This document shows, one piece after another, positions 1-63,816 of a stretch of DNA of 63,816 nt (positions are counted from its first letter, which is position 1; the number at the start of each line of letters is the position of its first letter). Source of the DNA: Thermoplasmata archaeon (lineage in GTDB: Archaea > Thermoplasmatota > Thermoplasmata > Lutacidiplasmatales > UBA184); NCBI GenBank assembly GCA_030038095.1, contig JASHPK010000023.1:1-63816 (forward strand), read 5' to 3'. A model generated the notes under the pieces. It was not told the origin of the DNA and made no database searches. It was given only the letters and a program-made list of their open reading frames with translations. The translations under genes and the position numbers were made by a program.

Positions 1-1013
1 GCGGCGCGCTTCGCCCGAGCTCGCGCGCGCGCCGGCGCGGGGGCTTCGCGTCCCTCCGGAGGTGGCGGTGGCGGCAGTCCGAGGTGCTGGCAGAGGGCCG
101 CCTCGCGCTCGTGCGTCAGGCCGAGCCGACGAGCCTCTTCGCGCTCGTTCCGGCCCTTGGCCGGCGAGCCGGTGCGCTCGAGGGCCACGGCGTGGAGGAA
201 TCGGAGTTGGGGGTCCTCGGGGGCCCGGCCCAGCATCGCCTCGATCTCCACGCGAGCGCTCGACCAGTCCCCGAGGTCGACGAGCGCGGCGACCAGGTGC
301 GCACGGACCTCCGTCCGCGCCTCGTCCTCGGCGAGCAGCGTGCGGTACAGTTCGACCTCCTCCTTGGGCCGCGAGCGGGCGCCGAGGACCGCGGCCTTGC
401 CGAGCCGCGCGTCGAGGTCGTCCGGCTTCAGCCGCAGGATTTCGTCGAATGCGTGATCCGCGTCGTCCACGAGGCCGAGCGCGAGGAGCGACCGCGCGAT
501 GCCGATGCGGGCCGGTAGGAACCCCGGCTTCAAGTCGGCGGCCTGACGGTAGAAGCGCAGGCCGAGGGCCGGCACCCCCCAGTCGAGCCAGGAGCGGGCG
601 CGGTGCATGATTCCGTCGAGCTGCTGCGCGCTCGGGAGCAGCCGTCGCATCTCGGGCCGAGCCGCGCGAGGCCCCTCCCCGAGGAGGGTCTCGAGCCCTA
701 GCTGCCGGGCGAGCTCGGTGAATCGCGGGCCCTCCACGAGGGTGGCCCCGCGTCGCACGGCCTCGTCCGCGATCGCGAGCGGAAGGTGGTGTGGAGTGAG
801 GAGGACGAGCCGCACCTCCGGTCCTCCTTCCTCGCCGAAGAGGTTCCGCACGTCCTCGAGGGAGATCTGGGTGGGATCCTCGAGGAAGGCGTAGAGGAAC
901 CCGTCCTCGGTCCTCAGGGCAAGGCCGTCCGGGATCGGCCGCCCCGCGTCCATCCGCTGGCCCATCGCCTGGACCAGCGAGCTCGCGAGATCGACGAACG
1001 CCGCCGACGTCAC
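1..1013 (-). CDS. TPR-repeat protein with N-terminal REase-fold-like domain (partial)
   Basis: The open frame runs off the left edge, so the C-terminus is missing. The first ~110 residues alternate short helices and strands (LRTEDGFLYAFLE, then VRLVLLTPHHLPLAIADEA), resembling restriction-endonuclease-like or DUF2034-like domains; this is only a guess. From about residue 140 there are roughly four tetratricopeptide units (ALGLRFYRQAADLKPGFLPA, then DDADHAFDEILRLKPDDLDA). After them come a proline run and an Ala/Arg-rich segment. TPRs normally mediate protein contacts. The GTG start is chosen because it lies ~27 nt from the TATA-like box at 1037-1045, which it shares with the divergent prenyl synthase, as expected for a leaderless message. 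The reading frame and TPRs are clear; the function is unknown. Confidence 0.7.
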   Translation of the reverse strand, partial: MTSAAFVDLASSLVQAMGQRMDAGRPIPDGLALRTEDGFLYAFLEDPTQISLEDVRNLFGEEGGPEVRLVLLTPHHLPLAIADEAVRRGATLVEGPRFTELARQLGLETLLGEGPRAARPEMRRLLPSAQQLDGIMHRARSWLDWGVPALGLRFYRQAADLKPGFLPARIGIARSLLALGLVDDADHAFDEILRLKPDDLDARLGKAAVLGARSRPKEEVELYRTLLAEDEARTEVRAHLVAALVDLGDWSSARVEIEAMLGRAPEDPQLRFLHAVALERTGSPAKGRNEREEARRLGLTHEREAALCQHLGLPPPPPPEGREAPAPARARARAKRA

Positions 1014-1036
1014 GAGCGTGAGGAACGCCCGGTCCG

Positions 1037-1045
1037 TTAAATACC
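1037..1045. promoter_or_regulatory. Shared divergent TATA-like box
   Basis: The near-palindrome GTTAAATAC sits midway between GTG 1013 (minus) and TTG 1068 (plus), about 27 nt from each. That is the spacing expected between an archaeal TATA box and the first base of a leaderless mRNA on both sides. It probably fires both genes. Confidence 0.6.
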
Positions 1046-1067
1046 ATGGGCGGGAGTAGAAGCCGCC

Positions 1068-2129
1068 TTGGACCTGTCGGAGCTCACCCGCTACGTCCCC
1101 CGGGTCGAGAAGACCCTGCGCGCGGCGTACCGGGGCGAGCGGCGGGCGGCCCCCCCGGCCGTTCGGAGCTACGTGGACGTGAACTCGGAGTTCACGCTGC
1201 GCGGCGGAAAGAGGTTCCGGGCGATCCTCGTGCTCGCGGGCTACCACATCGCGACGAACCGGGACCCCTCGCCGGTCCTGGGCGCGGCGGCGGCGCTCGA
1301 GCACTTCCAAAGCTGGATGCTGATCCACGACGACATCATCGACCACTCGGACGAACGGCGCGGCGGCCCGACCGTGCATCGCGCGCTCGCGGAGACGCAC
1401 CGGCAGGAGCGCCGGGAGGGTTCGAGCGAGGATTACGGAGTCGGGATCGGCATCACGTTAGGGGACCTCGAGGAGCCGTTCACTGTGGCGGCGCTTCTCG
1501 GAACTCCGGCCACTCCCTCCGCGCGTCTCGAAGCGCTGCGGGAGTACGTGCGGATGACGCGGCTCACCGCGTACGGTCAGCTCCTCGACATTCGCAACGG
1601 CGTGCTCGATCCGGGGCGCGTCAGCGAGGCGGACGTGCTCGCCGTCCATCGCCTGAAGTCGGCGATCTACACCGTCGTCTCCCCGCTCAAGATCGGCGCG
1701 CTGCTCGCCGGCACGCCGCCCCTTCGCCTCGGGGACTTGGAGGCGATCGGGACGGACCTCGGGATCGCGTTCCAGCTGAGGGACGACGTGCTCGGCGCGG
1801 GGTTTGACGCGGAGGCGTTGGGCAAGACCCCGAACGACCTCCCCGAGGGGAAGCGGACGCTTCTCGTGGTCCGCGCCTGGGCGGCTGGCTCAGCGTCGGA
1901 TCGCGACCGACTTCGACGCGTCCTTGGGAACCCCCAAGCGACCCCGGAGGACGTCGAACGGGCGCGCGAAGTGATCCGCGCGACCGGGAGCCTCGACTAC
2001 TCCGAGCGCCGCATCGAGGCGCTCACGGCACGCGCCCTGAAGCGACTCGACCGCTCGCGGGCCGTGCGGGCCACGGCGAAGCCGCTTGTCCGAGAGATCG
2101 CGGACCGGCTCGTTCGCCGAAGGACCTGA
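1068..2129 (+). CDS. Geranylgeranyl/polyprenyl diphosphate synthase
   Basis: This is a trans-isoprenyl diphosphate synthase (353 aa) that condenses IPP with allylic diphosphates to make C20 or longer chains for archaeal ether lipids. It has the GGKRFR motif (residues 46-51), the first aspartate-rich motif DDIID (88-92) and the second, FQLRDDVLG, near residue 238, with the downstream GKRTLLV stretch. The fifth residue before DDIID is a bulky Trp, which fits the aromatic chain-length control position of type I archaeal GGPP synthases; product length is inferred. The TTG start lies ~27 nt from the shared TATA-like box. Mevalonate kinase of the same lipid pathway is at 34136. Confidence 0.9.
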   Translation: MDLSELTRYVPRVEKTLRAAYRGERRAAPPAVRSYVDVNSEFTLRGGKRFRAILVLAGYHIATNRDPSPVLGAAAALEHFQSWMLIHDDIIDHSDERRGGPTVHRALAETHRQERREGSSEDYGVGIGITLGDLEEPFTVAALLGTPATPSARLEALREYVRMTRLTAYGQLLDIRNGVLDPGRVSEADVLAVHRLKSAIYTVVSPLKIGALLAGTPPLRLGDLEAIGTDLGIAFQLRDDVLGAGFDAEALGKTPNDLPEGKRTLLVVRAWAAGSASDRDRLRRVLGNPQATPEDVERAREVIRATGSLDYSERRIEALTARALKRLDRSRAVRATAKPLVREIADRLVRRRT

Positions 2130-2147
2130 GCCTCCGGCCCGGACGGT

Positions 2148-2552
2148 TTACGACTCCGATTCGGAGTCCGCCTCGGCACCGCCCGAGGCCGGCACCCCCG
2201 CGTTCTGCAGCGCCTGGCTGAGCTCCTGCTGCAGGGTCGTGTACCGTTCCTTGAGATGGTTCTCCTGCCGCTCGACCGCCTTCAGGCGGACCTCGGCCGT
2301 CTCCTTGTCCTCGGTGAGGAGGTCCTCGACCTCTTTGCGTCCCTTGGACCGGACGAGGAGCCCCCCGATCGGGCGGTAGATCGCCGCGTCCTCGGGAATG
2401 GACTTCAGCTCTTCGAGCGTGTGCGAGACCTCACGGACCTTGAGGTCGAGCTGCAGTCGCTGCTGCTGGATCGCCGCGAGCTCCTGCTGGAGTCGCTGGA
2501 ACTGCTTGATGTCGTTCTGAAGCTTCGCGGGGAGCGCCACGTCCCGGCTCAT
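2148..2552 (-). CDS. pfdB: Prefoldin beta subunit
   Basis: This is the beta subunit of the hexameric archaeal prefoldin chaperone, which captures unfolded proteins and passes them to the thermosome. The 134 aa form two long coiled-coil helices (residues ~8-45 and ~80-115) joined by the short hairpin YRPIGGLLVRSKGRKEVEDL typical of beta subunits. The acidic Ser/Glu tail (ADSESES) is common in archaeal homologues. The start ATG is the first codon of the conserved N-terminus (LPAKLQNDIKQFQRL). It lies just downstream of pcc1 and purB on the same strand. The alpha subunit is at 14061. Confidence 0.93.
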   Translation of the reverse strand: MSRDVALPAKLQNDIKQFQRLQQELAAIQQQRLQLDLKVREVSHTLEELKSIPEDAAIYRPIGGLLVRSKGRKEVEDLLTEDKETAEVRLKAVERQENHLKERYTTLQQELSQALQNAGVPASGGAEADSESES

Positions 2553-2581
2553 ATCGGCGGAAGATAAGCGCTTCGCCGAGC

Positions 2582-2872
2582 TCAACCACGAGAAGTCGCG
2601 CGGGGGGACGGGGTCCGCGCCGCGGCCCGAGCGGTCTCCAGCGCGAGGTGGACCCAGCCGAGGTATGTGTTGAGGGCGGCCCGCATCGCGCCCGAGTCCC
2701 GGGCGGCGATCGCGATCTCGAGGTGGTCGTCCGTCCGGCGCACCTCCGCTTTCGCCCTCGGCACCTCTCGAGCGGCCTCGGGTCGGAGCGCCCGCTCGAT
2801 CTGCTCGGCGAGATCGGCGCTCGACGCGCGGAAGACGAGCTCCGCGGTCCACGGCAGCTCGGGCTCGCTCAC
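2582..2872 (-). CDS. pcc1: KEOPS complex subunit Pcc1
   Basis: A 96-aa protein with the Pcc1/CTAG pattern: an N-terminal strand (ELVFRASSADLAEQIERALRPEA), a central strand pair (KAEVRRTDDHLEIAIAARD) and a C-terminal helix (MRAALNTYLGWVHLALETA). In KEOPS, Pcc1 is the dimerising subunit that holds the complex together and helps bind tRNA for N6-threonylcarbamoyl-adenosine formation at position 37. Its ATG overlaps the purB stop (ATGA), so the two are translationally coupled, with prefoldin beta following 29 nt later. No other KEOPS gene is in the window. Confidence 0.82.
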   Translation of the reverse strand: MSEPELPWTAELVFRASSADLAEQIERALRPEAAREVPRAKAEVRRTDDHLEIAIAARDSGAMRAALNTYLGWVHLALETARAAARTPSPRATSRG

Positions 2873-4236
2873 GGCCCGCGTTCGCGCTCGAGGCGGGCGA
2901 GGATCCGGTCGGTCTTCTCCGCCGCGGCCCGCACGTATCCCGCCGGGTCGAGAAGCCGGTCGATCTCGGCGGGCTCGAAGAGCCGCCGGACCTCGGGATG
3001 GGCCTTCGCGCGATCGGCGAGCGAAGGGCCCTCCGCGAGGTCGCGCGTGAGCGTCCGGAGGATTTCGTGCGCCTCGGCCCGCGCGATCCCCCGCGCGGTC
3101 AGGGCGAGCATCAGCTGCTCCGACATCGCCCCACCGGCCGAGCGGGAGATCTCCTCCGCCATCCGCGCGGGATCGACCTTGAGCCCTCGGAACACCTCAG
3201 TGAGCTTCCCCAGCAGGTCGTCCGTCAGCAGGATCGCGTGCGGGAGCACGATCCGCTCGTTCGCGCTGTTGGCGAGGTCCCGTTCGTGCCACTGGACCAT
3301 GTTCTCCATCGGGGGCAGCGCGAAGGCGCGCACGAGACGCGAAAGGCTCGTGACGTTCTCGGAGGCCATCGGGTTGCGCTTCTGCGCCATCGTCGAGCTT
3401 CCGACCTGGCGCGCTTCGTCGAACGGCTCCTGCACCTCCGCGATTTCGGTCCGCTGGAGGTTGCGCACCTCGGTCGCGAGCCGCTCGGCGCTCGACGAGA
3501 CGAGGGCGAGGAAGTTCGTGAACTCCGCGATGCGGTCTCGGCCCACGATCTGCGTCGGGGCCTCGTCGGCGGTGAGCTCGAGGCGTCGCATCACCCCGGC
3601 CTCGACCTCGGCCGCGCGGTCCCCGAAGCCGGCTCCGGTTCCGACCGCGCCCGCCATCTTGCCGACCGCGAGGCGGGGCACGATCTCGGCGAGGCGACGC
3701 CGGTGGCGTGCGACCTCCGCCGCGGCGACCGCCATCTTGTAGCCGAACGTGAGGGGGACCCCGTGCTGGCCGTGGGTGCGGCCGATCTCGGGCGTCGCGC
3801 GGTGCCGCCGGGCGAGCTCCTCGAGGCTTCGCTCGAGATCGGCGAGGTCCGTCGCGAGGATCGTCGCGCTCTCCTTGAGCTCGAGCGCGAGCGCGGTGTC
3901 CGTGATGTCGGCGCTCGTGGCCCCGTAATGGACCCAGCGCCCGGCCGGCCCGGCCGCCTCGGCCAGGGCGCGGGCGATCGCCATGACGTCGTGCTTGAGG
4001 CTGCTCTCGAGCTCATCGACCCTCTCGAGCCGGACCTGCCCGGAGGCGGCGGCGCGCGCGATCGCCTCGGCCGCGTCCTTCGGGATCATCCCGAGCTCGG
4101 CCTCGGCGGCCGCCAGCGCCGCCTCCACCTGGAGCGCCCGCTGGAGGCGGGCGCCCCGGGAGAACAGTGCACGCACGCGTTCGCGACCGTACCGGAACTC
4201 GAGCGGGCAGAAGAGCGAGGCCGGATCCTCCGCCAC
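2869..4236 (-). CDS. purB: Adenylosuccinate lyase
   Basis: A 455-aa fumarase/aspartase-superfamily lyase. It cleaves adenylosuccinate to AMP and fumarate, and SAICAR to AICAR, in purine synthesis. Visible motifs are LEFRYGRERVRALFSR at the N-terminus, the RTHGQHGVPLTFG active-site segment, and the superfamily signature GSSTMAQKRNP carrying the catalytic Ser loop. The start is GTG 4236, exactly ~24 nt from the ATATATA box at 4257-4263, indicating a leaderless message; the open frame extends further upstream but through the promoter. It heads the purB-pcc1-pfdB cluster and diverges from carbamate kinase. Confidence 0.93.
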   Translation of the reverse strand: MAEDPASLFCPLEFRYGRERVRALFSRGARLQRALQVEAALAAAEAELGMIPKDAAEAIARAAASGQVRLERVDELESSLKHDVMAIARALAEAAGPAGRWVHYGATSADITDTALALELKESATILATDLADLERSLEELARRHRATPEIGRTHGQHGVPLTFGYKMAVAAAEVARHRRRLAEIVPRLAVGKMAGAVGTGAGFGDRAAEVEAGVMRRLELTADEAPTQIVGRDRIAEFTNFLALVSSSAERLATEVRNLQRTEIAEVQEPFDEARQVGSSTMAQKRNPMASENVTSLSRLVRAFALPPMENMVQWHERDLANSANERIVLPHAILLTDDLLGKLTEVFRGLKVDPARMAEEISRSAGGAMSEQLMLALTARGIARAEAHEILRTLTRDLAEGPSLADRAKAHPEVRRLFEPAEIDRLLDPAGYVRAAAEKTDRILARLERERGP

Positions 4237-4256
4237 GCCCGGGGACCCGGGGCGGG

Positions 4257-4263
4257 ATATATA
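4257..4263 (-). promoter_or_regulatory. TATA box of purB operon
   Basis: ATATATA on the minus strand, centred 24 nt before GTG 4236. It is AT-only in a very GC-rich context, which makes it a strong archaeal promoter call and fixes the purB start. Confidence 0.7.
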
Positions 4264-4360
4264 GCCGTGACCGCCGGCGGGGGATCGCCCGCGGTGAAGT
4301 CGGCTCCACCGCCGCATTATTGAGCCTATCCGAGGTTGACCGAAGGAGGGGTCCGGCCCC

Positions 4361-5317
4361 ATGACGGGGGTTCTCGTCGCTCTCGGGGGTAATGCGCTCG
4401 CCCGCGCCGGCGGAGCCGGTTCATGGGAGGAGGCCCGGGTCCAGGTGCGTGCGACGGTTCCCGTCCTCGCCGAGATCGCGGCCCAGGGCCACGAGCTCGT
4501 CCTGACCCACGGGAACGGCCCGCAGGTCGGAGCGCTCCTGCGGCAGAACGAGCTCGGGGAACCCGAGATCCCCGCGCTGCCGATGGACGCGCTCGGCGCC
4601 GAGACCCAGGGGCAGATCGGCTACCTCATTCAGGCCGAGCTGACCCCGGCGCTGCGACGCCTCGGGGTCGACCGCTCCGTCCTCACGGTCATCAGCCGCA
4701 CGGAGGTCGCGGCGGACGACCCGGCGTTCCAGGACCCGACGAAGCCCGTCGGGAGATTCTACGACGACGCGGAGGCCGAACAGATGCGTCAGCGGTTCGG
4801 CTGGATCCTCGCGTTCGACGAGGCCCGGGGCGGCTGGCGTCGCCTCGTGCCCTCGCCGCGTCCGGTACGCTGGCTCGAGGGCCGGGCGGTCCGTCAGCTC
4901 CTCGCCGCGGGGCTCGGCACCGGATGGATCCCGATCGTTTCGGGCGGCGGGGGGATCCCGGTGGTGCCGCGGGCTGGGGGAGGCTACGAAGGGGTCGATG
5001 CCGTGATCGACAAGGACCTCTCCGCTTCGCTCGTCGCCCGCGAGCTCGGGCTCGACATCCTCGCGATCGTGACCGATGTTCCCGGCGCCGCCGTGCACTT
5101 CGGTACCCCAAGGCAGCGTTGGCTCGAGAAGATCACGCGGCAGGAGCTGCGGACCCTCCACGAGCGCGGCGAGTTCGGCGCGGGCACCATGGGACCCAAG
5201 GTCGAAGCCGGGCTCGACTTCCTCGACGGCGGGGGCCGCCGGTTCATCATCACCGACATCCCGTCGCTGCCTCGGGCCCTCCGCAACGGGGTCGGCACCC
5301 GGGTCGAGCGCGACTGA
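4361..5317 (+). CDS. arcC: Carbamate kinase
   Basis: An amino-acid-kinase-fold enzyme (318 aa) that interconverts carbamoyl phosphate plus ADP with carbamate (ammonia + CO2) plus ATP. The N-terminal phosphate loop VALGGNALARAG, the THGNGPQVG motif, QGQIGYLIQ, the DPTKPVG insertion element and the IVSGGGGIPVV and DKDLSASLVA segments are all present and match carbamate kinase more closely than acetylglutamate kinase. A purine-rich GGAGG precedes the ATG by ~14 nt. No deiminase or ornithine transcarbamoylase lies nearby, so whether it makes ATP or supplies carbamoyl phosphate cannot be decided here. Confidence 0.92.
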   Translation: MTGVLVALGGNALARAGGAGSWEEARVQVRATVPVLAEIAAQGHELVLTHGNGPQVGALLRQNELGEPEIPALPMDALGAETQGQIGYLIQAELTPALRRLGVDRSVLTVISRTEVAADDPAFQDPTKPVGRFYDDAEAEQMRQRFGWILAFDEARGGWRRLVPSPRPVRWLEGRAVRQLLAAGLGTGWIPIVSGGGGIPVVPRAGGGYEGVDAVIDKDLSASLVARELGLDILAIVTDVPGAAVHFGTPRQRWLEKITRQELRTLHERGEFGAGTMGPKVEAGLDFLDGGGRRFIITDIPSLPRALRNGVGTRVERD

Positions 5318-6088
5318 TCACGCAGGTCGACGCCGGCGGAGCCGGTCGACGCCGCTGCCGTACTGCATCGCCCGCTTTGGACGCGCCGCGATCTCCTCGG
5401 GAAGTCCCCGGCGGAGGGCCCAGTCCCGGAAGAAGCGCTTGGGCTCTCCCCCCGGAAGACGCAGCTCGATCGGCACCGACCGGGCGACCGCGACATAGTC
5501 CGCGTCGAGAAACGGGGCGGTCACGGTGTGCCCTAGGCGCGCGGCGATCTCGAGCGTGTGGGGCCAGTCCTCCTCGTGCAATCTCGCGAGGTCCGCCTCG
5601 GCCCGCGCGGTGGCTTGTTCGCGATCGAGTCCTCGGAAGTGAGCGTACCCGAGGAACAGCTCGTCGGCCCCCTGACCGACCAGCGCCTGCGGCGTCGGGC
5701 ACCGCTCGATCGCGAGGGCCAGCGCGAGGAGCACGGTTCGGGTCACCGCTCTCGTGCCGCGGAGATCGCCCGCGATCGCCCGGGCCATCCGGTCCGCATC
5801 GGCGGCGTTCACGACGGCCGGCGTCCACGGAAGTCCCAGGAGCTCGGCCCCGGAGCGCCCAGCCGCGAGATCCGGGCTCTCCGGGGTCCCGACCGTCAGG
5901 AGCACGAGGCCGGTCCGGGACCGAAGTTCCCACGCGAGCAGCGAGGAGTCGACTCCGCCCGAATAGAGCAGCGTCAGCGGCGCGCCCGCGGAGCGGTACG
6001 GGGCGAGCGTCCGCTCGAACGCGGCGTCGAGGGCATCGAAGTAGCGCGATTCCTCCGGCTCGAGCATCGGGAAGCGACGGGCGGTCAA
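5318..6088 (-). CDS. Stand-alone asparagine-synthase-type PP-loop protein
   Basis: A 256-aa ATP-pyrophosphatase of the asparagine synthase C-terminal family. The PP-loop SGGVDSS is at residues 43-49, followed by GQGADELFLGY and a late KRAMQYGSG motif, all typical of AsnB. The N-terminal glutaminase (Ntn) domain is absent, so it cannot take nitrogen from glutamine by itself; it may use ammonia or act on another substrate. Such short forms are known in archaea. The TTG start at 6088 lies ~22 nt from a T-rich box; an in-frame ATG at 6067 is the alternative. It abuts the carbamate kinase stop convergently and diverges from the HAD phosphatase. Confidence 0.8.
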   Translation of the reverse strand: MTARRFPMLEPEESRYFDALDAAFERTLAPYRSAGAPLTLLYSGGVDSSLLAWELRSRTGLVLLTVGTPESPDLAAGRSGAELLGLPWTPAVVNAADADRMARAIAGDLRGTRAVTRTVLLALALAIERCPTPQALVGQGADELFLGYAHFRGLDREQATARAEADLARLHEEDWPHTLEIAARLGHTVTAPFLDADYVAVARSVPIELRLPGGEPKRFFRDWALRRGLPEEIAARPKRAMQYGSGVDRLRRRRPA

Positions 6089-6104
6089 GGTCCGGGGGCA
6101 TCAA

Positions 6105-6112
6105 CCCTTTTT
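6105..6112. promoter_or_regulatory. Possible shared divergent promoter
   Basis: CCCTTTTT is the only T-rich stretch in the 46-nt gap between TTG 6088 (minus) and GTG 6135 (plus), with ~22-25 nt to each start. It is weaker than the 1037 box but has the same geometry. Confidence 0.35.
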
Positions 6113-6134
6113 GCCGCGGGGGCTAGCTCGGGAC

Positions 6135-6722
6135 GTGACCCGTTCCGTGGCCGACGACCGAGCGGCCCGACCCCTCCGCCGGGCCCTGTTCGTGGACCGG
6201 GACGGCACGGTGAACGTCGACCTCCACTACCTCAAGGATGCCGAACGACTCGAAGTGCTTCGTGGGGTCGGGAACGGGATTCGACTGGCCCACGACCACG
6301 GCTATCTGATCGTGTGCGTCACGAACCAGTCCGGGATCGAGCGCGGCTTCTACACCGCCGAGGACGTCGGGAGGATCCACGTCCGGCTGAACGAGCGTCT
6401 CGCGGAGGAGCGGGCGCATATCGACGCGTTCTACTACTGTCCGCACGCGCCCGAGGCGGGCTGCGAGTGCCGCAAGCCGAAGACCCGACTGTTTGAGGAC
6501 GCCCGCCGCGACTGGAACCTCGACTTCGCCACGAGCGCGATCGTGGGCGACCGCGCGATCGACATCGAGGCGGGGCGGCGGCTCGGGCTCCTCACCGCGC
6601 TCGTTCCGCCCCGGCACCCGGACGGACCGGTGGCGGACGAGGTCGCGGCCGGGGGGATCGTCCCGGACCTCCGGGCCCTCTCCTTCGAGTCGGCCGTGCT
6701 CCGCATCCTCGCCCGCGGATAG
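6135..6722 (+). CDS. HAD-family GmhB-like phosphatase
   Basis: A 195-aa HAD phosphatase of the histidinol-phosphatase/GmhB (heptose 1,7-bisphosphate phosphatase) group. Motif I is FVDRDGTVN, motif II is VTNQSG, and motifs III and IV fall in CRKPKTRLFEDA and AIVGDRAIDIEAG. The zinc-binding loop with a Cys-Pro-His cluster (YYCPHAPEAGCECRKP) is intact. In archaea this family dephosphorylates sugar bisphosphates for surface glycans, or histidinol phosphate; the substrate is not determined here. GTG 6135 is chosen for its ~25 nt spacing to the T-rich promoter at 6105-6112; the frame is open back to TTG 6111. Confidence 0.83.
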   Translation: MTRSVADDRAARPLRRALFVDRDGTVNVDLHYLKDAERLEVLRGVGNGIRLAHDHGYLIVCVTNQSGIERGFYTAEDVGRIHVRLNERLAEERAHIDAFYYCPHAPEAGCECRKPKTRLFEDARRDWNLDFATSAIVGDRAIDIEAGRRLGLLTALVPPRHPDGPVADEVAAGGIVPDLRALSFESAVLRILARG

Positions 6723-6765
6723 GCCCGCGGGTCGTTCCGCACGGAAGGGTTAAACGCGCCGCCGG

Positions 6766-7548
6766 GTGGCCCTCCGAGGGCCCCCCTTGGTTCTCTCCCT
6801 CGCGCTCGCGTTCATCGGCAGTGTGGTCACCGTGCTCCTCGCCTCGGCGGCCGTGGTCGTGCGGGCCCTGACCCCGATCGCGGGAACGGTCGCGGCCGCG
6901 TTCGGCATCGTCATCGTCGTCTTCGCGGGCGTCGCGTTCCTCTCCCTGCTGATCCTCTTCGTGGTCGGCAGCACGCTCGCGACCCGGTACCGGTTCGCGG
7001 AGAAGCGCGAACGACAGGTCCAGGAAGGCAAGAGGGGGGAGCGCGGTGTCTCGAACGTCGTGGCCCACATCGTTCTTCCGACGGGGCTCGCGGTCGCCGG
7101 GGGCTGGAACCCCTCGCTCGTGTCCCCGCCCACGGTCGCCGTCCTGTACACGTCGGCGCTCGCCTTCGGAGCTTCCGACACGCTCGCGAGCGAGTTCGGG
7201 GTCCTCGCCGGCCATGCCCGATCGATCCTCACCCTGCGACCGGTTCCCCCGGGCACGAACGGGGGGGTCTCCGGGCGCGGCGAGCTCGCCGCGATCCTCG
7301 GAGCGGCGAGCACGGCCGCGATCGGGCTCGGGCTCTTCGTCGTGACCGGCGTGCGGCTTCCCTCCGGCTACCTTCTGATCGGGGCCGCCACGCTGAGCGG
7401 ATTCGTCGCGTGCCAGGTCGACTCCGTCCTCGGCGAGGTCCTCGAGAACCGCGGCTATCTCACGAAGCACGGCACGAACTTCCTCGGGATGCTGAGCGCG
7501 ATCGCGATCGCCGCCGCCGTCCTCGCGGCCGCCGGGGCGCTCGGATGA
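6766..7548 (+). CDS. DUF92 family integral membrane protein
   Basis: A 260-aa membrane protein with about six hydrophobic helices. It carries the DUF92 signatures: FGASDTLASEFG, PGTNGGVSGRGE and TKHGTNFLGM. The plant member VTE6 is a phytyl-phosphate kinase, and archaeal members have been linked to prenyl-phosphate phosphorylation. A role in isoprenoid (for example geranylgeraniol) salvage is thus plausible but inferred. The GTG start is only ~14 nt from the GGTTAAAC box at 6749-6755; TTG 6787 would fit that promoter better and still leaves the first helix. Its stop overlaps the queC ATG (ATGA), so the two are co-translated. Confidence 0.8.
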   Translation: MALRGPPLVLSLALAFIGSVVTVLLASAAVVVRALTPIAGTVAAAFGIVIVVFAGVAFLSLLILFVVGSTLATRYRFAEKRERQVQEGKRGERGVSNVVAHIVLPTGLAVAGGWNPSLVSPPTVAVLYTSALAFGASDTLASEFGVLAGHARSILTLRPVPPGTNGGVSGRGELAAILGAASTAAIGLGLFVVTGVRLPSGYLLIGAATLSGFVACQVDSVLGEVLENRGYLTKHGTNFLGMLSAIAIAAAVLAAAGALG

Positions 7549-8285
7549 CCCCTCGGTCCCCGCCCGGCCGCGGCAGCGTGGTCCTCCTGTCGGGCGGGAT
7601 GGACTCCGCAACGTGCCTCGCCCTCGCGGTTCGGCACGATCCGCCCGTCCATGCGCTCACGGTCCTCTACGGCCAGCGGCATGCCCGGGAGGTGCGATCG
7701 GCCCGCGTCCTCGCCCGTCACTACCGGGTCGTCCACCGGGTCCTCGAGCTTCCGTTGCGACCGCTCCTCGACTCGGCCCTGACCCGACCCGGCCGCCGGA
7801 TCCCCGCTCGGCCGAGCCGTGGGGGCCGGATCCCCAGCACCTACGTCCCCGCGCGGAACACCATCCTGCTCTCCCTCGCGCTGGCCTACGCGGAGAGTCA
7901 CGGGCTCGGATCGATCTATCTGGGGGCGAACGCGATCGACTACTCGGGGTACCCGGACTGCCGGCCGCAGTTCCTCCGGGCCTTCGAGCGGCTCGCGCGG
8001 GTCGCGACGAAGGCGGGCGTGGAAGGGGGCGCGCGCATCCGCGTCGTCGCTCCGCTCCTCCGGACCTCGAAGGCCGGGATCGTACGCCGGGGCGAGGCGC
8101 TCGGAGTGCCCTGGCGCCTCACCTGGAGCTGCTACGCGGGAGGCCGAACGCCCTGCGGTCGATGCGACTCCTGCCGATACCGCGCCCGCGGGTTTCGCGG
8201 CGCGCGGGTTCCGGACCCCCTGCGCCCGGCTAGCTCGCCGGCAGCGTCGCGGTACAGAAGGCGCACCGCTTCGCCGCGATGTTGA
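7545..8285 (+). CDS. queC: 7-cyano-7-deazaguanine synthase
   Basis: A PP-loop enzyme (246 aa) that converts 7-carboxy-7-deazaguanine to preQ0, the precursor of archaeosine in archaeal tRNA. The PP-loop LLSGGMDSATCLA is at residues 14-26, followed by YGQRHAREVRSA, TYVPARNTILLSLALAYAE and GANAIDYSGYPDCRP. The C-terminal zinc site lies in SCYAGGRTPCGRCDSC. The last ~55 nt, coding a basic tail after the zinc site, overlap the end of mscL on the other strand. The start overlaps the DUF92 stop. Confidence 0.92.
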   Translation: MTPRSPPGRGSVVLLSGGMDSATCLALAVRHDPPVHALTVLYGQRHAREVRSARVLARHYRVVHRVLELPLRPLLDSALTRPGRRIPARPSRGGRIPSTYVPARNTILLSLALAYAESHGLGSIYLGANAIDYSGYPDCRPQFLRAFERLARVATKAGVEGGARIRVVAPLLRTSKAGIVRRGEALGVPWRLTWSCYAGGRTPCGRCDSCRYRARGFRGARVPDPLRPASSPAASRYRRRTASPRC

Positions 8286-8637
8286 TCGTCGAGCAGCACT
8301 CCGGGCAGGTCTTGGTCGTGGCCGCGGCCTTCGCCGCCTGTCGCTGCTGGTACTGCTCGTACGGGTAGACGATCCCCGCGAAGACGATCAGCAACACGAT
8401 CAGGAAGGTGATCACCGCGCCGAGGAGCGTCCCGAACGTGAACGTGCTGCCGTTGACGGTCACGAGCCCGATGTTCGAGAAGCTCGATTTGAAGAACACG
8501 CCGATCAGCGGATCGACCACGCTGCTCACGAGCGCCGCGACCACGAGGCCGACCTGGACGCCGATGACGAAGGCGACGGCCATCGTCACCAGATTCGACT
8601 GGGTCAGGAACTTCTTCAGGTCCGCGTAGAAACCCAT
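8230..8637 (-). CDS. mscL: Large-conductance mechanosensitive channel with zinc-ribbon tail
   Basis: A 135-aa MscL. The amphipathic N-terminus (FYADLKKFLTQSNLVTMAVA), TM1 (AFVIGVQVGLVVAALVSSVVDPLIG), a periplasmic loop and TM2 (FGTLLGAVITFLIVLLIVFAG) match the family. It opens under membrane tension to release solutes in osmotic downshock. Instead of the usual C-terminal helical bundle the tail is a small zinc ribbon with two Cys-x2-Cys knuckles (CPECC and CAFC). The 3' end overlaps the queC tail by 56 nt, convergently. The start ATG is the conserved first residue. Confidence 0.9.
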   Translation of the reverse strand: MGFYADLKKFLTQSNLVTMAVAFVIGVQVGLVVAALVSSVVDPLIGVFFKSSFSNIGLVTVNGSTFTFGTLLGAVITFLIVLLIVFAGIVYPYEQYQQRQAAKAAATTKTCPECCSTINIAAKRCAFCTATLPAS

Positions 8638-8717
8638 GGATCTCCTTCTCCCGCCGGTCCCCCGGCGGTGCTGGGGAGGGAGGAGGAGTATTTCTCGGGA
8701 GCGAGGCGGGTCCGGGG

Positions 8718-10520
8718 CTACATCGAGTCGAGCCGCGGCACCCCCAGCAGATCGAGCGCGTTCCCGAGGGTCTGCCGGGTGGCCGCAACGAGTGCGATCC
8801 GGCTCTCCCGCTCGGCCCCGGAGCGGATCACGGGCACGGCGTGATAGAACCGGTTGAACTGGTCGGCAACGTCGTGGGCGTAGCCGGCCACCGCATGTAC
8901 GTGGGCGGTCCGGGCGGCGTACGCGACCGTCCGGGGGAAGCGAGAGAGCACGCGGACGAGGGCCAGCTCCTCCCGGTCCGTGAGGCGAGCCGCGTCGAAC
9001 GGGTACGGTCCGGCGTCCCGCTCCGCCTTGCGCAGCACGCTCGAGGCCCGGGCGTACGAGTACTGCAGAAAGGGGCCGCTCCGTCCCTCGAAGGAGAGCG
9101 CGTCCTCCCAGCGGAAGACCACGGGCTTGTCCGGCGCGACCCGGATCACATGGTAGCGGATCGCCCCGGTCCCGACGGCCTCGGCGATCCGCTCGACGTC
9201 GGCGGCTCCGAGGTCCTCGCGCCGCTGGAGCACCTCCTTCCGGGCGCGGGCGACCGCTTCCTCGAGGAGGTCGTCGAGGTACACGGCGGTTCCCGCCCGT
9301 GTGCTCATCTTGCCTCCCTCCGGGGCGTGGATGTAGGCGTAGAGGACGAACTCGGGGCGTCGGGCCTCGCCGACCTCGGCGAGCAGGGCCTCCAGCGTCC
9401 GCGCGTGGAGCAGATGGTCGGCCCCGAGGACGTCGATGACGCGGGCGAACCGCCCGAACTTCTGCAGGTGGAAGGCGATGTCCCGCGTGACGTAGAGGCT
9501 CGTCCCGTCGCTCCGTTCAACAACGACGCGGTTCGAGTCCTTCGGCAATCCGTAGCCCGAGGTGTCGATCGCCCACGCGCCGTTCTCCTCGCGCACCGCG
9601 TGGGGAGCGCGGCGCAGCGAGTCGAGGACCCGGGCGACGGACCCGTCCTTAACGAAGTCCGACTCCCAGACGAATTCGTCGAACCGGATCCCGAGGCGCG
9701 CGAGCGAGACCAGCATCCCATCGAGCACCGACTGGGCGAGCGGCCGGTGCTCAGGCGGTGGGGACCCCCGCTCCACCGCGCCGAGCACCCCGGCCACTTC
9801 GGCCCGGGCCTCGGGATGGTCCTTGAGGTACGCGCTCACCGCCGGATAGGGCCGGCCGCGGTACTGATCGGGCTTCTCCCCCGGAACTTCTAGGCCCTCG
9901 ACGGCGGCGCGGACCGTGTCGGGCCACTCGGACCTCGGCTTCGCCCAGATCCACGTGATCTGCGCGGCCTGCCGGCCCATGTCGTCCACGTAGTACTGGG
10001 TCGTGACCTTCGTCCCGGCCGCCCGGAGGATCCGAGCGAAGGTGTCCCCGATGATCGAGTTGCGTACCCGCCCGATATGCAGCGGTCCCGTGGGATTCGC
10101 GCTCGTGTGCTCTACGCTCGCCTCGCCTCCCGTATCGGGACGGGTTCCCCAGCGAGTCCCGAGACCGATCGCCCCTTCGAGGGTGGCCGACACGAGCACG
10201 GACGGCTCGACCGTGAAGTTGACATAGGCGCCCTTCGCGGAGACCGACCCGACGTCGGGCGACGCGGGGACGGCGGACGCGATCTGGGCGGCGAACTCCT
10301 CGGGGCGTTGCTTCGCTCGGGCGGCCCACCGATGGACCGGGAACGCGATGTCGCCTTCGGGCCCTCCCTCGACGTCCAGCCCCTCCCGCACTGCATCCGC
10401 GGTCGCCAGCACACCGAGGGTCGTGAGCGCCCGTTCGAGGCCGAGGACGATCGCCGCGAGGATCGGCTCCCAAGGGTCGAACGAAGAAGGAGCAGATCCC
10501 GACGGATTCGACGCGACCAT
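8718..10520 (-). CDS. argS: Arginyl-tRNA synthetase
   Basis: A class I aminoacyl-tRNA synthetase (600 aa) charging tRNA-Arg. It has the N-terminal Add1 tRNA-binding domain (~residues 15-110) and the HIGH signature as LHIGRVRNSIIGD. The KMSKS equivalent is GGKMSTRAG, and the anticodon-binding DALR domain follows (YARASSVLRKAE to the end, finishing LDLLGVPRLDSM). The start ATG precedes the conserved N-terminal helix. It diverges from the ThiI-like gene with a short gap containing a TTAA element. Confidence 0.95.
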   Translation of the reverse strand: MVASNPSGSAPSSFDPWEPILAAIVLGLERALTTLGVLATADAVREGLDVEGGPEGDIAFPVHRWAARAKQRPEEFAAQIASAVPASPDVGSVSAKGAYVNFTVEPSVLVSATLEGAIGLGTRWGTRPDTGGEASVEHTSANPTGPLHIGRVRNSIIGDTFARILRAAGTKVTTQYYVDDMGRQAAQITWIWAKPRSEWPDTVRAAVEGLEVPGEKPDQYRGRPYPAVSAYLKDHPEARAEVAGVLGAVERGSPPPEHRPLAQSVLDGMLVSLARLGIRFDEFVWESDFVKDGSVARVLDSLRRAPHAVREENGAWAIDTSGYGLPKDSNRVVVERSDGTSLYVTRDIAFHLQKFGRFARVIDVLGADHLLHARTLEALLAEVGEARRPEFVLYAYIHAPEGGKMSTRAGTAVYLDDLLEEAVARARKEVLQRREDLGAADVERIAEAVGTGAIRYHVIRVAPDKPVVFRWEDALSFEGRSGPFLQYSYARASSVLRKAERDAGPYPFDAARLTDREELALVRVLSRFPRTVAYAARTAHVHAVAGYAHDVADQFNRFYHAVPVIRSGAERESRIALVAATRQTLGNALDLLGVPRLDSM

Positions 10521-10569
10521 GTCCGTGCGGGAAGCGCTTTAGCGGGCCGCTCGTCTTAACGATTCTCCC

Positions 10570-11469
10570 ATGGCCCCGCTCGTTCTCGTGCGCTACGGGG
10601 AGCTCGCGCTCAAGTCGCCGCCCGTCCGGCGGGAGTTCGAAAGCTCGCTCCGCCGGAACATCCTCGACCAGTTCGTGCGGGACGGCCTTTCCGGGCGCTT
10701 GCGGTCCGACCACGGGCACCTCTACGTCGAGGTCGATGAGGCCTCGCGAGCGATCCGCCTGCTCCGCCGGGTGTTCGGGATCACCTCGGTCAGCGAAGTC
10801 GATGAGGTGCCGACCGAGCGCGGAGCGATCCGCGAGCGGCTCCTCGAACGGGCCGACGCGCGGCTCGTGCCCGGGTCCCGGTTCGCGGTGCGCGCCCGCC
10901 GTACGGGGCAGCACGCGTTCACGAGCCAGGAGCTCGCCCGCGACCTCGGCGGGGACGTGCTCGAGCGGTTCTCCGACCGGGGCCTGAAGGTCGACCTTGA
11001 GGACCCCGACGTCGAATTGTTCGTCGAAGTGCGAGGGCCCCGGACCTATCTGTACTTCGATCGAGTGCCGGGGCCGGGAGGGGTGCCCCTCGGGGTCGCC
11101 GGGCGGCTCGTCGCGCTCGTCGACGGGCCGCGGGGGGCCCTGGGTGCCTACCTCATGATGAAGCGCGGGTGCCGGGTCGGCCTCGTGACCGTCCCCGAAG
11201 GCGAGGCCCTCGCCCGATCCGTCCTGGTCCGCTTCGACCCTCACGCCCGGGTCGAGTCGACCCCCGGCGACCCCGAGGCGCGTGATCGTTCGCTCCGATC
11301 GCTCGCCGAGGAGTCCCGGGCCGACGGGGCGGTGCTCCCGCTCACCGTGGAGCAATACGCCGAGGCGAAGGAGCGGTGGGCCGATCGCGTCCTCTTCTCC
11401 CCGACGGTGGGGCTCACGGACGACGAGGTCGGGGAGCGATGGCGCGCCGTGGCGGAGCTCGTCCAATGA
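10570..11469 (+). CDS. ThiI-like THUMP protein with degenerate, truncated PP-loop domain
   Basis: Residues 1-165 match ThiI (tRNA 4-thiouridine synthetase): the N-terminal ferredoxin-like region starting RYGELALKSPPVRREFE, then a THUMP domain ending LYFDRVPGPGGVPLG. In ThiI the next segment is the ATP-binding PP-loop (SGGIDSPVAAYLMMKRG). Here the loop is VDGPRGALGAYLMMKRGC, so the GGxDS core is gone while the following helix is kept. The protein is 299 aa, far shorter than ThiI, and has no rhodanese Cys. It is probably a non-catalytic tRNA-binding homologue; this is inference. It overlaps the next small gene (ATGA) and diverges from argS. Confidence 0.8.
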   Translation: MAPLVLVRYGELALKSPPVRREFESSLRRNILDQFVRDGLSGRLRSDHGHLYVEVDEASRAIRLLRRVFGITSVSEVDEVPTERGAIRERLLERADARLVPGSRFAVRARRTGQHAFTSQELARDLGGDVLERFSDRGLKVDLEDPDVELFVEVRGPRTYLYFDRVPGPGGVPLGVAGRLVALVDGPRGALGAYLMMKRGCRVGLVTVPEGEALARSVLVRFDPHARVESTPGDPEARDRSLRSLAEESRADGAVLPLTVEQYAEAKERWADRVLFSPTVGLTDDEVGERWRAVAELVQ

Positions 11470-11705
11470 CCCAGCGACGGTTCGAGGTCGAGGCGGAGGC
11501 CCCACCTCCCACCGCGGAAGCCGAGCCCGTGGCCTCGCCGGCTCCGGAATCGCCCGCGCCCCCCACCCCGCAGCCCCCGCGACCGCCCTCTGGAGACTCC
11601 TTGCGGGAGCGTCAGCTCCGCTGGCTCGCGGAAAGAGCACGGTTCGAGTCGAGGGGAACGACCCGACCGCCCCGTCCCGTGCCCCCCACTGAAGGGACGA
11701 AATAG
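11466..11705 (+). CDS. Small proline-rich hypothetical protein
   Basis: A 79-aa frame whose ATG overlaps the stop of the ThiI-like gene (ATGA). Residues 8-43 are Pro/Ala/Glu-rich and probably disordered. Residues 44-65 (LRERQLRWLAERARFES) form a likely amphipathic helix, and the tail is again Pro/Arg. Translational coupling and the helix argue that it is real. No family is recognised. It ends 21 nt before the GMC oxidoreductase. Confidence 0.5.
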   Translation: MTQRRFEVEAEAPPPTAEAEPVASPAPESPAPPTPQPPRPPSGDSLRERQLRWLAERARFESRGTTRPPRPVPPTEGTK

Positions 11706-11725
11706 CTTCGGCCACTCTCCCGCTC

Positions 11726-13717
11726 GTGCCGAGCCCCGTGCCGTCGGCGCTGACCCAGCTCGCCGACGCGTTCCTCCCCGAGAGTCCCCCGTACCCGTCG
11801 GGCTCGCGCGTCGGGACCGATCGGGAAGCGGCCGAGCTCATCGCCGAACTGCCCCGCGGCCAGCGGGAGGAGCTCGCCGCCCTCTTTCGCGCGCTCGATA
11901 GCCGCGTCGCGAACTTCCTGCTCACCGGGCGCGCGCGACGTTTCGCCGACCGTGACGCGGCCGAGCGCGAGCGCTACCTCCTGTCCTGGTCGCGAAGCCG
12001 GCTCGCCGTCAAGCGCAAGGGGTTCCAGGCGGCGAAGCGGATCGTCACCGGGCTGTACTTCTCTCAGCCGCTCCTCGGAGGGACGAATCCCCTCTGGGAC
12101 CGGATCCACTACGCGCCCGGAACCCTTCCGTCCGACGCGGACGACCCGATGGCGGGCCTATCGCCTTGGGTGCCGGATCGCCCCCAGGACCTCGACGTGG
12201 ACGCCTGCGTGGTCGGGAGCGGCGCCGGAGGCGCGGTGATCTCGGAGCGCCTCGCTCGGGCCGGCTACCGGGTGATCGTCCTCGAAGCCGGGGCGTGGGT
12301 CCCACGCCTCGCCTATCCACGGATCGAGCGCGAGGCGTACGATCGGCTGTTCCTCGGGCGCGGGATCGTCACGACCCGGGACTCGGCGATCGCCTTCCTC
12401 GCTGGGCAGGGCGCGGGGGGATCGACCTCCGTGAACTGGCTGACCTGTCTGCCGCCTCGCCCCGAGGCACGGCGGGAGTGGGCGAGGGAAGGCGGGATCG
12501 CCTCCGCCGAGGGACCCGAGCTCGACCGGACGCTCGAGTCCGTCCGGCGGCGGCTCGAGGTCTCGACCGCCGAGAGCTGGGTGAATCCCTCCAACGACGC
12601 GCTCCGACGGGGATGCCGCGCCCTCGGCTACGCCGAGGGGACCGACTGGGGCATCATCCCGCGGAACGCGGTCGGGTGCGAACGTCGGTGCGGAGCGTGC
12701 ACGTTCGGTTGTCCGTACGGTGCCCGCCGCTCGGCGCTCACCACCTACCTCAAGGACGCGATGCGGCAGGGGGCTCGCCTCGTCTGCTCCACCAAGGCGG
12801 AGCGCCTCGAGATCGACGGGGGACGGGTGAAGTCGCTCCTCGCTCGGTACTCGGGTCCGGAAGGGACCCGCGAGCTCCGGGTGCGGGCCCGGGCGTTCGT
12901 CCTCTGCGGCGGCGCGCTCGAGACCCCGGCCCTCCTCCTGCGGTCCGGACTCCGCTCCGAGGGGATCGGGCTCGGCCTGCGGATCGACCCCACGACCGCG
13001 CTCGTCGGGGAGTTCGCCGAGGCCATCCGCACTTGGGAGGGTCCGCACCAGACGATCGGAGTGTACCGGTTCCAGGGGATCGACCCCGGAGCCCACGGCC
13101 CTTGGATCGAGGTCGCTCCCGTGCACCCGGGGCTCGCGGCGCTCGCCGTGCCGTGGGCCGGGGCGGCGGACTATCGTCGGCTCCTCGAACGCTCGGAGTA
13201 CGTCGCGACGCCCATCGTCCTCGTCCGCGATGTCGGCGAGGGGCGGGTCACGATCGACCCCGACGGACGGCCGGTGTACGACTACCGCCTCGACCGGCGC
13301 GACCGGGACCACCTCGTCCGGGGGATGGTCGAGACCGCCCGGATCCTCGGCGCGGCCGGAGCGACCCGACTGCTCTCCCTGCACACCCCGTACCTCGAGG
13401 CGGGCGACGGCCGACGGCCGGTGAGCCCGTCCGAGCTCGACCGGTTCCTCGACGAGGTCGAGCGCCGGGGGATCCGGGAGCACTCCATCGCCTTGTTCTC
13501 GGCCCATCCGATGGGATCGGCCCGCGCGGGAACCGACCCCCGACGGTCGACCGCCCGCCCGAGCGGGGAAGTCCACGGGGTGGACGGCTTGTGGATCGGC
13601 GACGGGAGCCTGCTGCCCTCCGCGCCGGGAGCGAACCCGATGCTCTCGATCTACGCGCTCGCGTCGTGGACCGCCGAGCAGATCGCCGACGCGCTCGGGC
13701 GGGGCGCGTCTGCATAG
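11726..13717 (+). CDS. GMC-type FAD oxidoreductase with fused N-terminal helical domain
   Basis: A 663-aa flavoprotein. Residues ~1-140 are helical and resemble the N-terminal part of long-chain-alcohol-oxidase or gluconate-dehydrogenase-subunit-3-like regions. The FAD dinucleotide fold follows at ~155 (VVGSGAGGAVISERLARAG), then the GMC motif GAGGSTSVNW. The C-terminal GMC block has AHPMGSARAG with the active-site His and GLWIGDGSLLPSAPGANPM. A Cys cluster (CERRCGACTFGC, near residue 316) could hold a metal. GMC enzymes oxidise alcohols or sugars; the substrate is unknown. GTG start; no recognisable partner gene. Confidence 0.82.
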   Translation: MPSPVPSALTQLADAFLPESPPYPSGSRVGTDREAAELIAELPRGQREELAALFRALDSRVANFLLTGRARRFADRDAAERERYLLSWSRSRLAVKRKGFQAAKRIVTGLYFSQPLLGGTNPLWDRIHYAPGTLPSDADDPMAGLSPWVPDRPQDLDVDACVVGSGAGGAVISERLARAGYRVIVLEAGAWVPRLAYPRIEREAYDRLFLGRGIVTTRDSAIAFLAGQGAGGSTSVNWLTCLPPRPEARREWAREGGIASAEGPELDRTLESVRRRLEVSTAESWVNPSNDALRRGCRALGYAEGTDWGIIPRNAVGCERRCGACTFGCPYGARRSALTTYLKDAMRQGARLVCSTKAERLEIDGGRVKSLLARYSGPEGTRELRVRARAFVLCGGALETPALLLRSGLRSEGIGLGLRIDPTTALVGEFAEAIRTWEGPHQTIGVYRFQGIDPGAHGPWIEVAPVHPGLAALAVPWAGAADYRRLLERSEYVATPIVLVRDVGEGRVTIDPDGRPVYDYRLDRRDRDHLVRGMVETARILGAAGATRLLSLHTPYLEAGDGRRPVSPSELDRFLDEVERRGIREHSIALFSAHPMGSARAGTDPRRSTARPSGEVHGVDGLWIGDGSLLPSAPGANPMLSIYALASWTAEQIADALGRGASA

Positions 13718-13762
13718 GGTTAAGAAGGGGCCCTCGGTGGCGCGCGCGGACGGGACGACGCC

Positions 13763-13951
13763 ATGCCGCACTGGACGGTGGAAGGAAGTTTCTACGCCCG
13801 TCGGGGCTACTGGCAGCGATTTTCGAAGCACTGCGAGGCCGATTCCGCGGAGATCGCCCGGGAGTGGGCGCTCTCCGAGATCGGCGGCTGCCACGGCGTC
13901 AAGCGACATCAGATCCGCATCTCGCAGATCGCGGAGTCGAGCCCGAAGTAG
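13763..13951 (+). CDS. rpl18a: Large-subunit ribosomal protein L20A/LX (L18a family)
   Basis: A 62-aa archaeal LX protein: WTVEGSFYARRGYWQRFSKHC at the start, and the conserved SEIGGCHGVKRHQIRISQI at the end. It is a small 50S subunit protein. A TTAAGA box lies ~40 nt upstream (13719-13725). The next genes, prefoldin alpha and ftsY, follow on the same strand, a linkage common in Euryarchaeota. Confidence 0.93.
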   Translation: MPHWTVEGSFYARRGYWQRFSKHCEADSAEIAREWALSEIGGCHGVKRHQIRISQIAESSPK

Positions 13952-14060
13952 GCCGTACGCCACGGGTCCGCGAGGGCTCCGCCGCCCGAAGGCGCCCGCG
14001 ACCGGCACCAAGCGTTAAGACGCCCATCCCCTCCCGAACGACCGCGGAGGTTCCTCTTCG

Positions 14061-14525
14061 ATGTCGACGCCCCGGCGACCGGTGGAGCCGGAGCAGCAGG
14101 TCCAGGAGGACCTCCTGCGCCTCGAGGCGTACCGCAACCAGCTCAACGCCCTCCTGCAGCAGCACCAGATCCTCACCTCTTCGCGGAGCGACCACCTGCG
14201 CGCCCGCGAAAGCCTCGAAGGGATCGACCGGGCCGAGCCGGGGACGGAGCTCCTCGTCCCGCTCGGCGGCGAGACCCTCGCGCGAGGGTCGATCTCGAAG
14301 GACGGCCCGGTGCTCATCGGCGTGGGTTCGGGGGTCATCGTCGAGATGGAACGACCCAAGGCGGTCGAGCTCCTGGCCGAGCGGCTGACCCGGATCGACC
14401 AGGCGATCGGCGAGATCGAGGGGCAGGTCGGCTCGCTCGAGGAGCGGATCCAGATGCTCTCCCGGCGACTGGACTCCCTCACCGCCCGGGGCCCGGGCGG
14501 CCCGAGCGATGTGGGCAGCGATTAA
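14061..14525 (+). CDS. pfdA: Prefoldin alpha subunit
   Basis: A 154-aa alpha subunit of archaeal prefoldin, with an N-terminal coiled coil (VQEDLLRLEAYRNQLNALLQ) and a central beta-barrel section carrying GTELLVPLGGETLARG and VLIGVGSGVIVEM. The C-terminal coiled coil runs from AVELLAERLTRIDQAI to the end. It pairs with the beta subunit at 2148. A GGAGG site is ~10 nt before the ATG and a TTAAGA box ~45 nt upstream. Its 3' end overlaps ftsY by 17 nt, so both are coupled. Confidence 0.92.
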   Translation: MSTPRRPVEPEQQVQEDLLRLEAYRNQLNALLQQHQILTSSRSDHLRARESLEGIDRAEPGTELLVPLGGETLARGSISKDGPVLIGVGSGVIVEMERPKAVELLAERLTRIDQAIGEIEGQVGSLEERIQMLSRRLDSLTARGPGGPSDVGSD

Positions 14526-15546
14526 GGCCCGGCTCCGACGCTCCACCGCCTCGCCGACGCCCGAGGCGAAGACGGCCCCGTCCGGGGAGACCCCCTCAGC
14601 GAACCCGCGCTCGGCCCCCGCTCCGGCGAGCGGGACGAGGCCGCCGGCGGCCCCCGACGCGGAGATGTTCACGGACGGACTGCTCGGAAAGCGCCTCACC
14701 GAGGGGACGATCGACGACGTCCTCGAGGACCTCGAGATCGTCCTGCTCCAGTCGGACGTCGCGCTTCCCGTGGTGGAGCGACTGCGGCGGAACCTTCGCA
14801 AGGAGCTCGCGGGGCGCAAGCTCCGCTTCGGGGTCGATGCGGAAGAGGCGATCCGGACGGTCCTCGAGCGCTCCGCCCGATCGATCCTCGCCCAGCCCCC
14901 GATCGACCTGGCCGAGGCGGTGCGCAAGCATTCGCCGAAGCCGTACGTCATCCTCTTCGTCGGGGTCAACGGCACCGGGAAGACGACGAGCGTCGCGAAG
15001 CTCGCGGTCTGGCTCGAGGGCAAGGGGATCTCGAGCGTCATCGCCGCCGGCGATACGTTCCGGGCCGGGGCGATCGAGCAGCTCCTGGTCCACGGCGAGC
15101 GCCTCGGCGTCCGCGTGGTCCGTCAGCAGGAGGGGAGCGACCCCGCGGCGGTGGCGTTCGACGCGGTCGAGCACGCCCGGGCGAAGGGGATCGACGTCGT
15201 GCTCGTCGATACGGCCGGGCGCCAGCACACCAACGAGAACCTGATCGAGGAGGCGAAGAAGATCCGGCGGGTCGTCTCGCCCGCGCTCACGCTCTTCGTC
15301 GGCGACGCCCTGAGCGGCAACGACGTGATCGAGCAGGCCAAGCTGTTCGACCAGGCGCTCGGGGTTGACGGGCTCGTCCTCACGAAGCTCGACGCCGACG
15401 CGAAGGGGGGCGCCGCCCTGAGCGCGACCTTCGTGACGAAGAAGCCGATCCTGTTCGTGGGCGTGGGCCAGGGGTACGCCGACTTCGCACCGTTCGATCC
15501 CGATTGGATGATCCGGCGGCTGTTCGCCGAGGGGACGGCCGGGTGA
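14509..15546 (+). CDS. ftsY: Signal recognition particle receptor FtsY
   Basis: A 345-aa SRP-family GTPase that receives SRP-ribosome complexes at the membrane. After a short basic and then Pro/Ala-rich N-terminus (~45 residues, no large acidic A domain) comes the helical N domain. The G domain follows: G1 VGVNGTGKTTSVAKLA, the insertion-box AGDTFRAGAIEQL, DTAGRQHTNENL and TKLDADAKGGAAL. It overlaps prefoldin alpha upstream and trmJ downstream (GTGA). Confidence 0.95.
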   Translation: MWAAIKARLRRSTASPTPEAKTAPSGETPSANPRSAPAPASGTRPPAAPDAEMFTDGLLGKRLTEGTIDDVLEDLEIVLLQSDVALPVVERLRRNLRKELAGRKLRFGVDAEEAIRTVLERSARSILAQPPIDLAEAVRKHSPKPYVILFVGVNGTGKTTSVAKLAVWLEGKGISSVIAAGDTFRAGAIEQLLVHGERLGVRVVRQQEGSDPAAVAFDAVEHARAKGIDVVLVDTAGRQHTNENLIEEAKKIRRVVSPALTLFVGDALSGNDVIEQAKLFDQALGVDGLVLTKLDADAKGGAALSATFVTKKPILFVGVGQGYADFAPFDPDWMIRRLFAEGTAG

Positions 15547-16295
15547 CGGCCCGGTTCGACGTCGTGCTGGTCCGCCCGAAGGAGGACGGGAACGTCGGCG
15601 CGGTCGCGCGCGTCTCGAGGAACTTCGGGGGAGACCGGCTGATCCTCGTCGCCCCCCGGGCGCCGATCGGCTCGGAGGCGCGTCGGCGGTCGATGGGCGG
15701 CCTCGCGATCCTCCGCTCCGCGGTCCGGGCGACCTCGTTCGCGGCGGCCACCGCCGACGCTGACCTCGTGGTCGGGACGACCGACCTGTCGACCGGGCGC
15801 TCGACCGCGTACCTCCGCCGCTCCGTGAGCCCCGAGCGGCTTGGGGAGCTGCTGCGCCCGGTCGAGGGGAGGGTCGCGATCGTCTTCGGGCCGGAGGACA
15901 ACGGCCTCTCCCGCACCGAGCTCGCCCGATGCGACCTCCTGGTCCACATCCCGTCCCGGCGGGAGTTCCCGACCCTCAACCTGTCCCACGCCGCCGCGAT
16001 CGTCCTCTACGCGGTCCATCGGGCGCGCGGGCCGACCGACCCCGAGACGACGCCCGCCCCCGAGCTCCTCGAGCTCAATGGGCGGGAAAAGGAGCTCTTC
16101 CTCGAGCGCCTCGGCGAGCTCCTCGCCCGCACCGGATACCCCGCGCACAAACGACGGGGTTTAATCCTCCTGTTCCGTCGAGTGCTCGGCCGGTCGACGC
16201 CCACGGAGGCGGAGTACCGGATGATGCTCGGGCTCTTCAAGAGCTTCGGGCGAGCGCTCGATCGGAAGGCAGGCGATGACGGAAGGCAACGGTGA
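15543..16295 (+). CDS. trmJ: SpoU-family tRNA 2'-O-methyltransferase (TrmJ-like)
   Basis: A 250-aa SPOUT methyltransferase. The N-terminal VRPKEDGNVGAVARVSRNFG, the central VFGPEDNGLSRTEL and the C-terminal IPSRREFPTLNLSHAAAIVLY are the SpoU motifs 1-3 that form the knotted SAM site. TrmJ methylates ribose at position 32 of tRNA. The helical C-terminal extension (~170-250) is typical of TrmJ. GTG 15543 overlaps the ftsY TGA. The 3' end overlaps the next gene by 20 nt. Confidence 0.87.
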   Translation: MTARFDVVLVRPKEDGNVGAVARVSRNFGGDRLILVAPRAPIGSEARRRSMGGLAILRSAVRATSFAAATADADLVVGTTDLSTGRSTAYLRRSVSPERLGELLRPVEGRVAIVFGPEDNGLSRTELARCDLLVHIPSRREFPTLNLSHAAAIVLYAVHRARGPTDPETTPAPELLELNGREKELFLERLGELLARTGYPAHKRRGLILLFRRVLGRSTPTEAEYRMMLGLFKSFGRALDRKAGDDGRQR

Positions 16296-16677
16296 CTGGC
16301 TTCGGGTCCGAGGGATCGGCCGCGAGCGGTTCGGCGGCTACCTCGCGGAGTACCTCGCGAGCCTCGGATACGCGGTCGAGCGCTCGGAGTCGGTCGACCC
16401 GGCCGAGAGCCGGGTGAAGGGAAGGCTCGAGCGGATGAACCCCGCGGTCCCCCCGTCGGCGAAGGAGCTCGAGTTCCGGTTCTATCCGACGAGCGGCGGC
16501 GCCGCCCTCGTCTGGGAGGCTCCCACCGAGATCCCGGCGGAAGAGCTCCCCCGGATGGATCGGCTCGTCCGCGAGATGACCGCTCACCTCGAGCGGATGG
16601 TGGCGACGGAGAGCCATGCGACCGCGAAGGTCGTGCGGCCCAGCGACCCCCGTCTCCCTTGGGTCGCGAAGTCGTAG
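16276..16677 (+). CDS. Hypothetical protein in ftsY-trmJ operon
   Basis: A 133-aa protein that I do not recognise. It starts RVRGIGRERFGGYLAEYLASLGYAVERSES, a helix plus strand, then has ELEFRFYPTSGGAALVWEAP and a helix with DRLVREMTAHLERMV. The mixed alpha/beta pattern suggests a small folded domain of about 110 residues. The 20-nt overlap with trmJ and in-family codon use (G/C-ending) argue that it is genuine and co-translated. Confidence 0.7.
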   Translation: MTEGNGDWLRVRGIGRERFGGYLAEYLASLGYAVERSESVDPAESRVKGRLERMNPAVPPSAKELEFRFYPTSGGAALVWEAPTEIPAEELPRMDRLVREMTAHLERMVATESHATAKVVRPSDPRLPWVAKS

Positions 16678-16729
16678 CGCCCCGTCTTCCCGGGCCCCGA
16701 CCCGCCGGCGAGGAAACGGGCGCGGCAGC

Positions 16730-16737
16730 TTTATAAT
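16730..16737 (+). promoter_or_regulatory. TATA box of rpl15e
   Basis: TTTATAAT, 33 nt before ATG 16766, preceded by a GC-rich stretch. It is one of the best TATA matches in the window, as expected for a ribosomal protein gene. Confidence 0.7.
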
Positions 16738-16765
16738 CCGCACCCGGGTCGCCTGCCCGCTTCCC

Positions 16766-17380
16766 ATGGCGAGTTCGATGTACCGCCACATCTCCCGCTC
16801 GTTCCGCCGCACCCAGGGCGACGAGGGCGCCGACCTGCGCCACGAGCGGCTCCTCACCTGGCGCCGCGAACACACCGTCACGCGCCTCGAGCACCCGACG
16901 CGCCTCGACCGGGCGCGGGCGGTCGGCTACCGGGCGAAGGGCGGATTCCTGGTCGCCCGGGTCCGGGTGCGCCGCGGCGGCCAGAACAAGCGAGCGATCA
17001 TCGCCGGGCGCCGGCCGAAGCACAAGGGCGTGCTCCAGATGACGCTCAAGAAGAGCCTTCGGCGCATCGCGGAGGAGCGGGCCCAGAAGCATTACCCGAA
17101 CCTCGAGGTCCTGAATTCCTACTGGGTCGGCGAGGACGGGAAGCAGAAGTTCTTCGAGGTCATCCTGGTCGATCCGAGCCACCCGGAGATCCTGGCGGAC
17201 CCGAAGATCTCCTGGATCGCCGCGCCGGCGCAGAAGGGCCGGGTCTACCGCGGGCTCACGAGCGCCGGGACCGAGGGCCGGGGCCTGCGCTGGAAGGGCA
17301 AGGGCACGGAGCGCTTCCGTCCGTCCTACGCGCGCAACCGGCGGGACACCCGTCGGACGCAGACCAAAGTGATCCCCTGA
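16766..17380 (+). CDS. rpl15e: Large-subunit ribosomal protein L15e
   Basis: A 204-aa archaeal/eukaryal L15e: MYRHISRSFRR at the N-terminus, RAVGYRAKGGFLVARVRVRRGG, RRPKHKGVLQMTLKKSL, NLEVLNSYWVGEDGKQKFFEV and the conserved ISWIAAPAQKGRVYRGLTSAG. It is a 50S subunit protein close to the peptidyl transferase region. It ends convergently 17 nt before the Toprim gene. Confidence 0.96.
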   Translation: MASSMYRHISRSFRRTQGDEGADLRHERLLTWRREHTVTRLEHPTRLDRARAVGYRAKGGFLVARVRVRRGGQNKRAIIAGRRPKHKGVLQMTLKKSLRRIAEERAQKHYPNLEVLNSYWVGEDGKQKFFEVILVDPSHPEILADPKISWIAAPAQKGRVYRGLTSAGTEGRGLRWKGKGTERFRPSYARNRRDTRRTQTKVIP

Positions 17381-17397
17381 CGGCCGCGCTCGGGGCC

Positions 17398-17850
17398 TCA
17401 GTCGGGACCCTCCGGGCCGAGGAACTGCTCGAGCGATCCCCCGCGCTGCTCGGCGAGCCGGCGGGCCCAGCCATGGAGCCCCTCCACGTGCACGAGTTCG
17501 CCGCGCAGGATCCGGGCGAGGCGTCGGCGGTACTCGAGGTCGAGCTCGACGCGGTCCGCCGTCAGGAACTCCTTGAGCCGCTGCACGAAGTGCCCTCCCT
17601 CCGTGTCCCAGTCGGTGAGCACGATGACGCGGCGCTGGCCGCCCACGAGGTGCGCGGCCGTCCCCGAGATCGACCGGCCGCGATGGAAGACCACGATCGG
17701 CCCGTCCAGTCCGAGCCGCCGCAGCGATCGCCGGTCGCGGACGCCTTCGACGAGCACGACCGTGCCGGGGACCCGGCTGTCGGCCCGCAGCCGCTGGAAC
17801 AGCTCGACGAACTCCTCGAACGCGGCCGCGTTCGCCCGACCGTGGCTCAT
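17398..17850 (-). CDS. Small Toprim-domain protein (UPF0292-like)
   Basis: A 150-aa stand-alone Toprim protein. The catalytic Glu lies in VVLVEGVRDRRSLRRLGL (~residue 35) and the DxD pair in VIVLTDWDTEGGHF (~residue 80). Helices on both sides match the archaeal UPF0292 group, related to RNase M5 and OLD-type nucleases. A nuclease or ligation role in RNA or DNA metabolism is likely but untested. It lies between L15e and a GINS subunit, a context often seen in archaea. Confidence 0.82.
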   Translation of the reverse strand: MSHGRANAAAFEEFVELFQRLRADSRVPGTVVLVEGVRDRRSLRRLGLDGPIVVFHRGRSISGTAAHLVGGQRRVIVLTDWDTEGGHFVQRLKEFLTADRVELDLEYRRRLARILRGELVHVEGLHGWARRLAEQRGGSLEQFLGPEGPD

Positions 17851-17956
17851 CGCAGAGACCTCGGCGGCGGCCCCGGCGACCCCCGCGCGACGCGGGCCGA
17901 GACCGCACAGCTCCTATAGTCCTTCGTCCGTCCCGGCCCTCTCGCGTTCCGATCCG

Positions 17957-18637
17957 ATGCCCGACCACTTCACCCTCCTCCTCGAGTGGCGCCGGAATGA
18001 GGCCGCGGCCCGGGGGCTGGCGAAGCTCCCCCACGACTTCTATCCGGCGACGACCGCCTACCTGGCCGACGTCCGTCGGTCGTACGAGTCCGAGCTCCGG
18101 GAGAACCCGTCCGGCCGCAAGGGCGAGATCTCCCGGCAGACGTACCAGCGGGCGAGCCAGGTCGCGCGGGACATCGTCGAGGGCCGGGTGCAGAAGACCC
18201 TCTCGGCGGCGTTCCAGGCGAGCGTCGGAGGCGCCCGCGATCTGCCGAACGCGCTCAACGAGGAGCGCGCGCTGTTCGATGAGGTGCTCGCAGCCCTCCT
18301 CACGCATCGTCGGAGCTCCGCGGCGTACCTCGAGCCCACCTGGAGCGGCTCGGTCCCCCCGGCGCCGCACCCCGCCCCGCCCTCGTCCGGTCCGGCGTCC
18401 CCGCCCCCGGCGGGCCCCCCTCCGTCGCTCCCGGCGGCTCCGCCGGCGGCCCGGGTCTCGGGCCCGCTCACCTACGTGCGGATCTTGAAGGACGGCCGCC
18501 CGATCGAGGTCGGCAAGGAGACGATCGACCTCCGGGCGGATGACGTCCTGTCGCTGCCGAGCGAGACCGCGAAGCTCCTCGTGGACGCGAAGGTCGCCGA
18601 GCTCGTCGCACCCGGACCCGCCCGCACGGTCACGTAG
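17957..18637 (+). CDS. GINS complex subunit (Gins51/Gins15 type)
   Basis: A 226-aa archaeal GINS protein, part of the replicative CMG-like helicase with MCM and GAN/RecJ. The N-terminal alpha domain (residues ~1-110: LLEWRRNEAAARGLAKLPHDFY and following helices) comes first. A Pro/Ala linker (~135-180) and the C-terminal B domain follow (VRILKDGRPIEVGKETIDL to KLLVDAKVAELV). The A-then-B order is that of Gins51. The ATG is chosen because upstream codons are not protein-like. It overlaps the MidA-like gene by 8 nt, convergently. Confidence 0.85.
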   Translation: MPDHFTLLLEWRRNEAAARGLAKLPHDFYPATTAYLADVRRSYESELRENPSGRKGEISRQTYQRASQVARDIVEGRVQKTLSAAFQASVGGARDLPNALNEERALFDEVLAALLTHRRSSAAYLEPTWSGSVPPAPHPAPPSSGPASPPPAGPPPSLPAAPPAARVSGPLTYVRILKDGRPIEVGKETIDLRADDVLSLPSETAKLLVDAKVAELVAPGPARTVT

Positions 18638-19769
18638 GGCGTGGCTCGTCCGCGAGCCCCGGCGGGGTGGCGAGTTCCAGCACCCGGAACCGTTCGAAGC
18701 CGAAGAGCAGGTTCTTCGCGGCGAGCTGGAGCCGGACCCGCTCTTCGGCCGACGGCGCGCGACCCTGGGCCTCCTCGAGCCACCGCGGGAACCCCCAATC
18801 GCCCAATGCCTCCGCCTGAGGGCGGAACGCTCGCTCCTCAAGGCCGGCCCGTCGCGCGACCTCCCGGACCCGGGTGAAGTTCACGAACGTCGAGAGGTCG
18901 GTCGCGCCCGGGCGGGACAGCGGGGCGTCGACGAATCGGTGCCCTCGCACGGCGGCGAGCGTGCCGCCCGGGTGGCCCCGGAGGAGCGCGGGCTCCTCGA
19001 GGCCGTAGTCGAGGAACAGGGCGACCCCCTGGACCAGGTGGTCCGCGGTCTCCCGCACGAGCGCTTCGGCCATCGGCGAGATCTCGACGATCTGCCCCGG
19101 CTCGCGGGTCGACGGGAGCGCGGGCCCCGGGATCGGGCCCGCGTCCGAGCGGACGTCGGCCACGAGTCGATCGCCCTCGAGACGGACCCCGAGCTCCTCG
19201 TAGCCGCTTCCGGTCCAGCGCAATCGGCGGGCGGGCTGGGCGTCGAGGACCTCGTTCGCGACGACGGCCCCTCGGAAGGGCCCGATCTCCCCGAGGCTGG
19301 GCGCGAGGCGCACGGAAACATCCCGTCCGTCGGCGGCGTGGGACGCCCGCTCGAGGGCGAGACGGGCGAGCGTCGGCGACCGCTCGACCAGGATGTACTC
19401 GAGCCCGCCGCGGTCGCCCTCGGGGAGCGACGCGAGGATCGAGTCGGCGAGGGTCCCGTCGCCCGCGCCGAGCTCGACGATCGAGAAGGGCCGTTCCTTG
19501 CCGAGCTCCTCCCGGAGGGTGGCGAGATGCGCCGCGATCGTGCGACCGAAGAGCGGAGAGACGCGAGGGGCGGTGTAGAAGTCGCCTTCCGGGCCGAACG
19601 GGGGAGCGGGTCCCGCATAGTAGCCGACCCGATCGCCGTAGAGGGCCACCTCCATGAACCGGTCGAAGCGGAGGAAGCCCGATTCGTCCGCCCGCCGGCC
19701 GAGCGCCGCCGAAAGCTCCGGCGCGATCGCCGCGGGCGTCGCACCCGCCGACGGTTCGGCGCGATCCAT
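18630..19769 (-). CDS. SAM-dependent methyltransferase, MidA/NDUFAF7 family
   Basis: A 379-aa class I methyltransferase. It has the family N-terminus (ESGFLRFDRFMEVALYGDRVGYY), EGDFYTAPRVSPLFGRTIA, the SAM site FSIVELGAGDGTLADSIL, VVANEVLDAQPARR and LFLDYGLEEPALLRG. Mitochondrial NDUFAF7 methylates an Arg of a complex I subunit; the archaeal target is unknown. The lower end overlaps the GINS gene by 8 nt. It sits 27 nt upstream of nothing on its own strand, so it is probably a single transcription unit. Confidence 0.85.
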   Translation of the reverse strand: MDRAEPSAGATPAAIAPELSAALGRRADESGFLRFDRFMEVALYGDRVGYYAGPAPPFGPEGDFYTAPRVSPLFGRTIAAHLATLREELGKERPFSIVELGAGDGTLADSILASLPEGDRGGLEYILVERSPTLARLALERASHAADGRDVSVRLAPSLGEIGPFRGAVVANEVLDAQPARRLRWTGSGYEELGVRLEGDRLVADVRSDAGPIPGPALPSTREPGQIVEISPMAEALVRETADHLVQGVALFLDYGLEEPALLRGHPGGTLAAVRGHRFVDAPLSRPGATDLSTFVNFTRVREVARRAGLEERAFRPQAEALGDWGFPRWLEEAQGRAPSAEERVRLQLAAKNLLFGFERFRVLELATPPGLADEPRPT

Positions 19770-19796
19770 CGGCCCGTCCGCGACGCCCGACGCCCG

Positions 19797-20582
19797 CTAG
19801 CCGATGTAGCCGAGGTCTTCGCGGGGCCGCTCGGAGGAGGGCGCGGACGACTCGGGCGAGCGGGCCTCGACCTCGTGGATCTTCTGCGCGATGCGGTCGA
19901 TCTCGTGCGCCTTCGCCTGCAGCGCCGCGAGGTCCAGCTTCAGGTTGAGGATCCGCGCGAGGACCCGCAGGACCGCCTCGGCGCTCCGGGGGTCGACGAA
20001 GTAGCCGCTCGTCTCGCCCATGAGGCAGACCCCTTCCATCCCGAACATGCGGCCGAGTCCGAGGAAGAGGCCGCTCGCGCCGATCAGGCCCCCGCCCGGG
20101 TCGTTCCGCGAGAAGACGACCCCGAAGGCGCGCATCGCCTCGACCCGCGCGGCGTTCGTCGCCGCGCCGAGCACCCGGGGCTCCTCCACGACCCGCCCCT
20201 GGGCGAACCCGGCGAGGGTGAACACCTCGCGGACGCCGAGGTCGTGGCAGTAGTCGAGGACCCGCTCGGTGATCTCGTACTGGCCCTCGGGGCTGATCCC
20301 CTGGTAGTCGCCGCCGAGGACGAGAAGGTCCCGCGCTGCGGAGTCCGGCGACTTCCAGTAGAAGAGGTCGTTCGAGACGAGGCGGATGATCCCCTCCTCG
20401 CTCACGTACACCTGGGGCGGGAAGAACTTCGAGTAAATCGTAGCGAGCGGCTTCGCGGGGAGCTGGTCCTTGAGGTAATCGGCGGCGAGCTTCCCGACGT
20501 TGCCGACGCCCGGGAGCCCCTCGACGAGAATCGGGTCGTGGAGCTCCGCCTTTTCGATCGTCCGGATGACGACGTCCTCCAC
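19797..20582 (-). CDS. PAC2-family proteasome assembly chaperone homologue (PbaB-like)
   Basis: A 261-aa PAC2 protein. The signature EGLPGVGNVGKLAADYLKDQ is at residues ~21-40; GGDYQGISPEGQYEITERVLDYC and TLAGFAQGRVVEEPRVLGAA follow, and a C-terminal helical segment (ILNLKLDLAALQAKAHEID) ends the fold. PbaA/PbaB homologues bind proteasome alpha subunits or act as ATP-independent chaperones in archaea. A CCTTAAAGG element at 20615-20623 is the likely promoter. It follows the KaiC-like cluster on the same strand. Confidence 0.86.
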   Translation of the reverse strand: MEDVVIRTIEKAELHDPILVEGLPGVGNVGKLAADYLKDQLPAKPLATIYSKFFPPQVYVSEEGIIRLVSNDLFYWKSPDSAARDLLVLGGDYQGISPEGQYEITERVLDYCHDLGVREVFTLAGFAQGRVVEEPRVLGAATNAARVEAMRAFGVVFSRNDPGGGLIGASGLFLGLGRMFGMEGVCLMGETSGYFVDPRSAEAVLRVLARILNLKLDLAALQAKAHEIDRIAQKIHEVEARSPESSAPSSERPREDLGYIG

Positions 20583-20628
20583 GGTGCCCTCGGGCGGAAG
20601 GAGCGGGGCGCCGCCCTTAAAGGCTCGC

Positions 20629-21405
20629 TTACGCCCTCGCCGCCCGGTTTCCCGTCGCGGAGGCTTCGCGGACGCGCCAGCCGGACTCGCCGACGTCGAC
20701 CCGCACGATCCGGGAGAGGTCCGGGCGGTTCCCGACCTTGTCGATGAAGAGCGTGTGCTCGTAGCGGTCGTCGCGGGGCTCGGCGCGCAGGTCGAAGGAT
20801 AGATCGGCGAGGTCCTCGAGCAGGCCGAAGACGGTCCGGTCGTGGGCGATCGTGTGCGCGGTGAGGAGCGCCTGACCCCCCATCGTGTGGCAGCGGTGAC
20901 GGATCTGGCGCGCGACCGTCGTGACGTCGCGCGGCTCGAGCACCTCGAAGAAGAAGTCGATCGAGTCGACCACGAGCCGGAACGCCGCGTCGATCGCGGC
21001 GAGGTCGCTCAGCATCCGGTTCGTGAGACTGAACGAGGCGGTCCCCCGGTCGCGGGCCGGCTCCGAGAGCTGGTCGAGCGAGAGGCCCCGCTCGCGGGCG
21101 CTCGCCACGTCGAGCCCCCGGACGAGGACGCGCTGGTAGTACTCTTCGGCGAGGTTGACGATCTTGACGCCGGTCGGGTCCCAGCCGAAGTCGGTGAACG
21201 CCTTCACGACGTCGTCGCTGCGCTCGTAGGTCGTGTAGTAGAGGACGGGCGCGATCCCCACGCCGGCGTTCGCGAACTGCTTCGCGAGGAGCGGCGCGCC
21301 GGATCCGGAGTGTCCCGTGAGGAGGGCGAGCCACCCGGGCGGCAACGCGGTCTGGATCGGCTGGTCGATCTCGGGGATTCCGAGGATCCGCAGCGGGTCG
21401 CTCAC
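20629..21405 (-). CDS. RecA/KaiC-like ATPase-fold protein with degenerate Walker A
   Basis: A 258-aa single RecA-like domain. The Walker A position reads LLTGHSGSGAPLLAKQFA, in which the GK[ST] catalytic pair is replaced by Ala-Pro, so ATP hydrolysis is doubtful. The Walker B-like strand LVVDSIDFFFE and later QALLTAHTIA are kept. KaiC-family proteins bind nucleotide and assemble into rings or filaments. GTG 21405 follows the upstream gene by 2 nt. It is the last of three such genes in a row. Confidence 0.75.
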   Translation of the reverse strand: MSDPLRILGIPEIDQPIQTALPPGWLALLTGHSGSGAPLLAKQFANAGVGIAPVLYYTTYERSDDVVKAFTDFGWDPTGVKIVNLAEEYYQRVLVRGLDVASARERGLSLDQLSEPARDRGTASFSLTNRMLSDLAAIDAAFRLVVDSIDFFFEVLEPRDVTTVARQIRHRCHTMGGQALLTAHTIAHDRTVFGLLEDLADLSFDLRAEPRDDRYEHTLFIDKVGNRPDLSRIVRVDVGESGWRVREASATGNRAARA

Positions 21406-21407
21406 GA

Positions 21408-21989
21408 TCAGCGCCCCCGGGCGATGTCGATCGTCTCGTCGACGACCAGGTTGAGCATCTGCTCCACGGCGCTCGTCTCGTCGTCGCTCGACTCGAGCAC
21501 GAGCGTGAGCACGTTGCGGGCCTTCAGGTTGTTCAGCAGGATGTGAAAGAACTCGGTCAGGAGCTCGGGCGGATTGTGGATGGCGAGGGAGTTCACGCTG
21601 TCGATGACGACGATCGACCGCGGGTGGGGATACTTGCGCAGGAGGTACTCGACGCGCAGCATGATCTCCTCGAGCGCCCGCGGGCTGTCGATGTAGGTGG
21701 CGTTGGGCAGCGGGTTCGAGTAGTTCATCATGATGTGACTGATCGCATCCACGAAGCTGATCCGCTCGAGCGGGACGTCGAGCGCCTGGGCGAGCGTCCA
21801 GACGAACGAGGCCGGGTTGGTGACGGTCACATAGATCGTATGCGCGTCGGTCTCGCTCCCGACGTCGCGGAGCGTCGCGTTCAAGACCGCGAAGTAGTGG
21901 TCCGCGTACTCGCGAGGATCGAGCTTGAGGGCGACCGCGCTCCCTCCCCCGAGCGACCGGAGGCGCTCCCCGAGATCGACGCCGGGCAC
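21408..21989 (-). CDS. RecA/KaiC-like protein lacking P-loop
   Basis: A 193-aa protein with only the latter part of a KaiC-like fold. There is no Walker A; the segment before it reads GERLRSLGGGSAVALKLDPREYADHYF. A strand TIYVTVTNPASFVWTLAQAL and a Walker B-like SIVVIDSVNSLAI are present, followed by NNLKARNVLTLVLES. The GTG start directly abuts the TAG of the complete KaiC-like gene. It looks like a subunit or pseudo-ATPase partner of its neighbours; no known function. Confidence 0.72.
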   Translation of the reverse strand: MPGVDLGERLRSLGGGSAVALKLDPREYADHYFAVLNATLRDVGSETDAHTIYVTVTNPASFVWTLAQALDVPLERISFVDAISHIMMNYSNPLPNATYIDSPRALEEIMLRVEYLLRKYPHPRSIVVIDSVNSLAIHNPPELLTEFFHILLNNLKARNVLTLVLESSDDETSAVEQMLNLVVDETIDIARGR

Positions 21990-22814
21990 CTACATCGCCC
22001 CCTCGGGGCGGCCGCCCTTCAAGTGCGGCGCCATGAGGATGCCGATCGGCGTGAGCTCCATGACGAACTGCGCCCGGGAGTGGGCGGTGCCGCGCATCTT
22101 CACGATCTGGAGGACCCGCAGGATGTCGCCGAGCCGCCGGGTATTCCACAGGAGGATGACCCCGTCGACGATCGCCTCCTCGACCCCGTGGAGGGAGTAG
22201 CGGCCGGGCTGGGGGCCGATCTCGGAGACGAGCAGGGACGTGCACCCGGCCTCGTTCAGGTCCTGGCCGAGTCGCAGCATGAAGTCCCGGATCCGCTCGT
22301 CCCGACGGATCCGGTAGCAGACGCTCGTCAGGCTATCGAGGACGAGCCGGCGGATGCCGAGGGAGCGTACGAGGTCCCGGATCGTCCGGAGCAGGATGTC
22401 GATCTCCTCGGGGAGGAGCTCCTCGTGCTCGAGCCCGAGCCGATCGTAGATGCTGGGGAGATCGACGAAGAGGAGCGAGCCGTCCGCGACGAGATCCTGC
22501 CGGAAGAACTCGAACGTCGAGAGGTTCAGCATCAGCTTCGAGGACGACTCGGTGACGGAGAGGAAGAGCGAGCGCTCGCCGCGCTCCGCCCCCCGGACGA
22601 GGAACTCGAGGCTGAGCGTGGTCTTGCCGGTGCCCACGCTGCCCGCCACGAGCACCATGTTCCCCCGGGGAATCCCGCCCCCGAGGATGTTGTCGAGCCC
22701 TTCGATCCCTGTCGCGCACCGCTCGAGCACGACCGCCGGCGCGAGGATCGATCCCCCGGCCGGTGGCAGGGGCGTGGAAACGTCCGGCGGGTCGGCCCCT
22801 GACGGAGTCTCCAT
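21990..22814 (-). CDS. KaiC-like RecA-family ATPase
   Basis: A 274-aa KaiC/RadA-type ATPase. Walker A is GSVGTGKTTLSLEFL (~residue 64 on), preceded by TGIEGLDNILGGGIPRGNMVLVA, the usual KaiC lead-in. Walker B is RLVLDSLTSVCYRI, and SLLVSEIG follows. A central helical insertion (HEELLPEEIDILLRTIRDL) is typical. ATG 22814 is chosen; GTG 22853 would overlap the VirB4-like gene by 16 nt. It is the only member of the trio with an intact nucleotide site. Cellular role unknown. Confidence 0.8.
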   Translation of the reverse strand: METPSGADPPDVSTPLPPAGGSILAPAVVLERCATGIEGLDNILGGGIPRGNMVLVAGSVGTGKTTLSLEFLVRGAERGERSLFLSVTESSSKLMLNLSTFEFFRQDLVADGSLLFVDLPSIYDRLGLEHEELLPEEIDILLRTIRDLVRSLGIRRLVLDSLTSVCYRIRRDERIRDFMLRLGQDLNEAGCTSLLVSEIGPQPGRYSLHGVEEAIVDGVILLWNTRRLGDILRVLQIVKMRGTAHSRAQFVMELTPIGILMAPHLKGGRPEGAM

Positions 22815-22837
22815 CGAGAAAACGAGCCGTTCCGTCC

Positions 22838-25201
22838 CTAAGAGGGTTTCCACGAGCCGGCAACGCCGCCGGCGGCGGCGGTGCCTCCGGACCGGTCCGG
22901 CCCCGGAAGTCGGTCGCGCCGGATCGTCCAGAACGATCCGAGCTCGTCGCGACCGATCCGCTCGATGGCCCCGACGCGGCCGAGCCGACGGCCCACCGAG
23001 CGGACGGCCCCTCCCGTGGGGTCTGCGTGCGCGCGGAGCTCGCTCAGATAGACCCGAAACGACGCGGCGGCCGGGTCCGCGCTCGCCAGCTCCCGAAGGC
23101 GAGCCAGGACCTGCGCGGCGGCCCCGATCTGCGCGTCCCCGAGCCCCGGGGCCTTCGAGCGGACGGGGAATCCGCGGGGAGGACCGGGAGAGTCCCGGGA
23201 GGGAGGCTCATCCGTCGTTCCCTTCGACGAATCCGGAGGCTCGGCGCGTGACCCGAGCGTTCGGGCCGTTCGCACCGTGAACGTCGCATTCCCCTTCCCG
23301 AGCAGCACGAACGCCCGCCCCCGGGGCAGCCCGAGCAGCGAGGTCGGCGCGATGCTTCGGCTCGCCCGTTCGAGCTCTCGGGCCTCCGAGGGCGACCCTC
23401 GGAACACCACGAAGTCGGCCACGTTGGTCCAGACGGCCTCTTGGACCTCGTCCGGAAGCGAACCGACCGCCTGGGTCGCGAGCACCACGTGGACGTTGCG
23501 CCGACGACCGAGCTTCAGCATCTCCGCGAGGCTCTCGTTCGCGAACCACTGGGCCTCGTCGAGAAGGACGAACGTCTTCCTCGGATCCGTCCGCCCGATC
23601 AGCTCCGACCAGACGAGGGCCAGGTACACGGAGAGGAGGTAGCGGGCATTCGTTTCGCCGACCTCGCCCGCGTCGCCGGACACGATCGTGATCCGGCCCG
23701 GCGCCACGAGACTGCCGGGGTGGAGCACCGGCTCGGGGTCGCACAGCAGGCGTTCGAGGAGCCGGCTGCGGACCACCTCGTAGAGGAGGCGCCGCGCTCC
23801 CTCGGTGTCGTCCGGCCGTTGCCGGATCCGCTCGCCGAGCTCCCGGAACGCCTCGAGTCCCTCCGCGGGCACCGCTCGATGCGTGCGGCCTCCGGTCGCG
23901 AGCAACGTGTGGGCATCGCGGAGCGTCGCGCCGGGAATGGAGGAAGCGGCCTGCAACGTCCTCGTCAGCATCTCCTCGAGCCGGGGGCCCCAGAACCCGT
24001 TCGCCCCGTAGCGGCCGGCGCGGACCCGATGGAGCGCGCGGACGAGGTCGAAGATCCTCCGCTCGCTCGCAAGCCAGTGCGCTCGTCCCTCGGGCTCGAG
24101 ACCCTCGAGCACGTTGAGCGAGGCGGTCCCCTCGGCCGCGAAGACCCTCAGGAGCCGGTCGCCCGACGACGGAACGACCGCGGCTTCGAACTCCCGGGCG
24201 GTTTCCCCCAGCGGGTCGAAGAGCACGACGTTCCCCCACCGGGTCGCGCGCTCGGCCAGGGAGATCAGGAGCGAGCTCTTGCCCATGCCGGTCTCCCCGA
24301 GGATCGCCGTGTGCCGCCCCTGATCCGGCTCGATCGGGGGACCGACGACCAGGCCGGAGTCGGTGCGGCCGAACGGAAGCATCTCGCCCGGTGACGGGGC
24401 CCCCGCGGGCCCGAGAAGCACTCGAGCGGTGGGCGTCGGGAAGAGCGCGACGAGCTCCTCATCCGACACGAGGAACTCCTTCGAGCCGCGGCAGCGATCC
24501 GCGAGGTTCGTGGGAAAGCGGATCGGCGGGCGGTCGGTGGACGCGAGGACCGCGTTCAGGCTTCCCAAGACCGTTCGAGCACGTCCCCGGCCCGGGGGAC
24601 CCTCGAGCCCACGGGCCTCGGCCCGCACCTTCCAGAAGAGGAGCGGGGCGTGGAAGGGTGGGGCTCCGCCAGTGCGGACGGGCCGTTCCCTCCCGCGGTC
24701 GGAGACGGGAAATCTTCCCGCCGTGTGCCACACGTCCCACCGTCGGTTATCGAAAGGAAGGGTCGAGCTTCCCGCGGGAAGGAACCGCCAGATCACCTCG
24801 ACTCCCGGGGGTGCGGTGTCGAGCGATCGGACGATCCCATCCCCCCAGTGCCGCCCTTCGGGGAGGACGGGCTCGAGGGTGGACGCGGTGAGTGTCCGCC
24901 GCGCGGACGCGAAGTCGGTCGCCTCGGGATCGAAGGATCGCGGGTCGCTCGGTACCCAGCGCGCCGGGGACGTGGACGGGCCGAATACGCGCGCGATCCA
25001 TCGGGCGGTCGCGGGGTCGCGGCACCGCAACGTCACCGAGGTCGGGTTCCCCGAGCGGAAGGTCAACGAGGCGGTAGCACCGAGGCCGTGGCCCACTCGG
25101 AGCCCGAGCGCGAGTCGCTCCGAGAAGGACGCGTGCTCCTCCCGGCGGAGTTCGAGACCGGGAGAGGAGAGCGACCAGGCGAACTCAGGCCCGAGCGGCA
25201 T
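22838..25201 (-). CDS. VirB4/HerA-like (DUF87) ATPase with C-terminal winged-helix region
   Basis: A 787-aa additional-strand ATPase of the FtsK/HerA group. Residues 1-~280 are divergent and beta-rich. The conserved block follows with FLVSDEELVALFPTP (the usual L-F/W-H-x-P lead-in of TraC/VirB4-like proteins). Walker A is AILGETGMGKSSLL (~residue 335), then VVLFDPLGETARE, Walker B FVLLDEAQWFANES and the sensor VVLATQAVGSLP. The C-terminal ~150 residues look like a Ser/Pro linker plus a winged helix (LRELASADPAAASFRVYLSE). Such ATPases pump DNA or proteins. It heads the three-gene KaiC-like cluster. Confidence 0.8.
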   Translation of the reverse strand: MPLGPEFAWSLSSPGLELRREEHASFSERLALGLRVGHGLGATASLTFRSGNPTSVTLRCRDPATARWIARVFGPSTSPARWVPSDPRSFDPEATDFASARRTLTASTLEPVLPEGRHWGDGIVRSLDTAPPGVEVIWRFLPAGSSTLPFDNRRWDVWHTAGRFPVSDRGRERPVRTGGAPPFHAPLLFWKVRAEARGLEGPPGRGRARTVLGSLNAVLASTDRPPIRFPTNLADRCRGSKEFLVSDEELVALFPTPTARVLLGPAGAPSPGEMLPFGRTDSGLVVGPPIEPDQGRHTAILGETGMGKSSLLISLAERATRWGNVVLFDPLGETAREFEAAVVPSSGDRLLRVFAAEGTASLNVLEGLEPEGRAHWLASERRIFDLVRALHRVRAGRYGANGFWGPRLEEMLTRTLQAASSIPGATLRDAHTLLATGGRTHRAVPAEGLEAFRELGERIRQRPDDTEGARRLLYEVVRSRLLERLLCDPEPVLHPGSLVAPGRITIVSGDAGEVGETNARYLLSVYLALVWSELIGRTDPRKTFVLLDEAQWFANESLAEMLKLGRRRNVHVVLATQAVGSLPDEVQEAVWTNVADFVVFRGSPSEARELERASRSIAPTSLLGLPRGRAFVLLGKGNATFTVRTARTLGSRAEPPDSSKGTTDEPPSRDSPGPPRGFPVRSKAPGLGDAQIGAAAQVLARLRELASADPAAASFRVYLSELRAHADPTGGAVRSVGRRLGRVGAIERIGRDELGSFWTIRRDRLPGPDRSGGTAAAGGVAGSWKPS

Positions 25202-25293
25202 CGGACGAACCCGGGCGGGCGAACCTGTTCCGACTAGTCGACCGTGTCATGGCTCGCGGGAGGTGAACGGTGACCGGGGGAGGGCTCAAGTAC

Positions 25294-25320
25294 CGGCTCG
25301 GCCCCCCGAGGGTCGAGCCG
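25294..25320. promoter_or_regulatory. Inverted repeat upstream of DRG gene
   Basis: CGGCTCG (25294-25300) and CGAGCCG (25314-25320) form a 7-bp inverted repeat with a 13-nt spacer, ending 13 nt before ATG 25334 and just after the TATA-like CTCAAGTACC. Either an operator or a 5' UTR hairpin is possible. Confidence 0.35.
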
Positions 25321-25333
25321 ATTTTCACCGCCG

Positions 25334-26455
25334 ATGTCCTCGCTAGAAGAACAGATCGCCGCGATCGAGGAGGAGATCCGCAACACCGCCTACAACAAGG
25401 CGACGCAGCTGCACATCGGACGGCTCCGGGCGAAGCTCGCGGTGCTTCGTCTCGAGCGCGAGACCCGCGCGAAGGGCAAGGGCGCCGGAGCCGGCTACGG
25501 GGTCCGCAAGAGCGGCAACGCGACCGTCGGGATCGTCGGGTACCCGTCCGTGGGGAAATCGACCCTGCTCAACCGCATCACGGCAGCGGAGAGCGAGACC
25601 GGGGCGTACGACTTCACGACCCTCTCGATCATCCCGGGGATGCTCCGCTGGGGCGGGGCGTCGATCCAGATCCTCGACATGCCCGGGCTCGTCCCGGGCG
25701 CGGCCAAGGGTCGAGGCCGAGGGCGCGAGGTCCTCTCGGTCGTTCGATCGGTCGACCTCATCCTCTTCCTGATCGACCCGGAGCACACCAACCTGCGCGC
25801 GCTCGTCACCGAGCTCGAGGGGGCGGGCGTGCGGATCAATCAGCGCCCGCCGAAGATCGTGGTCCAGCGCTCCGATCGGGGCGGGCTCACGATCTCGAGC
25901 ACCGTGCGCCTCACGCATCTCGCGGGAGGGGCCGCGGGACAGATCGCCCGCGAGTTCGGCTTTCACAACGGCCAGATCGTGTTCCGGGAGGACGCCACGA
26001 TCGATCAGCTGATCGACGTGCTCGCCGGCAACCGCGTCTACGTGAGCGCGATCCTCGCGGTGAACAAATCGGAGCTCCTCTCGCCTCCGGAGCGCGCTCG
26101 CCTCCTCCCGGAGCTCAAGCCCTACGACCCGATCTTCGTCTCGGCGCAGAACCGCACCGGCCTCGACGAACTGGTCGAACGGATTGGCGGCGCGCTCCGC
26201 TTCATCCGCATCTACGTGAAGCCCCCGGGCCGCCCGGCGGACAAGAACGAACCGGTGATCCTGCGCCGGGGCGACTCGGTGACCGAGCTCCTCCGCCGCC
26301 TGCCCCAGGAGCTCGAGCGTACTTTCCGGGCCGCTCAGATCTGGGGGCCGAGCGCCCGCTTTCCGGGGCAGACCGTCGGCCGGGACCACGTGCTCGCCGA
26401 CGAGGACGTCGTCACCGTCGTCGTCGCCCGCGGGAGCGCGCGCGCGGCGGGCTGA
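25334..26455 (+). CDS. DRG-family (Obg-like) GTP-binding protein
   Basis: A 373-aa developmentally-regulated GTPase. A basic helical N-terminus precedes G1 GYPSVGKSTLLNRITAAESE, G3 DMPGLVPGAAKGRGRGREVLS and G4 NKSELL. An S5D2L insertion and the C-terminal TGS domain (~295-365, IRIYVKPPGRPADKNEPVIL) follow. DRGs bind translating ribosomes in eukaryotes; archaea have one copy. Its last 44 nt overlap the 3' end of fibrillarin. Confidence 0.95.
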   Translation: MSSLEEQIAAIEEEIRNTAYNKATQLHIGRLRAKLAVLRLERETRAKGKGAGAGYGVRKSGNATVGIVGYPSVGKSTLLNRITAAESETGAYDFTTLSIIPGMLRWGGASIQILDMPGLVPGAAKGRGRGREVLSVVRSVDLILFLIDPEHTNLRALVTELEGAGVRINQRPPKIVVQRSDRGGLTISSTVRLTHLAGGAAGQIAREFGFHNGQIVFREDATIDQLIDVLAGNRVYVSAILAVNKSELLSPPERARLLPELKPYDPIFVSAQNRTGLDELVERIGGALRFIRIYVKPPGRPADKNEPVILRRGDSVTELLRRLPQELERTFRAAQIWGPSARFPGQTVGRDHVLADEDVVTVVVARGSARAAG

Positions 26456-27182
26456 CGGCCGGGCCCGGCACCTCGCGGAACAGCTCGCCCCGCGCCCGGC
26501 CGCCCACCAGGAAGTGTCCCCGGTGGAACGGTTCGAGCTTGACCGACGGTTCGAGGTCGACGACCGGGGCGAGCCGCGCCTCCGCGAGCCGGGCGTGGCC
26601 CGCCGCGCTGAGGTCCCGTCCCATGCTCGGGGTCTTGAGCGCGATCAGCACCGGCCGCTCCGGCGCCGAGAGGTAGAGCGCCGCGTTCGCGAGGACGATC
26701 TCGATCTGGTCGGGCTGGGCCACGTCCGCGTAGACCCCATCCACCTGCGGGACGAGCGTCAGGTACCGACGGGGATCGCGCGCGTCCCCGAGGATCGGCA
26801 GCAGTCCCGGCCAGCGCTCCGCGAGCGCCGCGAGACGGGCGAACGGTCTCAGGCTGCGCTCGACCGCGTACACCCGGCCTTCCCGGCCGACCAGATCGGC
26901 CACGTGCGAGGCGGTCGTCCCGCTCGCGGCGCCGAGGTAGAGCCATCGGTCCCCGGGGACGGGGAGGTCCCCCGACCAGCCCCGGACGATCCCCGCGGAG
27001 AGTTTGGAACGGCCCGGCTCGAACGCCCGGTAGGTTCGACCCCGGCGCTCCAGCCAGCGCTCCCCATAGACCGGCGGCAGCGTCCCCGCGGTCTCGGTCC
27101 AGAGCTCGGTCCGATCCGCTCCTCGCGCCTCGGCGAGCCGGGGGCTCTCCCGGAAGGGCCGAAGGTCCCGGGCTCGCCTCAT
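26412..27182 (-). CDS. flpA: Fibrillarin-like rRNA/tRNA 2'-O-methyltransferase
   Basis: A 256-aa archaeal fibrillarin, the catalytic subunit of C/D box sRNPs, which methylates ribose at sites chosen by guide RNAs. It has VYGERWLERRGRTYRAFEP, WLYLGAASGTTASHVADLVG (SAM motif I), VYAVERSLRPFARL, PILGDARDPRRY and VDGVYADVAQPDQ, all typical. The Arg-rich tail is encoded in the 44 nt that overlap DRG. Its ATG overlaps the nop5 stop, as in the standard nop5-flpA pair. Confidence 0.94.
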   Translation of the reverse strand: MRRARDLRPFRESPRLAEARGADRTELWTETAGTLPPVYGERWLERRGRTYRAFEPGRSKLSAGIVRGWSGDLPVPGDRWLYLGAASGTTASHVADLVGREGRVYAVERSLRPFARLAALAERWPGLLPILGDARDPRRYLTLVPQVDGVYADVAQPDQIEIVLANAALYLSAPERPVLIALKTPSMGRDLSAAGHARLAEARLAPVVDLEPSVKLEPFHRGHFLVGGRARGELFREVPGPAVSPPRARSRGRRRR

Positions 27183-28099
27183 GGTCGCCTCTTCCGCAAG
27201 GACTCGATCCGGCGGTCCCTCCGGCCCACCAGGATCGGCGCGAGGTCCCGTCGGGTGGAGGCATCCACCCGAGCCGCGATCGAGGCGAGGGCGGCCAGGC
27301 TCCGGGCGTACGCCGCGCGGCGAGCGGTCGGGACGTCGAGCATCCGCGCCGCCCGGAACAGGACCCCGTAGCGGGGGCCGCGCTCGGGCGAGGGCCGACG
27401 GCGAGAACCGAGGAGCTGCACCCGGGCTGATCGCATCCGCCCGAGCGCCTCGAGCCCCCCGGCCGCCGAGAGGAGGCGGGCCGCGACCTTCTCCCCGACG
27501 ACCGCACAGAGGTTGGGGGCGACCGAGCGGGCGGATCGCTCGAGCACCGCGACCAGGCGGGCGTGATGACGGGCGAGGCGCTCCCGGACCTCGGTCCACT
27601 CGCGACGGTACTCCTCGAGGCCGGGCGATCCGGCCGCCACGAACGCCTCCATCGCCCGGTCCTCCCGGCCGAGCGCGCGTTCGACCCGCTCTTCCTCCCG
27701 GGCGAGCGTGATCAGGACCTCGACCGGCGTGGAGAGCGCCCGAGAGAGCGCGACGGACGCCACGCGGAGCGCGAACTCCCGCTCCCGCGGCGCCGGTGCG
27801 AGCGGGAGCCGGGGGAGGGCGCGCCGGAGCTCGCCGAGGCTCGCCTCCCCGATCTCGCGACCGGTCGCGGCGGCGAGCGCCCGGCGGAGGCCTCGGTCGG
27901 CGGCGACGATCGGGGTCGCGCGCGGCAGGCCCGCGATCGCCTCCACGAGGTCGGGCGGAACCGGCCCGCCCTCGGGGTCGACCGTCGCGGCGACCGCCGC
28001 GTCGAGGTCCGGACCCCGGGCGTACGCGAGCGGCGGGTCGGAACTCCCGAGGTCGAGGTAGAGCGCGGCTCCGCGGCCGACGACGACGGCGGGCGGCAC
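27179..28099 (-). CDS. nop5: Nop5/Nop56-like C/D sRNP core protein (short form)
   Basis: A 306-aa protein pairing with fibrillarin and L7Ae on C/D guide RNAs. The N-terminal third is divergent (VGRGAALYLDLGSSDP). A helical coiled-coil section follows (~130-195), then the Nop domain SVAPNLCAVVGEKVAARLLSAAG with LEALGRMRSARVQLLGS and YGVLFRA. It is shorter than most archaeal Nop5 and lacks the lysine-rich tail. The GTG start lies 4 nt after the purF stop; its own stop overlaps flpA. purF-nop5-flpA is thus one unit. Confidence 0.88.
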   Translation of the reverse strand: MPPAVVVGRGAALYLDLGSSDPPLAYARGPDLDAAVAATVDPEGGPVPPDLVEAIAGLPRATPIVAADRGLRRALAAATGREIGEASLGELRRALPRLPLAPAPREREFALRVASVALSRALSTPVEVLITLAREEERVERALGREDRAMEAFVAAGSPGLEEYRREWTEVRERLARHHARLVAVLERSARSVAPNLCAVVGEKVAARLLSAAGGLEALGRMRSARVQLLGSRRRPSPERGPRYGVLFRAARMLDVPTARRAAYARSLAALASIAARVDASTRRDLAPILVGRRDRRIESLRKRRP

Positions 28100-28103
28100 G
28101 CCC

Positions 28104-29510
28104 CTAGAACTCCCCGAGGGTCTTCTGGAACCGGTGGCGCTCCTCGGGCACCTCGACCGGGTATCGGCCGGTGAGACAGCCGAGGCACAGCTCCTCGGCC
28201 TTGAGCCCGATCGACTCCACGAGCCCCTCGATCGAGAGGTAGTGCACGCTCTCCGCTCCGATCGCGCTCGCGATGTCCTCCTCCGTCCGGTCGAACGCGA
28301 TCAGGTCCCGACGCTCCTTCATGTCGATGCCGAAGTAGCAGGGCGCGCGGATCGGGGGACAGCCGATCCGCACGTCGACCTTCTTCGCCCCGGCCGCGCG
28401 GACCATGTGGACGATCTCCCGCAGCGTGGTCCCGCGGACGATCGAGTCGTCGAGGAGGACGACGCGCTTGTCCTTGAGGAGCCCCGGGACCGGGTGCAGC
28501 TTGACGCGCACCTCGGACTCGCGCCGCTTCTGGTCCGGCAGGATGAACGTCCGCTCGACGAACCGGTTCTTGATCAGGGCTTCCGCGTACGGGATCCCCG
28601 AGCCCTCGGCGAAGCCGAGCGCCTGCGGACGGGCCGAGTCGGGGACGGGCACGACGACGTCCGACTCGACCGGGCTCTCCTTCGCCAACCGGGCCCCGAT
28701 GCGATGGCGCACGTCGTAGATCGGGAGCCCTTCGAGGATCGAGTCGGGGCGGGAGAAGTACACCCATTCGAACATGCAGTGGGCCCGACTGCCCGAGTTG
28801 GGGATCCGCGAGGTCCGGGCGAGCTGGCCCCTCTCGAGGACGAGCACCTCGCCCGGGAGCACGTCGCGGACGGCCCGCCCGCCCATCAGCTCGAGGGCGA
28901 CCGACTCGCTCGCGACCGCGACCCCCCCCTCGACCGTTCCGAACACGAGCGGACGGATCCCCGACGGGTCGCGGAAGGCGATGACGCGGTTCCCGACGAG
29001 CAGCACCACCGCGTACCCGCCCACGAGCTCCGAGCAGGCTCGGCGGATCCCGGCCTCGAGATCGCGCGTGTGCGTGAACTCGAGGGCGATCGTCTGGGCC
29101 ATCGTCTCCGTGTCGGCGTTCCCGAGCAGCTCGATCCCCTGGCCCTGGAGACGACGCCGCACACGGTCGTAGTTCACGAGATCGCCGTTGCAGGCGAGGC
29201 CCGCGTCGTCCTCGCGGAGCTTGAAAACGATCGGCTGGGCGTTCTCGAGGTCGACGCTGCCCGTCGTTGGGTAGCGGACGTGTCCGATCCCGGTCGTGCC
29301 CCGGAGGGAGTCGAGGATCTCCTGGGTGAAGATCTCGTGGACGAGGCCCATCCCCTTGCGCTGGTGGAGGACCCCGTGGCTGGTGGTCGCGATCCCGGCC
29401 GACTCCTGGCCTCGGTGCTGGAGTGCCCGAAGGCCCCGGAAGAGGAACGGGGCCGCTCCCTTCCCCTGAAGGGAGATGCCCACGACGCCGCAGGAGTCGC
29501 GCGCCGGCAT
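28104..29510 (-). CDS. purF: Amidophosphoribosyltransferase
   Basis: The first committed step of purine synthesis: PRPP plus glutamine to 5-phosphoribosylamine. The 468 aa start MPARDSCGVVGI, where the Cys becomes the N-terminal nucleophile of the Ntn glutaminase after removal of six residues. FRGLRALQHRGQESAGI, GIGHVRYPTTGS and CNGDLVNY belong to the glutaminase half. VVPVPDSARPQALGFAEGSG and the PRPP loop VVLLDDSIVRGTT are in the transferase half, and CLTGRYPV near the end marks the iron-sulfur-type Cys pattern. ATG 29510 is preferred over in-frame GTG 29552. A CCTTAAGT box lies at 29563-29570. Confidence 0.95.
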   Translation of the reverse strand: MPARDSCGVVGISLQGKGAAPFLFRGLRALQHRGQESAGIATTSHGVLHQRKGMGLVHEIFTQEILDSLRGTTGIGHVRYPTTGSVDLENAQPIVFKLREDDAGLACNGDLVNYDRVRRRLQGQGIELLGNADTETMAQTIALEFTHTRDLEAGIRRACSELVGGYAVVLLVGNRVIAFRDPSGIRPLVFGTVEGGVAVASESVALELMGGRAVRDVLPGEVLVLERGQLARTSRIPNSGSRAHCMFEWVYFSRPDSILEGLPIYDVRHRIGARLAKESPVESDVVVPVPDSARPQALGFAEGSGIPYAEALIKNRFVERTFILPDQKRRESEVRVKLHPVPGLLKDKRVVLLDDSIVRGTTLREIVHMVRAAGAKKVDVRIGCPPIRAPCYFGIDMKERRDLIAFDRTEEDIASAIGAESVHYLSIEGLVESIGLKAEELCLGCLTGRYPVEVPEERHRFQKTLGEF

Positions 29511-29597
29511 GGCTCGAACGACGGGGCTCGGGACGCCTCCGGCCCGAGCCACCCGGTCGCGGGACTTAAGGGGAGCGATGACCGAAGGGTAACCGGA

Positions 29598-29912
29598 CTA
29601 CCCGAAGAGGGCGGAGAGACCCTCGGCCGCCTCCTCCTCGGAGACGCCCTTCTCTTCCTTCTTCTCCTCTTCCTTCTTCTCGCCCTTGGCTTCCTTCTTC
29701 TCGGCGGGGGCCGCCGCCGGGGCCGGAGCCGCGAACGACTCCGCCTTCGCGAGGACCTCGGCGAGGTTGACGCCCTCGAGCGAGGCGATCAGCGCCTTCA
29801 CCCGGGCCGCGTCGGGCGAGAGGCCCGCAGCGGTCAGGACGCCCGAGAGGGACTTTTCGTCGATCGGCTTTCCGGCCGCATTGAGCAACAGCGCACCATA
29901 CACGTACTCCAT
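29598..29912 (-). CDS. rpl12: Large-subunit ribosomal protein P1 (archaeal L12)
   Basis: A 104-aa stalk protein that recruits translation factors. The N-terminal dimerisation domain starts [19 protein letters not shown]. An Ala/Pro hinge follows, then a Lys/Glu-rich charged stretch, and it ends in the conserved factor-binding tail GLSALFG. A frame exists for three further residues upstream; the Met of MEYVYGA is the conserved start. It is the third gene of the rplA-rplJ-rpl12 operon. Confidence 0.95.
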
Positions 29913-29943
29913 CTTTCTCACTCCGTGGACTTCGGGGGGACCC

Positions 29944-30804
29944 TCAGTGACCTATGAGCTTGTTGACGGCCGCGGCTTCGCGCATCGCCTTCGCGAAGAG
30001 TGGCTCGATCGTCTCTTTCGTCGCGTAACCGGCCGCGAGCGCGACCCCGAGGGCGCGCCGGTGGGCCCTCGTCAAGAGGAGCGGAACGGTCGCGGACGTC
30101 GGATACGAGATCTCCACGGCCAGCCCGAGCGCCTGGCGAGCGGCTCGGGCGAGCTCCGCGCGCTGCGCCTCGAGGTCGACCGCGAGGACCTCGGGAGGGT
30201 AGAACGTGCTCCCGTCGACGACGGCGCGGAGCGTGAGGCCGACCTCGAGCGGGTAGATCTCGAGCCGCGTCAGGAGCCCCGCAACCTCGCGCGAGATCGG
30301 CTGCCCCGCCTTCACGATCGTCGTGTCCTTCTTGAGGACGACCTTGCCCTTCTCGATCGCCGCGGGAAAGCCTGCGTGCTGGAGCTCGCCGACGATCGGC
30401 CCGGGCTTGAAGCTCGTCGTTCCCGCCGGGACGAAGACGTCCTTCGGGGCGATCTCGCCTCCGCGCGCCGGGGTGGGGGACCGGGTCCGGGCGAACTCCT
30501 GGAAGAGGGAGAACGGGTTGCCCTCCGCGGAGAGGATCGCGGTCTGGTCGACGACGTGATCGAGCAGGGGAGCGAGGGCCGGCCGCTCCTTCGCCGCCGC
30601 CTCGAGCGCGTGGCGGATGGAGCTGTTCGTCGCGACGAGGATCGGGTGGTCGCGTCGCCGGAGTTCGCGTCGCATCGACTGGAGGGCGGAGGCCGGCACG
30701 CCGCGCACCCCGACGACGGCGGTCACCGGGCGCGCGAGCAGGTGCTTCGAGAGCGCTTCGACCTGCACGAGCTTCTCGGGCCGTACCGATCCACGTCCGG
30801 GCAT
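29944..30804 (-). CDS. rplJ: Large-subunit ribosomal protein L10 (P0), short C-terminus
   Basis: A 286-aa archaeal P0, the anchor of the L12 stalk. The rRNA-binding N domain ([25 protein letters not shown]), the inserted domain II ([22 protein letters not shown]) and the C-terminal L12-binding helices (~240-286, [20 protein letters not shown]) are visible. It ends [12 protein letters not shown]: the charged linker and LFG tail usual for archaeal P0 are missing, and only about two L12-dimer helices can be counted. It lies between rplA (10 nt) and rpl12 (31 nt). Confidence 0.93.
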
Positions 30805-30814
30805 CGCGACCTTC

Positions 30815-31453
30815 CTACCAGAGACGGACCGCGGGCCCCATCGTCGTCTTCACGTAGACCGACTCGATGTTGGTCCGGCCCCGTTCGAGCTTCCCGACCA
30901 CCCGGTTCAGCACGGCATCGACGTTCTGAGCGATCTCCTCCGGCTTCATCCCGCGGGTCCCGACCGGGGCGTGGAACGTGCGATTCCCCTTCGATCGGAT
31001 GCGGATCGAGCGCTTGAGCGCGTTCACGAGGTTCGAAGGATCGCTCCCCGGCGCGACCGGCCGGGGCATCTTGCCCCGCGGCCCCAGCACGACGCCGAGC
31101 CGCTTGCCGATCGTCGGCATCAGCGGGGCCTCGGCCAGGAAGAAGTCGATCCTCGAGACCGCCTTCTTCGCGGATTTCTTGTCCTTGGCGAAGTCGTCCA
31201 GCTCGTTCGCGGGGACGACGACATCGGCGACGCCCCGGACCTTCTGGCAGAGCTCGGGGGACCCGAAGACGGCCACGCGAGTGTTCTTCCCCCGGCCGAA
31301 CGGCAGGGGAACCTCGTCCTCGAGCCGGTTCTTTGGCACCGAGAGATCGAGGTCCTTGAGATTGATCGAGATCTCGACCGTCTCGGAGAACTTCCGCTCC
31401 GGCGCTTTCGACAGCACCTCGGTCACGACTTCGATCGACGGTCGGTCGGGCAT
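30815..31453 (-). CDS. rplA: Large-subunit ribosomal protein L1
   Basis: A 212-aa L1 of the stalk base beside the E site. It has KFSETVEISINLKDLDLSVPKNR, LGPRGKMPRPV and GTRGMKPEEIAQNVDAVL, all conserved. It heads the L1-L10-L12 operon. In methanogen archaea L1 autoregulates this operon by binding its own mRNA; I could not confirm the binding loop here. A CCTTAAGT box lies ~50 nt upstream (31500-31508). Confidence 0.96.
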   Translation of the reverse strand: MPDRPSIEVVTEVLSKAPERKFSETVEISINLKDLDLSVPKNRLEDEVPLPFGRGKNTRVAVFGSPELCQKVRGVADVVVPANELDDFAKDKKSAKKAVSRIDFFLAEAPLMPTIGKRLGVVLGPRGKMPRPVAPGSDPSNLVNALKRSIRIRSKGNRTFHAPVGTRGMKPEEIAQNVDAVLNRVVGKLERGRTNIESVYVKTTMGPAVRLW

Positions 31454-31608
31454 CGGCGTCCGCTCTCCTCGGTAATGCGGCGCGGCGAGAAGGCCTCCCT
31501 ACTTAAGGCTTGGGTTTCCGGCAATGCGGGAGAGCCTGCCCACGGCCTCGCCGGTGGCGAGGGCCCCGTCGGGGGGGCTGAACGCGGCTCGCGAAGCGGC
31601 CCCCGAGC

Positions 31609-31616
31609 ATATATAC
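31609..31616 (+). promoter_or_regulatory. TATA box of L44e-S27e-aIF2alpha-Nop10 operon
   Basis: ATATATAC, about 28 nt before ATG 31640, the clearest TATA in this segment. A near-leaderless transcript of the translation operon is expected. Confidence 0.7.
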
Positions 31617-31639
31617 GTCATCCGTTTCCGCGGCCGCCG

Positions 31640-31924
31640 ATGCACTATCCTAAGACCGTATCGACGTACTGCCCGAAGTGCAAGACGCACACGGAGCACG
31701 AGGTCGAGAAGGGCAAGAAGCGGACCGCCTCCGAGCTCAAGTGGGGCCAGCGTCGGTTCCGACGCGCCACGGGTGGGTACGGGGGCTTCCCGCGCCCGAA
31801 GCCCGAGGGCCGCGCGAAGGCCGTTCGGCGGGTCTACCTCAAGTTCCGCTGCAAGAAGTGCAAGTACACGGTGCAGCCCGCGAGCTGGCGGGCGAGCCAG
31901 CTCGAGCTCGTGGAGCACCACTAG
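31640..31924 (+). CDS. rpl44e: Large-subunit ribosomal protein L44e
   Basis: A 94-aa zinc-ribbon ribosomal protein. STYCPKCKTHTEHEV holds the first Cys-x2-Cys knuckle and RCKKCKYTVQ the second. GGYGGFPRPKPEGRAK is the conserved basic loop near the E site. It is the first gene of the standard archaeal L44e-S27e-aIF2alpha-Nop10 operon; S27e follows after 8 nt. Confidence 0.96.
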   Translation: MHYPKTVSTYCPKCKTHTEHEVEKGKKRTASELKWGQRRFRRATGGYGGFPRPKPEGRAKAVRRVYLKFRCKKCKYTVQPASWRASQLELVEHH

Positions 31925-31932
31925 GAGGCTCC

Positions 31933-32109
31933 GTGCGCGGCCCCGCCCCCTTCTGGATCGTCAAGTGTCCGGACTGCTCTACGGAGCAGACCATCTTCAG
32001 CCGTCCCGCGACCGTCGTCAACTGCTCCGTATGCGGGGCCACGCTCGCGACGCCCACCGGGGGTCGCGCCAAGCTCCGAGGCGAGCTGGTCCGCCCGGTG
32101 TCCGCGTAG
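31933..32109 (+). CDS. rps27e: Small-subunit ribosomal protein S27e
   Basis: A 58-aa zinc-finger ribosomal protein: IVKCPDCSTEQTIFSRPATVVNCSVCGATL holds the four-Cys zinc site in two knuckles, and GGRAKLRGELV is the conserved end. The start is GTG; a GGAGG site at 31924-31928 overlaps the L44e stop and sits 5 nt upstream, so translation is probably coupled. Confidence 0.95.
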   Translation: MRGPAPFWIVKCPDCSTEQTIFSRPATVVNCSVCGATLATPTGGRAKLRGELVRPVSA

Positions 32110-32126
32110 CGGGGACGGCGTCTCGG

Positions 32127-32903
32127 ATGCCTTCGCACGCAGGGTTCCCGGAAGAAGGCGACCTGGTCCTCGGGACCGTCACCTCGATCCGGAACTTCGG
32201 GGCGTTCGTCAAGCTCGACGAGTACGGCGACCGCGAGGCGTTCATCCATCTCTCCGAGGTCGCGACCGGCTGGGTCAAGTACATCCGAGACCACATCCGC
32301 GAGGGCCAGAAGATCGTCGCCCGGGTGCTCCGCGTCGACGCCGCGAAGGGTCAGATCGATCTCTCCTTAAAGCGGATCAACGACCACCAGCGTCGCGAGA
32401 AGGTCCAGGCGTGGAAGAACGAGCAGCGGGCCCTGCGCCTCGTCGAGCAGGTCGCTCAGGCGCTCAAGGTCTCCGCCGACGAGGCGACCGAGCTCTTCGG
32501 GAGCACGCTCGTCGAGAAGTACGGCTCGCTCTTCGCGGCGTTCGAGGTCGCGAGCGCGGACTCCAGGCGCTTCCAGAAGGAGAACGAGAAATCGCCGTGG
32601 GCCTCCGCGTTCCTGAAGGTGGCCCATGACAACATCGTCCCTCCTCAGGTGACGATCCTCGGCACGCTCGAGATCTCGGACCCGGCGGCGAACGGGCTCG
32701 ACCACGTCCGATCGGCGCTGCTCGCGGCCGAGAAGGTCGACCCCGAGACGGTGGAGGTCCAGTACGTGGGGGCGCCCCGCTATCGGATCCGGGTCGTGGC
32801 GTCCCAGTACAAGCAGGCGGAGGAGACGCTCAAGCGGGCGACCGACGCCGCGCTCCGGGCGATCAAGACCTCCGGCGGGGAGGGGAACTTCGTCCGCCAA
32901 TGA
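32127..32903 (+). CDS. Translation initiation factor aIF2 subunit alpha
   Basis: A 258-aa alpha subunit of the heterotrimer that brings initiator tRNA to the small subunit. The N-terminal S1 OB-fold (residues ~8-85) carries GTVTSIRNFGAFVKLDEYGDREAF and KIVARVLRVDAAKGQIDLSLKRI. A helical middle domain follows, and the C-terminal alpha/beta domain (~175-255) contains VEVQYVGAPRYRIRVVA. It overlaps Nop10 by 4 nt (ATGA). Confidence 0.95.
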   Translation: MPSHAGFPEEGDLVLGTVTSIRNFGAFVKLDEYGDREAFIHLSEVATGWVKYIRDHIREGQKIVARVLRVDAAKGQIDLSLKRINDHQRREKVQAWKNEQRALRLVEQVAQALKVSADEATELFGSTLVEKYGSLFAAFEVASADSRRFQKENEKSPWASAFLKVAHDNIVPPQVTILGTLEISDPAANGLDHVRSALLAAEKVDPETVEVQYVGAPRYRIRVVASQYKQAEETLKRATDAALRAIKTSGGEGNFVRQ

Positions 32904-33082
32904 CCGAGTCGATCCTGCGCGTGTGCCCCGGGTGCGGTCGCTACACCTTCCGGCCGAAATGCCCGGAATGCCACTCTCCGACCCGCACGCCGCATCCACC
33001 GCGCTTCGACCCGAGCGACCGGTACGGGAAGTACCGCCGCATGCTGCTGGCGGCGTCGTCCCCGACGGGCTCGGGGACGTAG
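32900..33082 (+). CDS. nop10: H/ACA RNP protein Nop10
   Basis: A 60-aa protein of the box H/ACA pseudouridylation complex, which binds Cbf5 and orders its active site. The zinc ribbon CPGCGRYTFRPKCPEC and the linker-helix motif HPPRFDPSDRYGKYRR are both intact. It closes the L44e-S27e-aIF2alpha-Nop10 operon, as in most Euryarchaeota. Confidence 0.95.
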   Translation: MTESILRVCPGCGRYTFRPKCPECHSPTRTPHPPRFDPSDRYGKYRRMLLAASSPTGSGT

Positions 33083-33088
33083 GACCCC

Positions 33089-33613
33089 ATGGCCGCGACG
33101 ATGCACCGTATCAAGGTCGTGAACGACGTGAGCGATCTCGTCCCGATCCTGCGGGCCGTCGACTCGCCGACCAAGCTGAAGCTGGTCCAGCGACTCGGAG
33201 AGCAGTGGCTGACGCTCGAGGACGTGCAGCGCGAGTTCGGCAAGGACGGGGAGAAGGCGCTCGCGTTTTTCGAGAAGCTCCGACTGATCGACACCCGGTG
33301 GGTGGCGCGGGAAGGTCGACGCCAGCCCGACAAGAGCTACCACTTCTACTACTCGACCATCAACATCAACACGACGAGCCCGCTCGCGGAGATCTCCGAG
33401 GTCCTCGCGATCGCGACGATGGGCACGAAGGAGTACTCGCGGCTCGAGCAGCGGATCTACGACGCCGTCGGCCCGGAAGGTCGCTTCTTCTCCGACGTGG
33501 CCGAGGAGCTCGGCATGTCACCGACCCGTCTGAAGGGCCTCGTGAAGCGATCGGAGAAGCTGGAGTACCGTGGCCACCGGATCGAGCGGTTCCAGGCCGA
33601 GGCGTCAGAGTAG
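33089..33613 (+). CDS. ArsR-like winged-helix protein
   Basis: A 174-aa protein with two winged-helix-like parts: residues ~18-70 (PILRAVDSPTKLKLVQRLGEQWLTLEDVQRE) and ~115-165 (RIYDAVGPEGRFFSDVAEELGMSPTRLKGLV). The middle has YHFYYSTININTTSPLAEI. The fold suggests a DNA- or RNA-binding regulator, and its position after the translation operon is conserved in Thermoplasmata-like genomes as far as I recall. ATG 33101 is a possible shorter start. Target unknown. Confidence 0.72.
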   Translation: MAATMHRIKVVNDVSDLVPILRAVDSPTKLKLVQRLGEQWLTLEDVQREFGKDGEKALAFFEKLRLIDTRWVAREGRRQPDKSYHFYYSTININTTSPLAEISEVLAIATMGTKEYSRLEQRIYDAVGPEGRFFSDVAEELGMSPTRLKGLVKRSEKLEYRGHRIERFQAEASE

Positions 33614-34139
33614 GCGGCCCGCGGTCGAGGTCCTGCGCGTCGGCCACCGTCCCGGGCGCGACCCGAGGCTCACGACCCACGTCGCGCTCGCCGCGCGCGC
33701 CTTCGGCGCGGACCGCATGTACCTCCATCCCCCCGATCCCGAGCTCGCGAGCCGGCTCGCGGACGTGGTCGTGGGCTGGGGAGGTCAGTTCGAGATCGCC
33801 CCGGCCGGCGACTGGAAGAAGGTCGTCCGGGGCTTCGACGGGGCGGTGGTCCACCTCACGATGTACGGCGAGGGCCTCGCGAAGGTCCTCCCGCGTCTCG
33901 CCCGCGAGCGTCGGATCCTGCTTGTCGTCGGCGGAGCGAAGGTGCCGCCCGACCTCTATCGCCTCGCAACGTACAACGTCGCCGTCGGGCACCAGCCCCA
34001 TAGCGAGGTCGCCGCCGTGGCGGTGACGCTCGAGCGGCTCAAGGGGCTCCCCGGGTCCCGGCGATTCCCGGGCGCCCGGCGGTGGATCGTCCCGCGGGCC
34101 CGCGGCAAGAAGGTCGTCGAGCGGAAGGGGTCTCGATGA
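33570..34139 (+). CDS. trm56: tRNA (cytidine-56-2'-O)-methyltransferase
   Basis: A 189-aa SPOUT enzyme that methylates the ribose of C56 in the T-loop of archaeal tRNA. The motif order VEVLRVGHRPGRDPRLTTHVALAARAFGA, VVVGWGGQFEIAPAGDWKKVV, VVHLTMYGEGL and YNVAVGHQPHSEVAAVAVTLERL is diagnostic for aTrm56. The only usable start is GTG 33570, inside the preceding gene, giving a 44-nt overlap and a ~20-residue leader. The stop overlaps the mevalonate kinase ATG. Confidence 0.9.
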   Translation: MATGSSGSRPRRQSRRPAVEVLRVGHRPGRDPRLTTHVALAARAFGADRMYLHPPDPELASRLADVVVGWGGQFEIAPAGDWKKVVRGFDGAVVHLTMYGEGLAKVLPRLARERRILLVVGGAKVPPDLYRLATYNVAVGHQPHSEVAAVAVTLERLKGLPGSRRFPGARRWIVPRARGKKVVERKGSR

Positions 34140-35119
34140 TCGACGGGGTTCCTCCCATCCCCGCCCGCGAGCTGCCCGTCGCCGTGCGGGCCCCCGGGAA
34201 GTGCATCGTGTTCGGCGAGCACGCCGTCGTGCACGGCGCTCCCGAGCTCGTCTTCGCGATCGATCTGCACACGCAGGTCATCGTTCGCGCCTCGAGCGAG
34301 CTCCGCCTCAACGCCGATCGCGAGGCGACCTCGCGGAATCCGTACTTCCGGTCCGCCCTCGAACTCTCGTGGAAGGACCGGCCCCCGATTGACGTCCGTG
34401 CGGTCTCTCGCATCCCGCGTTCGGCCGGTCTCGGCTCCTCCGCGGCCCTCGTCGCCTCGCTGGCCGCGGCCTTCGGCGCGGCGACCGGTGGGATCGACCG
34501 TCCCACGCTCGCGCAGCGCAGCTTCGAGATCGAGCGGGGGGCCCAAGGAGTCGGGAGCGCGGGCGACACCACGGCCGTGGTGGGAGGCGGGTTCCTCGCG
34601 GTGAACGGAGGCGCCGGCACGCCCCTATGGACCGTATCGGGTCCGGATCGGACCTGGGACGTGAGACGGGTGCCGGATCCCGGCTGGGTCTGGGTGGTGG
34701 CCCACAGCGGCATCCCGAGGTCGACCGGCGACGCGGTGCGGGCCGTGGCGCGTCGGCTCGAAGCTCCGGACGGCCCCGAGCTCCTTCACGAGTTCTCCCG
34801 CGTCGCGGCCGAAGGCATCCGGGCCGTGGGTGCCGGAGACCGACGGACCGTCGCCGAGCTCCTCGGGAGGAACCACGAGCTCCTCCGCGAGGTCGGGGTC
34901 TCCCACCCGCGTCTCGAGGAGCTCCTCAAGGCGGCAGCGCCCGCCGCCGAGGGCGCGAAGCTCACCGGGGCGGGCGCGGGCGGGTCGATCGTGGTCCTCC
35001 CCGTCCCGGGCAAGGAGACCGAGCTCGTCCGTCGCTTGGCCCGCGCCGGGGCGCTCCCGTTCGTGGTCCGGCCGGACCCGACCGGGGTCGAGCTCGTCGA
35101 GCCGGCCCATCCCGACTGA
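34136..35119 (+). CDS. mvk: Mevalonate kinase
   Basis: A 327-aa GHMP kinase. N-terminal RAPGKCIVFGEHAVVHGAPEL, the phosphate loop SRIPRSAGLGSSAALVASLA and C-terminal KLTGAGAGGSIVVL are the three GHMP motifs, with the mevalonate-kinase GEHAVVHG form. It phosphorylates mevalonate for isoprenoid lipids and feeds the prenyl synthase at 1068. Thermoplasmata are known for variant mevalonate routes (mevalonate-3-kinase); the motifs here favour the classic 5-kinase, but substrate position is inferred. Its ATG overlaps the trm56 stop. Confidence 0.87.
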   Translation: MIDGVPPIPARELPVAVRAPGKCIVFGEHAVVHGAPELVFAIDLHTQVIVRASSELRLNADREATSRNPYFRSALELSWKDRPPIDVRAVSRIPRSAGLGSSAALVASLAAAFGAATGGIDRPTLAQRSFEIERGAQGVGSAGDTTAVVGGGFLAVNGGAGTPLWTVSGPDRTWDVRRVPDPGWVWVVAHSGIPRSTGDAVRAVARRLEAPDGPELLHEFSRVAAEGIRAVGAGDRRTVAELLGRNHELLREVGVSHPRLEELLKAAAPAAEGAKLTGAGAGGSIVVLPVPGKETELVRRLARAGALPFVVRPDPTGVELVEPAHPD

Positions 35120-35128
35120 GCAGCGAGC

Positions 35129-36325
35129 CTACTTCTTCGCGACGATTCGTACCACGGCGTTCGGGCTCAGGGGGTGGTCCGCGGCGAGCGCACGGTGCGT
35201 CCGTCCGTCGATCGCCCGGATGAAGTGCTCGCCGAGGTCGGTGTGGACCCGGTAGGCGACCGTCCTCGCGGGGGTCCCCGCCGGCACGAGGAGCGCATCG
35301 GGGAGGACCCGGCCCCGCCCGTCCGTCCAATGGGTCTCGTCCTCGACGGGATAGACGACGATCAGGCCCAGCCGCTCGAAGACCATCGTCTCGAGGCTCT
35401 TCTGGACGCCGGTCGACCCCCAGCGGTCGACGATGAGGCGGATCTCCTCGAGCGCCCTCGTTTGACCGGCCGTGAGCCGAGCCGGGTCGCGGACCTGGAA
35501 TCTCGGGTCCCCCGGGCGGTAATCGATCAGCCCCGCGCGCGCCGCGCGGCGCAGGGTGAGCTCGGCGTCCGCCGCCGTCGGCACGGTCGGGATCGGCGCG
35601 ATCCGTTCCGCGAGCGCGTGGGCCTGCTCGGGCGTGGCCCGGTCGCACTTGTTCGCCGCGATCACCCGGGGCTTCGAGGCGCGGAGCATCTCTCGCGCAA
35701 GCGCGGCCCGGTCCTCCTCGGTCCACCGCGAAGGGTGGGCTCGGTCGATGGGCAACGTCCGCAGGGCCGAGGTGATCGCCCCCGAAGCGATCGAGAGACC
35801 GGTCAAGCGCTGGGCGAGGAAGTCCTCGATCTTGCCTCCCTCGAGGTCGACGCCCTTCGCGAAGCGGGCGAAGTCGCGCCCGAGGATCTCCGCGACCCAG
35901 GCGACGAGCTCCTCCTCGAGCCAGACGATCTCGGCGGAGGGGTCTTGGGTGCCCGGGGCCGCAATGCGCCCCTCGGAGTCGGTGGCTCCGCTCAGATCGA
36001 CGACCTGGACGAACCCGTCGGCGGCCCTGAGGTCATCGAGGAACTTGTGTCCGAGCCCCTTCCCGACCGCCGCACCAGGGACGAGCCCGGGCACGTCCAC
36101 GAGCCCGACCGGGATCCAGCGGATCCCGTCCACGCACTTCGCGTTGCCCGGAGTGCAGGGCGTGCCCTTCTCGACGTGGGGGCAGGGGGCGCGCACGGCG
36201 GCGACCCCCCGGTTCGGAACGATCGTCGTGAACGGGTAGGGGGCCATCGGCACGTCGAGCAGCGTGAGCGCGTTGAAGAACGTCGACTTTCCGACGTTCG
36301 GCTTGCCAACGATCCCGATCTCCAT
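35129..36325 (-). CDS. ychF: YchF/OLA1-like GTPase/ATPase
   Basis: A 398-aa Obg-family NTPase. G1 is GIVGKPNVGKSTFFNALTLL at the very N-terminus, followed by VPNRGVAAVRAPCPHV, DVPGLVPGAAVGKGLGHKFLDDLRAADGFVQVVDLSGATD and ANKCDRA (G4). The C-terminal TGS domain (~330-396) ends the protein. Archaeal members contain the Cys-rich insert seen here (HVEKGTPCTPGNAKC). Members act on ribosome or stress functions. It is convergent with mevalonate kinase. Confidence 0.93.
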   Translation of the reverse strand: MEIGIVGKPNVGKSTFFNALTLLDVPMAPYPFTTIVPNRGVAAVRAPCPHVEKGTPCTPGNAKCVDGIRWIPVGLVDVPGLVPGAAVGKGLGHKFLDDLRAADGFVQVVDLSGATDSEGRIAAPGTQDPSAEIVWLEEELVAWVAEILGRDFARFAKGVDLEGGKIEDFLAQRLTGLSIASGAITSALRTLPIDRAHPSRWTEEDRAALAREMLRASKPRVIAANKCDRATPEQAHALAERIAPIPTVPTAADAELTLRRAARAGLIDYRPGDPRFQVRDPARLTAGQTRALEEIRLIVDRWGSTGVQKSLETMVFERLGLIVVYPVEDETHWTDGRGRVLPDALLVPAGTPARTVAYRVHTDLGEHFIRAIDGRTHRALAADHPLSPNAVVRIVAKK

Positions 36326-36343
36326 CCTGATTCCGGGACTTGC

Positions 36344-36919
36344 CTAGATCGAGTAGTCGGGAGCGGTCTCCGAAACCCCGAGCGCGTGGTTCGCGGCCAG
36401 CGCGAGCGCGAAGAGTAGGTCGCTGAGACGGTTCGCCCACTCGAGGAGCTCCGGCCGCAGGGGTTCCGCCCGGTGGAGGGCCCAGAGCTCGCGCTCGGCG
36501 CGACGCGCCACGGTGCGCGCCACGTGCAACTGCGCCGCGGCGACCGAACCCGCCGGCAGGACGAACGACCGCAGCGGTGGGTGTTCAGCGTCGTACCGGT
36601 CGATCTCGCTCTCGAGGCGGGCGACGTGCCGAGCTTCGATCCGGTGGGCCGGCGGCTTCGCCCCGGCCGCGGTCGCGAGCTCGGCCTGAGCGATGAAGAG
36701 CTCGTGCTCGATTCGCGTGAGCACTCCGTAGAGTCCGTCGAGTTCCCTCGGGAGCGAGGCCACGATCAGCCCGAGGTGGGCCCCGAGCTCATCGTACGTG
36801 CCGTAGGCTCGGATCCGCAGGGAGTCCTTGTCTACCCGCGTGCCACCGGCGAGACCGGTCGTGCCGCGGTCGCCGGTGCGGGTATAGAGACGCGGGATGC
36901 TCTCGCCTCCGGTCGCCAC
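36344..36919 (-). CDS. Cob(I)alamin adenosyltransferase, PduO type
   Basis: A 191-aa ATP:corrinoid adenosyltransferase that makes adenosylcobalamin. The N-terminal YTRTGDRGTTGLAGGTRVDK binds ATP. RAYGTYDELGAHLGL, FVLPAGSVAAAQLHVARTVARRAERE and ANRLSDLLFALALAAN are the other family motifs. The GTG at 36919 begins two residues before the conserved part; TTG 36961 would add 14 residues. No B12-dependent enzyme is in the window. It is 18 nt from YchF on the same strand. Confidence 0.92.
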   Translation of the reverse strand: MATGGESIPRLYTRTGDRGTTGLAGGTRVDKDSLRIRAYGTYDELGAHLGLIVASLPRELDGLYGVLTRIEHELFIAQAELATAAGAKPPAHRIEARHVARLESEIDRYDAEHPPLRSFVLPAGSVAAAQLHVARTVARRAERELWALHRAEPLRPELLEWANRLSDLLFALALAANHALGVSETAPDYSI

Positions 36920-37050
36920 GGTAACTGGTCCAAGGGAGAGCTCAGACCGTGGACGGGGCAATATGAGATGTGCAGCACCTCATTATGCTTCGCGTCTTGT
37001 CGGCACAGTCGGCAAATGAACCCGCTCCGCTCGCTCCAGGCGATCGCCAT
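36832..37050 (-). CDS. Possible small zinc-finger protein
   Basis: A 72-aa frame starting MESMAIAWSERSGFICRLC that carries a plausible metal site: Cys-x2-Cys (CRLC), then after 14 residues Cys-x2-His (CPVH). The stretch coding this part (36950-37050) is clearly less GC-rich than its surroundings. The last ~30 residues overlap the start of the adenosyltransferase and are low in pattern. The zinc-site spacing is the main support; it could be a chance frame. No family recognised. Confidence 0.35.
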   Translation of the reverse strand: MAIAWSERSGFICRLCRQDAKHNEVLHISYCPVHGLSSPLDQLPWRPEARASRVSIPAPATAARPVSPVARG

Positions 37051-37086
37051 CGATTCCATGTTGCAGCCCAACCCCACACCGGGGAC

Positions 37087-37485
37087 CTAGCGTCCGAGGA
37101 GTCCCCGACCCTCCCGGTCCGCTCGCTTGCGACCCGAGCGTCGATCGGCGGCCGATCGCGCACGTTCGTGCAGCGACGGCAGTCGCTCGGCGTGGGTCCG
37201 AACCAGCTCCCCGAGCCCGAGGGCCACGGCGAGCGCGAGCGCGCTCTCCAGATCCCGGGCGTATCCGTCCTCGACGATCTCCTCGAGCTCGTTCCGTAGG
37301 GTCACGGGGAGCTCGACGCGCGCGGCGCCGGATTCGGCCGCGAGCCGCACGAGCGACCGGACCGCCTCCGAGCGGTTCGGCAGTTCGTGGTCGGAGCGAT
37401 ACCGTTCGAGGAGCGCTTCCTCCTCGGCGCTGAGACGCACGCCGAGGAAGTGAGTCGCGGGAGCCGGAGCTCGAGCGGTCCGCAC
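37087..37485 (-). CDS. Ribbon-helix-helix-like transcription regulator
   Basis: A 132-aa protein. Residues ~10-50 fit a ribbon-helix-helix DNA-binding unit: a strand THFLGVRLSAEEEALLERY, then NRSEAVRSLVRLAAES. A second similar stretch (ARVELPVTLRNELEEIVEDG) follows, then a helix and a basic Arg/Lys tail. The GTG start is 25 nt from the TATA box at 37507-37514, so it is leaderless; upstream codons in frame are not protein-like. An inverted repeat flanks the TATA box, suggesting self-repression. Confidence 0.72.
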   Translation of the reverse strand: MRTARAPAPATHFLGVRLSAEEEALLERYRSDHELPNRSEAVRSLVRLAAESGAARVELPVTLRNELEEIVEDGYARDLESALALAVALGLGELVRTHAERLPSLHERARSAADRRSGRKRADREGRGLLGR

Positions 37486-37493
37486 GCGTTCAA

Positions 37494-37522
37494 CACAATT
37501 TAACGAGTATATCTTTATTGTG
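37494..37522 (-). promoter_or_regulatory. Promoter with flanking inverted repeat (probable operator)
   Basis: CACAAT (37494-37499) and ATTGTG (37517-37522) form an inverted repeat with a 17-nt spacer that contains the TATA box GTATATCT (37507-37514). Binding here would block TBP. The gene served is the ribbon-helix-helix regulator starting 25 nt away. Two TTTAAC copies (37499-37504 and 37532-37537) also lie in this AT-rich stretch. Confidence 0.5.
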
Positions 37523-37678
37523 ATGCCTCCGTTTAACAACCGGGGATGTGGAGCACCCACCGATCCCCCGAGGTCCGGCCGCGGTGGGTTTGGTCCCGAA
37601 CGCGGGCGGGAGACTCTAGAGACGCTTGGTCCCCGAGCGTGGCACCATACAACGCCCGTTCAACCGACGCAGAATTGA

Positions 37679-37702
37679 GCCCCCGGAGTCGACTCCGGGG
37701 GC
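37679..37702. terminator. 24-bp perfect palindrome after the pilin/PstS gene
   Basis: An exact palindrome centred on GTC/GAC (half-site GCCCCCGGAGTC). It lies 37 nt past the stop of the minus-strand pilin/PstS gene and can form a 10-12 bp hairpin in its mRNA. A transcript-end or stability element is the simplest reading; a protein-binding site is also possible. No T-run follows. Confidence 0.45.
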
Positions 37703-37738
37703 GGGAAGGAGTTCTCTCCGGTTCAGCGGCCGATCGTC

Positions 37739-39229
37739 CTAGATCGAATAGACGCTGACCTCGTGGGCCTCCGACGCCAGGGCGATGTTGTTCGCCGGGT
37801 CCAGGACGAACGTGATGAACTCCTGGGCCACTCCCGTGTAGGGCTGGAGCGAGACGAACTCGAACGGGCGCGCCCCCGAGTAGCTCTGGTCGATGGTCAG
37901 GGTCGTGGTCAACCCGGGCGTGCCGAAGCCGCCGTTGACGACGCCCCCGGCGATCGAACCCGTGGATCCGAGCGACGGCTGGACCGCGTCCTGGGTCGCA
38001 CCGGTGACTTGACCCGGCTCCGCGACGGCAATCCCGCACGCCGCCGTGGCGACACCCTGGCAGGTGACGCCCGAGGACGAGGCACGGGCGAGCCCATCCG
38101 AAGCATAGCCGATCGCGTCCGGAGTGCTGGCCACCGTACTGATGGCGCCGGGGTCTCCCACCGCCGTCTTGTCCGCGACCAACCCACAGTCCGAGATCAG
38201 GTTGTTGGTACCGCATCCGCTGAAGCCCAGGCCGGTAAACGACGAGGCGAACGCGTTCGAGCTGGTCGCTCCCAGGAGGCGCGACTCGAAGGTCTGGGTA
38301 GAGCCCGCGGCATCGGATCGCGCCACGGTCTCGATCGTCGCGCTATCTTCGCCTGCAGCAGCTCCGGCACCGGAACCGCCCGCACAGACCGACCAGCCGC
38401 ACGGGGTCGCAGTGGTGCCCGGAGTCGTCGCGCAGATGTCGTTCGTGTATCCGGCGGCCGTACAGGCGGTGGTGAACGCAGCGGTGACACCGGCGGACTC
38501 CACCTGTTCGGTGGTCCCGGCGAGTGCCGCCCCGTCAACCGCGGCGGGGATCTCATCCCACACGAGCGCGGAAGAGATCTTACCGGCGGTGACGAAGGTC
38601 GCGGTGGTGTAGGGCACCGCGGTAAGCGCCACGGTATCGATCGAGGGAGCCTGCAGCGACGCGGTGCTTCCCGACGCGACCGTGGACCCGTCGTAGATCG
38701 CGGCGAGAGTGTCGTAACTGACGCTGACCAGACCGTGGACGTTCGCGACCGGCACGATCACGTCGACCGCGTCGTACGCGATCGTGGTGATCTGAATGGT
38801 GCTCAGGCCCGACGATGGACAGCCGTCGCTCGCTACGAGGCCGGCGGGCGTCTCTGGCGTCGAGGCCGCGCCGATGTTAATGCTGCCCGAACAGACCGCG
38901 AGCATCCCGGCGCCCGTTCCGCCCTCGTTGTTGCTGATGATGACGTCCGAGTTGTTCTGCTGGAACTGCGTCACGGCCAGCTCGGAAAACGGATACACGG
39001 ACGTGCTTCCGCCGATGGTCAGTGTGGGCCGGGCGCCCGGCTGGCCGATCCCGCCTGTGAGATTGCCCTGCCACACGACCAGCCAGAGGTACAGCGCGGC
39101 GGCCGCGGCGACCGCGATGAGGATCAGGATGAGGGTCGCCACGACGGGCGACACTCCCTTCTTCTCCCCGCGGAGCCGCCGCAGGTACCTGCGGCGTCGT
39201 TCGATTCGTCTCGCTTTGTCTTCGCTCAT
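37739..39229 (-). CDS. Type-IV-pilin-anchored phosphate-binding (PstS-like) protein
   Basis: A 496-aa fusion. Residues 1-52 are an archaeal class III signal/pilin N-terminus: a basic start, then KKGVSPVVATLILILIAVAAAAALYLWL, with the expected cleavage before the hydrophobic helix. Residues ~70-490 look like a PstS-type periplasmic-binding protein: TIGGSTSVYPFSELAVTQFQ, NNEGGTGAGML, GSINIGAASTPETP, RSDAAGSTQTFES (the phosphate SGT-like loop) and GYASDGL. Several Cys pairs suggest disulfides. It probably sits outside the membrane in a pilus-like or bindosome-type assembly. No pstCAB genes are nearby. Confidence 0.82.
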   Translation of the reverse strand: MSEDKARRIERRRRYLRRLRGEKKGVSPVVATLILILIAVAAAAALYLWLVVWQGNLTGGIGQPGARPTLTIGGSTSVYPFSELAVTQFQQNNSDVIISNNEGGTGAGMLAVCSGSINIGAASTPETPAGLVASDGCPSSGLSTIQITTIAYDAVDVIVPVANVHGLVSVSYDTLAAIYDGSTVASGSTASLQAPSIDTVALTAVPYTTATFVTAGKISSALVWDEIPAAVDGAALAGTTEQVESAGVTAAFTTACTAAGYTNDICATTPGTTATPCGWSVCAGGSGAGAAAGEDSATIETVARSDAAGSTQTFESRLLGATSSNAFASSFTGLGFSGCGTNNLISDCGLVADKTAVGDPGAISTVASTPDAIGYASDGLARASSSGVTCQGVATAACGIAVAEPGQVTGATQDAVQPSLGSTGSIAGGVVNGGFGTPGLTTTLTIDQSYSGARPFEFVSLQPYTGVAQEFITFVLDPANNIALASEAHEVSVYSI

Positions 39230-39690
39230 CTCTTTTTTCTTTCCCCCTTGGTTGGTTTCTTCCCCGTCCGCCCTCGTGGGGGCGGTGTGGGATTCGAGAA
39301 AGCGAGGAAGGGGGTGAAGTTCGTTCCGGACGAAGAATAGCGAGACCTATTGCCCCCCTCGATCCACTTCGGAGGCCAAAGCTAGCTATGATAGTCGGTG
39401 CAAATCTCGCCGGGGCCGGACGAGATCGCCAAACGCACGACCGCGCATGCGAACCGGGCCTCGGGGCAAGGGCGCAATTCGGGAACTCGCCTAGCAAAAA
39501 CCGTGTCGATTTGCGCGCTGAAGGGGGGCCTCTCGGGTCTGGTCCCTCAACCTCTTTCGGTCACCGACGCCGGGGGGAGGTTGTGCGGCTCCATCTGCTC
39601 CAGCCCGCCCTGGGCGCCGCCCAGTCCCCCTCGGCCGGCGTCCGTACCGCGGGGCCGGTTCCAAAGGGGTTGCTCTTGGCTCTCCAGTTG
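39230..39690. other. Non-coding stretch upstream of pilin/PstS gene
   Basis: About 460 bp with no convincing gene. The first ~30 nt before the ATG are A-rich on the minus strand (GAAAGAAAAAAGAGATG), a likely leader or ribosome-binding region. TTCGT/ACGAA at 39321-39335 forms a 5-bp hairpin. Frames further on are interrupted and unlike neighbouring proteins. Confidence 0.4.
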
Positions 39691-39696
39691 GCCTGA

Positions 39697-39912
39697 AGGG
39701 CTGCGGACGCGCGAGACGTGGCGCTCTCCGGTAGCGCGGGCACAGCCAAAGCGTTCATCGCCCCGAGCCTGGTCGATGAAGTGCGCTGGCACCTCTTACC
39801 CGTCTCGCTCGGTGCAGGGGTCCGATAGTTCGATGACCCGGCCCTCCTTCGCATCCGGCTTGACCAGTTTGACCTGACCGAAGACTCGGGGGTCACACAG
39901 CTGAAGCACCTC
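39697..39912 (+). pseudogene. Decayed DHFR/RibD-C family gene (C-terminal remnant)
   Basis: Reading + from 39700 gives RAADARDVALSGSAGTAKAF, then SLVDEVRWHLLPVSLGAG, then a TAG stop (39826-39828), then FDDPALLRIRLDQFDLTED and SGVTQLKHL. This follows the end of dihydrofolate-reductase-like/RibD C-terminal proteins (GGA-x-LVDEL-x-LHLxPVLLGxGxRLFD...GVTHL). A TGA interrupts the frame just before (39694-39696) and no intact N-terminal half is visible. With two in-frame stops it is a broken gene. Confidence 0.55.
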
Positions 39913-40169
39913 GCCGCAGCCACCCGTCGTTCTGCGGACCGAATCTGCGATGTCCGAGTCCTCCTAGCCGGTCCGACAACGCAAACCATCGAAAACCCGA
40001 GAGCGCTCCTCTGTGGCAGGGTGCCGCGAGCGCGGGACAGGGTCCGGAGCGGCCGAACCCTCTCGGGTTTAACGGAGGGGACCCCGCGTCGACCCCGGTC
40101 ACGCGACCGCATCGAACCGATCCGCGGTTCGGCCGGCCGCGTACGACACATAAGGGGTCCCTGGGCGAT
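39913..40169. other. Non-coding stretch before the winged-helix regulator
   Basis: About 250 bp with no gene I can support on either strand; possible debris following the broken DHFR-like gene. It abuts the stop of the minus-strand regulator. Confidence 0.3.
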
Positions 40170-41282
40170 TCAGCTGACCCGTCCGCTGCCCCGCGGCATC
40201 GCCGGCACCCGTGCGAGCCCGGCGGAAGCCGGTACGGGCCGGAGCGGATCCATCCCCGAGAGGCCGTACAACTGCGGTCTCACCGCGGACGGGACCGAGA
40301 ACGCGGCCAGCCCTCGCTCGATCGAGGTGAGGAGCACCTGCCCGACCCCGAGGTGGTCATCGAACGCGGACCGCAGGGCGAAGCTGCGCGTGGGGAAATT
40401 CAGAATCGATCGGGCTACTTCGGGCATCGCGCCGAGGCGCGCGAACTCCCCTTCCGCGAGGTGGGCGGTCCCGGCCGGGAGCAGGAACTGGAGGGACTCG
40501 AGCGGCGGGGCGGCGCCGAGATCGGGGGTGATCCGCTGGAGCGGAAACATCTCCTGGACCGGTATCCGATCGGGGAACATCGCGCCCAGATGCTCGAGGA
40601 ACCGCTCCCGATCGACGCCGGGCCGCAGGATCGCTCCCAGCCACGCGACGGTGCCCCGGGCACGGGAAAAATCCAGGGAGGGGAGGAAGAAAACCTGGTT
40701 CCGCTCGATCCACGAGGTGAGCCGGCGGTGCCCGGACCGCGAGCTCTCCCCCAATCGCGAGGCGAGCGCGACCCCGGGACCGGTCGGGTTCTCCCTCAGT
40801 CGGCGGTAGTGGCGCAGGTCGGCCTCTCGGAGCGGTCGCTCGGGGACCGGCAAGGGTACCGGAGTGGGCGGGATGACGCGCCGGGCGTACTTCAGCCGCG
40901 CCAGCCGGGACTGGTCGCGGTCGAGCCCCCGACGCTCCGGATAGATGCTGATGACCGCGTAGACGACCCCGAACCGGAACCCGAGGGTAGGTCCCTCGAG
41001 GACGGCGATCTCCTCCTCAAATTCGGCGCAGTGCGCGCGGTCCTCGAGCTCGATCACTTGGAACTGGGCGACGAGCCCGAACAGAGACGGGTTCGCGACC
41101 GGGACAACCTCGCGGCAGAACCCGCCGCGGCGCCACTCGGTCAATCGCCGCCGGACGGTAGCGGTCGAGCCCCCGATCCGGCGAGCCAGCTCCGCCGGCG
41201 AGAGGCGCGGATCGATGCCGACCGGGGACCATTCTCCCGTGCGGAGCATGGCCCTCAGGATCGCGGCATCCAAGCGATCCAT
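40170..41282 (-). CDS. Archaeal Lrp-like helix-turn-helix regulator, long form
   Basis: A 370-aa protein whose N-terminus fits an AsnC/Lrp winged helix: MDRLDAAILRAMLRTG, then SPAELARRIGGSTATVRRRLTEWRRGGF. The remaining ~300 residues, probably two ligand-sensing-like repeats (VAQFQVIELEDRAHCAEFEE and TVAWLGAILRPGVDRERFLE), are not a known RAM pair but show the same strand-helix order. Such proteins are common in Thermoplasmata and Halobacteria. TTAATC at 41307-41314 is ~28 nt before the ATG, so it is likely leaderless. Target genes unknown. Confidence 0.72.
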   Translation of the reverse strand: MDRLDAAILRAMLRTGEWSPVGIDPRLSPAELARRIGGSTATVRRRLTEWRRGGFCREVVPVANPSLFGLVAQFQVIELEDRAHCAEFEEEIAVLEGPTLGFRFGVVYAVISIYPERRGLDRDQSRLARLKYARRVIPPTPVPLPVPERPLREADLRHYRRLRENPTGPGVALASRLGESSRSGHRRLTSWIERNQVFFLPSLDFSRARGTVAWLGAILRPGVDRERFLEHLGAMFPDRIPVQEMFPLQRITPDLGAAPPLESLQFLLPAGTAHLAEGEFARLGAMPEVARSILNFPTRSFALRSAFDDHLGVGQVLLTSIERGLAAFSVPSAVRPQLYGLSGMDPLRPVPASAGLARVPAMPRGSGRVS

Positions 41283-41418
41283 GGCGCAGCCCGATGGGGT
41301 CCGCTTTGATTAAGGTTTGGCGAACCGCCCCCGGTCCTCACCGGGTACGGACTCGCCCCCGCGGACCGCGGCCCCCCGGCGCCGACAGTCCGGTCCGGGG
41401 GCCGCTCCGCGGATACGG

Positions 41419-44400
41419 CTACCTCTCCTTCATAGTGCCGGGCGCTCGTGCGGCCGACTCCCGCGCCCTCGCGGGTGCGATGGGGGAAGCGGCGAAGATC
41501 GATCCGGTCGGGCCGCTCGCCGGTCGGTCGGGGACGCCTCCGGGGAAGGGCAACTTCTCGAAAGTGATCACGATCGTGACCCCCTGGCCGTTGACGATGA
41601 ACTTCCCCTCCTCGGGCGAAGGGCCGTATCGGACCTTGTCCGAGGTCACGTTGAACCAGTACGTGCCGTCCGGCAGGGAAAAGTTGAGCTCGGTCGTGCT
41701 CGAGGTGACCGACTGGTTGTCGATCACGACCGTCCAGGTGGCTTTTGCCGGCAGCCCCGTCTCGTTGAAGACGACCGGGTAAACGATCGCGGAGAAAGTG
41801 ACGTTGATCTGAACGGAGCTGCCACGGACGTGCAGCGTCCCCGCGTGCGGAACGACCGTGTACCCCGGTACTCGCTGGATGGTGTACGGATACGAACCGT
41901 TGGGGATGTCGCCCCACCAGATGAGATACTCCCACTCGCCGGTCGAGACGATCGAGTGGGTCACCCCGCCGACCGTCGCGCTGAAGGTCCGCCCGGCCGC
42001 GAGACCGGATCCGTTGAACGCGATGGCGTACGAGGTCAGGGCGAAGTTCACGAGGATGACCTGCGATTCCCCGTCGACGTAGATCTCGCTATCGGTGACG
42101 CTCAGGGTCTTGTAGCCCGGTACGGGCGAGATCACGTATCCGTATGTCCCATTGGCCAACGGCAGCGAGAGCGCGGCGCGGAACGCGTGGTGCGGAGTGC
42201 CGTCGATCGAGACGGTCCACGCGGTGCCGTTCGCGAGGCCGGTGGCGACGAAGGTGATCGGGTAGGTGACCGCGGCGAACGTGACGTTCTTGAGGATGGC
42301 CGCGCCCGCGACGACGAGCTTCGCCTGTCCCGCCGAGACGCTGCGGGTCCAGTTCGCCCCGCCCCCCCCACCGATCGAGTAGGAGTACGTCCCGTTGAGG
42401 AGGGAAAGGCCCAGACTGCCTTCCCCGGAGAGGACCACCCCGGGCGATATGTAGAGGGTCCAGGAGGTGTCCGGCGGGAGGCCCACGGGCCGGAACCGGA
42501 CCGGGTACTCGGCGAGGTACGGCGGGCTTGCCCCGGTAGTGTGCGAGAACGCCAAGGTCACCACGACCCCCGTACCGTTGATGGTCACCATGCCGGAGTT
42601 CGAGGGCGGTACCGAGTAGCCGGAAGGCGGGAGCACGGTGTACGCGAACGTGCCGTCGGACGTCGTGACGCGGATCGGGCTCGAGCCGTTGGTCCCTACC
42701 GTGGCCGTCCCGTTCAGACCGTCCAGCGCGACGCCCCAGGTCGTCCCGGAGGGCAGCCCCGTCTCCACGAACTCCGAGACGATCGGGAGGTAGAACGCGG
42801 TCAGATAGGTGTTCGAGCCGTTCACCGTGATGTTTCCCTCGAGGGGCTCGACGGTCACGCCGCGGGGGGGCGTGATCTCGTACGAGTACACCCCGTTCGT
42901 CAGGTTGTCGACGGGGAGGTTGGTCAAGGAGGAGCCCGAAGCGAGCACCGCCGGACCGCCCGTGCTCGGGGTGAACGAGACACTCCAGCTCTCGTCGGCG
43001 TAGATGACCTCTTCGCACGTGAAGATGTTGGTACAGTGCGGCGTCATCGTCACGCTATGCGTCACGTTGAGCGTCGGAGCGACGATCTGGACATCGAAGG
43101 TCACGAGCGACACCTCGAAGTTGACGTCTCCGATCGGTAGCGCGTCCGTGACCGTGATTTGGCAGGTCGTTGGGAAGTTCGGCGCGGTGAACACGTTCAA
43201 CTGTGGTATGCCCGTCGGCGAGCCGCTCAGGGAACCGCAGGCGGACCCCGACGTCGAACCGGCCACGGTCGGAGCGCTCCACGTCATCCCGAGTGGGGCG
43301 ATACCGAGGGGACCCCATTCGTTGTCGAGCGGCGAGGCGGCGAACAGGTTGTCCGACTCGCGCTCGTTCATCTGGAATGAATACGGAGAGCTGACCGGAT
43401 CGGTATTGGTGAACGTCGGAGCGCACTCGGCCTGACTGAGGTCGCAGGCAACGATGGTGGCCGCGAGCGGGTCGTCGATGATCGCGACCGTCTGGACCGG
43501 GAATATGTTCGTCGTGAACAGACAGCCGTTGAAGATCCACAGGCTCCAGCAGCCCGCGGAGAACTGGGCCTGGAACTGGAATCCGACCCCGACGCACAGC
43601 ACCCCCCACCAGTCACTCGAGAGCGCGCCTCCGAGGGCAGGGCTGGCGCTCGCCGGGGGAAGCCCGTCGACCGCGTTCGAGCTCCCGCACGCTCCCAGGG
43701 ACTCGTCGCTCGAGCTGAAGGCCGCCGGGCCCAGCCCGTAGTACAGGCTCGCCTGTCCGTACAGGTAGGCGTCGACCTGCACGGCCGCCGCGGTCACCAC
43801 GTTGAGGCCCACGGACAGGTTGACCGCCACCTCGGGACCGAGACGAAGGATCAGGGCCCCCCCGAAGGTCGGAGAGGTGACGATCGAGGTGCACGCATCC
43901 GAGCTCGAAAGACCGTCGAGGCAGCTCACCGAGTTCGGAGTGGACCACTGGCCGGTCGTGAAGTTGTAGTCCTGATCGAGTGTGCCCCCGCTGGCCTCGG
44001 TGGCATTGATCCACGAGTTTTGGTCGAATGACATGGAATACTCGAGGCCGACGTCGAGGTTGACGCCGAACCAGACGATCGGCACCGGTCCACAGCAGAT
44101 CGCCTCCGTCGGCACGACGGGGATCGAGATGAGGGCGAGCGGCGGACCGTTGAGGTTGTCCAGCTCGAAGCTGCCGGGCCCGGCGACGCTGACGTTGAGG
44201 ACGATCGACTCGCTGTAGACCTCCGTGAAGTTGATCCAGTTGCTCTGGACCGGGAGTCCGATCGAATCCGGGTCGAAGACGTAGCAGGCTTGGAGCGACG
44301 CGGAGAACGTCACATTGTAGTATAAATCCGCGACCCCCGAGCCCCCGTTAGAGCTGCTCAGCGTGGTCTTTCCCGCGAACGTCGTGGAGGATATCTCGAG

Positions 44401-44748
44401 AGAACTCGGCGTGCAGAATTGCTTCACCCCCGCGGTCGTGCTCTGACCGAGCGCAATCGGCTGGTCGGCCGTGCACGACGCAGAGGTGCAAGCATCGGGC
44501 ATCGTCCGGAGCGCGGGCTGCAAGTGAGAGGTCGCACGGGCCGTCCCCGACGCGCCGGTGGACGCGACCGTCGAGGTCCGGGGCGGGATCGATGCCGCTC
44601 CGGGCGTAGCGCCTTCCGCCCGAGACGGGGGTAACGACGCGACGAGGGTCCCCAACGTCCCGAGCAGGAGGAGGGCCAGCACGCCCACACTTACAATCGT
44701 CCCCAGCAGTTTCCAGTGGCCTGGTCTTCGTGCCGTCACCCGATCCAC
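41419..44748 (-). CDS. Giant surface protein with six tandem beta-repeats
   Basis: A 1109-aa secreted protein. Residues ~10-30 form a hydrophobic signal/anchor (LLGTIVSVGVLALLLLGTLG). Residues ~60-600 are a large Cys-containing, beta-rich domain with a thermopsin-like look but no clear catalytic motif. Residues ~620-1080 hold six repeats of ~80 residues following the pattern YPVxFxxxGLPxGTxW...LxNGTYxYxI...GYxxxPxxGxxxVxG, the type common on Thermoplasmata surface proteins. Many N-x-S/T sites suggest glycosylation. It ends in a charged Arg/Pro tail without a second helix. GTG 44748 is the probable start; GTG 44739 is close. Confidence 0.8.
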   Translation of the reverse strand: MDRVTARRPGHWKLLGTIVSVGVLALLLLGTLGTLVASLPPSRAEGATPGAASIPPRTSTVASTGASGTARATSHLQPALRTMPDACTSASCTADQPIALGQSTTAGVKQFCTPSSLEISSTTFAGKTTLSSSNGGSGVADLYYNVTFSASLQACYVFDPDSIGLPVQSNWINFTEVYSESIVLNVSVAGPGSFELDNLNGPPLALISIPVVPTEAICCGPVPIVWFGVNLDVGLEYSMSFDQNSWINATEASGGTLDQDYNFTTGQWSTPNSVSCLDGLSSSDACTSIVTSPTFGGALILRLGPEVAVNLSVGLNVVTAAAVQVDAYLYGQASLYYGLGPAAFSSSDESLGACGSSNAVDGLPPASASPALGGALSSDWWGVLCVGVGFQFQAQFSAGCWSLWIFNGCLFTTNIFPVQTVAIIDDPLAATIVACDLSQAECAPTFTNTDPVSSPYSFQMNERESDNLFAASPLDNEWGPLGIAPLGMTWSAPTVAGSTSGSACGSLSGSPTGIPQLNVFTAPNFPTTCQITVTDALPIGDVNFEVSLVTFDVQIVAPTLNVTHSVTMTPHCTNIFTCEEVIYADESWSVSFTPSTGGPAVLASGSSLTNLPVDNLTNGVYSYEITPPRGVTVEPLEGNITVNGSNTYLTAFYLPIVSEFVETGLPSGTTWGVALDGLNGTATVGTNGSSPIRVTTSDGTFAYTVLPPSGYSVPPSNSGMVTINGTGVVVTLAFSHTTGASPPYLAEYPVRFRPVGLPPDTSWTLYISPGVVLSGEGSLGLSLLNGTYSYSIGGGGGANWTRSVSAGQAKLVVAGAAILKNVTFAAVTYPITFVATGLANGTAWTVSIDGTPHHAFRAALSLPLANGTYGYVISPVPGYKTLSVTDSEIYVDGESQVILVNFALTSYAIAFNGSGLAAGRTFSATVGGVTHSIVSTGEWEYLIWWGDIPNGSYPYTIQRVPGYTVVPHAGTLHVRGSSVQINVTFSAIVYPVVFNETGLPAKATWTVVIDNQSVTSSTTELNFSLPDGTYWFNVTSDKVRYGPSPEEGKFIVNGQGVTIVITFEKLPFPGGVPDRPASGPTGSIFAASPIAPARARESAARAPGTMKER

Positions 44749-45229
44749 GCCCCTCGCGCGCGGTGGACCTTTCGTGACATCATAATCCGACGCGTCACGC
44801 GATGAGCGGAAATGAACATTATCGGGGTGAGACCCGGTCGAACAGGTCGCGGCGTAGCTCACGGAAGGTCGTTCGACGTCCCGGCGCGGAACCAGGTCGA
44901 ACGCTTCTCCGACCGTCTCCTCGGGCGCTCCCTGGGCCAACTCCCCGTCGACCCCCGTTGCGCGCTCGATCGGATCAGCCGTGACCCGGGGCATTGCTCC
45001 GTGGGAGGGAGGGCCGAGTCAGTTCGTCTCGTAACTCGAGGACCATTTCAGCCGACCGGAACCGGCGCGCTCCCCGGCCTTCCGTCTTCGACGGAGAGGC
45101 GCTTGGGCGCCCAGCCAACCCCCGTGGCTAACGAAAACCATGACCGACCGAAGCGAGTCGAAGGGGTTCCGCGCCGTTCGGGAGCGGGCGGGGTGCCGTC
45201 AGCACGGAGACGGACGGGTCCGGGGCCGT
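44749..45229. other. Intergenic region with one TATA-like element
   Basis: About 480 bp between the giant surface protein and the first M29-like gene. CATAATCC at 44780-44787 (GGATTATG on the minus strand) is the likely surface-protein promoter, ~35 nt before its start. The minus frame remains open to 44994 but without a recognisable protein. The rest shows nothing I can name. Confidence 0.4.
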
Positions 45230-46354
45230 CTAAAGGATCCTCCCCCCGCGGACCACCGGCGTTCCGCCGACGCTGATCTCCGAATCCGCGAGGCAGATCG
45301 ATCCGAAGAAGTTCGAGGGGTTGCTCCCCCCCGAGTAGGTGTTCCGGCCCACGCTCAGCCGGACGCTGCCGCGCTCCATGTCCTCTAGGTAAGGCACGTT
45401 CTGGAGCTTGGGATTCAGTCCGATGACCAGCGAACCCGTCCGGTCCTTCCCCGGCGTGCCCCGGGCGTAGTTCCTGGCGAACTGGGCTTCTCCCCCCTCG
45501 AACGAGAACGAGGTGAGCCTCCCGCCGGAGAACTCGAACTCGCCGCCCGAGTACGTCGCCCAGGGGAACCAGACCTCGTCGTAACTACGACGGTTCGACA
45601 CGATTCTCCCCTCGGCGGTCTCGGAGTCCAGCGCAATCCGGAGCCTCCCCTCGGGGAGACTTGACATCATGTCGAACTCGCTGTAGGTCCGGTCCTTGGG
45701 GTGGGGGTAACCCTCGTACACCCTCGCCGGGGCACCGGCCAGGGCCACCTCGAGGTCCGTCCCGTTCGAGTGAGTGATCCGGACCTTCTTCGTCCCGGCC
45801 AGGGCGCGGGCGAGACGCTTGCCGCTCTGGGCCACTTCCTCCGGGTCGGCGAGGCAGGCCCCCAGGAGGGCCTTCATCCATCGCTGCTTGCTGACCCCCC
45901 ATTGACGGACTCGGCTGTCCGTTACCCACCCGGTGGCCATCCGCCCCCCTCGCAATCCGGTCGACCGGGCCAGCTTGTACCACCGGTCGAACCAACCGTC
46001 GCCCCACTCGTCCAGCTTCTTCTCGCCCAACTTCTCCAACCGCGCCGAGTCCGCCGGACCCCAGAACTGTACGTAGACGTCCGCCGCCGCGATCGCGGCC
46101 CACTCAGGGTCGGACAAACTTCCCAGGCGCTTGACCTGCTTGCGTTCCACCGCGCGCCACCAGGCGTCGTCGTCCTCGTAGGCGAGGAACGCTCTACCGC
46201 CCGCGCGGCGGACCTCGTCCACCATCGCCGACGACATGGAAAGCGTATGGGTCCACGCCTCGACGATGACGTTCTCGTCGGGTTCGACTCGGAGGTATTT
46301 CGTGACCAGGCTGCGGGCGGCCGCACGCTCGAGGGCGGTGGGGCTCTCGCTCAT
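45230..46354 (-). CDS. M29-like aminopeptidase-fold protein, paralogue A
   Basis: A 374-aa homologue of thermophilic (AmpT/AmpS) aminopeptidases. It starts RSLVTKYLRVEPDENVIVEAW and keeps RAGGRAFLAYEDDDAWWRAVE, RITHSNGTDLEVALAG and TGSLVIGLNPKLQN. In M29 enzymes two Glu, two His and an Asp bind metals; here the C-terminal His and HxD region reads NTYSGGSNPSNFFGSI, so the His ligands are missing. It may not be a peptidase. It diverges from paralogue B across a 304-bp gap. Confidence 0.7.
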   Translation of the reverse strand: MSESPTALERAAARSLVTKYLRVEPDENVIVEAWTHTLSMSSAMVDEVRRAGGRAFLAYEDDDAWWRAVERKQVKRLGSLSDPEWAAIAAADVYVQFWGPADSARLEKLGEKKLDEWGDGWFDRWYKLARSTGLRGGRMATGWVTDSRVRQWGVSKQRWMKALLGACLADPEEVAQSGKRLARALAGTKKVRITHSNGTDLEVALAGAPARVYEGYPHPKDRTYSEFDMMSSLPEGRLRIALDSETAEGRIVSNRRSYDEVWFPWATYSGGEFEFSGGRLTSFSFEGGEAQFARNYARGTPGKDRTGSLVIGLNPKLQNVPYLEDMERGSVRLSVGRNTYSGGSNPSNFFGSICLADSEISVGGTPVVRGGRIL

Positions 46355-46658
46355 CGGCGCCAGAGAGCACGGGCCTCTACAAATGCTCTAACTCGTGCGC
46401 GACGCGAGGTTCGGTTCCAATCGGCGACCCGGCTAGCCGAGCACCAGATCCGCGCGTCCGATTCGATGAACTTCCGTCGGAGATTGGTACGGGTGGGCTC
46501 GACAGGGCCCGGCCCCCGGTGTCGACCGGAATGGGACAGGGGGTCTCGAGACTCGACCCCGCGGATCCGAGTCTCTCGGAAGGATCGTAGGAGACCTCGC
46601 ACTGTTTCACGACCTCGGGCGGGGTACTTGTAGGCCCGTCGAGTAGGTCCATGCAACC
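46355..46658. promoter_or_regulatory. Divergent promoter region of the M29-like pair
   Basis: A 304-bp gap with no gene. A shared promoter-like motif occurs near each start: minus strand CATTTGTAGAGGCCCGT (46368-46385), ~27 nt before ATG 46354, and plus strand TACTTGTAGGCCCGT (46625-46639), ~30 nt before ATG 46659. The match suggests the promoter was duplicated with the gene or the genes share control. Confidence 0.45.
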
Positions 46659-47768
46659 ATGACCGAAGCCCCCTCGAAATTGCACCGTGACGCCGCGCGC
46701 AACATCGTGACCAAGTACCTGAAAGTCCGACCCGGAGAGAACGCGGTCATCGAGTCCTGGGACCACACGATGCCGATGGCCGCCGCCATGGTCGATGAGA
46801 TCCGCCGTGCGGGGGGCCGAACTCTCCACATCCAGGAGGATGAGGAAGCGTGGTGGCGTGCGATCGACCGGAAGCAGAGCAAGCTCCTTGGGATGTCGAG
46901 TGCCCCCGAATGGGCGGCGTTGAAAGCGGCGGATGTGTACGTGCACTTCTGGGGCCCGGGCGACACCGGCCGCATCGAAAAAATCCCGGAGAAGACCTTC
47001 GATGAGGCGCTTGCCTGGTTTTCCCCGTGGTACGAGTCCGCCCGGCGGGCGGGGCTCCGGGGCGGGAGGGTGGCGGTTGGGTTCGCGACGGAAGGTCGCG
47101 CCAAGCAGTGGGGCCTCGATCGCGCGAAGTGGGAGGATAACATTCTGCACGCCTGCCTCACCGACCCCGAAGAGACGGCGAAACGTGGAGCTCGGCTTTA
47201 TCGGGCCCTGACGGTCGGAAGGAAGGTCCGGATTACCCACTCCAATGGAACCGACCTCGAGGTCGCACTGGCCGGGGTGGCTCCGCGACTGCAAGACGGG
47301 ACGCCCCACCCGCGAGACAAGAGATATGGCCCGAGCGACATGCTGGCGCAAATCCCCGGGGGCCGCGTCGACGTGGCCCTTGACGCGAAGACCGCGGAAG
47401 GGCGAATCCACGCCAACCGCCGGACCAACATCTGGTGGTACTGGAGCGATGGGGGCACGCTCGATTTCGTGGACGGTAAGCTCTCCTCCTATTCCTTCGA
47501 CAACGGCGCGGAAGAGTTTGCCCGGCAGTACAGGAAAGCCACGGCGGGCAGGGACCGTACCGGATCTCTCACCTTCGGACTCAACCCGGCTGCCAAGGAC
47601 GTGCCTAACCTCGAGACCGTCGAGCTTGGCTGCGTCACCCTGGTGGTCGGGAGGAATCAGCACCTCCACGGCACCAATGCGTCCAGTTTCATGAACTGGG
47701 TCACGCTCGCCGGCGCCGAGATCGCGGTCGACGGGATGCCGGTCGTCCGAGCGGGGAGGATTCTGTAG
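46659..47768 (+). CDS. M29-like aminopeptidase-fold protein, paralogue B
   Basis: A 369-aa paralogue of the divergent gene, with the same blocks: RNIVTKYLKVRPGENAVIESW, RAGGRTLHIQEDEEAWWRA, RITHSNGTDLEVALAG, and the end AVDGMPVVRAGRIL, which matches the partner's ending. It has HLHGTNASSFMNWV where M29 proteases carry their His/HxD ligands: one His is kept, but the HxD pair is not. Catalysis is therefore doubtful. The pair looks like a local inverted duplication. Confidence 0.7.
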   Translation: MTEAPSKLHRDAARNIVTKYLKVRPGENAVIESWDHTMPMAAAMVDEIRRAGGRTLHIQEDEEAWWRAIDRKQSKLLGMSSAPEWAALKAADVYVHFWGPGDTGRIEKIPEKTFDEALAWFSPWYESARRAGLRGGRVAVGFATEGRAKQWGLDRAKWEDNILHACLTDPEETAKRGARLYRALTVGRKVRITHSNGTDLEVALAGVAPRLQDGTPHPRDKRYGPSDMLAQIPGGRVDVALDAKTAEGRIHANRRTNIWWYWSDGGTLDFVDGKLSSYSFDNGAEEFARQYRKATAGRDRTGSLTFGLNPAAKDVPNLETVELGCVTLVVGRNQHLHGTNASSFMNWVTLAGAEIAVDGMPVVRAGRIL

Positions 47769-48073
47769 GCGACGGTCGGCGGACGGCACTCCGAGCTACC
47801 TACCGGGGCCGGGGTCAACCCCGAGGGGACTGGATTGCTGCCTGCAGGCACCATCCCCGCAAAGCGGAAACTATTGCTCAACCCAATGGCCCGGACCTCG
47901 CGCAATGCTCCACCTTGGGCGTGGGAGCTTATCCACGGCCCTTGCGAGCCCGGCGACTTACGGCCCGAGGGGGGATAACTCCCCGTTCTTGGTTTTCTTC
48001 GGAAATCGACGCAGGTCTTTCCATACGTTTAAAGCGGGAGCTTCGATGCTCGCACCGACTCCGGGGTCCCCTC
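47769..48073 (+). promoter_or_regulatory. Upstream region of the propeller gene
   Basis: About 305 bp with no supported gene. CGTTTAAAGC at 48025-48034 is the best TATA-like element, ~45 nt before ATG 48074. Small inverted repeats occur at 47811-47822 (GGGGTCAACCCC) and around the TGCCTGCAGGCA palindrome near 47838. Confidence 0.4.
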
Positions 48074-49378
48074 ATGAATCGAACCCGCGTACGCCACGTG
48101 CTGACCACTGCCGCCATTGCCGCAATCTTTCTGATCGCGATGCCCGTCGCGTCCGCCCATACTGCCGCACCGGCTCCGGGCGCCTCGTCCATCGCTGCGG
48201 CGAGCATTCACTACACCATTCCGACCGGAAAGGAGATGTCCGGATTCGCCTACGACCCGACGACGTACGAGGTCTACATCTCCAACGAGGGATCGAACAA
48301 CGTGACGATCATCTCGAGCACGTCGCACACCCACTCGAGCGTGCACGTCGGAAAGAGCCCCCTCGGGATCCTCTACAACCCCGGCGACAAGGAGCTCTAC
48401 GTCCCTAACTACAACTCGAGCAACGTCTCCGTGATCAGCGCCTCCACGAACAAGGTGGTCGCGAACCCCTCGCTCGGGGTCGGAGCGAAGCCGTCCTCGG
48501 CGGTCTACGACCCGGCGAGCGGCGACGTACTGGTGTTGAACAGCACCTCGAGTCTCGGCACTGGCCTGGGGTGGATGATCTCGAACGGGACGAATACGGT
48601 GAAGAAGCTCACCTTCGGCTCCGGCACCATAAGTTCCGCGGTCTACAATCCGAAGTCGAAGGATCTCTACCTGGTCAACTATATCGCCGGGACGGTCTCC
48701 ATCGTGTCGGGGACGGGGACCGTCACTTCCCTATCGGTCGGTGGGACGCCCGCGTACGAGATCGTGGACCCCGCGACCAACGACACGTTGGTGTGGGGAA
48801 CCTACACTTCGGGTACCCACGAAGAGCTGCGGATCAGCGTGATCTCTTCGAGCAATACCGTCGCGACCACGCTCCTCGACAAATCGGTCAACGGCGCCTA
48901 CCCCCTCGTGGGGTCGGCGGGCTATGATCCCGCGACGAAGGACTTCTACCTCGTGGCGTTCAACTACACCAGCAACAAGTCGTTCGCTCTCGTGATCTCC
49001 TCGTCGAACGCGATTTCGAGCACGATCGCCTTGGGGCCGACGGGGTACCTCTACGCGTTCTACGACCCCGCGAACGGCGACGTCTACGTGACCACGGACG
49101 CGAAGCAGATCGCGGTGATCTCGGGCACCACGCTCGGGACCCCCATCAAGACGAAGCAGTCCGCGTACTTCCTGGTCTACGACCCCACGCTGAAAGACAT
49201 GGTCGGGGCGGGCTACGTGAACCTAAAAACGGTGAGCGTGCTCAACCTCATCAGCAGCAGCAACTCCCTTTCCACGCTGAAGGTGGGCAAGGGCGCGGTC
49301 GCGCCGTTCTACGATCCCAAGGACACTTACGTCTACGTCGCGAACCTCGGCTCGGACGACCTCGATCTCGTCGGTTGA
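48074..49378 (+). CDS. Secreted YVTN/NHL-like beta-propeller protein
   Basis: A 434-aa exported protein. Residues ~8-28 are a signal peptide (VLTTAAIAAIFLIAMPVASA). The rest has about nine repeats of the YDP/YNP-x-x-x-D-x-Y-V type (AYDPTTYEVYISN, LYNPGDKELYVPN, YDPATKDFYLV, YDPANGDVYVT), each followed by a VISSSN-type strand: a beta-propeller of roughly eight blades. Surface propellers of this kind bind ligands or structure the envelope. N-x-S/T sites are frequent. No partner gene is evident. Confidence 0.85.
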   Translation: MNRTRVRHVLTTAAIAAIFLIAMPVASAHTAAPAPGASSIAAASIHYTIPTGKEMSGFAYDPTTYEVYISNEGSNNVTIISSTSHTHSSVHVGKSPLGILYNPGDKELYVPNYNSSNVSVISASTNKVVANPSLGVGAKPSSAVYDPASGDVLVLNSTSSLGTGLGWMISNGTNTVKKLTFGSGTISSAVYNPKSKDLYLVNYIAGTVSIVSGTGTVTSLSVGGTPAYEIVDPATNDTLVWGTYTSGTHEELRISVISSSNTVATTLLDKSVNGAYPLVGSAGYDPATKDFYLVAFNYTSNKSFALVISSSNAISSTIALGPTGYLYAFYDPANGDVYVTTDAKQIAVISGTTLGTPIKTKQSAYFLVYDPTLKDMVGAGYVNLKTVSVLNLISSSNSLSTLKVGKGAVAPFYDPKDTYVYVANLGSDDLDLVG

Positions 49379-49903
49379 TCTCCCCTTCCGCACAGGTCGT
49401 TCCTCGGCTCCGACGGGCAATCGCTTGGCTACCGGGGCGGCTCGGGACCCCGGCCGAGAGTCCTCACTCCCGCGAGGTCCGCGTCGAGCGCGGCCCGCGT
49501 TCATTCCGGACCAGTGGAGCCCCAGGACAATCTCGGACCGGTGCGGGTCCACCGCGAGCCGCAAGCCCTAGGGGGGAGTGCGTAGGTTGCCCGACGCGTG
49601 GCAGGCTTCGCGTCGGCGGAGTAGGGAGGAGCCAGCAACCTTGGGGAAGATTCGGGGCTACGGTTTGCGACGACCGAGCGCGGAGTCCCTGGGTGGCTTG
49701 GGTCCCGTAGGTACCATCGAACCTCAGGTCCGGACTCGATGCGCTGTTCGCCGCGGGGCACCCGTCTCCGACGCTCCCGCTCCCGGTCGTGAAGGTCGAG
49801 TGGACGAGGCTTGAGGGGGCCCAAGGCATCCGCCCGAACGGAGGGCGCGGGGCCCGACGCGGCTAACTAGACGCGTCGCTGGTCCGCCGACGAGGTCGGT
49901 CCC
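49379..49903. other. 525-bp intergenic region holding a structured element
   Basis: No gene is supported on either strand. It contains the nested stem at 49584-49641 listed separately. The remaining sequence is GC-rich with no repeat I can name. The amidohydrolase start follows; no strong TATA was seen before it. Confidence 0.4.
49584..49641. ncRNA. Candidate structured RNA (nested stems)
   Basis: AGGTTGC (49584-49590) pairs with GCAACCT (49635-49641). Directly inside it CCGACGCG (49591-49598) pairs with CGCGTCGG (49609-49616), with a 10-nt loop. The two stems stack without a gap on the 5' side and leave an 18-nt purine-rich strand on the 3' side. This is a compact fold in a gene-free region, but no family is recognised and chance is possible in GC-rich DNA. 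Confidence 0.3.
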
Positions 49904-51922
49904 ATGCGTGACGGCGGCAAGACCCGGGAGCACGAGCCTGCGTCGGCCGGTCGCCTCAATGGGACGGAGACCTCCGGGGCCGAACAGGGGGCCTTCACGC
50001 TCCACAAGTTCCAACAACCGATCGGGAAGGAGTCCTACGTGCTCGAGGCGACGCCCGGGGGCATCGCGGCCCGGTTCGACTTCTCCTTCACCGACCGGGG
50101 CGCGGCCGTACCCCTCCGCGCGGAGTTCCGGGGGGCGGCGGACCTCACGCCGCTTCAGCTTTCGATCGAGGGGAAGAACTGCCGCCAGAGCGAGATCCAC
50201 TGCTCCGTGGAGGTCGGGCCGACGGGAATCCGCGTCCGAGATCGCGAACGCTGGAACGAGCTCCCCCGGCCGGCCCGATTCTTCACGACTGCCGGGTACG
50301 CCCCGGTCGGGCTCCAGATGCTCCTGGTCCGGTACTGGATCGACCACGGATCCCCGGCCCTTCTCCCGACCTTCCCTACGGGGTCGGTGAGGATCGTCCA
50401 CCGCGGGATCGACGCGTTTCCGGGGCGCTCGGGCGCCGAGCGTCTCGAGCGTTACTCGATCGATGGACTGATCTGGGGTCGCGAGACGCTCTGGCTCGAT
50501 CGTGAACGTCGCCTGGCCGCCCTGGTGACGATGGATGCCGAGTTCGATCACTTCGAAGCGGTCCGCGAAGGTTACGAACCGCTCCTCGAAACGTTCATCC
50601 GGGTCGCCGGCGCCGACGGCATGCAATCGATGCGCGAGCTTGGCTCGCGGTTCTCGGCTCGAGCGGACCAGGACCTCGTGATCCTGCACGGGACCCTGAT
50701 CGACGGCACGGGAGGGCCGAAGGTGCCCGATTCCACGGTCGTCATTCGGGGCGATCGGCTCCTAGCGCTCGGACCCGGGACGAACGTGGTCCGGCCCCCC
50801 GGAGCGTTCACACTCGACGCGACGGGATGCTCCATCCTTCCGGGGCTCTGGGACATGCACGCCCACGTTCAGCAGGTGGAGTGGGGCCCGATCTACCTGG
50901 CGGCCGGAGTGACCACCGTGCGCGACTGTGCGAACGAGCTCGACTTCCTCGTCACGGTCCGCGATGCGATCGCCGAGGGCCGGGGGCTGGGGCCCCGGAT
51001 CCTCGCCGCCGGGGTCGTCGATGGGTCTGGGCCTAACGCGGTCGGGACCGCTCGGGTCGACTCGCGCGAGGACGCGGAGTCCTGGGTCGAACGGTACTTT
51101 CGGGCGGGGTTCCAGCAGATCAAGGTCTACAGCTCGATGACCCGCGTTGCGGTGCGCTGGGTCGCGGAGGCGGCCCACCGCCGCGGGATGAGCGTCACCG
51201 GGCACGTGCCGGAGGGGCTGACCGCGTTCGACGCCATCGAGGCCGGGCAGGATCAGGTGAATCACGTCTGGGGCCTCGCGGGGATGCTGATCGATCCTCT
51301 GCCGGCGGGGGCGACTCCCATGGACCGGGCGCGCGCCTTCACCGAAGTGGATCTCCACTCCGAACGGGCCCGGGAGGCCCTCGAATTCCTCCGGACCCAC
51401 GGAACGGTGGTGGATCCGACCCTCGCGCTGGCCGAACTGTCCACGCTCTCCACGGCGAAGCCTCCGGAATCGTTCGAACCCGGCTCCGAAAAGGTGCCCG
51501 AAGAGCTCGCGGGCCGGCTTCGGAGCGTGCCGCCACCCTCCGCCGAGACCGAGCTTCGAGAACGGCTGTTCCGAAAGGGTCTCGAGATCGTCCGCGCTCT
51601 TCACGAGGCGGGCATCGCGGTGGTCGCGGGGACCGATCAGGCCGTGCCGGGGCACAGCCTGCACCGAGAAATCGAGTTGTATGCGGAAGCCGGATTCACT
51701 CCGATGGAGGCGATTCAGGCGGCGACGATCGTCCCGGCCCGGGTGATGGGTCTCGAGCCGGACTCGGGGACGCTCGCGGTGGGGAAGCGGGCGGACCTCA
51801 TCGTGGTCGAGGGGGATCCCTCCGCGCGCATCCGGGACATCCGGAACGTTCGGAAGGTCGTTGCGGCGGGGAAGGTCTACGAGACCGCCGAGCTCTGGCG
51901 GAGCGTCGGGTTCCGACCCTAA
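49904..51922 (+). CDS. Amidohydrolase (imidazolonepropionase-like) with extra N-terminal domain
   Basis: A 672-aa protein. Residues ~1-250 are a beta-rich domain of unknown type (SYVLEATPGGIAARFDF). Residues ~260-665 are a metal-dependent amidohydrolase: DLVILHGTLIDGTG, the HxH motif LWDMHAHVQQVEW, SVTGHVPEG, a His at NHVWG and the catalytic-Asp region VAGTDQAVPGHSLHREIELY; the end AVGKRADLIVVEGDP closes the barrel side domain. The family hydrolyses cyclic amides or dipeptides; the substrate is unknown. ATG start; a lone transcription unit. Confidence 0.82.
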   Translation: MRDGGKTREHEPASAGRLNGTETSGAEQGAFTLHKFQQPIGKESYVLEATPGGIAARFDFSFTDRGAAVPLRAEFRGAADLTPLQLSIEGKNCRQSEIHCSVEVGPTGIRVRDRERWNELPRPARFFTTAGYAPVGLQMLLVRYWIDHGSPALLPTFPTGSVRIVHRGIDAFPGRSGAERLERYSIDGLIWGRETLWLDRERRLAALVTMDAEFDHFEAVREGYEPLLETFIRVAGADGMQSMRELGSRFSARADQDLVILHGTLIDGTGGPKVPDSTVVIRGDRLLALGPGTNVVRPPGAFTLDATGCSILPGLWDMHAHVQQVEWGPIYLAAGVTTVRDCANELDFLVTVRDAIAEGRGLGPRILAAGVVDGSGPNAVGTARVDSREDAESWVERYFRAGFQQIKVYSSMTRVAVRWVAEAAHRRGMSVTGHVPEGLTAFDAIEAGQDQVNHVWGLAGMLIDPLPAGATPMDRARAFTEVDLHSERAREALEFLRTHGTVVDPTLALAELSTLSTAKPPESFEPGSEKVPEELAGRLRSVPPPSAETELRERLFRKGLEIVRALHEAGIAVVAGTDQAVPGHSLHREIELYAEAGFTPMEAIQAATIVPARVMGLEPDSGTLAVGKRADLIVVEGDPSARIRDIRNVRKVVAAGKVYETAELWRSVGFRP

Positions 51923-51994
51923 CGCGGCCGAGGGCCCAGAGATCCGGTCCCGAGGGTCGGGTACGTCCGAACCGCCGCGAGCTGCGCGGGCGGC

Positions 51995-52675
51995 CTAGGC
52001 GGCCGGCCCCGGGGCAGGACTCTCGGCGGATGGGCGAAGGAGGGGGATCCGGACGAAGCCCAAGAAGAGGAGCGCGACCCCGACGAACTCCGCGTAGTAG
52101 AGCGTGACCGGCACGCTGACGAGGTACAGCGCGCCCGCCGCGGCAATCACGAGAGTCCCGAAGGTGATGAAGAGGAGGTGCCGCTGCTTCTGCCAGATCG
52201 CCCCGTACAGCGAACTGCCCACGAGGAGGGCGGCGGCCGGGAAGGTGACGATGGAGGAGACCAGGAGGATCGGCGTGGGGGCGGAGCCCGAGACCACCCC
52301 GTCGACGACGATCGAGGAGGGGACGGTGTAGAGGAACCCGACGACCGTGAGGGCGACGCCCGTCACGATCACGAAGGCGAACCAGCTGGCCTTCCAGCGC
52401 CCCTTGAGCGAGAGCTCGGCCGAGCCGAGCGAAAGGATGCTGACGAGCAGGGCGACCAGGATGAGGTACGTCTGGACGAACGGTTCGGACCAGACGCCGA
52501 TGTACAGGACGACCTCTTGGGCGAGGGTGACGAACACGAGCAGGAGCCCGACCCCCCAGTAGAGGTGGGACCTGCGCCCCTCCTTCCGGAATCGAAGCAG
52601 CACGAGCACCGCGAGGAACAGCGCGACCGCGGCGAGGGCGACGAGGGATGCGGCGGCGAGGGAGGACGTCGACAT
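51995..52675 (-). CDS. Multi-pass membrane protein, unknown
   Basis: A 226-aa protein with about seven hydrophobic helices (first SLVALAAVALFLAVLVLL, last FVGVALLFLGFVRIPLL). Basic residues lie after helix 1 (RFRKEGRRSHLYWG). I recognise no catalytic motif. A membrane-bound regulator or quinone-related role beside the divergent cydAB genes is a guess from location. The gene is convergent with the amidohydrolase and divergent from cydA. Confidence 0.7.
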   Translation of the reverse strand: MSTSSLAAASLVALAAVALFLAVLVLLRFRKEGRRSHLYWGVGLLLVFVTLAQEVVLYIGVWSEPFVQTYLILVALLVSILSLGSAELSLKGRWKASWFAFVIVTGVALTVVGFLYTVPSSIVVDGVVSGSAPTPILLVSSIVTFPAAALLVGSSLYGAIWQKQRHLLFITFGTLVIAAAGALYLVSVPVTLYYAEFVGVALLFLGFVRIPLLRPSAESPAPGPAA

Positions 52676-52819
52676 TGGGCTCTCAGTCCCCCGACACGAG
52701 GAAGGAGGATTGATGAGGCTCGCGTAAAGCCCGCTTCACCTTGGAGGGCGCCCCGCTCGGGCGCGGATCCGAGCCGGGGCTCTCCGTGAACGGCGATTGA
52801 CTTTTGGATTATGTACTGG

Positions 52820-52841
52820 CCCGGCCGCTGAGCCGGCCGGG
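52820..52841 (+). promoter_or_regulatory. cydA upstream palindrome (candidate operator)
   Basis: CCCGGCCG (52820-52827) pairs with CGGCCGGG (52834-52841), an 8-bp inverted repeat with a 6-nt spacer. It sits between the TATA-like GGATTATGTA (52807-52816) and ATG 52851, near the expected transcription start. A six-codon frame (ATG 52811 to TGA 52831) overlaps it. Regulation by oxygen or redox state is plausible. Confidence 0.45.
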
Positions 52842-52850
52842 TCCATCGCG

Positions 52851-54206
52851 ATGTCGTTTCCGATGGTCAATTTTGACCGGTTTCTCTTCGCGTTCACCGT
52901 CGGCTCCCACATCCTGCTCGTTTCGCTCAGCATCGGGCTCGGGATCCTGATCTCGGCCGTCGAGTTCCTCGCGGCGCGCTCCTCCGACAAGTACTACCGG
53001 GGCCTCGCGCGCCGGCTGGTCCGGCCGTTCGTCGTCTCCTTCGGGATCGGCACCGCGAGCGGGATCGTGATGGCGGTCGAGCTCGTCAACCTCTTCCCCG
53101 GGTTCATGACGCTCGTCTCGGAGACGGGCGTGATCGCGATCTTCTACGTGGAGATCTTCGCGTTCTTCCTCGAGACGATCTTCGTGGTCGTCTACGTCTA
53201 CTACGGAAAGACGTTCACCGGCCGCTACACCCGCTGGCTGCTGACCGTGCCGATCGTCGCCGGGACCCTGCTCTCCGCCGTGCTGATCGTGATGGTCAAT
53301 TCCTGGATGAACACGCCGAACGGGTTCAACATCGGCGCCTATCTCTCCACCGGCCAGGTGACGGGCGTGAATCCCTGGGCCCCGTTCTTCACCACCTCCA
53401 CAGGGTACGAGGTCTTCCACGTCCTCTCCGCGGTCCCCCTCACCGGATTGATGTTCATCGGGGGCTACTTCTCCTACCGCTACTTCCGCGCGAAGGGCAC
53501 CGATGAGCGCGAGCTGTTCCTGAGGGGCCTGCGGATCACCGCGGCGGCGAGCTTCTTCTTCGTCCTGATCGCGGTGCTCTCGGGGATCCTCGAGATCGAG
53601 GGCCTGTACACGTACCAGCCGCTCAAGTACGCCGCGATCGAGCTGAACCCGAATCCGGGGACGAACCTCGCGATCACGCTCTTCGGGTCCGTCTCGGGTC
53701 TGTCGATCGTCGGCGGGATCCAGATCCCCGGGCTCCAGGGGATGATCACCCACCACGCGGAGCTGCCGGGGCTTTCGCAGTTCCCGAGCGCCGACTGGCC
53801 CCCACTGATCATCCACGACACGTTCGATGTGATGGTGATCGGCGGCGCGATCCTCGGGCTGTTCCTGCTGGTGTACGTCGGGCTCTGGATCGCCCACCGC
53901 CGCCCGTACGACCGCCCGCTCTTCGCCTACGGGATGGGCGCCTTCTCCGTCCTGACCGCGATCATCATGGAGTTCGGGTGGGCGACCGACGAGATCGGGC
54001 GCCAGCCGTGGGTCGTCTACAACGTGATGACCGTGAACCACGCGGCGAACTACAGTACCGGCCTTCTCGTGCCGGGGATCCTCATCGTGGCGTTCTACCT
54101 GTTCCTCGTGCCGTTCACGTTCTACTTCATGGTCCGGGTGTTCAACGGTCAGGCGCTCGAGGTCGATCTCGAGGGGCCGGCCGCGGGGAGCGATGTCAAC
54201 TATTAA
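52851..54206 (+). CDS. cydA: Cytochrome bd quinol oxidase subunit I
   Basis: A 451-aa membrane protein that oxidises quinol and reduces oxygen to water with a proton gradient. The N-terminal DRFLFAFTVGSHILLVSLSIG contains the heme His. YVEIFAFFLET holds the conserved acidic heme-b595/d residues, YEVFHVLSAVPLTG the second His, and EIGRQPWVVYNVM the GRQPW block before the heme-b558 Met region. The Q-loop is short. ATG 52851 begins the conserved N-terminus. It overlaps cydB by 14 nt. Confidence 0.93.
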   Translation: MSFPMVNFDRFLFAFTVGSHILLVSLSIGLGILISAVEFLAARSSDKYYRGLARRLVRPFVVSFGIGTASGIVMAVELVNLFPGFMTLVSETGVIAIFYVEIFAFFLETIFVVVYVYYGKTFTGRYTRWLLTVPIVAGTLLSAVLIVMVNSWMNTPNGFNIGAYLSTGQVTGVNPWAPFFTTSTGYEVFHVLSAVPLTGLMFIGGYFSYRYFRAKGTDERELFLRGLRITAAASFFFVLIAVLSGILEIEGLYTYQPLKYAAIELNPNPGTNLAITLFGSVSGLSIVGGIQIPGLQGMITHHAELPGLSQFPSADWPPLIIHDTFDVMVIGGAILGLFLLVYVGLWIAHRRPYDRPLFAYGMGAFSVLTAIIMEFGWATDEIGRQPWVVYNVMTVNHAANYSTGLLVPGILIVAFYLFLVPFTFYFMVRVFNGQALEVDLEGPAAGSDVNY

Positions 54207-55179
54207 CTGGCTCTTCTACGTCAACTTCGCCATCTTCTCCGTGTTTCTCGCGTTGTTCATCACGGAGCTGATGGGGGCGGTGCTCCTCCTCGTCGACTAC
54301 GAGCACGCGAGGAAGCCGGTCCTCGCCCACGTCGTGCCGATTTGGGAGGTCACCGGGACGTTCGCCGCCTTCTGGGTGGTGACGGCCGACTTCGCGTACC
54401 CCTCGATGCTGATCCCCGTCGCGACGCTGCTGGCCGCGTACATCGTCGTCTTCCTGATCCTGATCGTCGCGCGGAACGCCTCCATCTCGTTCGCGGAGTA
54501 CATCGTCAAGCACCGATGGCTCGACGAGAAGAAGCTCTACCAAGCGTACGCCATCTCCACCCTCGGGATCGGGATCGTCGTCGTCATCATCCTCTCGGCG
54601 ATCGTGAGCGGCGCCGGCGTCACCCTCTCGACGCTGTCGTTCTCGATCGTCGGTTGGATCACGAACCCCGGGAGCCTTCCGTACCTCCTCGGCGTGCTCG
54701 TGATCGGGGTGGCCCTCGCCCCGGTGTTCTACGGGATCGAAGGCCTGCGTCGCTGGACGCTCCCGCTCGCGAGCCTCGGCGTCGGGATCGAAGGCGCCGC
54801 CCTCTACCTCTTCTCTCCGAGCTTCCTGAGCTCGTGGTTCCTCGTGCCGGCCGTCCTCACGGTCCTGCCGGCCCTCTTCTTCCAGTTCCCGAAGTTCGCT
54901 CCGATCGTAACCAACAAGATCGTCTTCGGAGCGGTCGCCGCGCTGATCATCTTCTCCCAGACCTATCTCGTCTACCCGACCGCCTTCCATGGGGGGATCA
55001 AGGTCGACTCGGTCACGACCCAAGGTCCGATGGTCGGCGCGTTCCTCGTCCTCACGGCGGTGGGCATTGTGGTCGTTGGCGGCCTCATGGTGCTCTACCT
55101 CGTGGTCGTCACCCGCTCCCCCGGCCGGGCGACCGCGACGCCGTCGCCTTCGGTCCCGACCGGAGTCCAACATCCTTAG
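54193..55179 (+). CDS. cydB: Cytochrome bd oxidase subunit II
   Basis: A 328-aa partner of CydA, with about eight to nine hydrophobic helices. INWLFYVNFAIFSVFLALFITEL begins it; VPIWEVTGTFAAFWVVTADFAYP replaces the usual W-x-G-x-E-x-W segment of CydB, so it is a diverged form. The overlap with cydA (14 nt) and equal length support the assignment. Its C-terminal ~25 residues are Pro/Ser-rich and probably cytoplasmic. Confidence 0.88.
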   Translation: MSTINWLFYVNFAIFSVFLALFITELMGAVLLLVDYEHARKPVLAHVVPIWEVTGTFAAFWVVTADFAYPSMLIPVATLLAAYIVVFLILIVARNASISFAEYIVKHRWLDEKKLYQAYAISTLGIGIVVVIILSAIVSGAGVTLSTLSFSIVGWITNPGSLPYLLGVLVIGVALAPVFYGIEGLRRWTLPLASLGVGIEGAALYLFSPSFLSSWFLVPAVLTVLPALFFQFPKFAPIVTNKIVFGAVAALIIFSQTYLVYPTAFHGGIKVDSVTTQGPMVGAFLVLTAVGIVVVGGLMVLYLVVVTRSPGRATATPSPSVPTGVQHP

Positions 55180-55252
55180 GCGCGCCGACTCTTCCACCGA
55201 TTCACGGCCACGGACCACGCCCGGGGCGCGTCTCGCGGCTGGCGGACCGGGA

Positions 55253-55260
55253 CATAATAT
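55253..55260 (+). promoter_or_regulatory. TATA-like box of PNGase-A-like gene
   Basis: CATAATAT about 60 nt before ATG 55319, in a 140-bp gap after cydB. It is the only AT-rich box in the gap and implies a leader of about 35 nt. Confidence 0.5.
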
Positions 55261-55318
55261 CGGTCCTCGCCTTCGCCCCATCGGATCGGTGTTACCGAGA
55301 CCGCGGAGGCTGGCGTCG

Positions 55319-57058
55319 ATGTCGCATCGGTGGGTGCTCTGGGGCGCCAGCGTCGCGATCGCTCTGCTCATGCTCGTGCCCGGCGGGTTCGCGCGACCGA
55401 CGACCGCCGCGCCGAGCCGGACCGTGGGTCTGCACGACCTGGCGGCCGATCCGAGCGACTTTCCCCCGGCGAACTACTCGAACCCCTCGATCTCGGCGCC
55501 CCCGGCCGTCCCGCACACCTCCCCGAAGGTCCTTGTTCTCTCGAGCTACGGAACGGTGGCGATCCCCTGGGGCGTCTGGGAGACGGTGGTCCTCAACTAC
55601 ACGGGATACACCGCGGGGACCGCGTACGACTACTTCCAGACCGTCACGATCGATGGCGCGATGGTTTACGTCGGCGTCAATCCGGAGGCGGGCAGCTGGA
55701 CCCAGCTGGTGAACCTCTCGTCCTACCTCGCCTTTTTCGATCACCAGAAATCGATCACGATCTCGGGGCCGTCGCTGGGCCAGGGGACCAATTTCGAGGG
55801 GGTCCAGATCAACAACCTTTCGCTCGCCTTCTACCCGGTCCCGAAGGGTGCCCCCACTCCCACGTACGCGAACCTCATCGAGCCGCTGTTCGCCTTCTCG
55901 GGCACGCCCGCGAGCGCCGCCATCTCGGTGCCCTCGGACGCGAGCGCGGTCGTGCTGCAGCTGATGGCGATCGGCAGCGAGTTCTGGTATTCCCTCAACC
56001 CGGATTTCACGGCGGTGACCGTCTCCGTGGGCGGGTACAACCTGAGCACCTACCTGCAGTACCCGTGGATCAATTCGGGGGGGATCGACCTGTTCGCCTG
56101 GCGGCCGATCTATCCGGTCAACATGCTCGACCACCAGTGGGAGAACTTCAACCTCACGGGCGCCCTCGGCCTGCTCGAGGGTCAGACCACGCTCAACGTG
56201 ACCGCCGCCGCGGGGGCGATGGGAGCGAGCGTGATCGCGAACCTCCTCGTCTACACGAACCCCGACGTCCACGGGGCGACCGAAACGTCGTTCGCGTACG
56301 ATCAGGCCCCCGTGGTGACCGTGACCGAGACGAATTCGACGATCGTGAACCCGAACGGGAACAACTACACCGTCTACGACCAGTTCGACCGGATCTCGTA
56401 CGCGTATTCGGCCCGCATCGCGACCTCGACCGGGCACTACTCGGTCGCCCTCTCCACGGTCGAGCACTACGCCAACGAGCAGACGCTCAACGACGTCTGG
56501 CAGAACATCACCGAAAGCGAGACCGTGAACTCCGTGCAGACGACCTCCTATGACGAGCGGAACGCTCACGGCACCGCGGTGTCGACCGAGTCGCTCTCCT
56601 ACCCGCTCGCGATGCAGCTCGGCGCGCTGATCGCGTACGACTACTCCATCGGGTCGGACAGCTACTACAACTACACGAGCTACTTCTACAACGTCACCCA
56701 AGGCTACGTCGCGCTCGACTCCTCGTGGTCGGACGTGAACGGTCAGCCGACCCGGGCGTTCAGCTACGTGGACGACCGGATCTACGATACCGACGGCGTC
56801 TTCGCGAGCGTGCTCGAGATCGGTCCCGGATTCGCGATCATCCTCAACCTGACCTACTCCTACCACGTCACCAACAAGATCGACACCGAGATCGCGTTCG
56901 AGGAGACCCCGAGCTGGGCGTCGTACTCATTCTACCAGCACCGGCTCTCGGGCCTCGAGAACAACACCTCGGCCTACTACGTCGAGGAGACGATCACCGC
57001 GAACCAGGTGATCTCGTTCGGTTACAGCCACGCGATCCGAGGATGGGGTCGACCTTAG
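55319..57058 (+). CDS. PNGase-A-like secreted glycoamidase family protein
   Basis: A 579-aa secreted protein. Residues ~5-28 are a signal peptide (VLWGASVAIALLMLVPGGFA). The N-terminal half matches the peptide-N4-(N-acetyl-beta-glucosaminyl)asparagine amidase A family: WETVVLNYTGYTAGTAYDYF, TIDGAMVYVGVNPEAGSW, QLMAIGSEFWYSLNPDF and WRPIYPVNMLDHQWENFNLT. The family releases N-glycans from proteins. The C-terminal half is beta-rich with many N-x-S/T sites. Catalytic residues cannot be confirmed by eye. It follows cydB with its own promoter. Confidence 0.78.
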   Translation: MSHRWVLWGASVAIALLMLVPGGFARPTTAAPSRTVGLHDLAADPSDFPPANYSNPSISAPPAVPHTSPKVLVLSSYGTVAIPWGVWETVVLNYTGYTAGTAYDYFQTVTIDGAMVYVGVNPEAGSWTQLVNLSSYLAFFDHQKSITISGPSLGQGTNFEGVQINNLSLAFYPVPKGAPTPTYANLIEPLFAFSGTPASAAISVPSDASAVVLQLMAIGSEFWYSLNPDFTAVTVSVGGYNLSTYLQYPWINSGGIDLFAWRPIYPVNMLDHQWENFNLTGALGLLEGQTTLNVTAAAGAMGASVIANLLVYTNPDVHGATETSFAYDQAPVVTVTETNSTIVNPNGNNYTVYDQFDRISYAYSARIATSTGHYSVALSTVEHYANEQTLNDVWQNITESETVNSVQTTSYDERNAHGTAVSTESLSYPLAMQLGALIAYDYSIGSDSYYNYTSYFYNVTQGYVALDSSWSDVNGQPTRAFSYVDDRIYDTDGVFASVLEIGPGFAIILNLTYSYHVTNKIDTEIAFEETPSWASYSFYQHRLSGLENNTSAYYVEETITANQVISFGYSHAIRGWGRP

Positions 57059-57166
57059 GCACGGGCTGCCACCGACACCGCCGCCGAACTCGGTGAGGCG
57101 GAGTTCGTCCCGCCCGACGGCCGGGAGTCGGACTCGAGGTCGCCGAACGAGATACGACGGGTCCCC

Positions 57167-57937
57167 CTACTGGACCGGTCCGAACTCGAGCCTCCGGAAC
57201 GACAGGATCGCCAGAAGGAACGTGAGCGCCGCGAGCACGGCGAGCACCGAACCGGCCGTGAGATCGCTCGGACCGAACGAGTGGGTGAACGCGTCCCGCA
57301 CGGTATTCGCGGCGTAGGTCAGCGGATTCGCGTACACGACGACCCGGAGCACCTCGGGGGTCGTGGCCGTCACGGGGTAATAGACGGTCGAAATGAAGAT
57401 CAGGAAGTACTGGAGCAGCGACTGGATCGTGAAGTAGAGGTTCGCCGAGCGGATGCGTCCGCCGAGCGCGATGAGGAGGCCGCCGAAGAACGTCGCGCCG
57501 AGGGCGATCGTGGCGAGGATGACCCCGAGCTCGACGCCCGAGATCCGCGGAAGGCCCGCGAGCGGGAGGGCGACCAGGGCCATGATCCCGACCCCGACCA
57601 GCGAGAACAGGAGGGTCGTGAGGAGCAGGGCGGCGAGGTACTCGGCCCGGCGGAACGGGCCGGAGAAGATCTGCTCGACCATCGACCAGCGACGATCGAG
57701 CCAGAAGATGCGGCCCGCGAGCACCGCCCCCGTGATCATCTGCGAGGCGATCATCCCGGGGACGAGGAACGCGACGTAGCTTCCCGACGCGCCGACGCTC
57801 GGAATCAGCTGGTTGAACATCGTGCCGAGGATCACGATGAGGAACGCCGGCTGGCCGAACATCACGAGCAGGGTGATTGGGTCGATGCTCGCGCGGAAGT
57901 TGCGGACCACGAGCCGGAGGACGGGAGGGAGGCTCAC
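57167..57937 (-). CDS. ABC-2 type exporter permease
   Basis: A 256-aa membrane protein with six hydrophobic helices and the ABC-2 pattern: PVLRLVVRNFRASIDPITLLVMFGQPAFL at the start, FLVPGMIASQMITGAV, SMVEQIFSGPFRRAEYLAALLL and NPLTYAANTVRDAFTH near the end. With the ATPase just upstream (GTGA overlap) it forms a drug-, lipid- or glycan-exporting ABC transporter. Substrate unknown. GTG start. Confidence 0.9.
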   Translation of the reverse strand: MSLPPVLRLVVRNFRASIDPITLLVMFGQPAFLIVILGTMFNQLIPSVGASGSYVAFLVPGMIASQMITGAVLAGRIFWLDRRWSMVEQIFSGPFRRAEYLAALLLTTLLFSLVGVGIMALVALPLAGLPRISGVELGVILATIALGATFFGGLLIALGGRIRSANLYFTIQSLLQYFLIFISTVYYPVTATTPEVLRVVVYANPLTYAANTVRDAFTHSFGPSDLTAGSVLAVLAALTFLLAILSFRRLEFGPVQ

Positions 57938-58929
57938 GGTTCCTCTCCGGCGAGCGGGACCGCCGGCGCGGGCGCTTCGGAGACCAACTTCACGAAGGCG
58001 TCCTCCAGGGTCGCCTCGGAGACCGCGATCCGCTCGAGCTCGATCCCTCGGCTCTGGGCCCAACGGACCACGTCGGCGACCAGGCTCTCGGCGTTCCCGG
58101 CCCGGAACACGAGGAGGTCCCCCCGCCGTTCCACGATCGAGAACGACTCCCCCTCCAACGCGAGGAGGCGTTCGAGGTCGTTCGCTTCGGGGCCCGAGAG
58201 CTCCCGCTCGAACCCGGCCTCGACCGTGCGCAGCCGGCCGTAGGTCCGCTTGATCTCCGCCGGCGAGCCGACGGTCAGGAGCCGGCCGTCCCGCATCACG
58301 CCGATGCGGTCGCAGAGACGGTCCGCCTCGTGGAGGATGTGGGTCGTGAAGACGATCGTGAGTCCCCGTCGGGCCCGGTCCGCGAGATAGTCGAGGATTC
58401 GACTGCGCGTGAGCGCGTCGAGGCCGACCGTCGGCTCGTCCAGGAAGAGCAGCTCCATCTCGTGCATCAGCTCCCGCGCGACCTGGAACCGCCGTCGCTC
58501 GCCTCCCGAGAGGGCCCAGGGCTTGCGGGCGCGGACCGGTCCGAGCTCGAACAGCTCGAGCATCTCCTCCGCGCGGCTCTTCGCGACCTCCCTCGGGACC
58601 CCCCAGAGGAATGCGTAGAGGCGCAGGTTGTTCTCGACCGAGACGAAGTCGAGCGACTCGGACTGGAGGACCACCCCGATCCGGGCCCGCTCGGCGCGGC
58701 CGCACTGGCGGAGGTCCTTGCCGAAGAGCGTGCCACCCCCCTCGGTGGGGGGCAGGAGCGTCGTGAGCAGCCGCACGGTGGTGGTCTTCCCGGCGCCGTT
58801 CCGTCCGAGGAGGCCGAACACCTCGCCGCGATAGAGCTGGAAGTGGAGTCCCCGCACCGCGAACCGATCCGGGCGGTAGGCGTAACCGAGGTCGGTCGCG
58901 CGAACGATGACCTCTCGGGAAGGATTCAT
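57934..58929 (-). CDS. ABC-2 type exporter ATP-binding protein
   Basis: A 331-aa ABC ATPase. Walker A GLLGRNGAGKTTTVRLL (~residue 40), Q-loop VLQSESLDF, signature LSGGERRRFQVAREL, Walker B LLFLDEPTVGLD and the switch His in FTTHILHEADRL are intact. The C-terminal ~110 residues (DUF4162-like) end in a Pro/Ala tail. It pairs with the permease. A GGATAAAG element and a CGCCCC/GGGGCG hairpin (58951-58966) lie upstream. Confidence 0.93.
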   Translation of the reverse strand: MNPSREVIVRATDLGYAYRPDRFAVRGLHFQLYRGEVFGLLGRNGAGKTTTVRLLTTLLPPTEGGGTLFGKDLRQCGRAERARIGVVLQSESLDFVSVENNLRLYAFLWGVPREVAKSRAEEMLELFELGPVRARKPWALSGGERRRFQVARELMHEMELLFLDEPTVGLDALTRSRILDYLADRARRGLTIVFTTHILHEADRLCDRIGVMRDGRLLTVGSPAEIKRTYGRLRTVEAGFERELSGPEANDLERLLALEGESFSIVERRGDLLVFRAGNAESLVADVVRWAQSRGIELERIAVSEATLEDAFVKLVSEAPAPAVPLAGEEP

Positions 58930-59227
58930 GGTCTGCGCTCGCTCGGAAACGGTGACGCGCCCCTACGGGGCGGAGTTCGTAACTTTATCCCGGGAGTCGA
59001 AGCCTGCCAGGTCGACATCGCTCCGGGACGCGGGATGGCACGCGGGGCTTCGAGTCGACCGGGTCCCGAGGTGCCCCGGGGCCGGCCGTGAGCTCCGCCG
59101 CTGGGCGACGAGCCTTTTGTCCCGAGTCCGTTGCGATCGGCCGATCTGGGGCGTTCCTCTCTGGCTCGGCGTGCGATGGCCCGGGCGATCGGGAGGCGGT
59201 CGATCCCAGCGTCCGAGAGTGCGAACG
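58930..59227. other. Divergent gap between ABC exporter and permease genes
   Basis: Just under 300 bp. CGCCCCTACGGGGCG (58951-58966) is a 5-6 bp hairpin in the ABC leader. The + strand permease has no clear TATA; CCTTTTGTCC (~59112) is the only AT-leaning stretch. No gene is supported. Confidence 0.35.
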
Positions 59228-60538
59228 ATGGCCGGAGCGGACCCGTCGGCCCCGCCGACCCCCCGGCTCCGCCAGAAGATCCGCACCCGGAACGCCGTGG
59301 CGCTCTACGTGAGCTCCGTCGTCGGTCCGGGGATCCTGGTGCTGCCCGGGCTGGCCGCCCAGGTCGCCGGCCCCGCCTCCCTGCTGGCCTGGGGCTTGCT
59401 CGGGATCGCGAGCATTGCCTTCGCGCTCACGTTCGCCTCGCTGTCCAGCCGGCGGCCCGAGTCGGGAGGGATCTACGGGTTCGCGCGGGAAGCCTTCGGT
59501 CGCCCGGTCGCCGCGATCACCGGCTGGCTGTTCCTGGCCTGGGCTTGGATCGGGGCCCCATCGGTGGCGTTGATCGCCGCCTCCTACCTCAGCTATGCGT
59601 TCTCGCTTCCGCGGGCGGTCGGGTTCCTGATCGGTTTCGGGGTCATGGCCCTTGCGTTCGGGGTCAACCTCCGGGGGATCGTCCTCAGCAATCGGGTGCA
59701 GTTGGCCGTGATCGGCTCGATCGTGGCCTTCTTGCTCGTCGTGCTCTCGGTCGCTTCGTTCCACGTCGAGGCGAGCAACTTCCGACCGCTTCTGCCGAAC
59801 GGGTGGGTCCCCGTGGGCACCGCCGCGGCGCTGATCTTCTGGACCTACCTCGGCTACGAGAACGTCTCCAACGTCGCGGAAGAGTTCGAGCACCCGGAGC
59901 GCGATTTCCTACGGAGCGTCTGGATCAGCGTCGCGGTGGTGGGCCTGCTCTATTTTGCCCTCGCGTTCGTGACGGTCGGCACCGGGGCGTACCACGCCGG
60001 TCAGGGGACCGCCCCGTTCGCCCGGATTCTCGGCGACTCCTTCGGCGGGGCGGGCGCGGTGGGAGCCGCGATCCTCTCCCTCGTGATCGTCTTCGCGGTG
60101 GTTAACGCCTACGTCACGGGCATGTCCCGGGTCCTGTATGCCGCGGCGAAGGACGGAGGACTGCCTCGGGCCTTCGCGCGGCTCCATCCGAGGACGCTCG
60201 TTCCCGACCTCGCGATGGTCCTGCTGCTCTCGGGGGCGGGCGTCGTGCTCCTGTGCTTCTATCTGGGGAACGTAACGCTCGCGACCGCCTTGCTCACCGC
60301 GGGGGGCGCCGCGCTCTCCGTCTACGTCATCGGCTCGGCGGCCGGCTTGCGGATCCGCCTGAGCGAGGGGCGGGCCGGGCGACGGCTGGCGGTCCTCGCG
60401 GCCGTCTCCTTGGTCTTCTCCGGGGCACTGCTCGCCTTCGTAGGGCTCCCGCTGATCGCGAGTGCGGCGGTCGTCGGAACCGGGGCGGCCTATCTCTACC
60501 TGTCCCGGCGGGTGAGACCCTCGACCGTCTCGAACTAG
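59228..60538 (+). CDS. APC-superfamily amino acid permease
   Basis: A 436-aa transporter with about twelve hydrophobic helices. The N-terminal RNAVALYVSSVVGPGILVLPG is the APC substrate/sodium-binding helix 1 (GxG unwound motif). RRPESGGIYGFAREAFGRPVA is the conserved loop after helix 2, and TYLGYENVSNVAEEFEHPERDF is typical of helix 6-7. The exact amino acid or amine is unknown. ATG 59228 precedes a short Pro-rich cytoplasmic tail. Confidence 0.9.
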   Translation: MAGADPSAPPTPRLRQKIRTRNAVALYVSSVVGPGILVLPGLAAQVAGPASLLAWGLLGIASIAFALTFASLSSRRPESGGIYGFAREAFGRPVAAITGWLFLAWAWIGAPSVALIAASYLSYAFSLPRAVGFLIGFGVMALAFGVNLRGIVLSNRVQLAVIGSIVAFLLVVLSVASFHVEASNFRPLLPNGWVPVGTAAALIFWTYLGYENVSNVAEEFEHPERDFLRSVWISVAVVGLLYFALAFVTVGTGAYHAGQGTAPFARILGDSFGGAGAVGAAILSLVIVFAVVNAYVTGMSRVLYAAAKDGGLPRAFARLHPRTLVPDLAMVLLLSGAGVVLLCFYLGNVTLATALLTAGGAALSVYVIGSAAGLRIRLSEGRAGRRLAVLAAVSLVFSGALLAFVGLPLIASAAVVGTGAAYLYLSRRVRPSTVSN

Positions 60539-60622
60539 GGCGGCCGGAGTCCCGTGCCGGCCCGTGGGCCGGACGGATCGCGCAGCCTGAGGACTAATGA
60601 AGGGCCTCGAGTTGGCGGGGGT

Positions 60623-60904
60623 ATGCAGAGCTCGATGGCCCAACTGCCCAGCTGGTACCGCGCACTGGCCGTGCTGGTCGGAGTCATCTCGATCGCGCTG
60701 GCCTTTGTGGTCCTGATTGACCCCGCGCTTGCGGTCGCGACCCTGATCCTGCTGCTCGGATTCGCGCTCTTGGTGATCGGGATCGACCGCGTCATCGCCG
60801 GGATCACGGGGCATCCGTTCGGCTGGATGCCGGTGGCGCTCCCGCCGACCGGCCCGGGCGCCCCGCCCGCTCGGGGCCCGAACCCACCCACTCCACCGCA
60901 GTAG
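60623..60904 (+). CDS. Small two-helix membrane protein
   Basis: A 93-aa protein with two hydrophobic helices (WYRALAVLVGVISIALAFVVLI and AVATLILLLGFALLVIGIDRVI) and a Pro-rich C-terminal tail. The pattern resembles half of a DUF308/HdeD-type protein (GIDRVIAGITG is typical). Function unknown. It follows the permease by 84 nt and may be cotranscribed. Confidence 0.7.
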   Translation: MQSSMAQLPSWYRALAVLVGVISIALAFVVLIDPALAVATLILLLGFALLVIGIDRVIAGITGHPFGWMPVALPPTGPGAPPARGPNPPTPPQ

Positions 60905-60945
60905 GCGAGGGCGGTCGACGGGCCCCCCGCGGGGCGGGCGTCGCT

Positions 60946-61728
60946 TCAGGACGGTCGGGCGGCCCGCCGATCGAGGGTCCTCCAACGCTCCGGGTTCGAG
61001 AATCCCCTCAGGAACTTCGCCCAGAAGATCGGTGTGTAGAGGATGTTCCGGAGCTTCCGGCTGTTGAGGTGGATCAGCAGGATCACCAGGAACGAGTAGG
61101 CGATCTCGTAGGGGCTCCAGCCCGCGACGAGCCGTGTCTGCGCTCCCTGCCACTCGGGCCAGGTGGGAACCGAACGATAGGTGCCCCGATGCTCCATGGC
61201 GTCCGGGACGTAGCGGACCTTCTCGTGCTGTCGCCGCACGGCGCGCCGGAAGGCGATCGTCTCCTGTCCCTGCGCCTCCCGGGCCATCCCGGCGCGACGC
61301 CCCCAGTCGACCCGGAACAACGTGAGCCCCAGCGGCAAGCCGTACTCGAACGGGTGGCCGATCGCCCCGCCGACCACCGCCGCGGTGCGCGGGCGGCGGA
61401 GCTCGGCGACGGCCCGGGAGAAGAAGTCCGAACGACGGAGGATGACGTCGCCGTCCACGAAGAGCGCGAGTTCCGTGTCGGCGAGCTCCATCGCCCGGAG
61501 CCGGGCCTCGCCCACCCCGCTCTCCTCCGAGCGCACGCGGGCGCCGAATCGCTCGGCGATCGTGGGGGTCCCGTCGGTGCTGAACCGGTCGACGACGATG
61601 AGGTGATGGACCGGCACCATCGCACGGACCGCCGTGAGGCACTCCTCGAGGTGGGCAGCGGAATTGAAGGTCACGAGGAGGACGTCGACGGGTCCGACGC
61701 CCACGGCAGGATCCTCGGACCCGGACAC
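60946..61728 (-). CDS. Family 2 glycosyltransferase
   Basis: A 260-aa GT-A glycosyltransferase. VDVLLVTFNSAAHLEECLTAV starts the nucleotide-sugar fold, HHLIVVDRFSTDGTPTIAERFG holds the first Asp, and LALFVDGDVILRRSDFF the DxD-type metal motif. A C-terminal hydrophobic helix (PYEIAYSFLVILLIHLN) anchors it to the membrane. It probably adds sugars to lipids or surface proteins, fitting the many N-x-S/T sites in the window's surface proteins. It is a lone gene, convergent with the small membrane gene. Confidence 0.87.
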   Translation of the reverse strand: MSGSEDPAVGVGPVDVLLVTFNSAAHLEECLTAVRAMVPVHHLIVVDRFSTDGTPTIAERFGARVRSEESGVGEARLRAMELADTELALFVDGDVILRRSDFFSRAVAELRRPRTAAVVGGAIGHPFEYGLPLGLTLFRVDWGRRAGMAREAQGQETIAFRRAVRRQHEKVRYVPDAMEHRGTYRSVPTWPEWQGAQTRLVAGWSPYEIAYSFLVILLIHLNSRKLRNILYTPIFWAKFLRGFSNPERWRTLDRRAARPS

Positions 61729-61796
61729 GCGGCGCGAATCGAGAGGGAGCCGATATACCGTTCTCTCCGCCCGAGCGACGCTCCGACCGGAACCTA

Positions 61797-61843
61797 GAGC
61801 TATTACGAGGGGGATCTCGTGAGGGCCGGCGGCGAACCGGCCC
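61797..61843 (+). promoter_or_regulatory. Promoter and palindromes of the small ORF at 61845
   Basis: After the TATA-like GCTATTA (61798-61804) come ACGAG/CTCGT (61806-61820) and the perfect 7-bp repeat GGGCCGG (61823-61829) / CCGGCCC (61837-61843), which ends one base before ATG 61845. The second covers the expected transcription start. Operator or leader hairpin. Confidence 0.4.
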
Positions 61844-61844
61844 G

Positions 61845-62078
61845 ATGAAGATCTACTCCGAGCGGCTGTTCCTGAAGTACCTCTTCTCGAACCACGGCCT
61901 CTGTTTCGGCGTGGACCTGAGGACCCGATCGTATCTCTTCCTGGTGTCGAAGCGTGGGGTAGTGCTCGAGCGACGTCCCGTCGGCGACAAGGTCGTGGAG
62001 AACCTCAACTACGAGATCCCCGCCATCGTGGCGGCCCTGGAGGCGGAGCACCATACCGGCGGCCCCGCCATCCCTTAG
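61845..62078 (+). CDS. Small conserved-looking hypothetical protein
   Basis: A 77-aa protein, MKIYSERLFLKYLFSNHGLC then VDLRTRSYLFLVSKRGVVLE, mixed strands and helices, ending in a helix YEIPAIVAALEAE. Its less-than-average Pro/Ala content and clean start support a real gene. No family recognised. It stands alone between the glycosyltransferase and the membrane cluster. Confidence 0.6.
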   Translation: MKIYSERLFLKYLFSNHGLCFGVDLRTRSYLFLVSKRGVVLERRPVGDKVVENLNYEIPAIVAALEAEHHTGGPAIP

Positions 62079-62113
62079 GCTCTCGGCGAACCGAAAGCCC
62101 TCCTTCGCGGCCC

Positions 62114-62341
62114 CTACGGGGACTGCGGAGGGACCGGGTTCGGGTGCTGCTGAAGGTATCGGTGCCCGAGCAGCCAGCCGATCAGCCCGAACAGGACTCC
62201 GCCCACGACCCCGCCGATCACGAGGTACTCGATCGCGTGGACGAGGTCGCTCAGCCCGAGATACCCGAGCTGCTGGGCCAAGAGGACGAACGCGACCCCG
62301 AGTACGACCCCGGACTCGGCCGCGTACGACGTCGCGCTCAT
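62114..62341 (-). CDS. Small two-helix membrane protein
   Basis: A 75-aa protein with two hydrophobic helices (SGVVLGVAFVLLAQQLGYL and YLVIGGVVGGVLFGLIGWLLG) and a Pro-rich end. Its ATG overlaps the stop of the neighbouring Pro-tailed membrane gene, so the two are co-translated. Function unknown; a subunit of a small membrane complex is inferred. Confidence 0.65.
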   Translation of the reverse strand: MSATSYAAESGVVLGVAFVLLAQQLGYLGLSDLVHAIEYLVIGGVVGGVLFGLIGWLLGHRYLQQHPNPVPPQSP

Positions 62342-63105
62342 GAGCTGCCTCCCGGAGGGGTCGACGGTTCGGGAGGAGGAGGGGGCGGGGTCGAGGGCGG
62401 CGGGACCGGCGCGGCTGCCGAGGACGAGGGCGGGGACGGCGGGGCGGACGGGGGCGGCGAGGCCGGGGGTGGAGGCGGCGCCTTCGAGGGCGTGGACCGG
62501 AGGGCCGCTTGCCGACCGGATCGCGCCACAGCGATCGCCTCGACGATCACGATCAGGATCAGCAGGATCGGCACGATGGCACCGATGGAGTACGGGGGTA
62601 CCAGGTGCACGAAGAAGCTCTCGCTCCACACCGTCGAGCCGTTCGCGGAGAAGAGCGTGGCCGTGAGCTTGTAGGTCCCCGCGAGCACGTACTCGATCGC
62701 GCCGACCGACCAGTTCATGTCGAACGAACCGCTCGATGCGGTCGCCCCTTGGATGGGCGGGACGTCCCGAGTGGCGAGCGCGAACCCGAAGTAGGTCATC
62801 GCGAGCCGGGCGTCGGTGAGGCTGAAGCCGGGCGGAGAGTCCGTGTAGTTCCAGAAGTAGCGCACCGTGACCTGGGTGTAGGAGCTCAGCGTGATCGCCG
62901 ACGAGGTGCTCCCCGCGCCGGCCACGTTGGCCCCGTTCCAGTAGACGTTGGCCGAGAATCCGGGCCCGACGGCCGGTCGTGCCTCGGTCGGTCGGGCCGC
63001 CGGGGCCGCCGCGGCGAGCGGTAGCGCGGGCAGGGCGAGCAGGAAGACGATCGCGGGGACCAACGCGAGGATCAGGATCGGTCGCCAGCGGTTCAACCCG
63101 ATCAT
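62338..63105 (-). CDS. Secreted-domain membrane protein with proline-rich cytoplasmic tail
   Basis: A 255-aa protein. Residues ~8-38 are a signal/anchor helix (ILILALVPAIVFLLALPAL). An extracellular beta domain (~45-165) has N-x-S/T sites. A second helix (GAIVPILLILIVIVEAIAVA, ~175) leads into an ~60-residue tail almost wholly Pro/Ser/Ala, like a flexible spacer. TTGATTACC at 63134-63142 may be its promoter, ~32 nt upstream. No family is recognised; it forms an operon with the small two-helix gene. Confidence 0.72.
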   Translation of the reverse strand: MIGLNRWRPILILALVPAIVFLLALPALPLAAAAPAARPTEARPAVGPGFSANVYWNGANVAGAGSTSSAITLSSYTQVTVRYFWNYTDSPPGFSLTDARLAMTYFGFALATRDVPPIQGATASSGSFDMNWSVGAIEYVLAGTYKLTATLFSANGSTVWSESFFVHLVPPYSIGAIVPILLILIVIVEAIAVARSGRQAALRSTPSKAPPPPPASPPPSAPPSPPSSSAAAPVPPPSTPPPPPPEPSTPPGGSS

Positions 63106-63171
63106 GTCTGGGCGGGGGCACCTCGGACCGGGGTAATCAATCTATGGATTCCGGCTGCGGCGGGGATCCGT

Positions 63172-63816
63172 TCATGCGTCGCCGGGAACGGGCGCGCCCG
63201 TGGAGGCGAATTTCGCCGTGAGCGCGCGCAGCTCCGACTCGCCCAGCAGCTTCGGATTGACGTAGATCCACGCGCGGGCGTCGTGGGCCTTGAGGACCGC
63301 ATCGAACGCGACGAGCTGGTTCAGGACCCGCTCGAGGCCGTGGATTCGCACGAGGTACTCGATTCCCTCGAGGAAGAAGACCGAAACCCTCCGTTCCATG
63401 AGCGACTTCTCGAAGAACGCCTCGAGCCCGGGCAGATCGCCCGGTTTCAGCGTCGCGCCATGGCCGAAGTTCGTGAGCCAATGAATCTCGACGGGGCGGC
63501 CTCCCAGGTACGCGCGGACCCTCTCGGGCGACTCGCGCACGACGCAGACCCCTTGATGGCCCGCGGCCGAGGCATCGAGGAACGTCTGCAGCGACGGTAA
63601 GAAGGAGGTACCCACCTCGATCTCGATCCCGCCCGAGGGTGGGGGCGGGGGAGGCGGCGGCGCGGGCGCCTCGGCGATCGGCTCCGGGATGACGGGGGAA
63701 GCCGGGGGTGGCCCGAGCGTGAGCTCAGGCGCCGGTGGACCCTCGACCGATTCGGGAGGTACCGGTGGACGCGGAACCTCGGACGGCGGGACGGCGGAAA
63801 CGTCGGGCGACGGTGC
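63172..63816 (-). CDS. DUF835-domain protein (partial)
   Basis: The C-terminal 214 codons of a longer gene; the N-terminus lies beyond the right edge. The first ~65 residues visible are Pro-rich linker. After them a DUF835-type domain starts IEIEVGTSFLPSLQTFLD and continues with VCVVRESPERVRAYLGGRP, HWLTNFGHGATLKPGDL, SVFFLEGIEYLVRIHGLE and ARAWIYVNPKLLGESELRAL. DUF835 is an archaeal signal-type domain often joined to others by linkers. Function unknown. It reads toward the Pro-tailed membrane gene, 66 nt away. Confidence 0.78.
   Translation of the reverse strand, partial: APSPDVSAVPPSEVPRPPVPPESVEGPPAPELTLGPPPASPVIPEPIAEAPAPPPPPPPPSGGIEIEVGTSFLPSLQTFLDASAAGHQGVCVVRESPERVRAYLGGRPVEIHWLTNFGHGATLKPGDLPGLEAFFEKSLMERRVSVFFLEGIEYLVRIHGLERVLNQLVAFDAVLKAHDARAWIYVNPKLLGESELRALTAKFASTGAPVPGDA

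Follow-up and report, generated by a model that had tools for sequence, protein, structure and literature searches.

For archaeal KaiC-like proteins, roles as signalling hubs and as filament switches have been suggested. The clock protein KaiC itself is built from two tandem KaiC domains, CI-CII. The best-studied filament case in the literature we consulted is ArlH (FlaH), for which a homohexamer bound to the archaellum ATPase is described (PMC12024892). KaiC arCOGs are reported to associate with pilus loci (PMC4858521), and KaiC domains that have lost their activity are described under the names iKaiC, DUF835 and MEDS (PMC5847659). Two further systems lend themselves to comparison, namely the CdiP pilus of Cuniculiplasma, for which a split platform (Fa/Fb) and two ATPases (E1/E2) are described (PMC12448462), and the Elp4-Elp5-Elp6 part of Elongator, in which three distinct RecA-fold proteins assemble into a hetero-hexamer with binding controlled by its ATP state (PMC10018365).

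The stretch of DNA analyzed here, referred to as the window, comprises 63,816 nucleotides of a Thermoplasmata archaeon (contig JASHPK010000023.1, assembly GCA_030038095.1). It carries four consecutive open reading frames (ORFs), which a preliminary description had placed on one strand; all of them are present on the minus strand, between two flanking genes:

19797-20582, minus strand: flanking gene, PAC2-family protein (Pfam PAC2, 181.7 bits)
20629-21405, minus strand: D, KaiC-like protein with a broken P-loop (ORF, GTG start)
21408-21989, minus strand: C, KaiC-like protein of 193 aa without P-loop (ORF, GTG start)
21990-22814, minus strand: B, KaiC-like protein with an intact P-loop (ORF from ATG)
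22838-25201, minus strand: A, HerA/VirB4-like ATPase of 787 aa (ORF)
25334-26455, plus strand: flanking gene, DRG-type GTPase, divergent from A (Pfam MMR_HSR1, MMR_HSR1_Xtn and TGS)

The ATG of B lies at 22814, with an alternative GTG at 22853, and the GTG of C immediately follows the stop codon of B. The direct neighbors of A are the DRG gene and B.

All three KaiC-like proteins exceed the curated cut-off of the Pfam KaiC family (PF06745, 26.6 bits), B with 182.6, C with 30.8, and D with 49.6 bits. They are single-domain proteins of 193-274 aa, and the tandem two-domain KaiC architecture was found in none of them. In agreement with the preliminary description, a true Walker A is confined to B (GSVGTGKTT). 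B also has an intact Walker B, and we take its TES motif to hold the catalytic Glu and KMRG to be a trans finger. In the loci where D is present, B keeps the Walker Lys (80/80), the catalytic Glu (80/80), and the Arg of KxR (79/80). C possesses neither P-loop nor KxR finger; the Walker A pattern occurs in none of 100 C homologues, and the motifs ESPTMLE and DSxNSLAIHN are conserved in the family. The P-loop of D reads GHSGSGAPL in the window, with Pro at the Lys position. None of 81 D homologues carries the Walker lysine, the position being occupied by Glu (46), Pro (13), His (7), Asp (6), Ser (4), Gln (3), or Gly (2). The finger Lys is kept in 78 of these 81, and D of the window retains it together with the Glu of TTxER, while the finger Arg is replaced by Gly. 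In profile comparisons D matches B with 98% probability (E 2.7e-14), whereas C and B match weakly (23% probability, E 9e-4). C and D are thus inactivated KaiC proteins (iKaiC), i.e., they combine a KaiC-like domain with the loss of the ATPase motifs. A stop codon inside C, considered for several f7 genomes, was dropped, the C of L115 being an intact ORF of 189 aa; in this one case the match probably runs through a stop located just before the gene.

Extension of the analysis to the phylum showed that the C-family profile matches 205 of 389 Thermoplasmatota genomes. Since the gene callers used first made errors with B and C at some loci, all final counts were taken from six-frame profile searches. 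Motif counts omit L081 and L130, which have the same C sequence as L043 and L060; L135, a piece of 10 bases, was left unused, and L150 contains none of the genes. Of the 80 loci with B, C, and D all present, 76 have the three genes contiguous and on the same strand, and in the other four a gap of 640-1130 nt between C and D contains one gene. No D was found in 9 of the 35 genomes keeping C, so that D is not always needed; the 20 loci recorded without D include contig ends (e.g., L032, L076, L079, and L085) and do not equal 20 losses. B-C-D is an ancient unit. As the same order and the same inactivations recur across the phylum, the observation is more than chance, and one active plus two inactive RecA/KaiC-fold proteins form an evolutionarily fixed set, as would be expected of a hetero-oligomer. 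The co-occurrence of all four genes in Thermoplasmata, which the preliminary description had put forward as a check, holds for B-C-D, and A was found with them in the family of the window only.

A link to type IV pili emerged from the gene neighborhoods. Pilin_N genes are rare, with 77 matches in 25 genomes carrying C, and 20 of them (one below the Pfam cut-off) follow B-C(-D) immediately and in the same orientation. This places the operon directly upstream of pilin genes in 13 of the 25 genomes, against approximately 0.08 genomes expected at random placement, and outside the family of the window this arrangement is frequent. In the other 12, including the genome of the window, no Pilin_N gene stands beside the operon; the pilin and motor genes found in the latter are located on other contigs. 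In G230, a minor-pilin-like gene, T2SSE, and two T2SSF genes are followed by a C gene in convergent orientation, close to where the contig ends; this motor-side C is a distant member of its family (105 bits) and was seen without B or D. The T2SSF platform scores above the cut-off in 35/35 genomes with C vs. 5/15 without, and in the phylum sample in 197/205 vs. 82/184, counts that are not corrected for phylogeny. Among 10 motor loci read in genomes with C (G000 included), 8 consist of an operon of the order ATPase-platform-platform-ATPase, the remaining two showing E-F-F. Five genomes without a C match (G034, G040, G047, G068, and G104) keep two T2SSF genes, showing that the pilus platform can do without B-C-D. 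Control of surface assembly, which the preliminary description had named as an alternative to DNA movement, fits this context of pilins in 13 of 25 genomes and of the motor in G230.

Our best explanation, to which we assign about even chances, is that B-C-D is a KaiC-type heteromeric ring that assists or switches a type IV pilus system in Thermoplasmatota without being essential to it. To the observed gene order, conservation, motif states, pilin adjacency, and co-occurrence, this reading adds a ring, its stoichiometry, ATP turnover, and pilus contact, all of which we infer. B would bind and turn over ATP. D, having lost the P-loop lysine, would be unable to bind ATP in the usual way, and its finger Lys may complete the ATP site of B from an adjacent position. 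C, with neither P-loop nor finger, would be a structural or docking subunit. The ATP state of the ring would then tune pilus assembly, either by binding the pilus ATPase or platform or by controlling the use of the adjacent pilins, comparable to the role of ArlH for the archaellum, and in the family of the window the HerA-like A would have been added ahead of the operon. A more specific version is conceivable, although we consider it rather doubtful: in an asymmetric KaiC hetero-ring, two of the three kinds of subunit would have lost ATP binding for good, and each of the few active sites would be completed by the finger of an inactive neighbor. Across Thermoplasmatota, such a ring could play the part of ArlH for a second type IV pilus with a split platform and two ATPases.

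The nature of A was assessed separately. The intact Walker A and Walker B attributed to it beforehand were seen as GETGMGKSS and LLDEAQ, the latter in invariant columns of an 11-row alignment, and its C-terminal tail appears winged-helix-like by eye. It passes the Pfam DUF87 cut-off (30.7 vs. 23.2 bits) only across residues 295-338, while its best whole-domain match is PADLOC mad8 (E 5.5e-19, residues 276-634). It scored below the models for VirB4 (TIGR00929, 21.2 bits, cut-off 643) and HerA_antiphage (23.1 bits, cut-off 800). A phage origin of the genes was rejected, the PHROGs matches of A and B being mostly generic P-loop families and C and D having none. A defence system was likewise rejected: in PADLOC, A matched mad8/HerA, B matched mad8 weakly (E 1.6e-4), C and D had no match, and the conserved gene position argues against a mobile defence island.

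The preliminary description suggested a hetero-oligomeric motor or regulated translocation complex of the pump and the three RecA-fold subunits, which we considered in the form of one motor of A, B, C, and D for the translocation of nucleic acid or protein. The hetero-oligomer part of this suggestion agrees with the fixed set of one active and two inactive proteins; the pump as a core part, however, conflicts with the distribution of A, and we regard the four-gene motor as very unlikely. Within the family of the window, A is present in 14/14 genomes with C and is separated from B by no more than 300 nt in 24 of 36 loci, and it resembles TrwB and FtsK across the P-loop region and mad8 across the ATPase domain. 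Furthermore, A-B-C-D is absent as one block in five genomes of the genus of the window, DRG then adjoining PAC2. In contrast, A was not found (E<=1e-20) in any of the nine genomes with C tested outside the family, is more than 300 nt away from B in 12 of the 36 loci, and is retained in three genomes of the genus that have no match to C (the contig of G032 ends 0.9 kb past A). At the DRG locus, G034 and G068 are without the A-D block and G047 and G104 without B-C-D, while G048 and G084 were scored as being without C although their contigs end there. A joint loss of adjacent genes can moreover be a single deletion: in the PAC2 tree the five block losses fall into two supported clades, which may represent one loss or two.

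A stronger competitor, which we still consider improbable, is a general KaiC signalling hub, i.e., a heteromeric relay receiving a signal and steering several outputs, pilin expression being only one of them, with no contact to the pilus machine. The gene inserted between C and D in L136 and L137 encodes a MetOD1-like domain (26.0 and 24.6 bits, cut-off 23.8) and would suit such a relay, as would the gene at the same position in L198 and L202, for which no significant Pfam match was obtained. The description of iKaiC domains as signalling parts (PMC5847659) and the five genomes that keep platform genes without a C match point in the same direction. Against this, the recurring adjacent partner outside the family of the window are pilins, a C gene stands at the motor operon of G230, and no signalling family was recognized among the listed recurrent neighbors, most of which are unannotated. 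The faintest prospect we see is for an RNA-handling ring, in which B-C-D would act like Elp4/5/6 of Elongator, binding tRNA under ATP control. Three different RecA-fold subunits per set are common to both (PMC10018365), and matches to Elong_Iki1 (Elp5) were obtained for 4 of 16 C members, with E down to 8.6e-4, and to PAXNEB (Elp4) for 8 of 15 D members, with E down to 1e-9. KaiC, however, scores better in the same proteins (best E 1.5e-7 for C and 3.1e-30 for D). In the window, C reaches 15.2 bits against an Elong_Iki1 cut-off of 22.5, D has no PAXNEB match, and B remains below the PAXNEB cut-off (16.7 vs. 28 bits). Moreover, no Elongator chain was among the PDB matches, and the gene context found is that of pili, not of tRNA modification.

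The accessory or switch of the type IV pilus hence remains our preferred reading, which makes B-C-D a concrete candidate for pilus control in Thermoplasmatota. It predicts a trans finger reaching from D to B and a contact with E1/E2 or with the pilins. A phylum-wide operon with one active and two inactivated copies further represents a natural experiment on a ring ATPase with few working sites.

In comparison with known systems, A shares the P-loop, Walker B, and the overall ATPase domain with HerA/VirB4/TraD ATPases and with the MADS protein Mad8. For B-C-D, ArlH would be the counterpart in role: it has a single KaiC/RecA-type domain and is tied to a type IV filament machine, as proposed here, and its divergent Walker B (PMC12024892) means that some degeneration of ATPase motifs is common to both. 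It differs in that B-C-D consists of three different subunits, two of them without the P-loop lysine. The ArlH model NF052589 (cut-off 215 bits) gave 36.6 bits for B, 21.8 for D, and no match for C, and no arlI/arlJ pair stands beside B-C-D in the window, the convergent arrangement of the C gene with a pilus E-F-F operon in L197 being a partial exception to this difference in context. A separate ArlH match (E<=1e-25) exists in 16 of 35 genomes with C, 10 of them above the cut-off, and is missing in 19. Our best reading of this comparison is that B-C-D would be comparable to ArlH in role, yet is not ArlH by score or context. From Elongator it is set apart by the eukaryotic origin and tRNA binding of the latter, the profile matches of B, C, and D to Elp families being weak and partial. 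The CdiP-like E-F-F-E layout is present in the genome of the window, and also without a C match in G157, G195, G198, and G201, conceivably including relatives of Cuniculiplasma; in the CdiP paper (PMC12448462), KaiC occurs once, in the reference list. The arCOGs 01171, 01174, and 01175, compared by description, belong to the same family and share the association with pilus neighborhoods (PMC4858521), and the concept of the inactivated KaiC is common to iKaiC, DUF835, and MEDS (PMC5847659). What distinguishes B-C-D from these known pilus-linked KaiC and iKaiC proteins is a fixed operon, found throughout Thermoplasmatota, in which one active stand-alone protein is joined by two others that were inactivated separately.

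Four genes on the minus strand of the window form the basis of this analysis; the genome they belong to comprises 67 contigs (1.84 Mb).

25201-22838, minus strand: A, HerA/VirB4-like ATPase with intact P-loop and Walker B
22814-21990, minus strand: B, KaiC-like protein with the intact P-loop GSVGTGKTT (Pfam KaiC, 182.6 bits); alternative GTG start at 22853
21989-21408, minus strand: C, KaiC-like protein, P-loop absent (Pfam KaiC, 30.8 bits)
21405-20629, minus strand: D, KaiC-like protein with GHSGSGAPL in place of the P-loop (Pfam KaiC, 49.6 bits)

The KaiC scores of B, C, and D exceed Pfam's threshold for the family (26.6 bits). Open reading frames, Pfam matches, and motifs bear out the preliminary description of four same-strand genes with a P-loop intact in A and B, absent in C, and altered in D. 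A DRG-type GTPase gene is divergent from A, and downstream of D come genes for a PAC2-family protein and for a putative SAM-dependent methyltransferase (Methyltransf_28).

Within the order, 81 of 106 genomes, from all 9 genera, have the C protein, and its profile matches 205 of 389 genomes and 87 of 155 genera of the phylum (E≤1e-10). Six-frame profile searches were performed on 107 stretches (surroundings of some C matches, 56 loci L031-L086, and the window), or 105 once two with identical C were removed. B, C, and D were all present in 80 of these 105, and in 76 of the 80 they are contiguous on a single strand, with under 250 nt between the edges of successive matches. Within the remaining four (L136, L137, L198, and L202), one gene stands between C and D. 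In L136 (3763-4875) and L137 (8594-9700) this gene hits MetOD1, which PMC5847659 describes as a domain predicted to serve as output of archaeal response regulators; its product, with MetOD1/ATC_hydrolase-like domains, is a candidate sensor for the B-C-D trio. No significant match among Pfam models was obtained for the intervening gene of L198 and L202. Among deeper relatives, B, C, and D occur in order in six loci (L192, L194, L195, L198, L201, and L202; C at 85-121 bits). Others hold C and D only (L193), B and C (L199), B with two C-like genes (L196), or C alone at a contig end (L197). In L200, B adjoins D, with C-like genes 5 kb off; at this locus (7645-15355; genome G166, family f46) three C-like genes are clustered, and B and D lie 5 kb apart from the cluster. 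Of 35 genomes with C, nine yielded no D, one of the nine showing a partial match only. In relatives from bacteria (Pseudomonas, Bradyrhizobium, Acidobacteria, and others; L087-L094, L096, L097, L099, L100), two tandem stretches resemble B, and the leading one is 29-35% identical to it.

The check proposed earlier, for conserved co-occurrence of all four genes in Thermoplasmata, bore out B-C-D but not A: among the C genomes tested, A was detected in 14 of 14 from the window's family and in 0 of 9 outside it. A is part of a local gene block and stands outside the ancient B-C-D unit. It lies at most 300 nt from B in 24 of 36 loci, gives a strong match in 5 of the 19 genomes scored as C-less within the window's genus (two of these five, G048 and G084, being contig ends), and has the MADS protein Mad8 as best whole-domain match (E 5.5e-19). 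In L031, L035, L036, and L037, A is ~44% identical to the window's A and C 85-89% identical; A evolves faster than its neighboring genes. In two loci (L058:5789-7090 and L062:5864-7159), similar genes, recombinase-looking by eye, lie on the opposite strand next to a leftover C-terminal part of A, as would result from insertion of an element into A.

The inactivation of C and D is old and fixed. Where D is present, B retains the Walker lysine (80/80), the catalytic Glu (80/80), and the KxR finger Arg (79/80); by analogy with KaiC, we take KxR to be the trans-acting finger and the Glu of the TE motif to be catalytic. The Walker A pattern occurs in 0 of 100 C proteins, and the Walker lysine in 0 of 81 D proteins, where it is replaced by Glu (46), Pro (13), His (7), Asp (6), Ser (4), Gln (3), or Gly (2). 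The finger lysine of D is retained in 78 of 81; in the window's D, the finger Arg is replaced by Gly. A Walker A pattern match in D of L057 was discarded, its position being the C-terminus rather than the P-loop. Among 20 loci with B and no detected D (contig ends included), the finger Arg is lost in seven (L084, L085, L114, L115, L117, L123, and L131) and the catalytic Glu in three (L114, L115, and L118). The loci with decayed B come from families f7, f9, f10, and f17 plus two Methanomassiliicoccaceae bins; since B is intact in the D-less genomes G465, G446, and G130, D loss was accompanied by B decay in some lineages only. In six of the decayed loci (L114, L115, L117, L118, L131, and L084), B still stands with C despite loss of the finger Arg, catalytic Glu, or Walker B Ser, and a pilin gene lies behind C in 6/6.

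C co-occurs with the pilus platform family T2SSF: in the genomes sampled, T2SSF scored above its cut-off in 35 of 35 where C is present vs 5 of 15 where it is not. Within the phylum sample, 197 genomes hold both, 8 C only, 82 T2SSF only, and 102 neither (Fisher p 2e-32, a value that ignores kinship). Eight of the ten C genomes with a motor locus read (G000, the window's own, and G138, G268, G003, G109, G277, G339, and G383) carry an ATPase-platform-platform-ATPase operon, matching the four-gene motor layout described for the CdiP pilus in PMC12448462; G119 and G377 have ATPase-platform-platform, and the four-gene layout is present in the C-less G201 as well. The window's genome has a second pilus locus (L165, contig 15, 6686-13356) with T2SSE (pilus ATPase family), two T2SSF genes, and a pilin-like gene (20.4 of 25.2 bits). 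Immediately after these come a further KaiC-like gene (31.9 bits), its P-loop apparently altered (SGADSAKS), and a gene of AAA type (22.7 of 27 bits).

Pilin genes also occur beside the operon itself. In 18 of 49 loci counted as outside the window's family (including L130, which really belongs to it, and several loci ending shortly after the operon), B-C(-D) is followed by same-strand genes for short proteins starting like AVSPVIATILMVAITVVLAAVLYV; the one tested matches Pfam Pilin_N (42.2 bits) and the NCBIfam archaellin/type IV pilin N-terminus. Pilin_N matches are scarce, amounting to 77 across 25 genomes with C, of which 20 (one below cut-off) lie within ~1.1 kb behind the operon, in 13 genomes (G109, G130, G186, G268, G277, G339, G347, G358, G383, G438, G441, G446, and G461) against 0.08 expected at random placement. 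In 12 of the 25, Pilin_N is absent next to the operon; these include the window's genome, whose two matches are on another contig. In six loci (f34 and f37, going by handles), a gene upstream of B encodes a protein whose start looks pilin-like by eye; the two tested both hit a lamin-tail domain (one of them over cut-off), and pilin models gave no match to either. In G230, an operon comprising a minor-pilin-like gene (by eye; Pfam DUF7289), T2SSE, and two T2SSF genes converges with a C gene (105 bits), past which the contig ends.

No C match was obtained in G034, G040, G047, G068, and G104, five members of the window's genus that nonetheless keep a pair of T2SSF matches. Clean absence of A, B, C, and D, with DRG directly adjoining PAC2, is seen in G034, G046, G049, G050, and G068 (L233-L237); in the PAC2 tree these five block losses form two supported clades, compatible with one or two events. 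In G047, G104, and G032, A is present and B-C-D was not found, the G032 contig ending 0.9 kb past A. Between A and PAC2 of G104 (L231:6380-8381), a transposase-like gene and an AbrB-like/PIN-like pair (all by eye) occupy the place of the missing B-C-D. From these losses and the retained T2SSF pairs it follows that B-C-D is dispensable and that the platform can persist alone, which favors an accessory or regulatory role over that of a core motor.

As the most likely arrangement, with about even confidence in the whole of it, subunit roles included, we propose a KaiC-type heteromeric ring. B would serve as its working ATPase, D as a partner blind to ATP still offering its finger, and C as a docking part likewise blind to ATP. 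Beyond gene order, motifs, and context, we infer every step of this mechanism. In a limited literature search, we found no description of an operon, fixed across a phylum, of three stand-alone KaiC-like proteins, one active and two inactivated separately; B-C-D may already be recorded as arCOGs in the 2017 KaiC census (PMC5717392). Its components are of known kinds, namely KaiC-like ATPases encoded near pili and KaiC domains that have been inactivated, and KaiC arCOGs are recognized neighbors of archaeal pili according to PMC4858521. The nearest model for the ring is ArlH, the KaiC-like archaellum accessory, which according to PMC12024892 is a hexamer docking under the archaellum ATPase and the chief candidate for the archaellum switch. 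ArlH matches (E≤1e-25) occur in 16 of 35 C genomes, 10 of them over cut-off, and were not found in the other 19, the window's own included. B and D differ from it in scoring far below the ArlH model cut-off, and ArlH is a gene separate from B-C-D.
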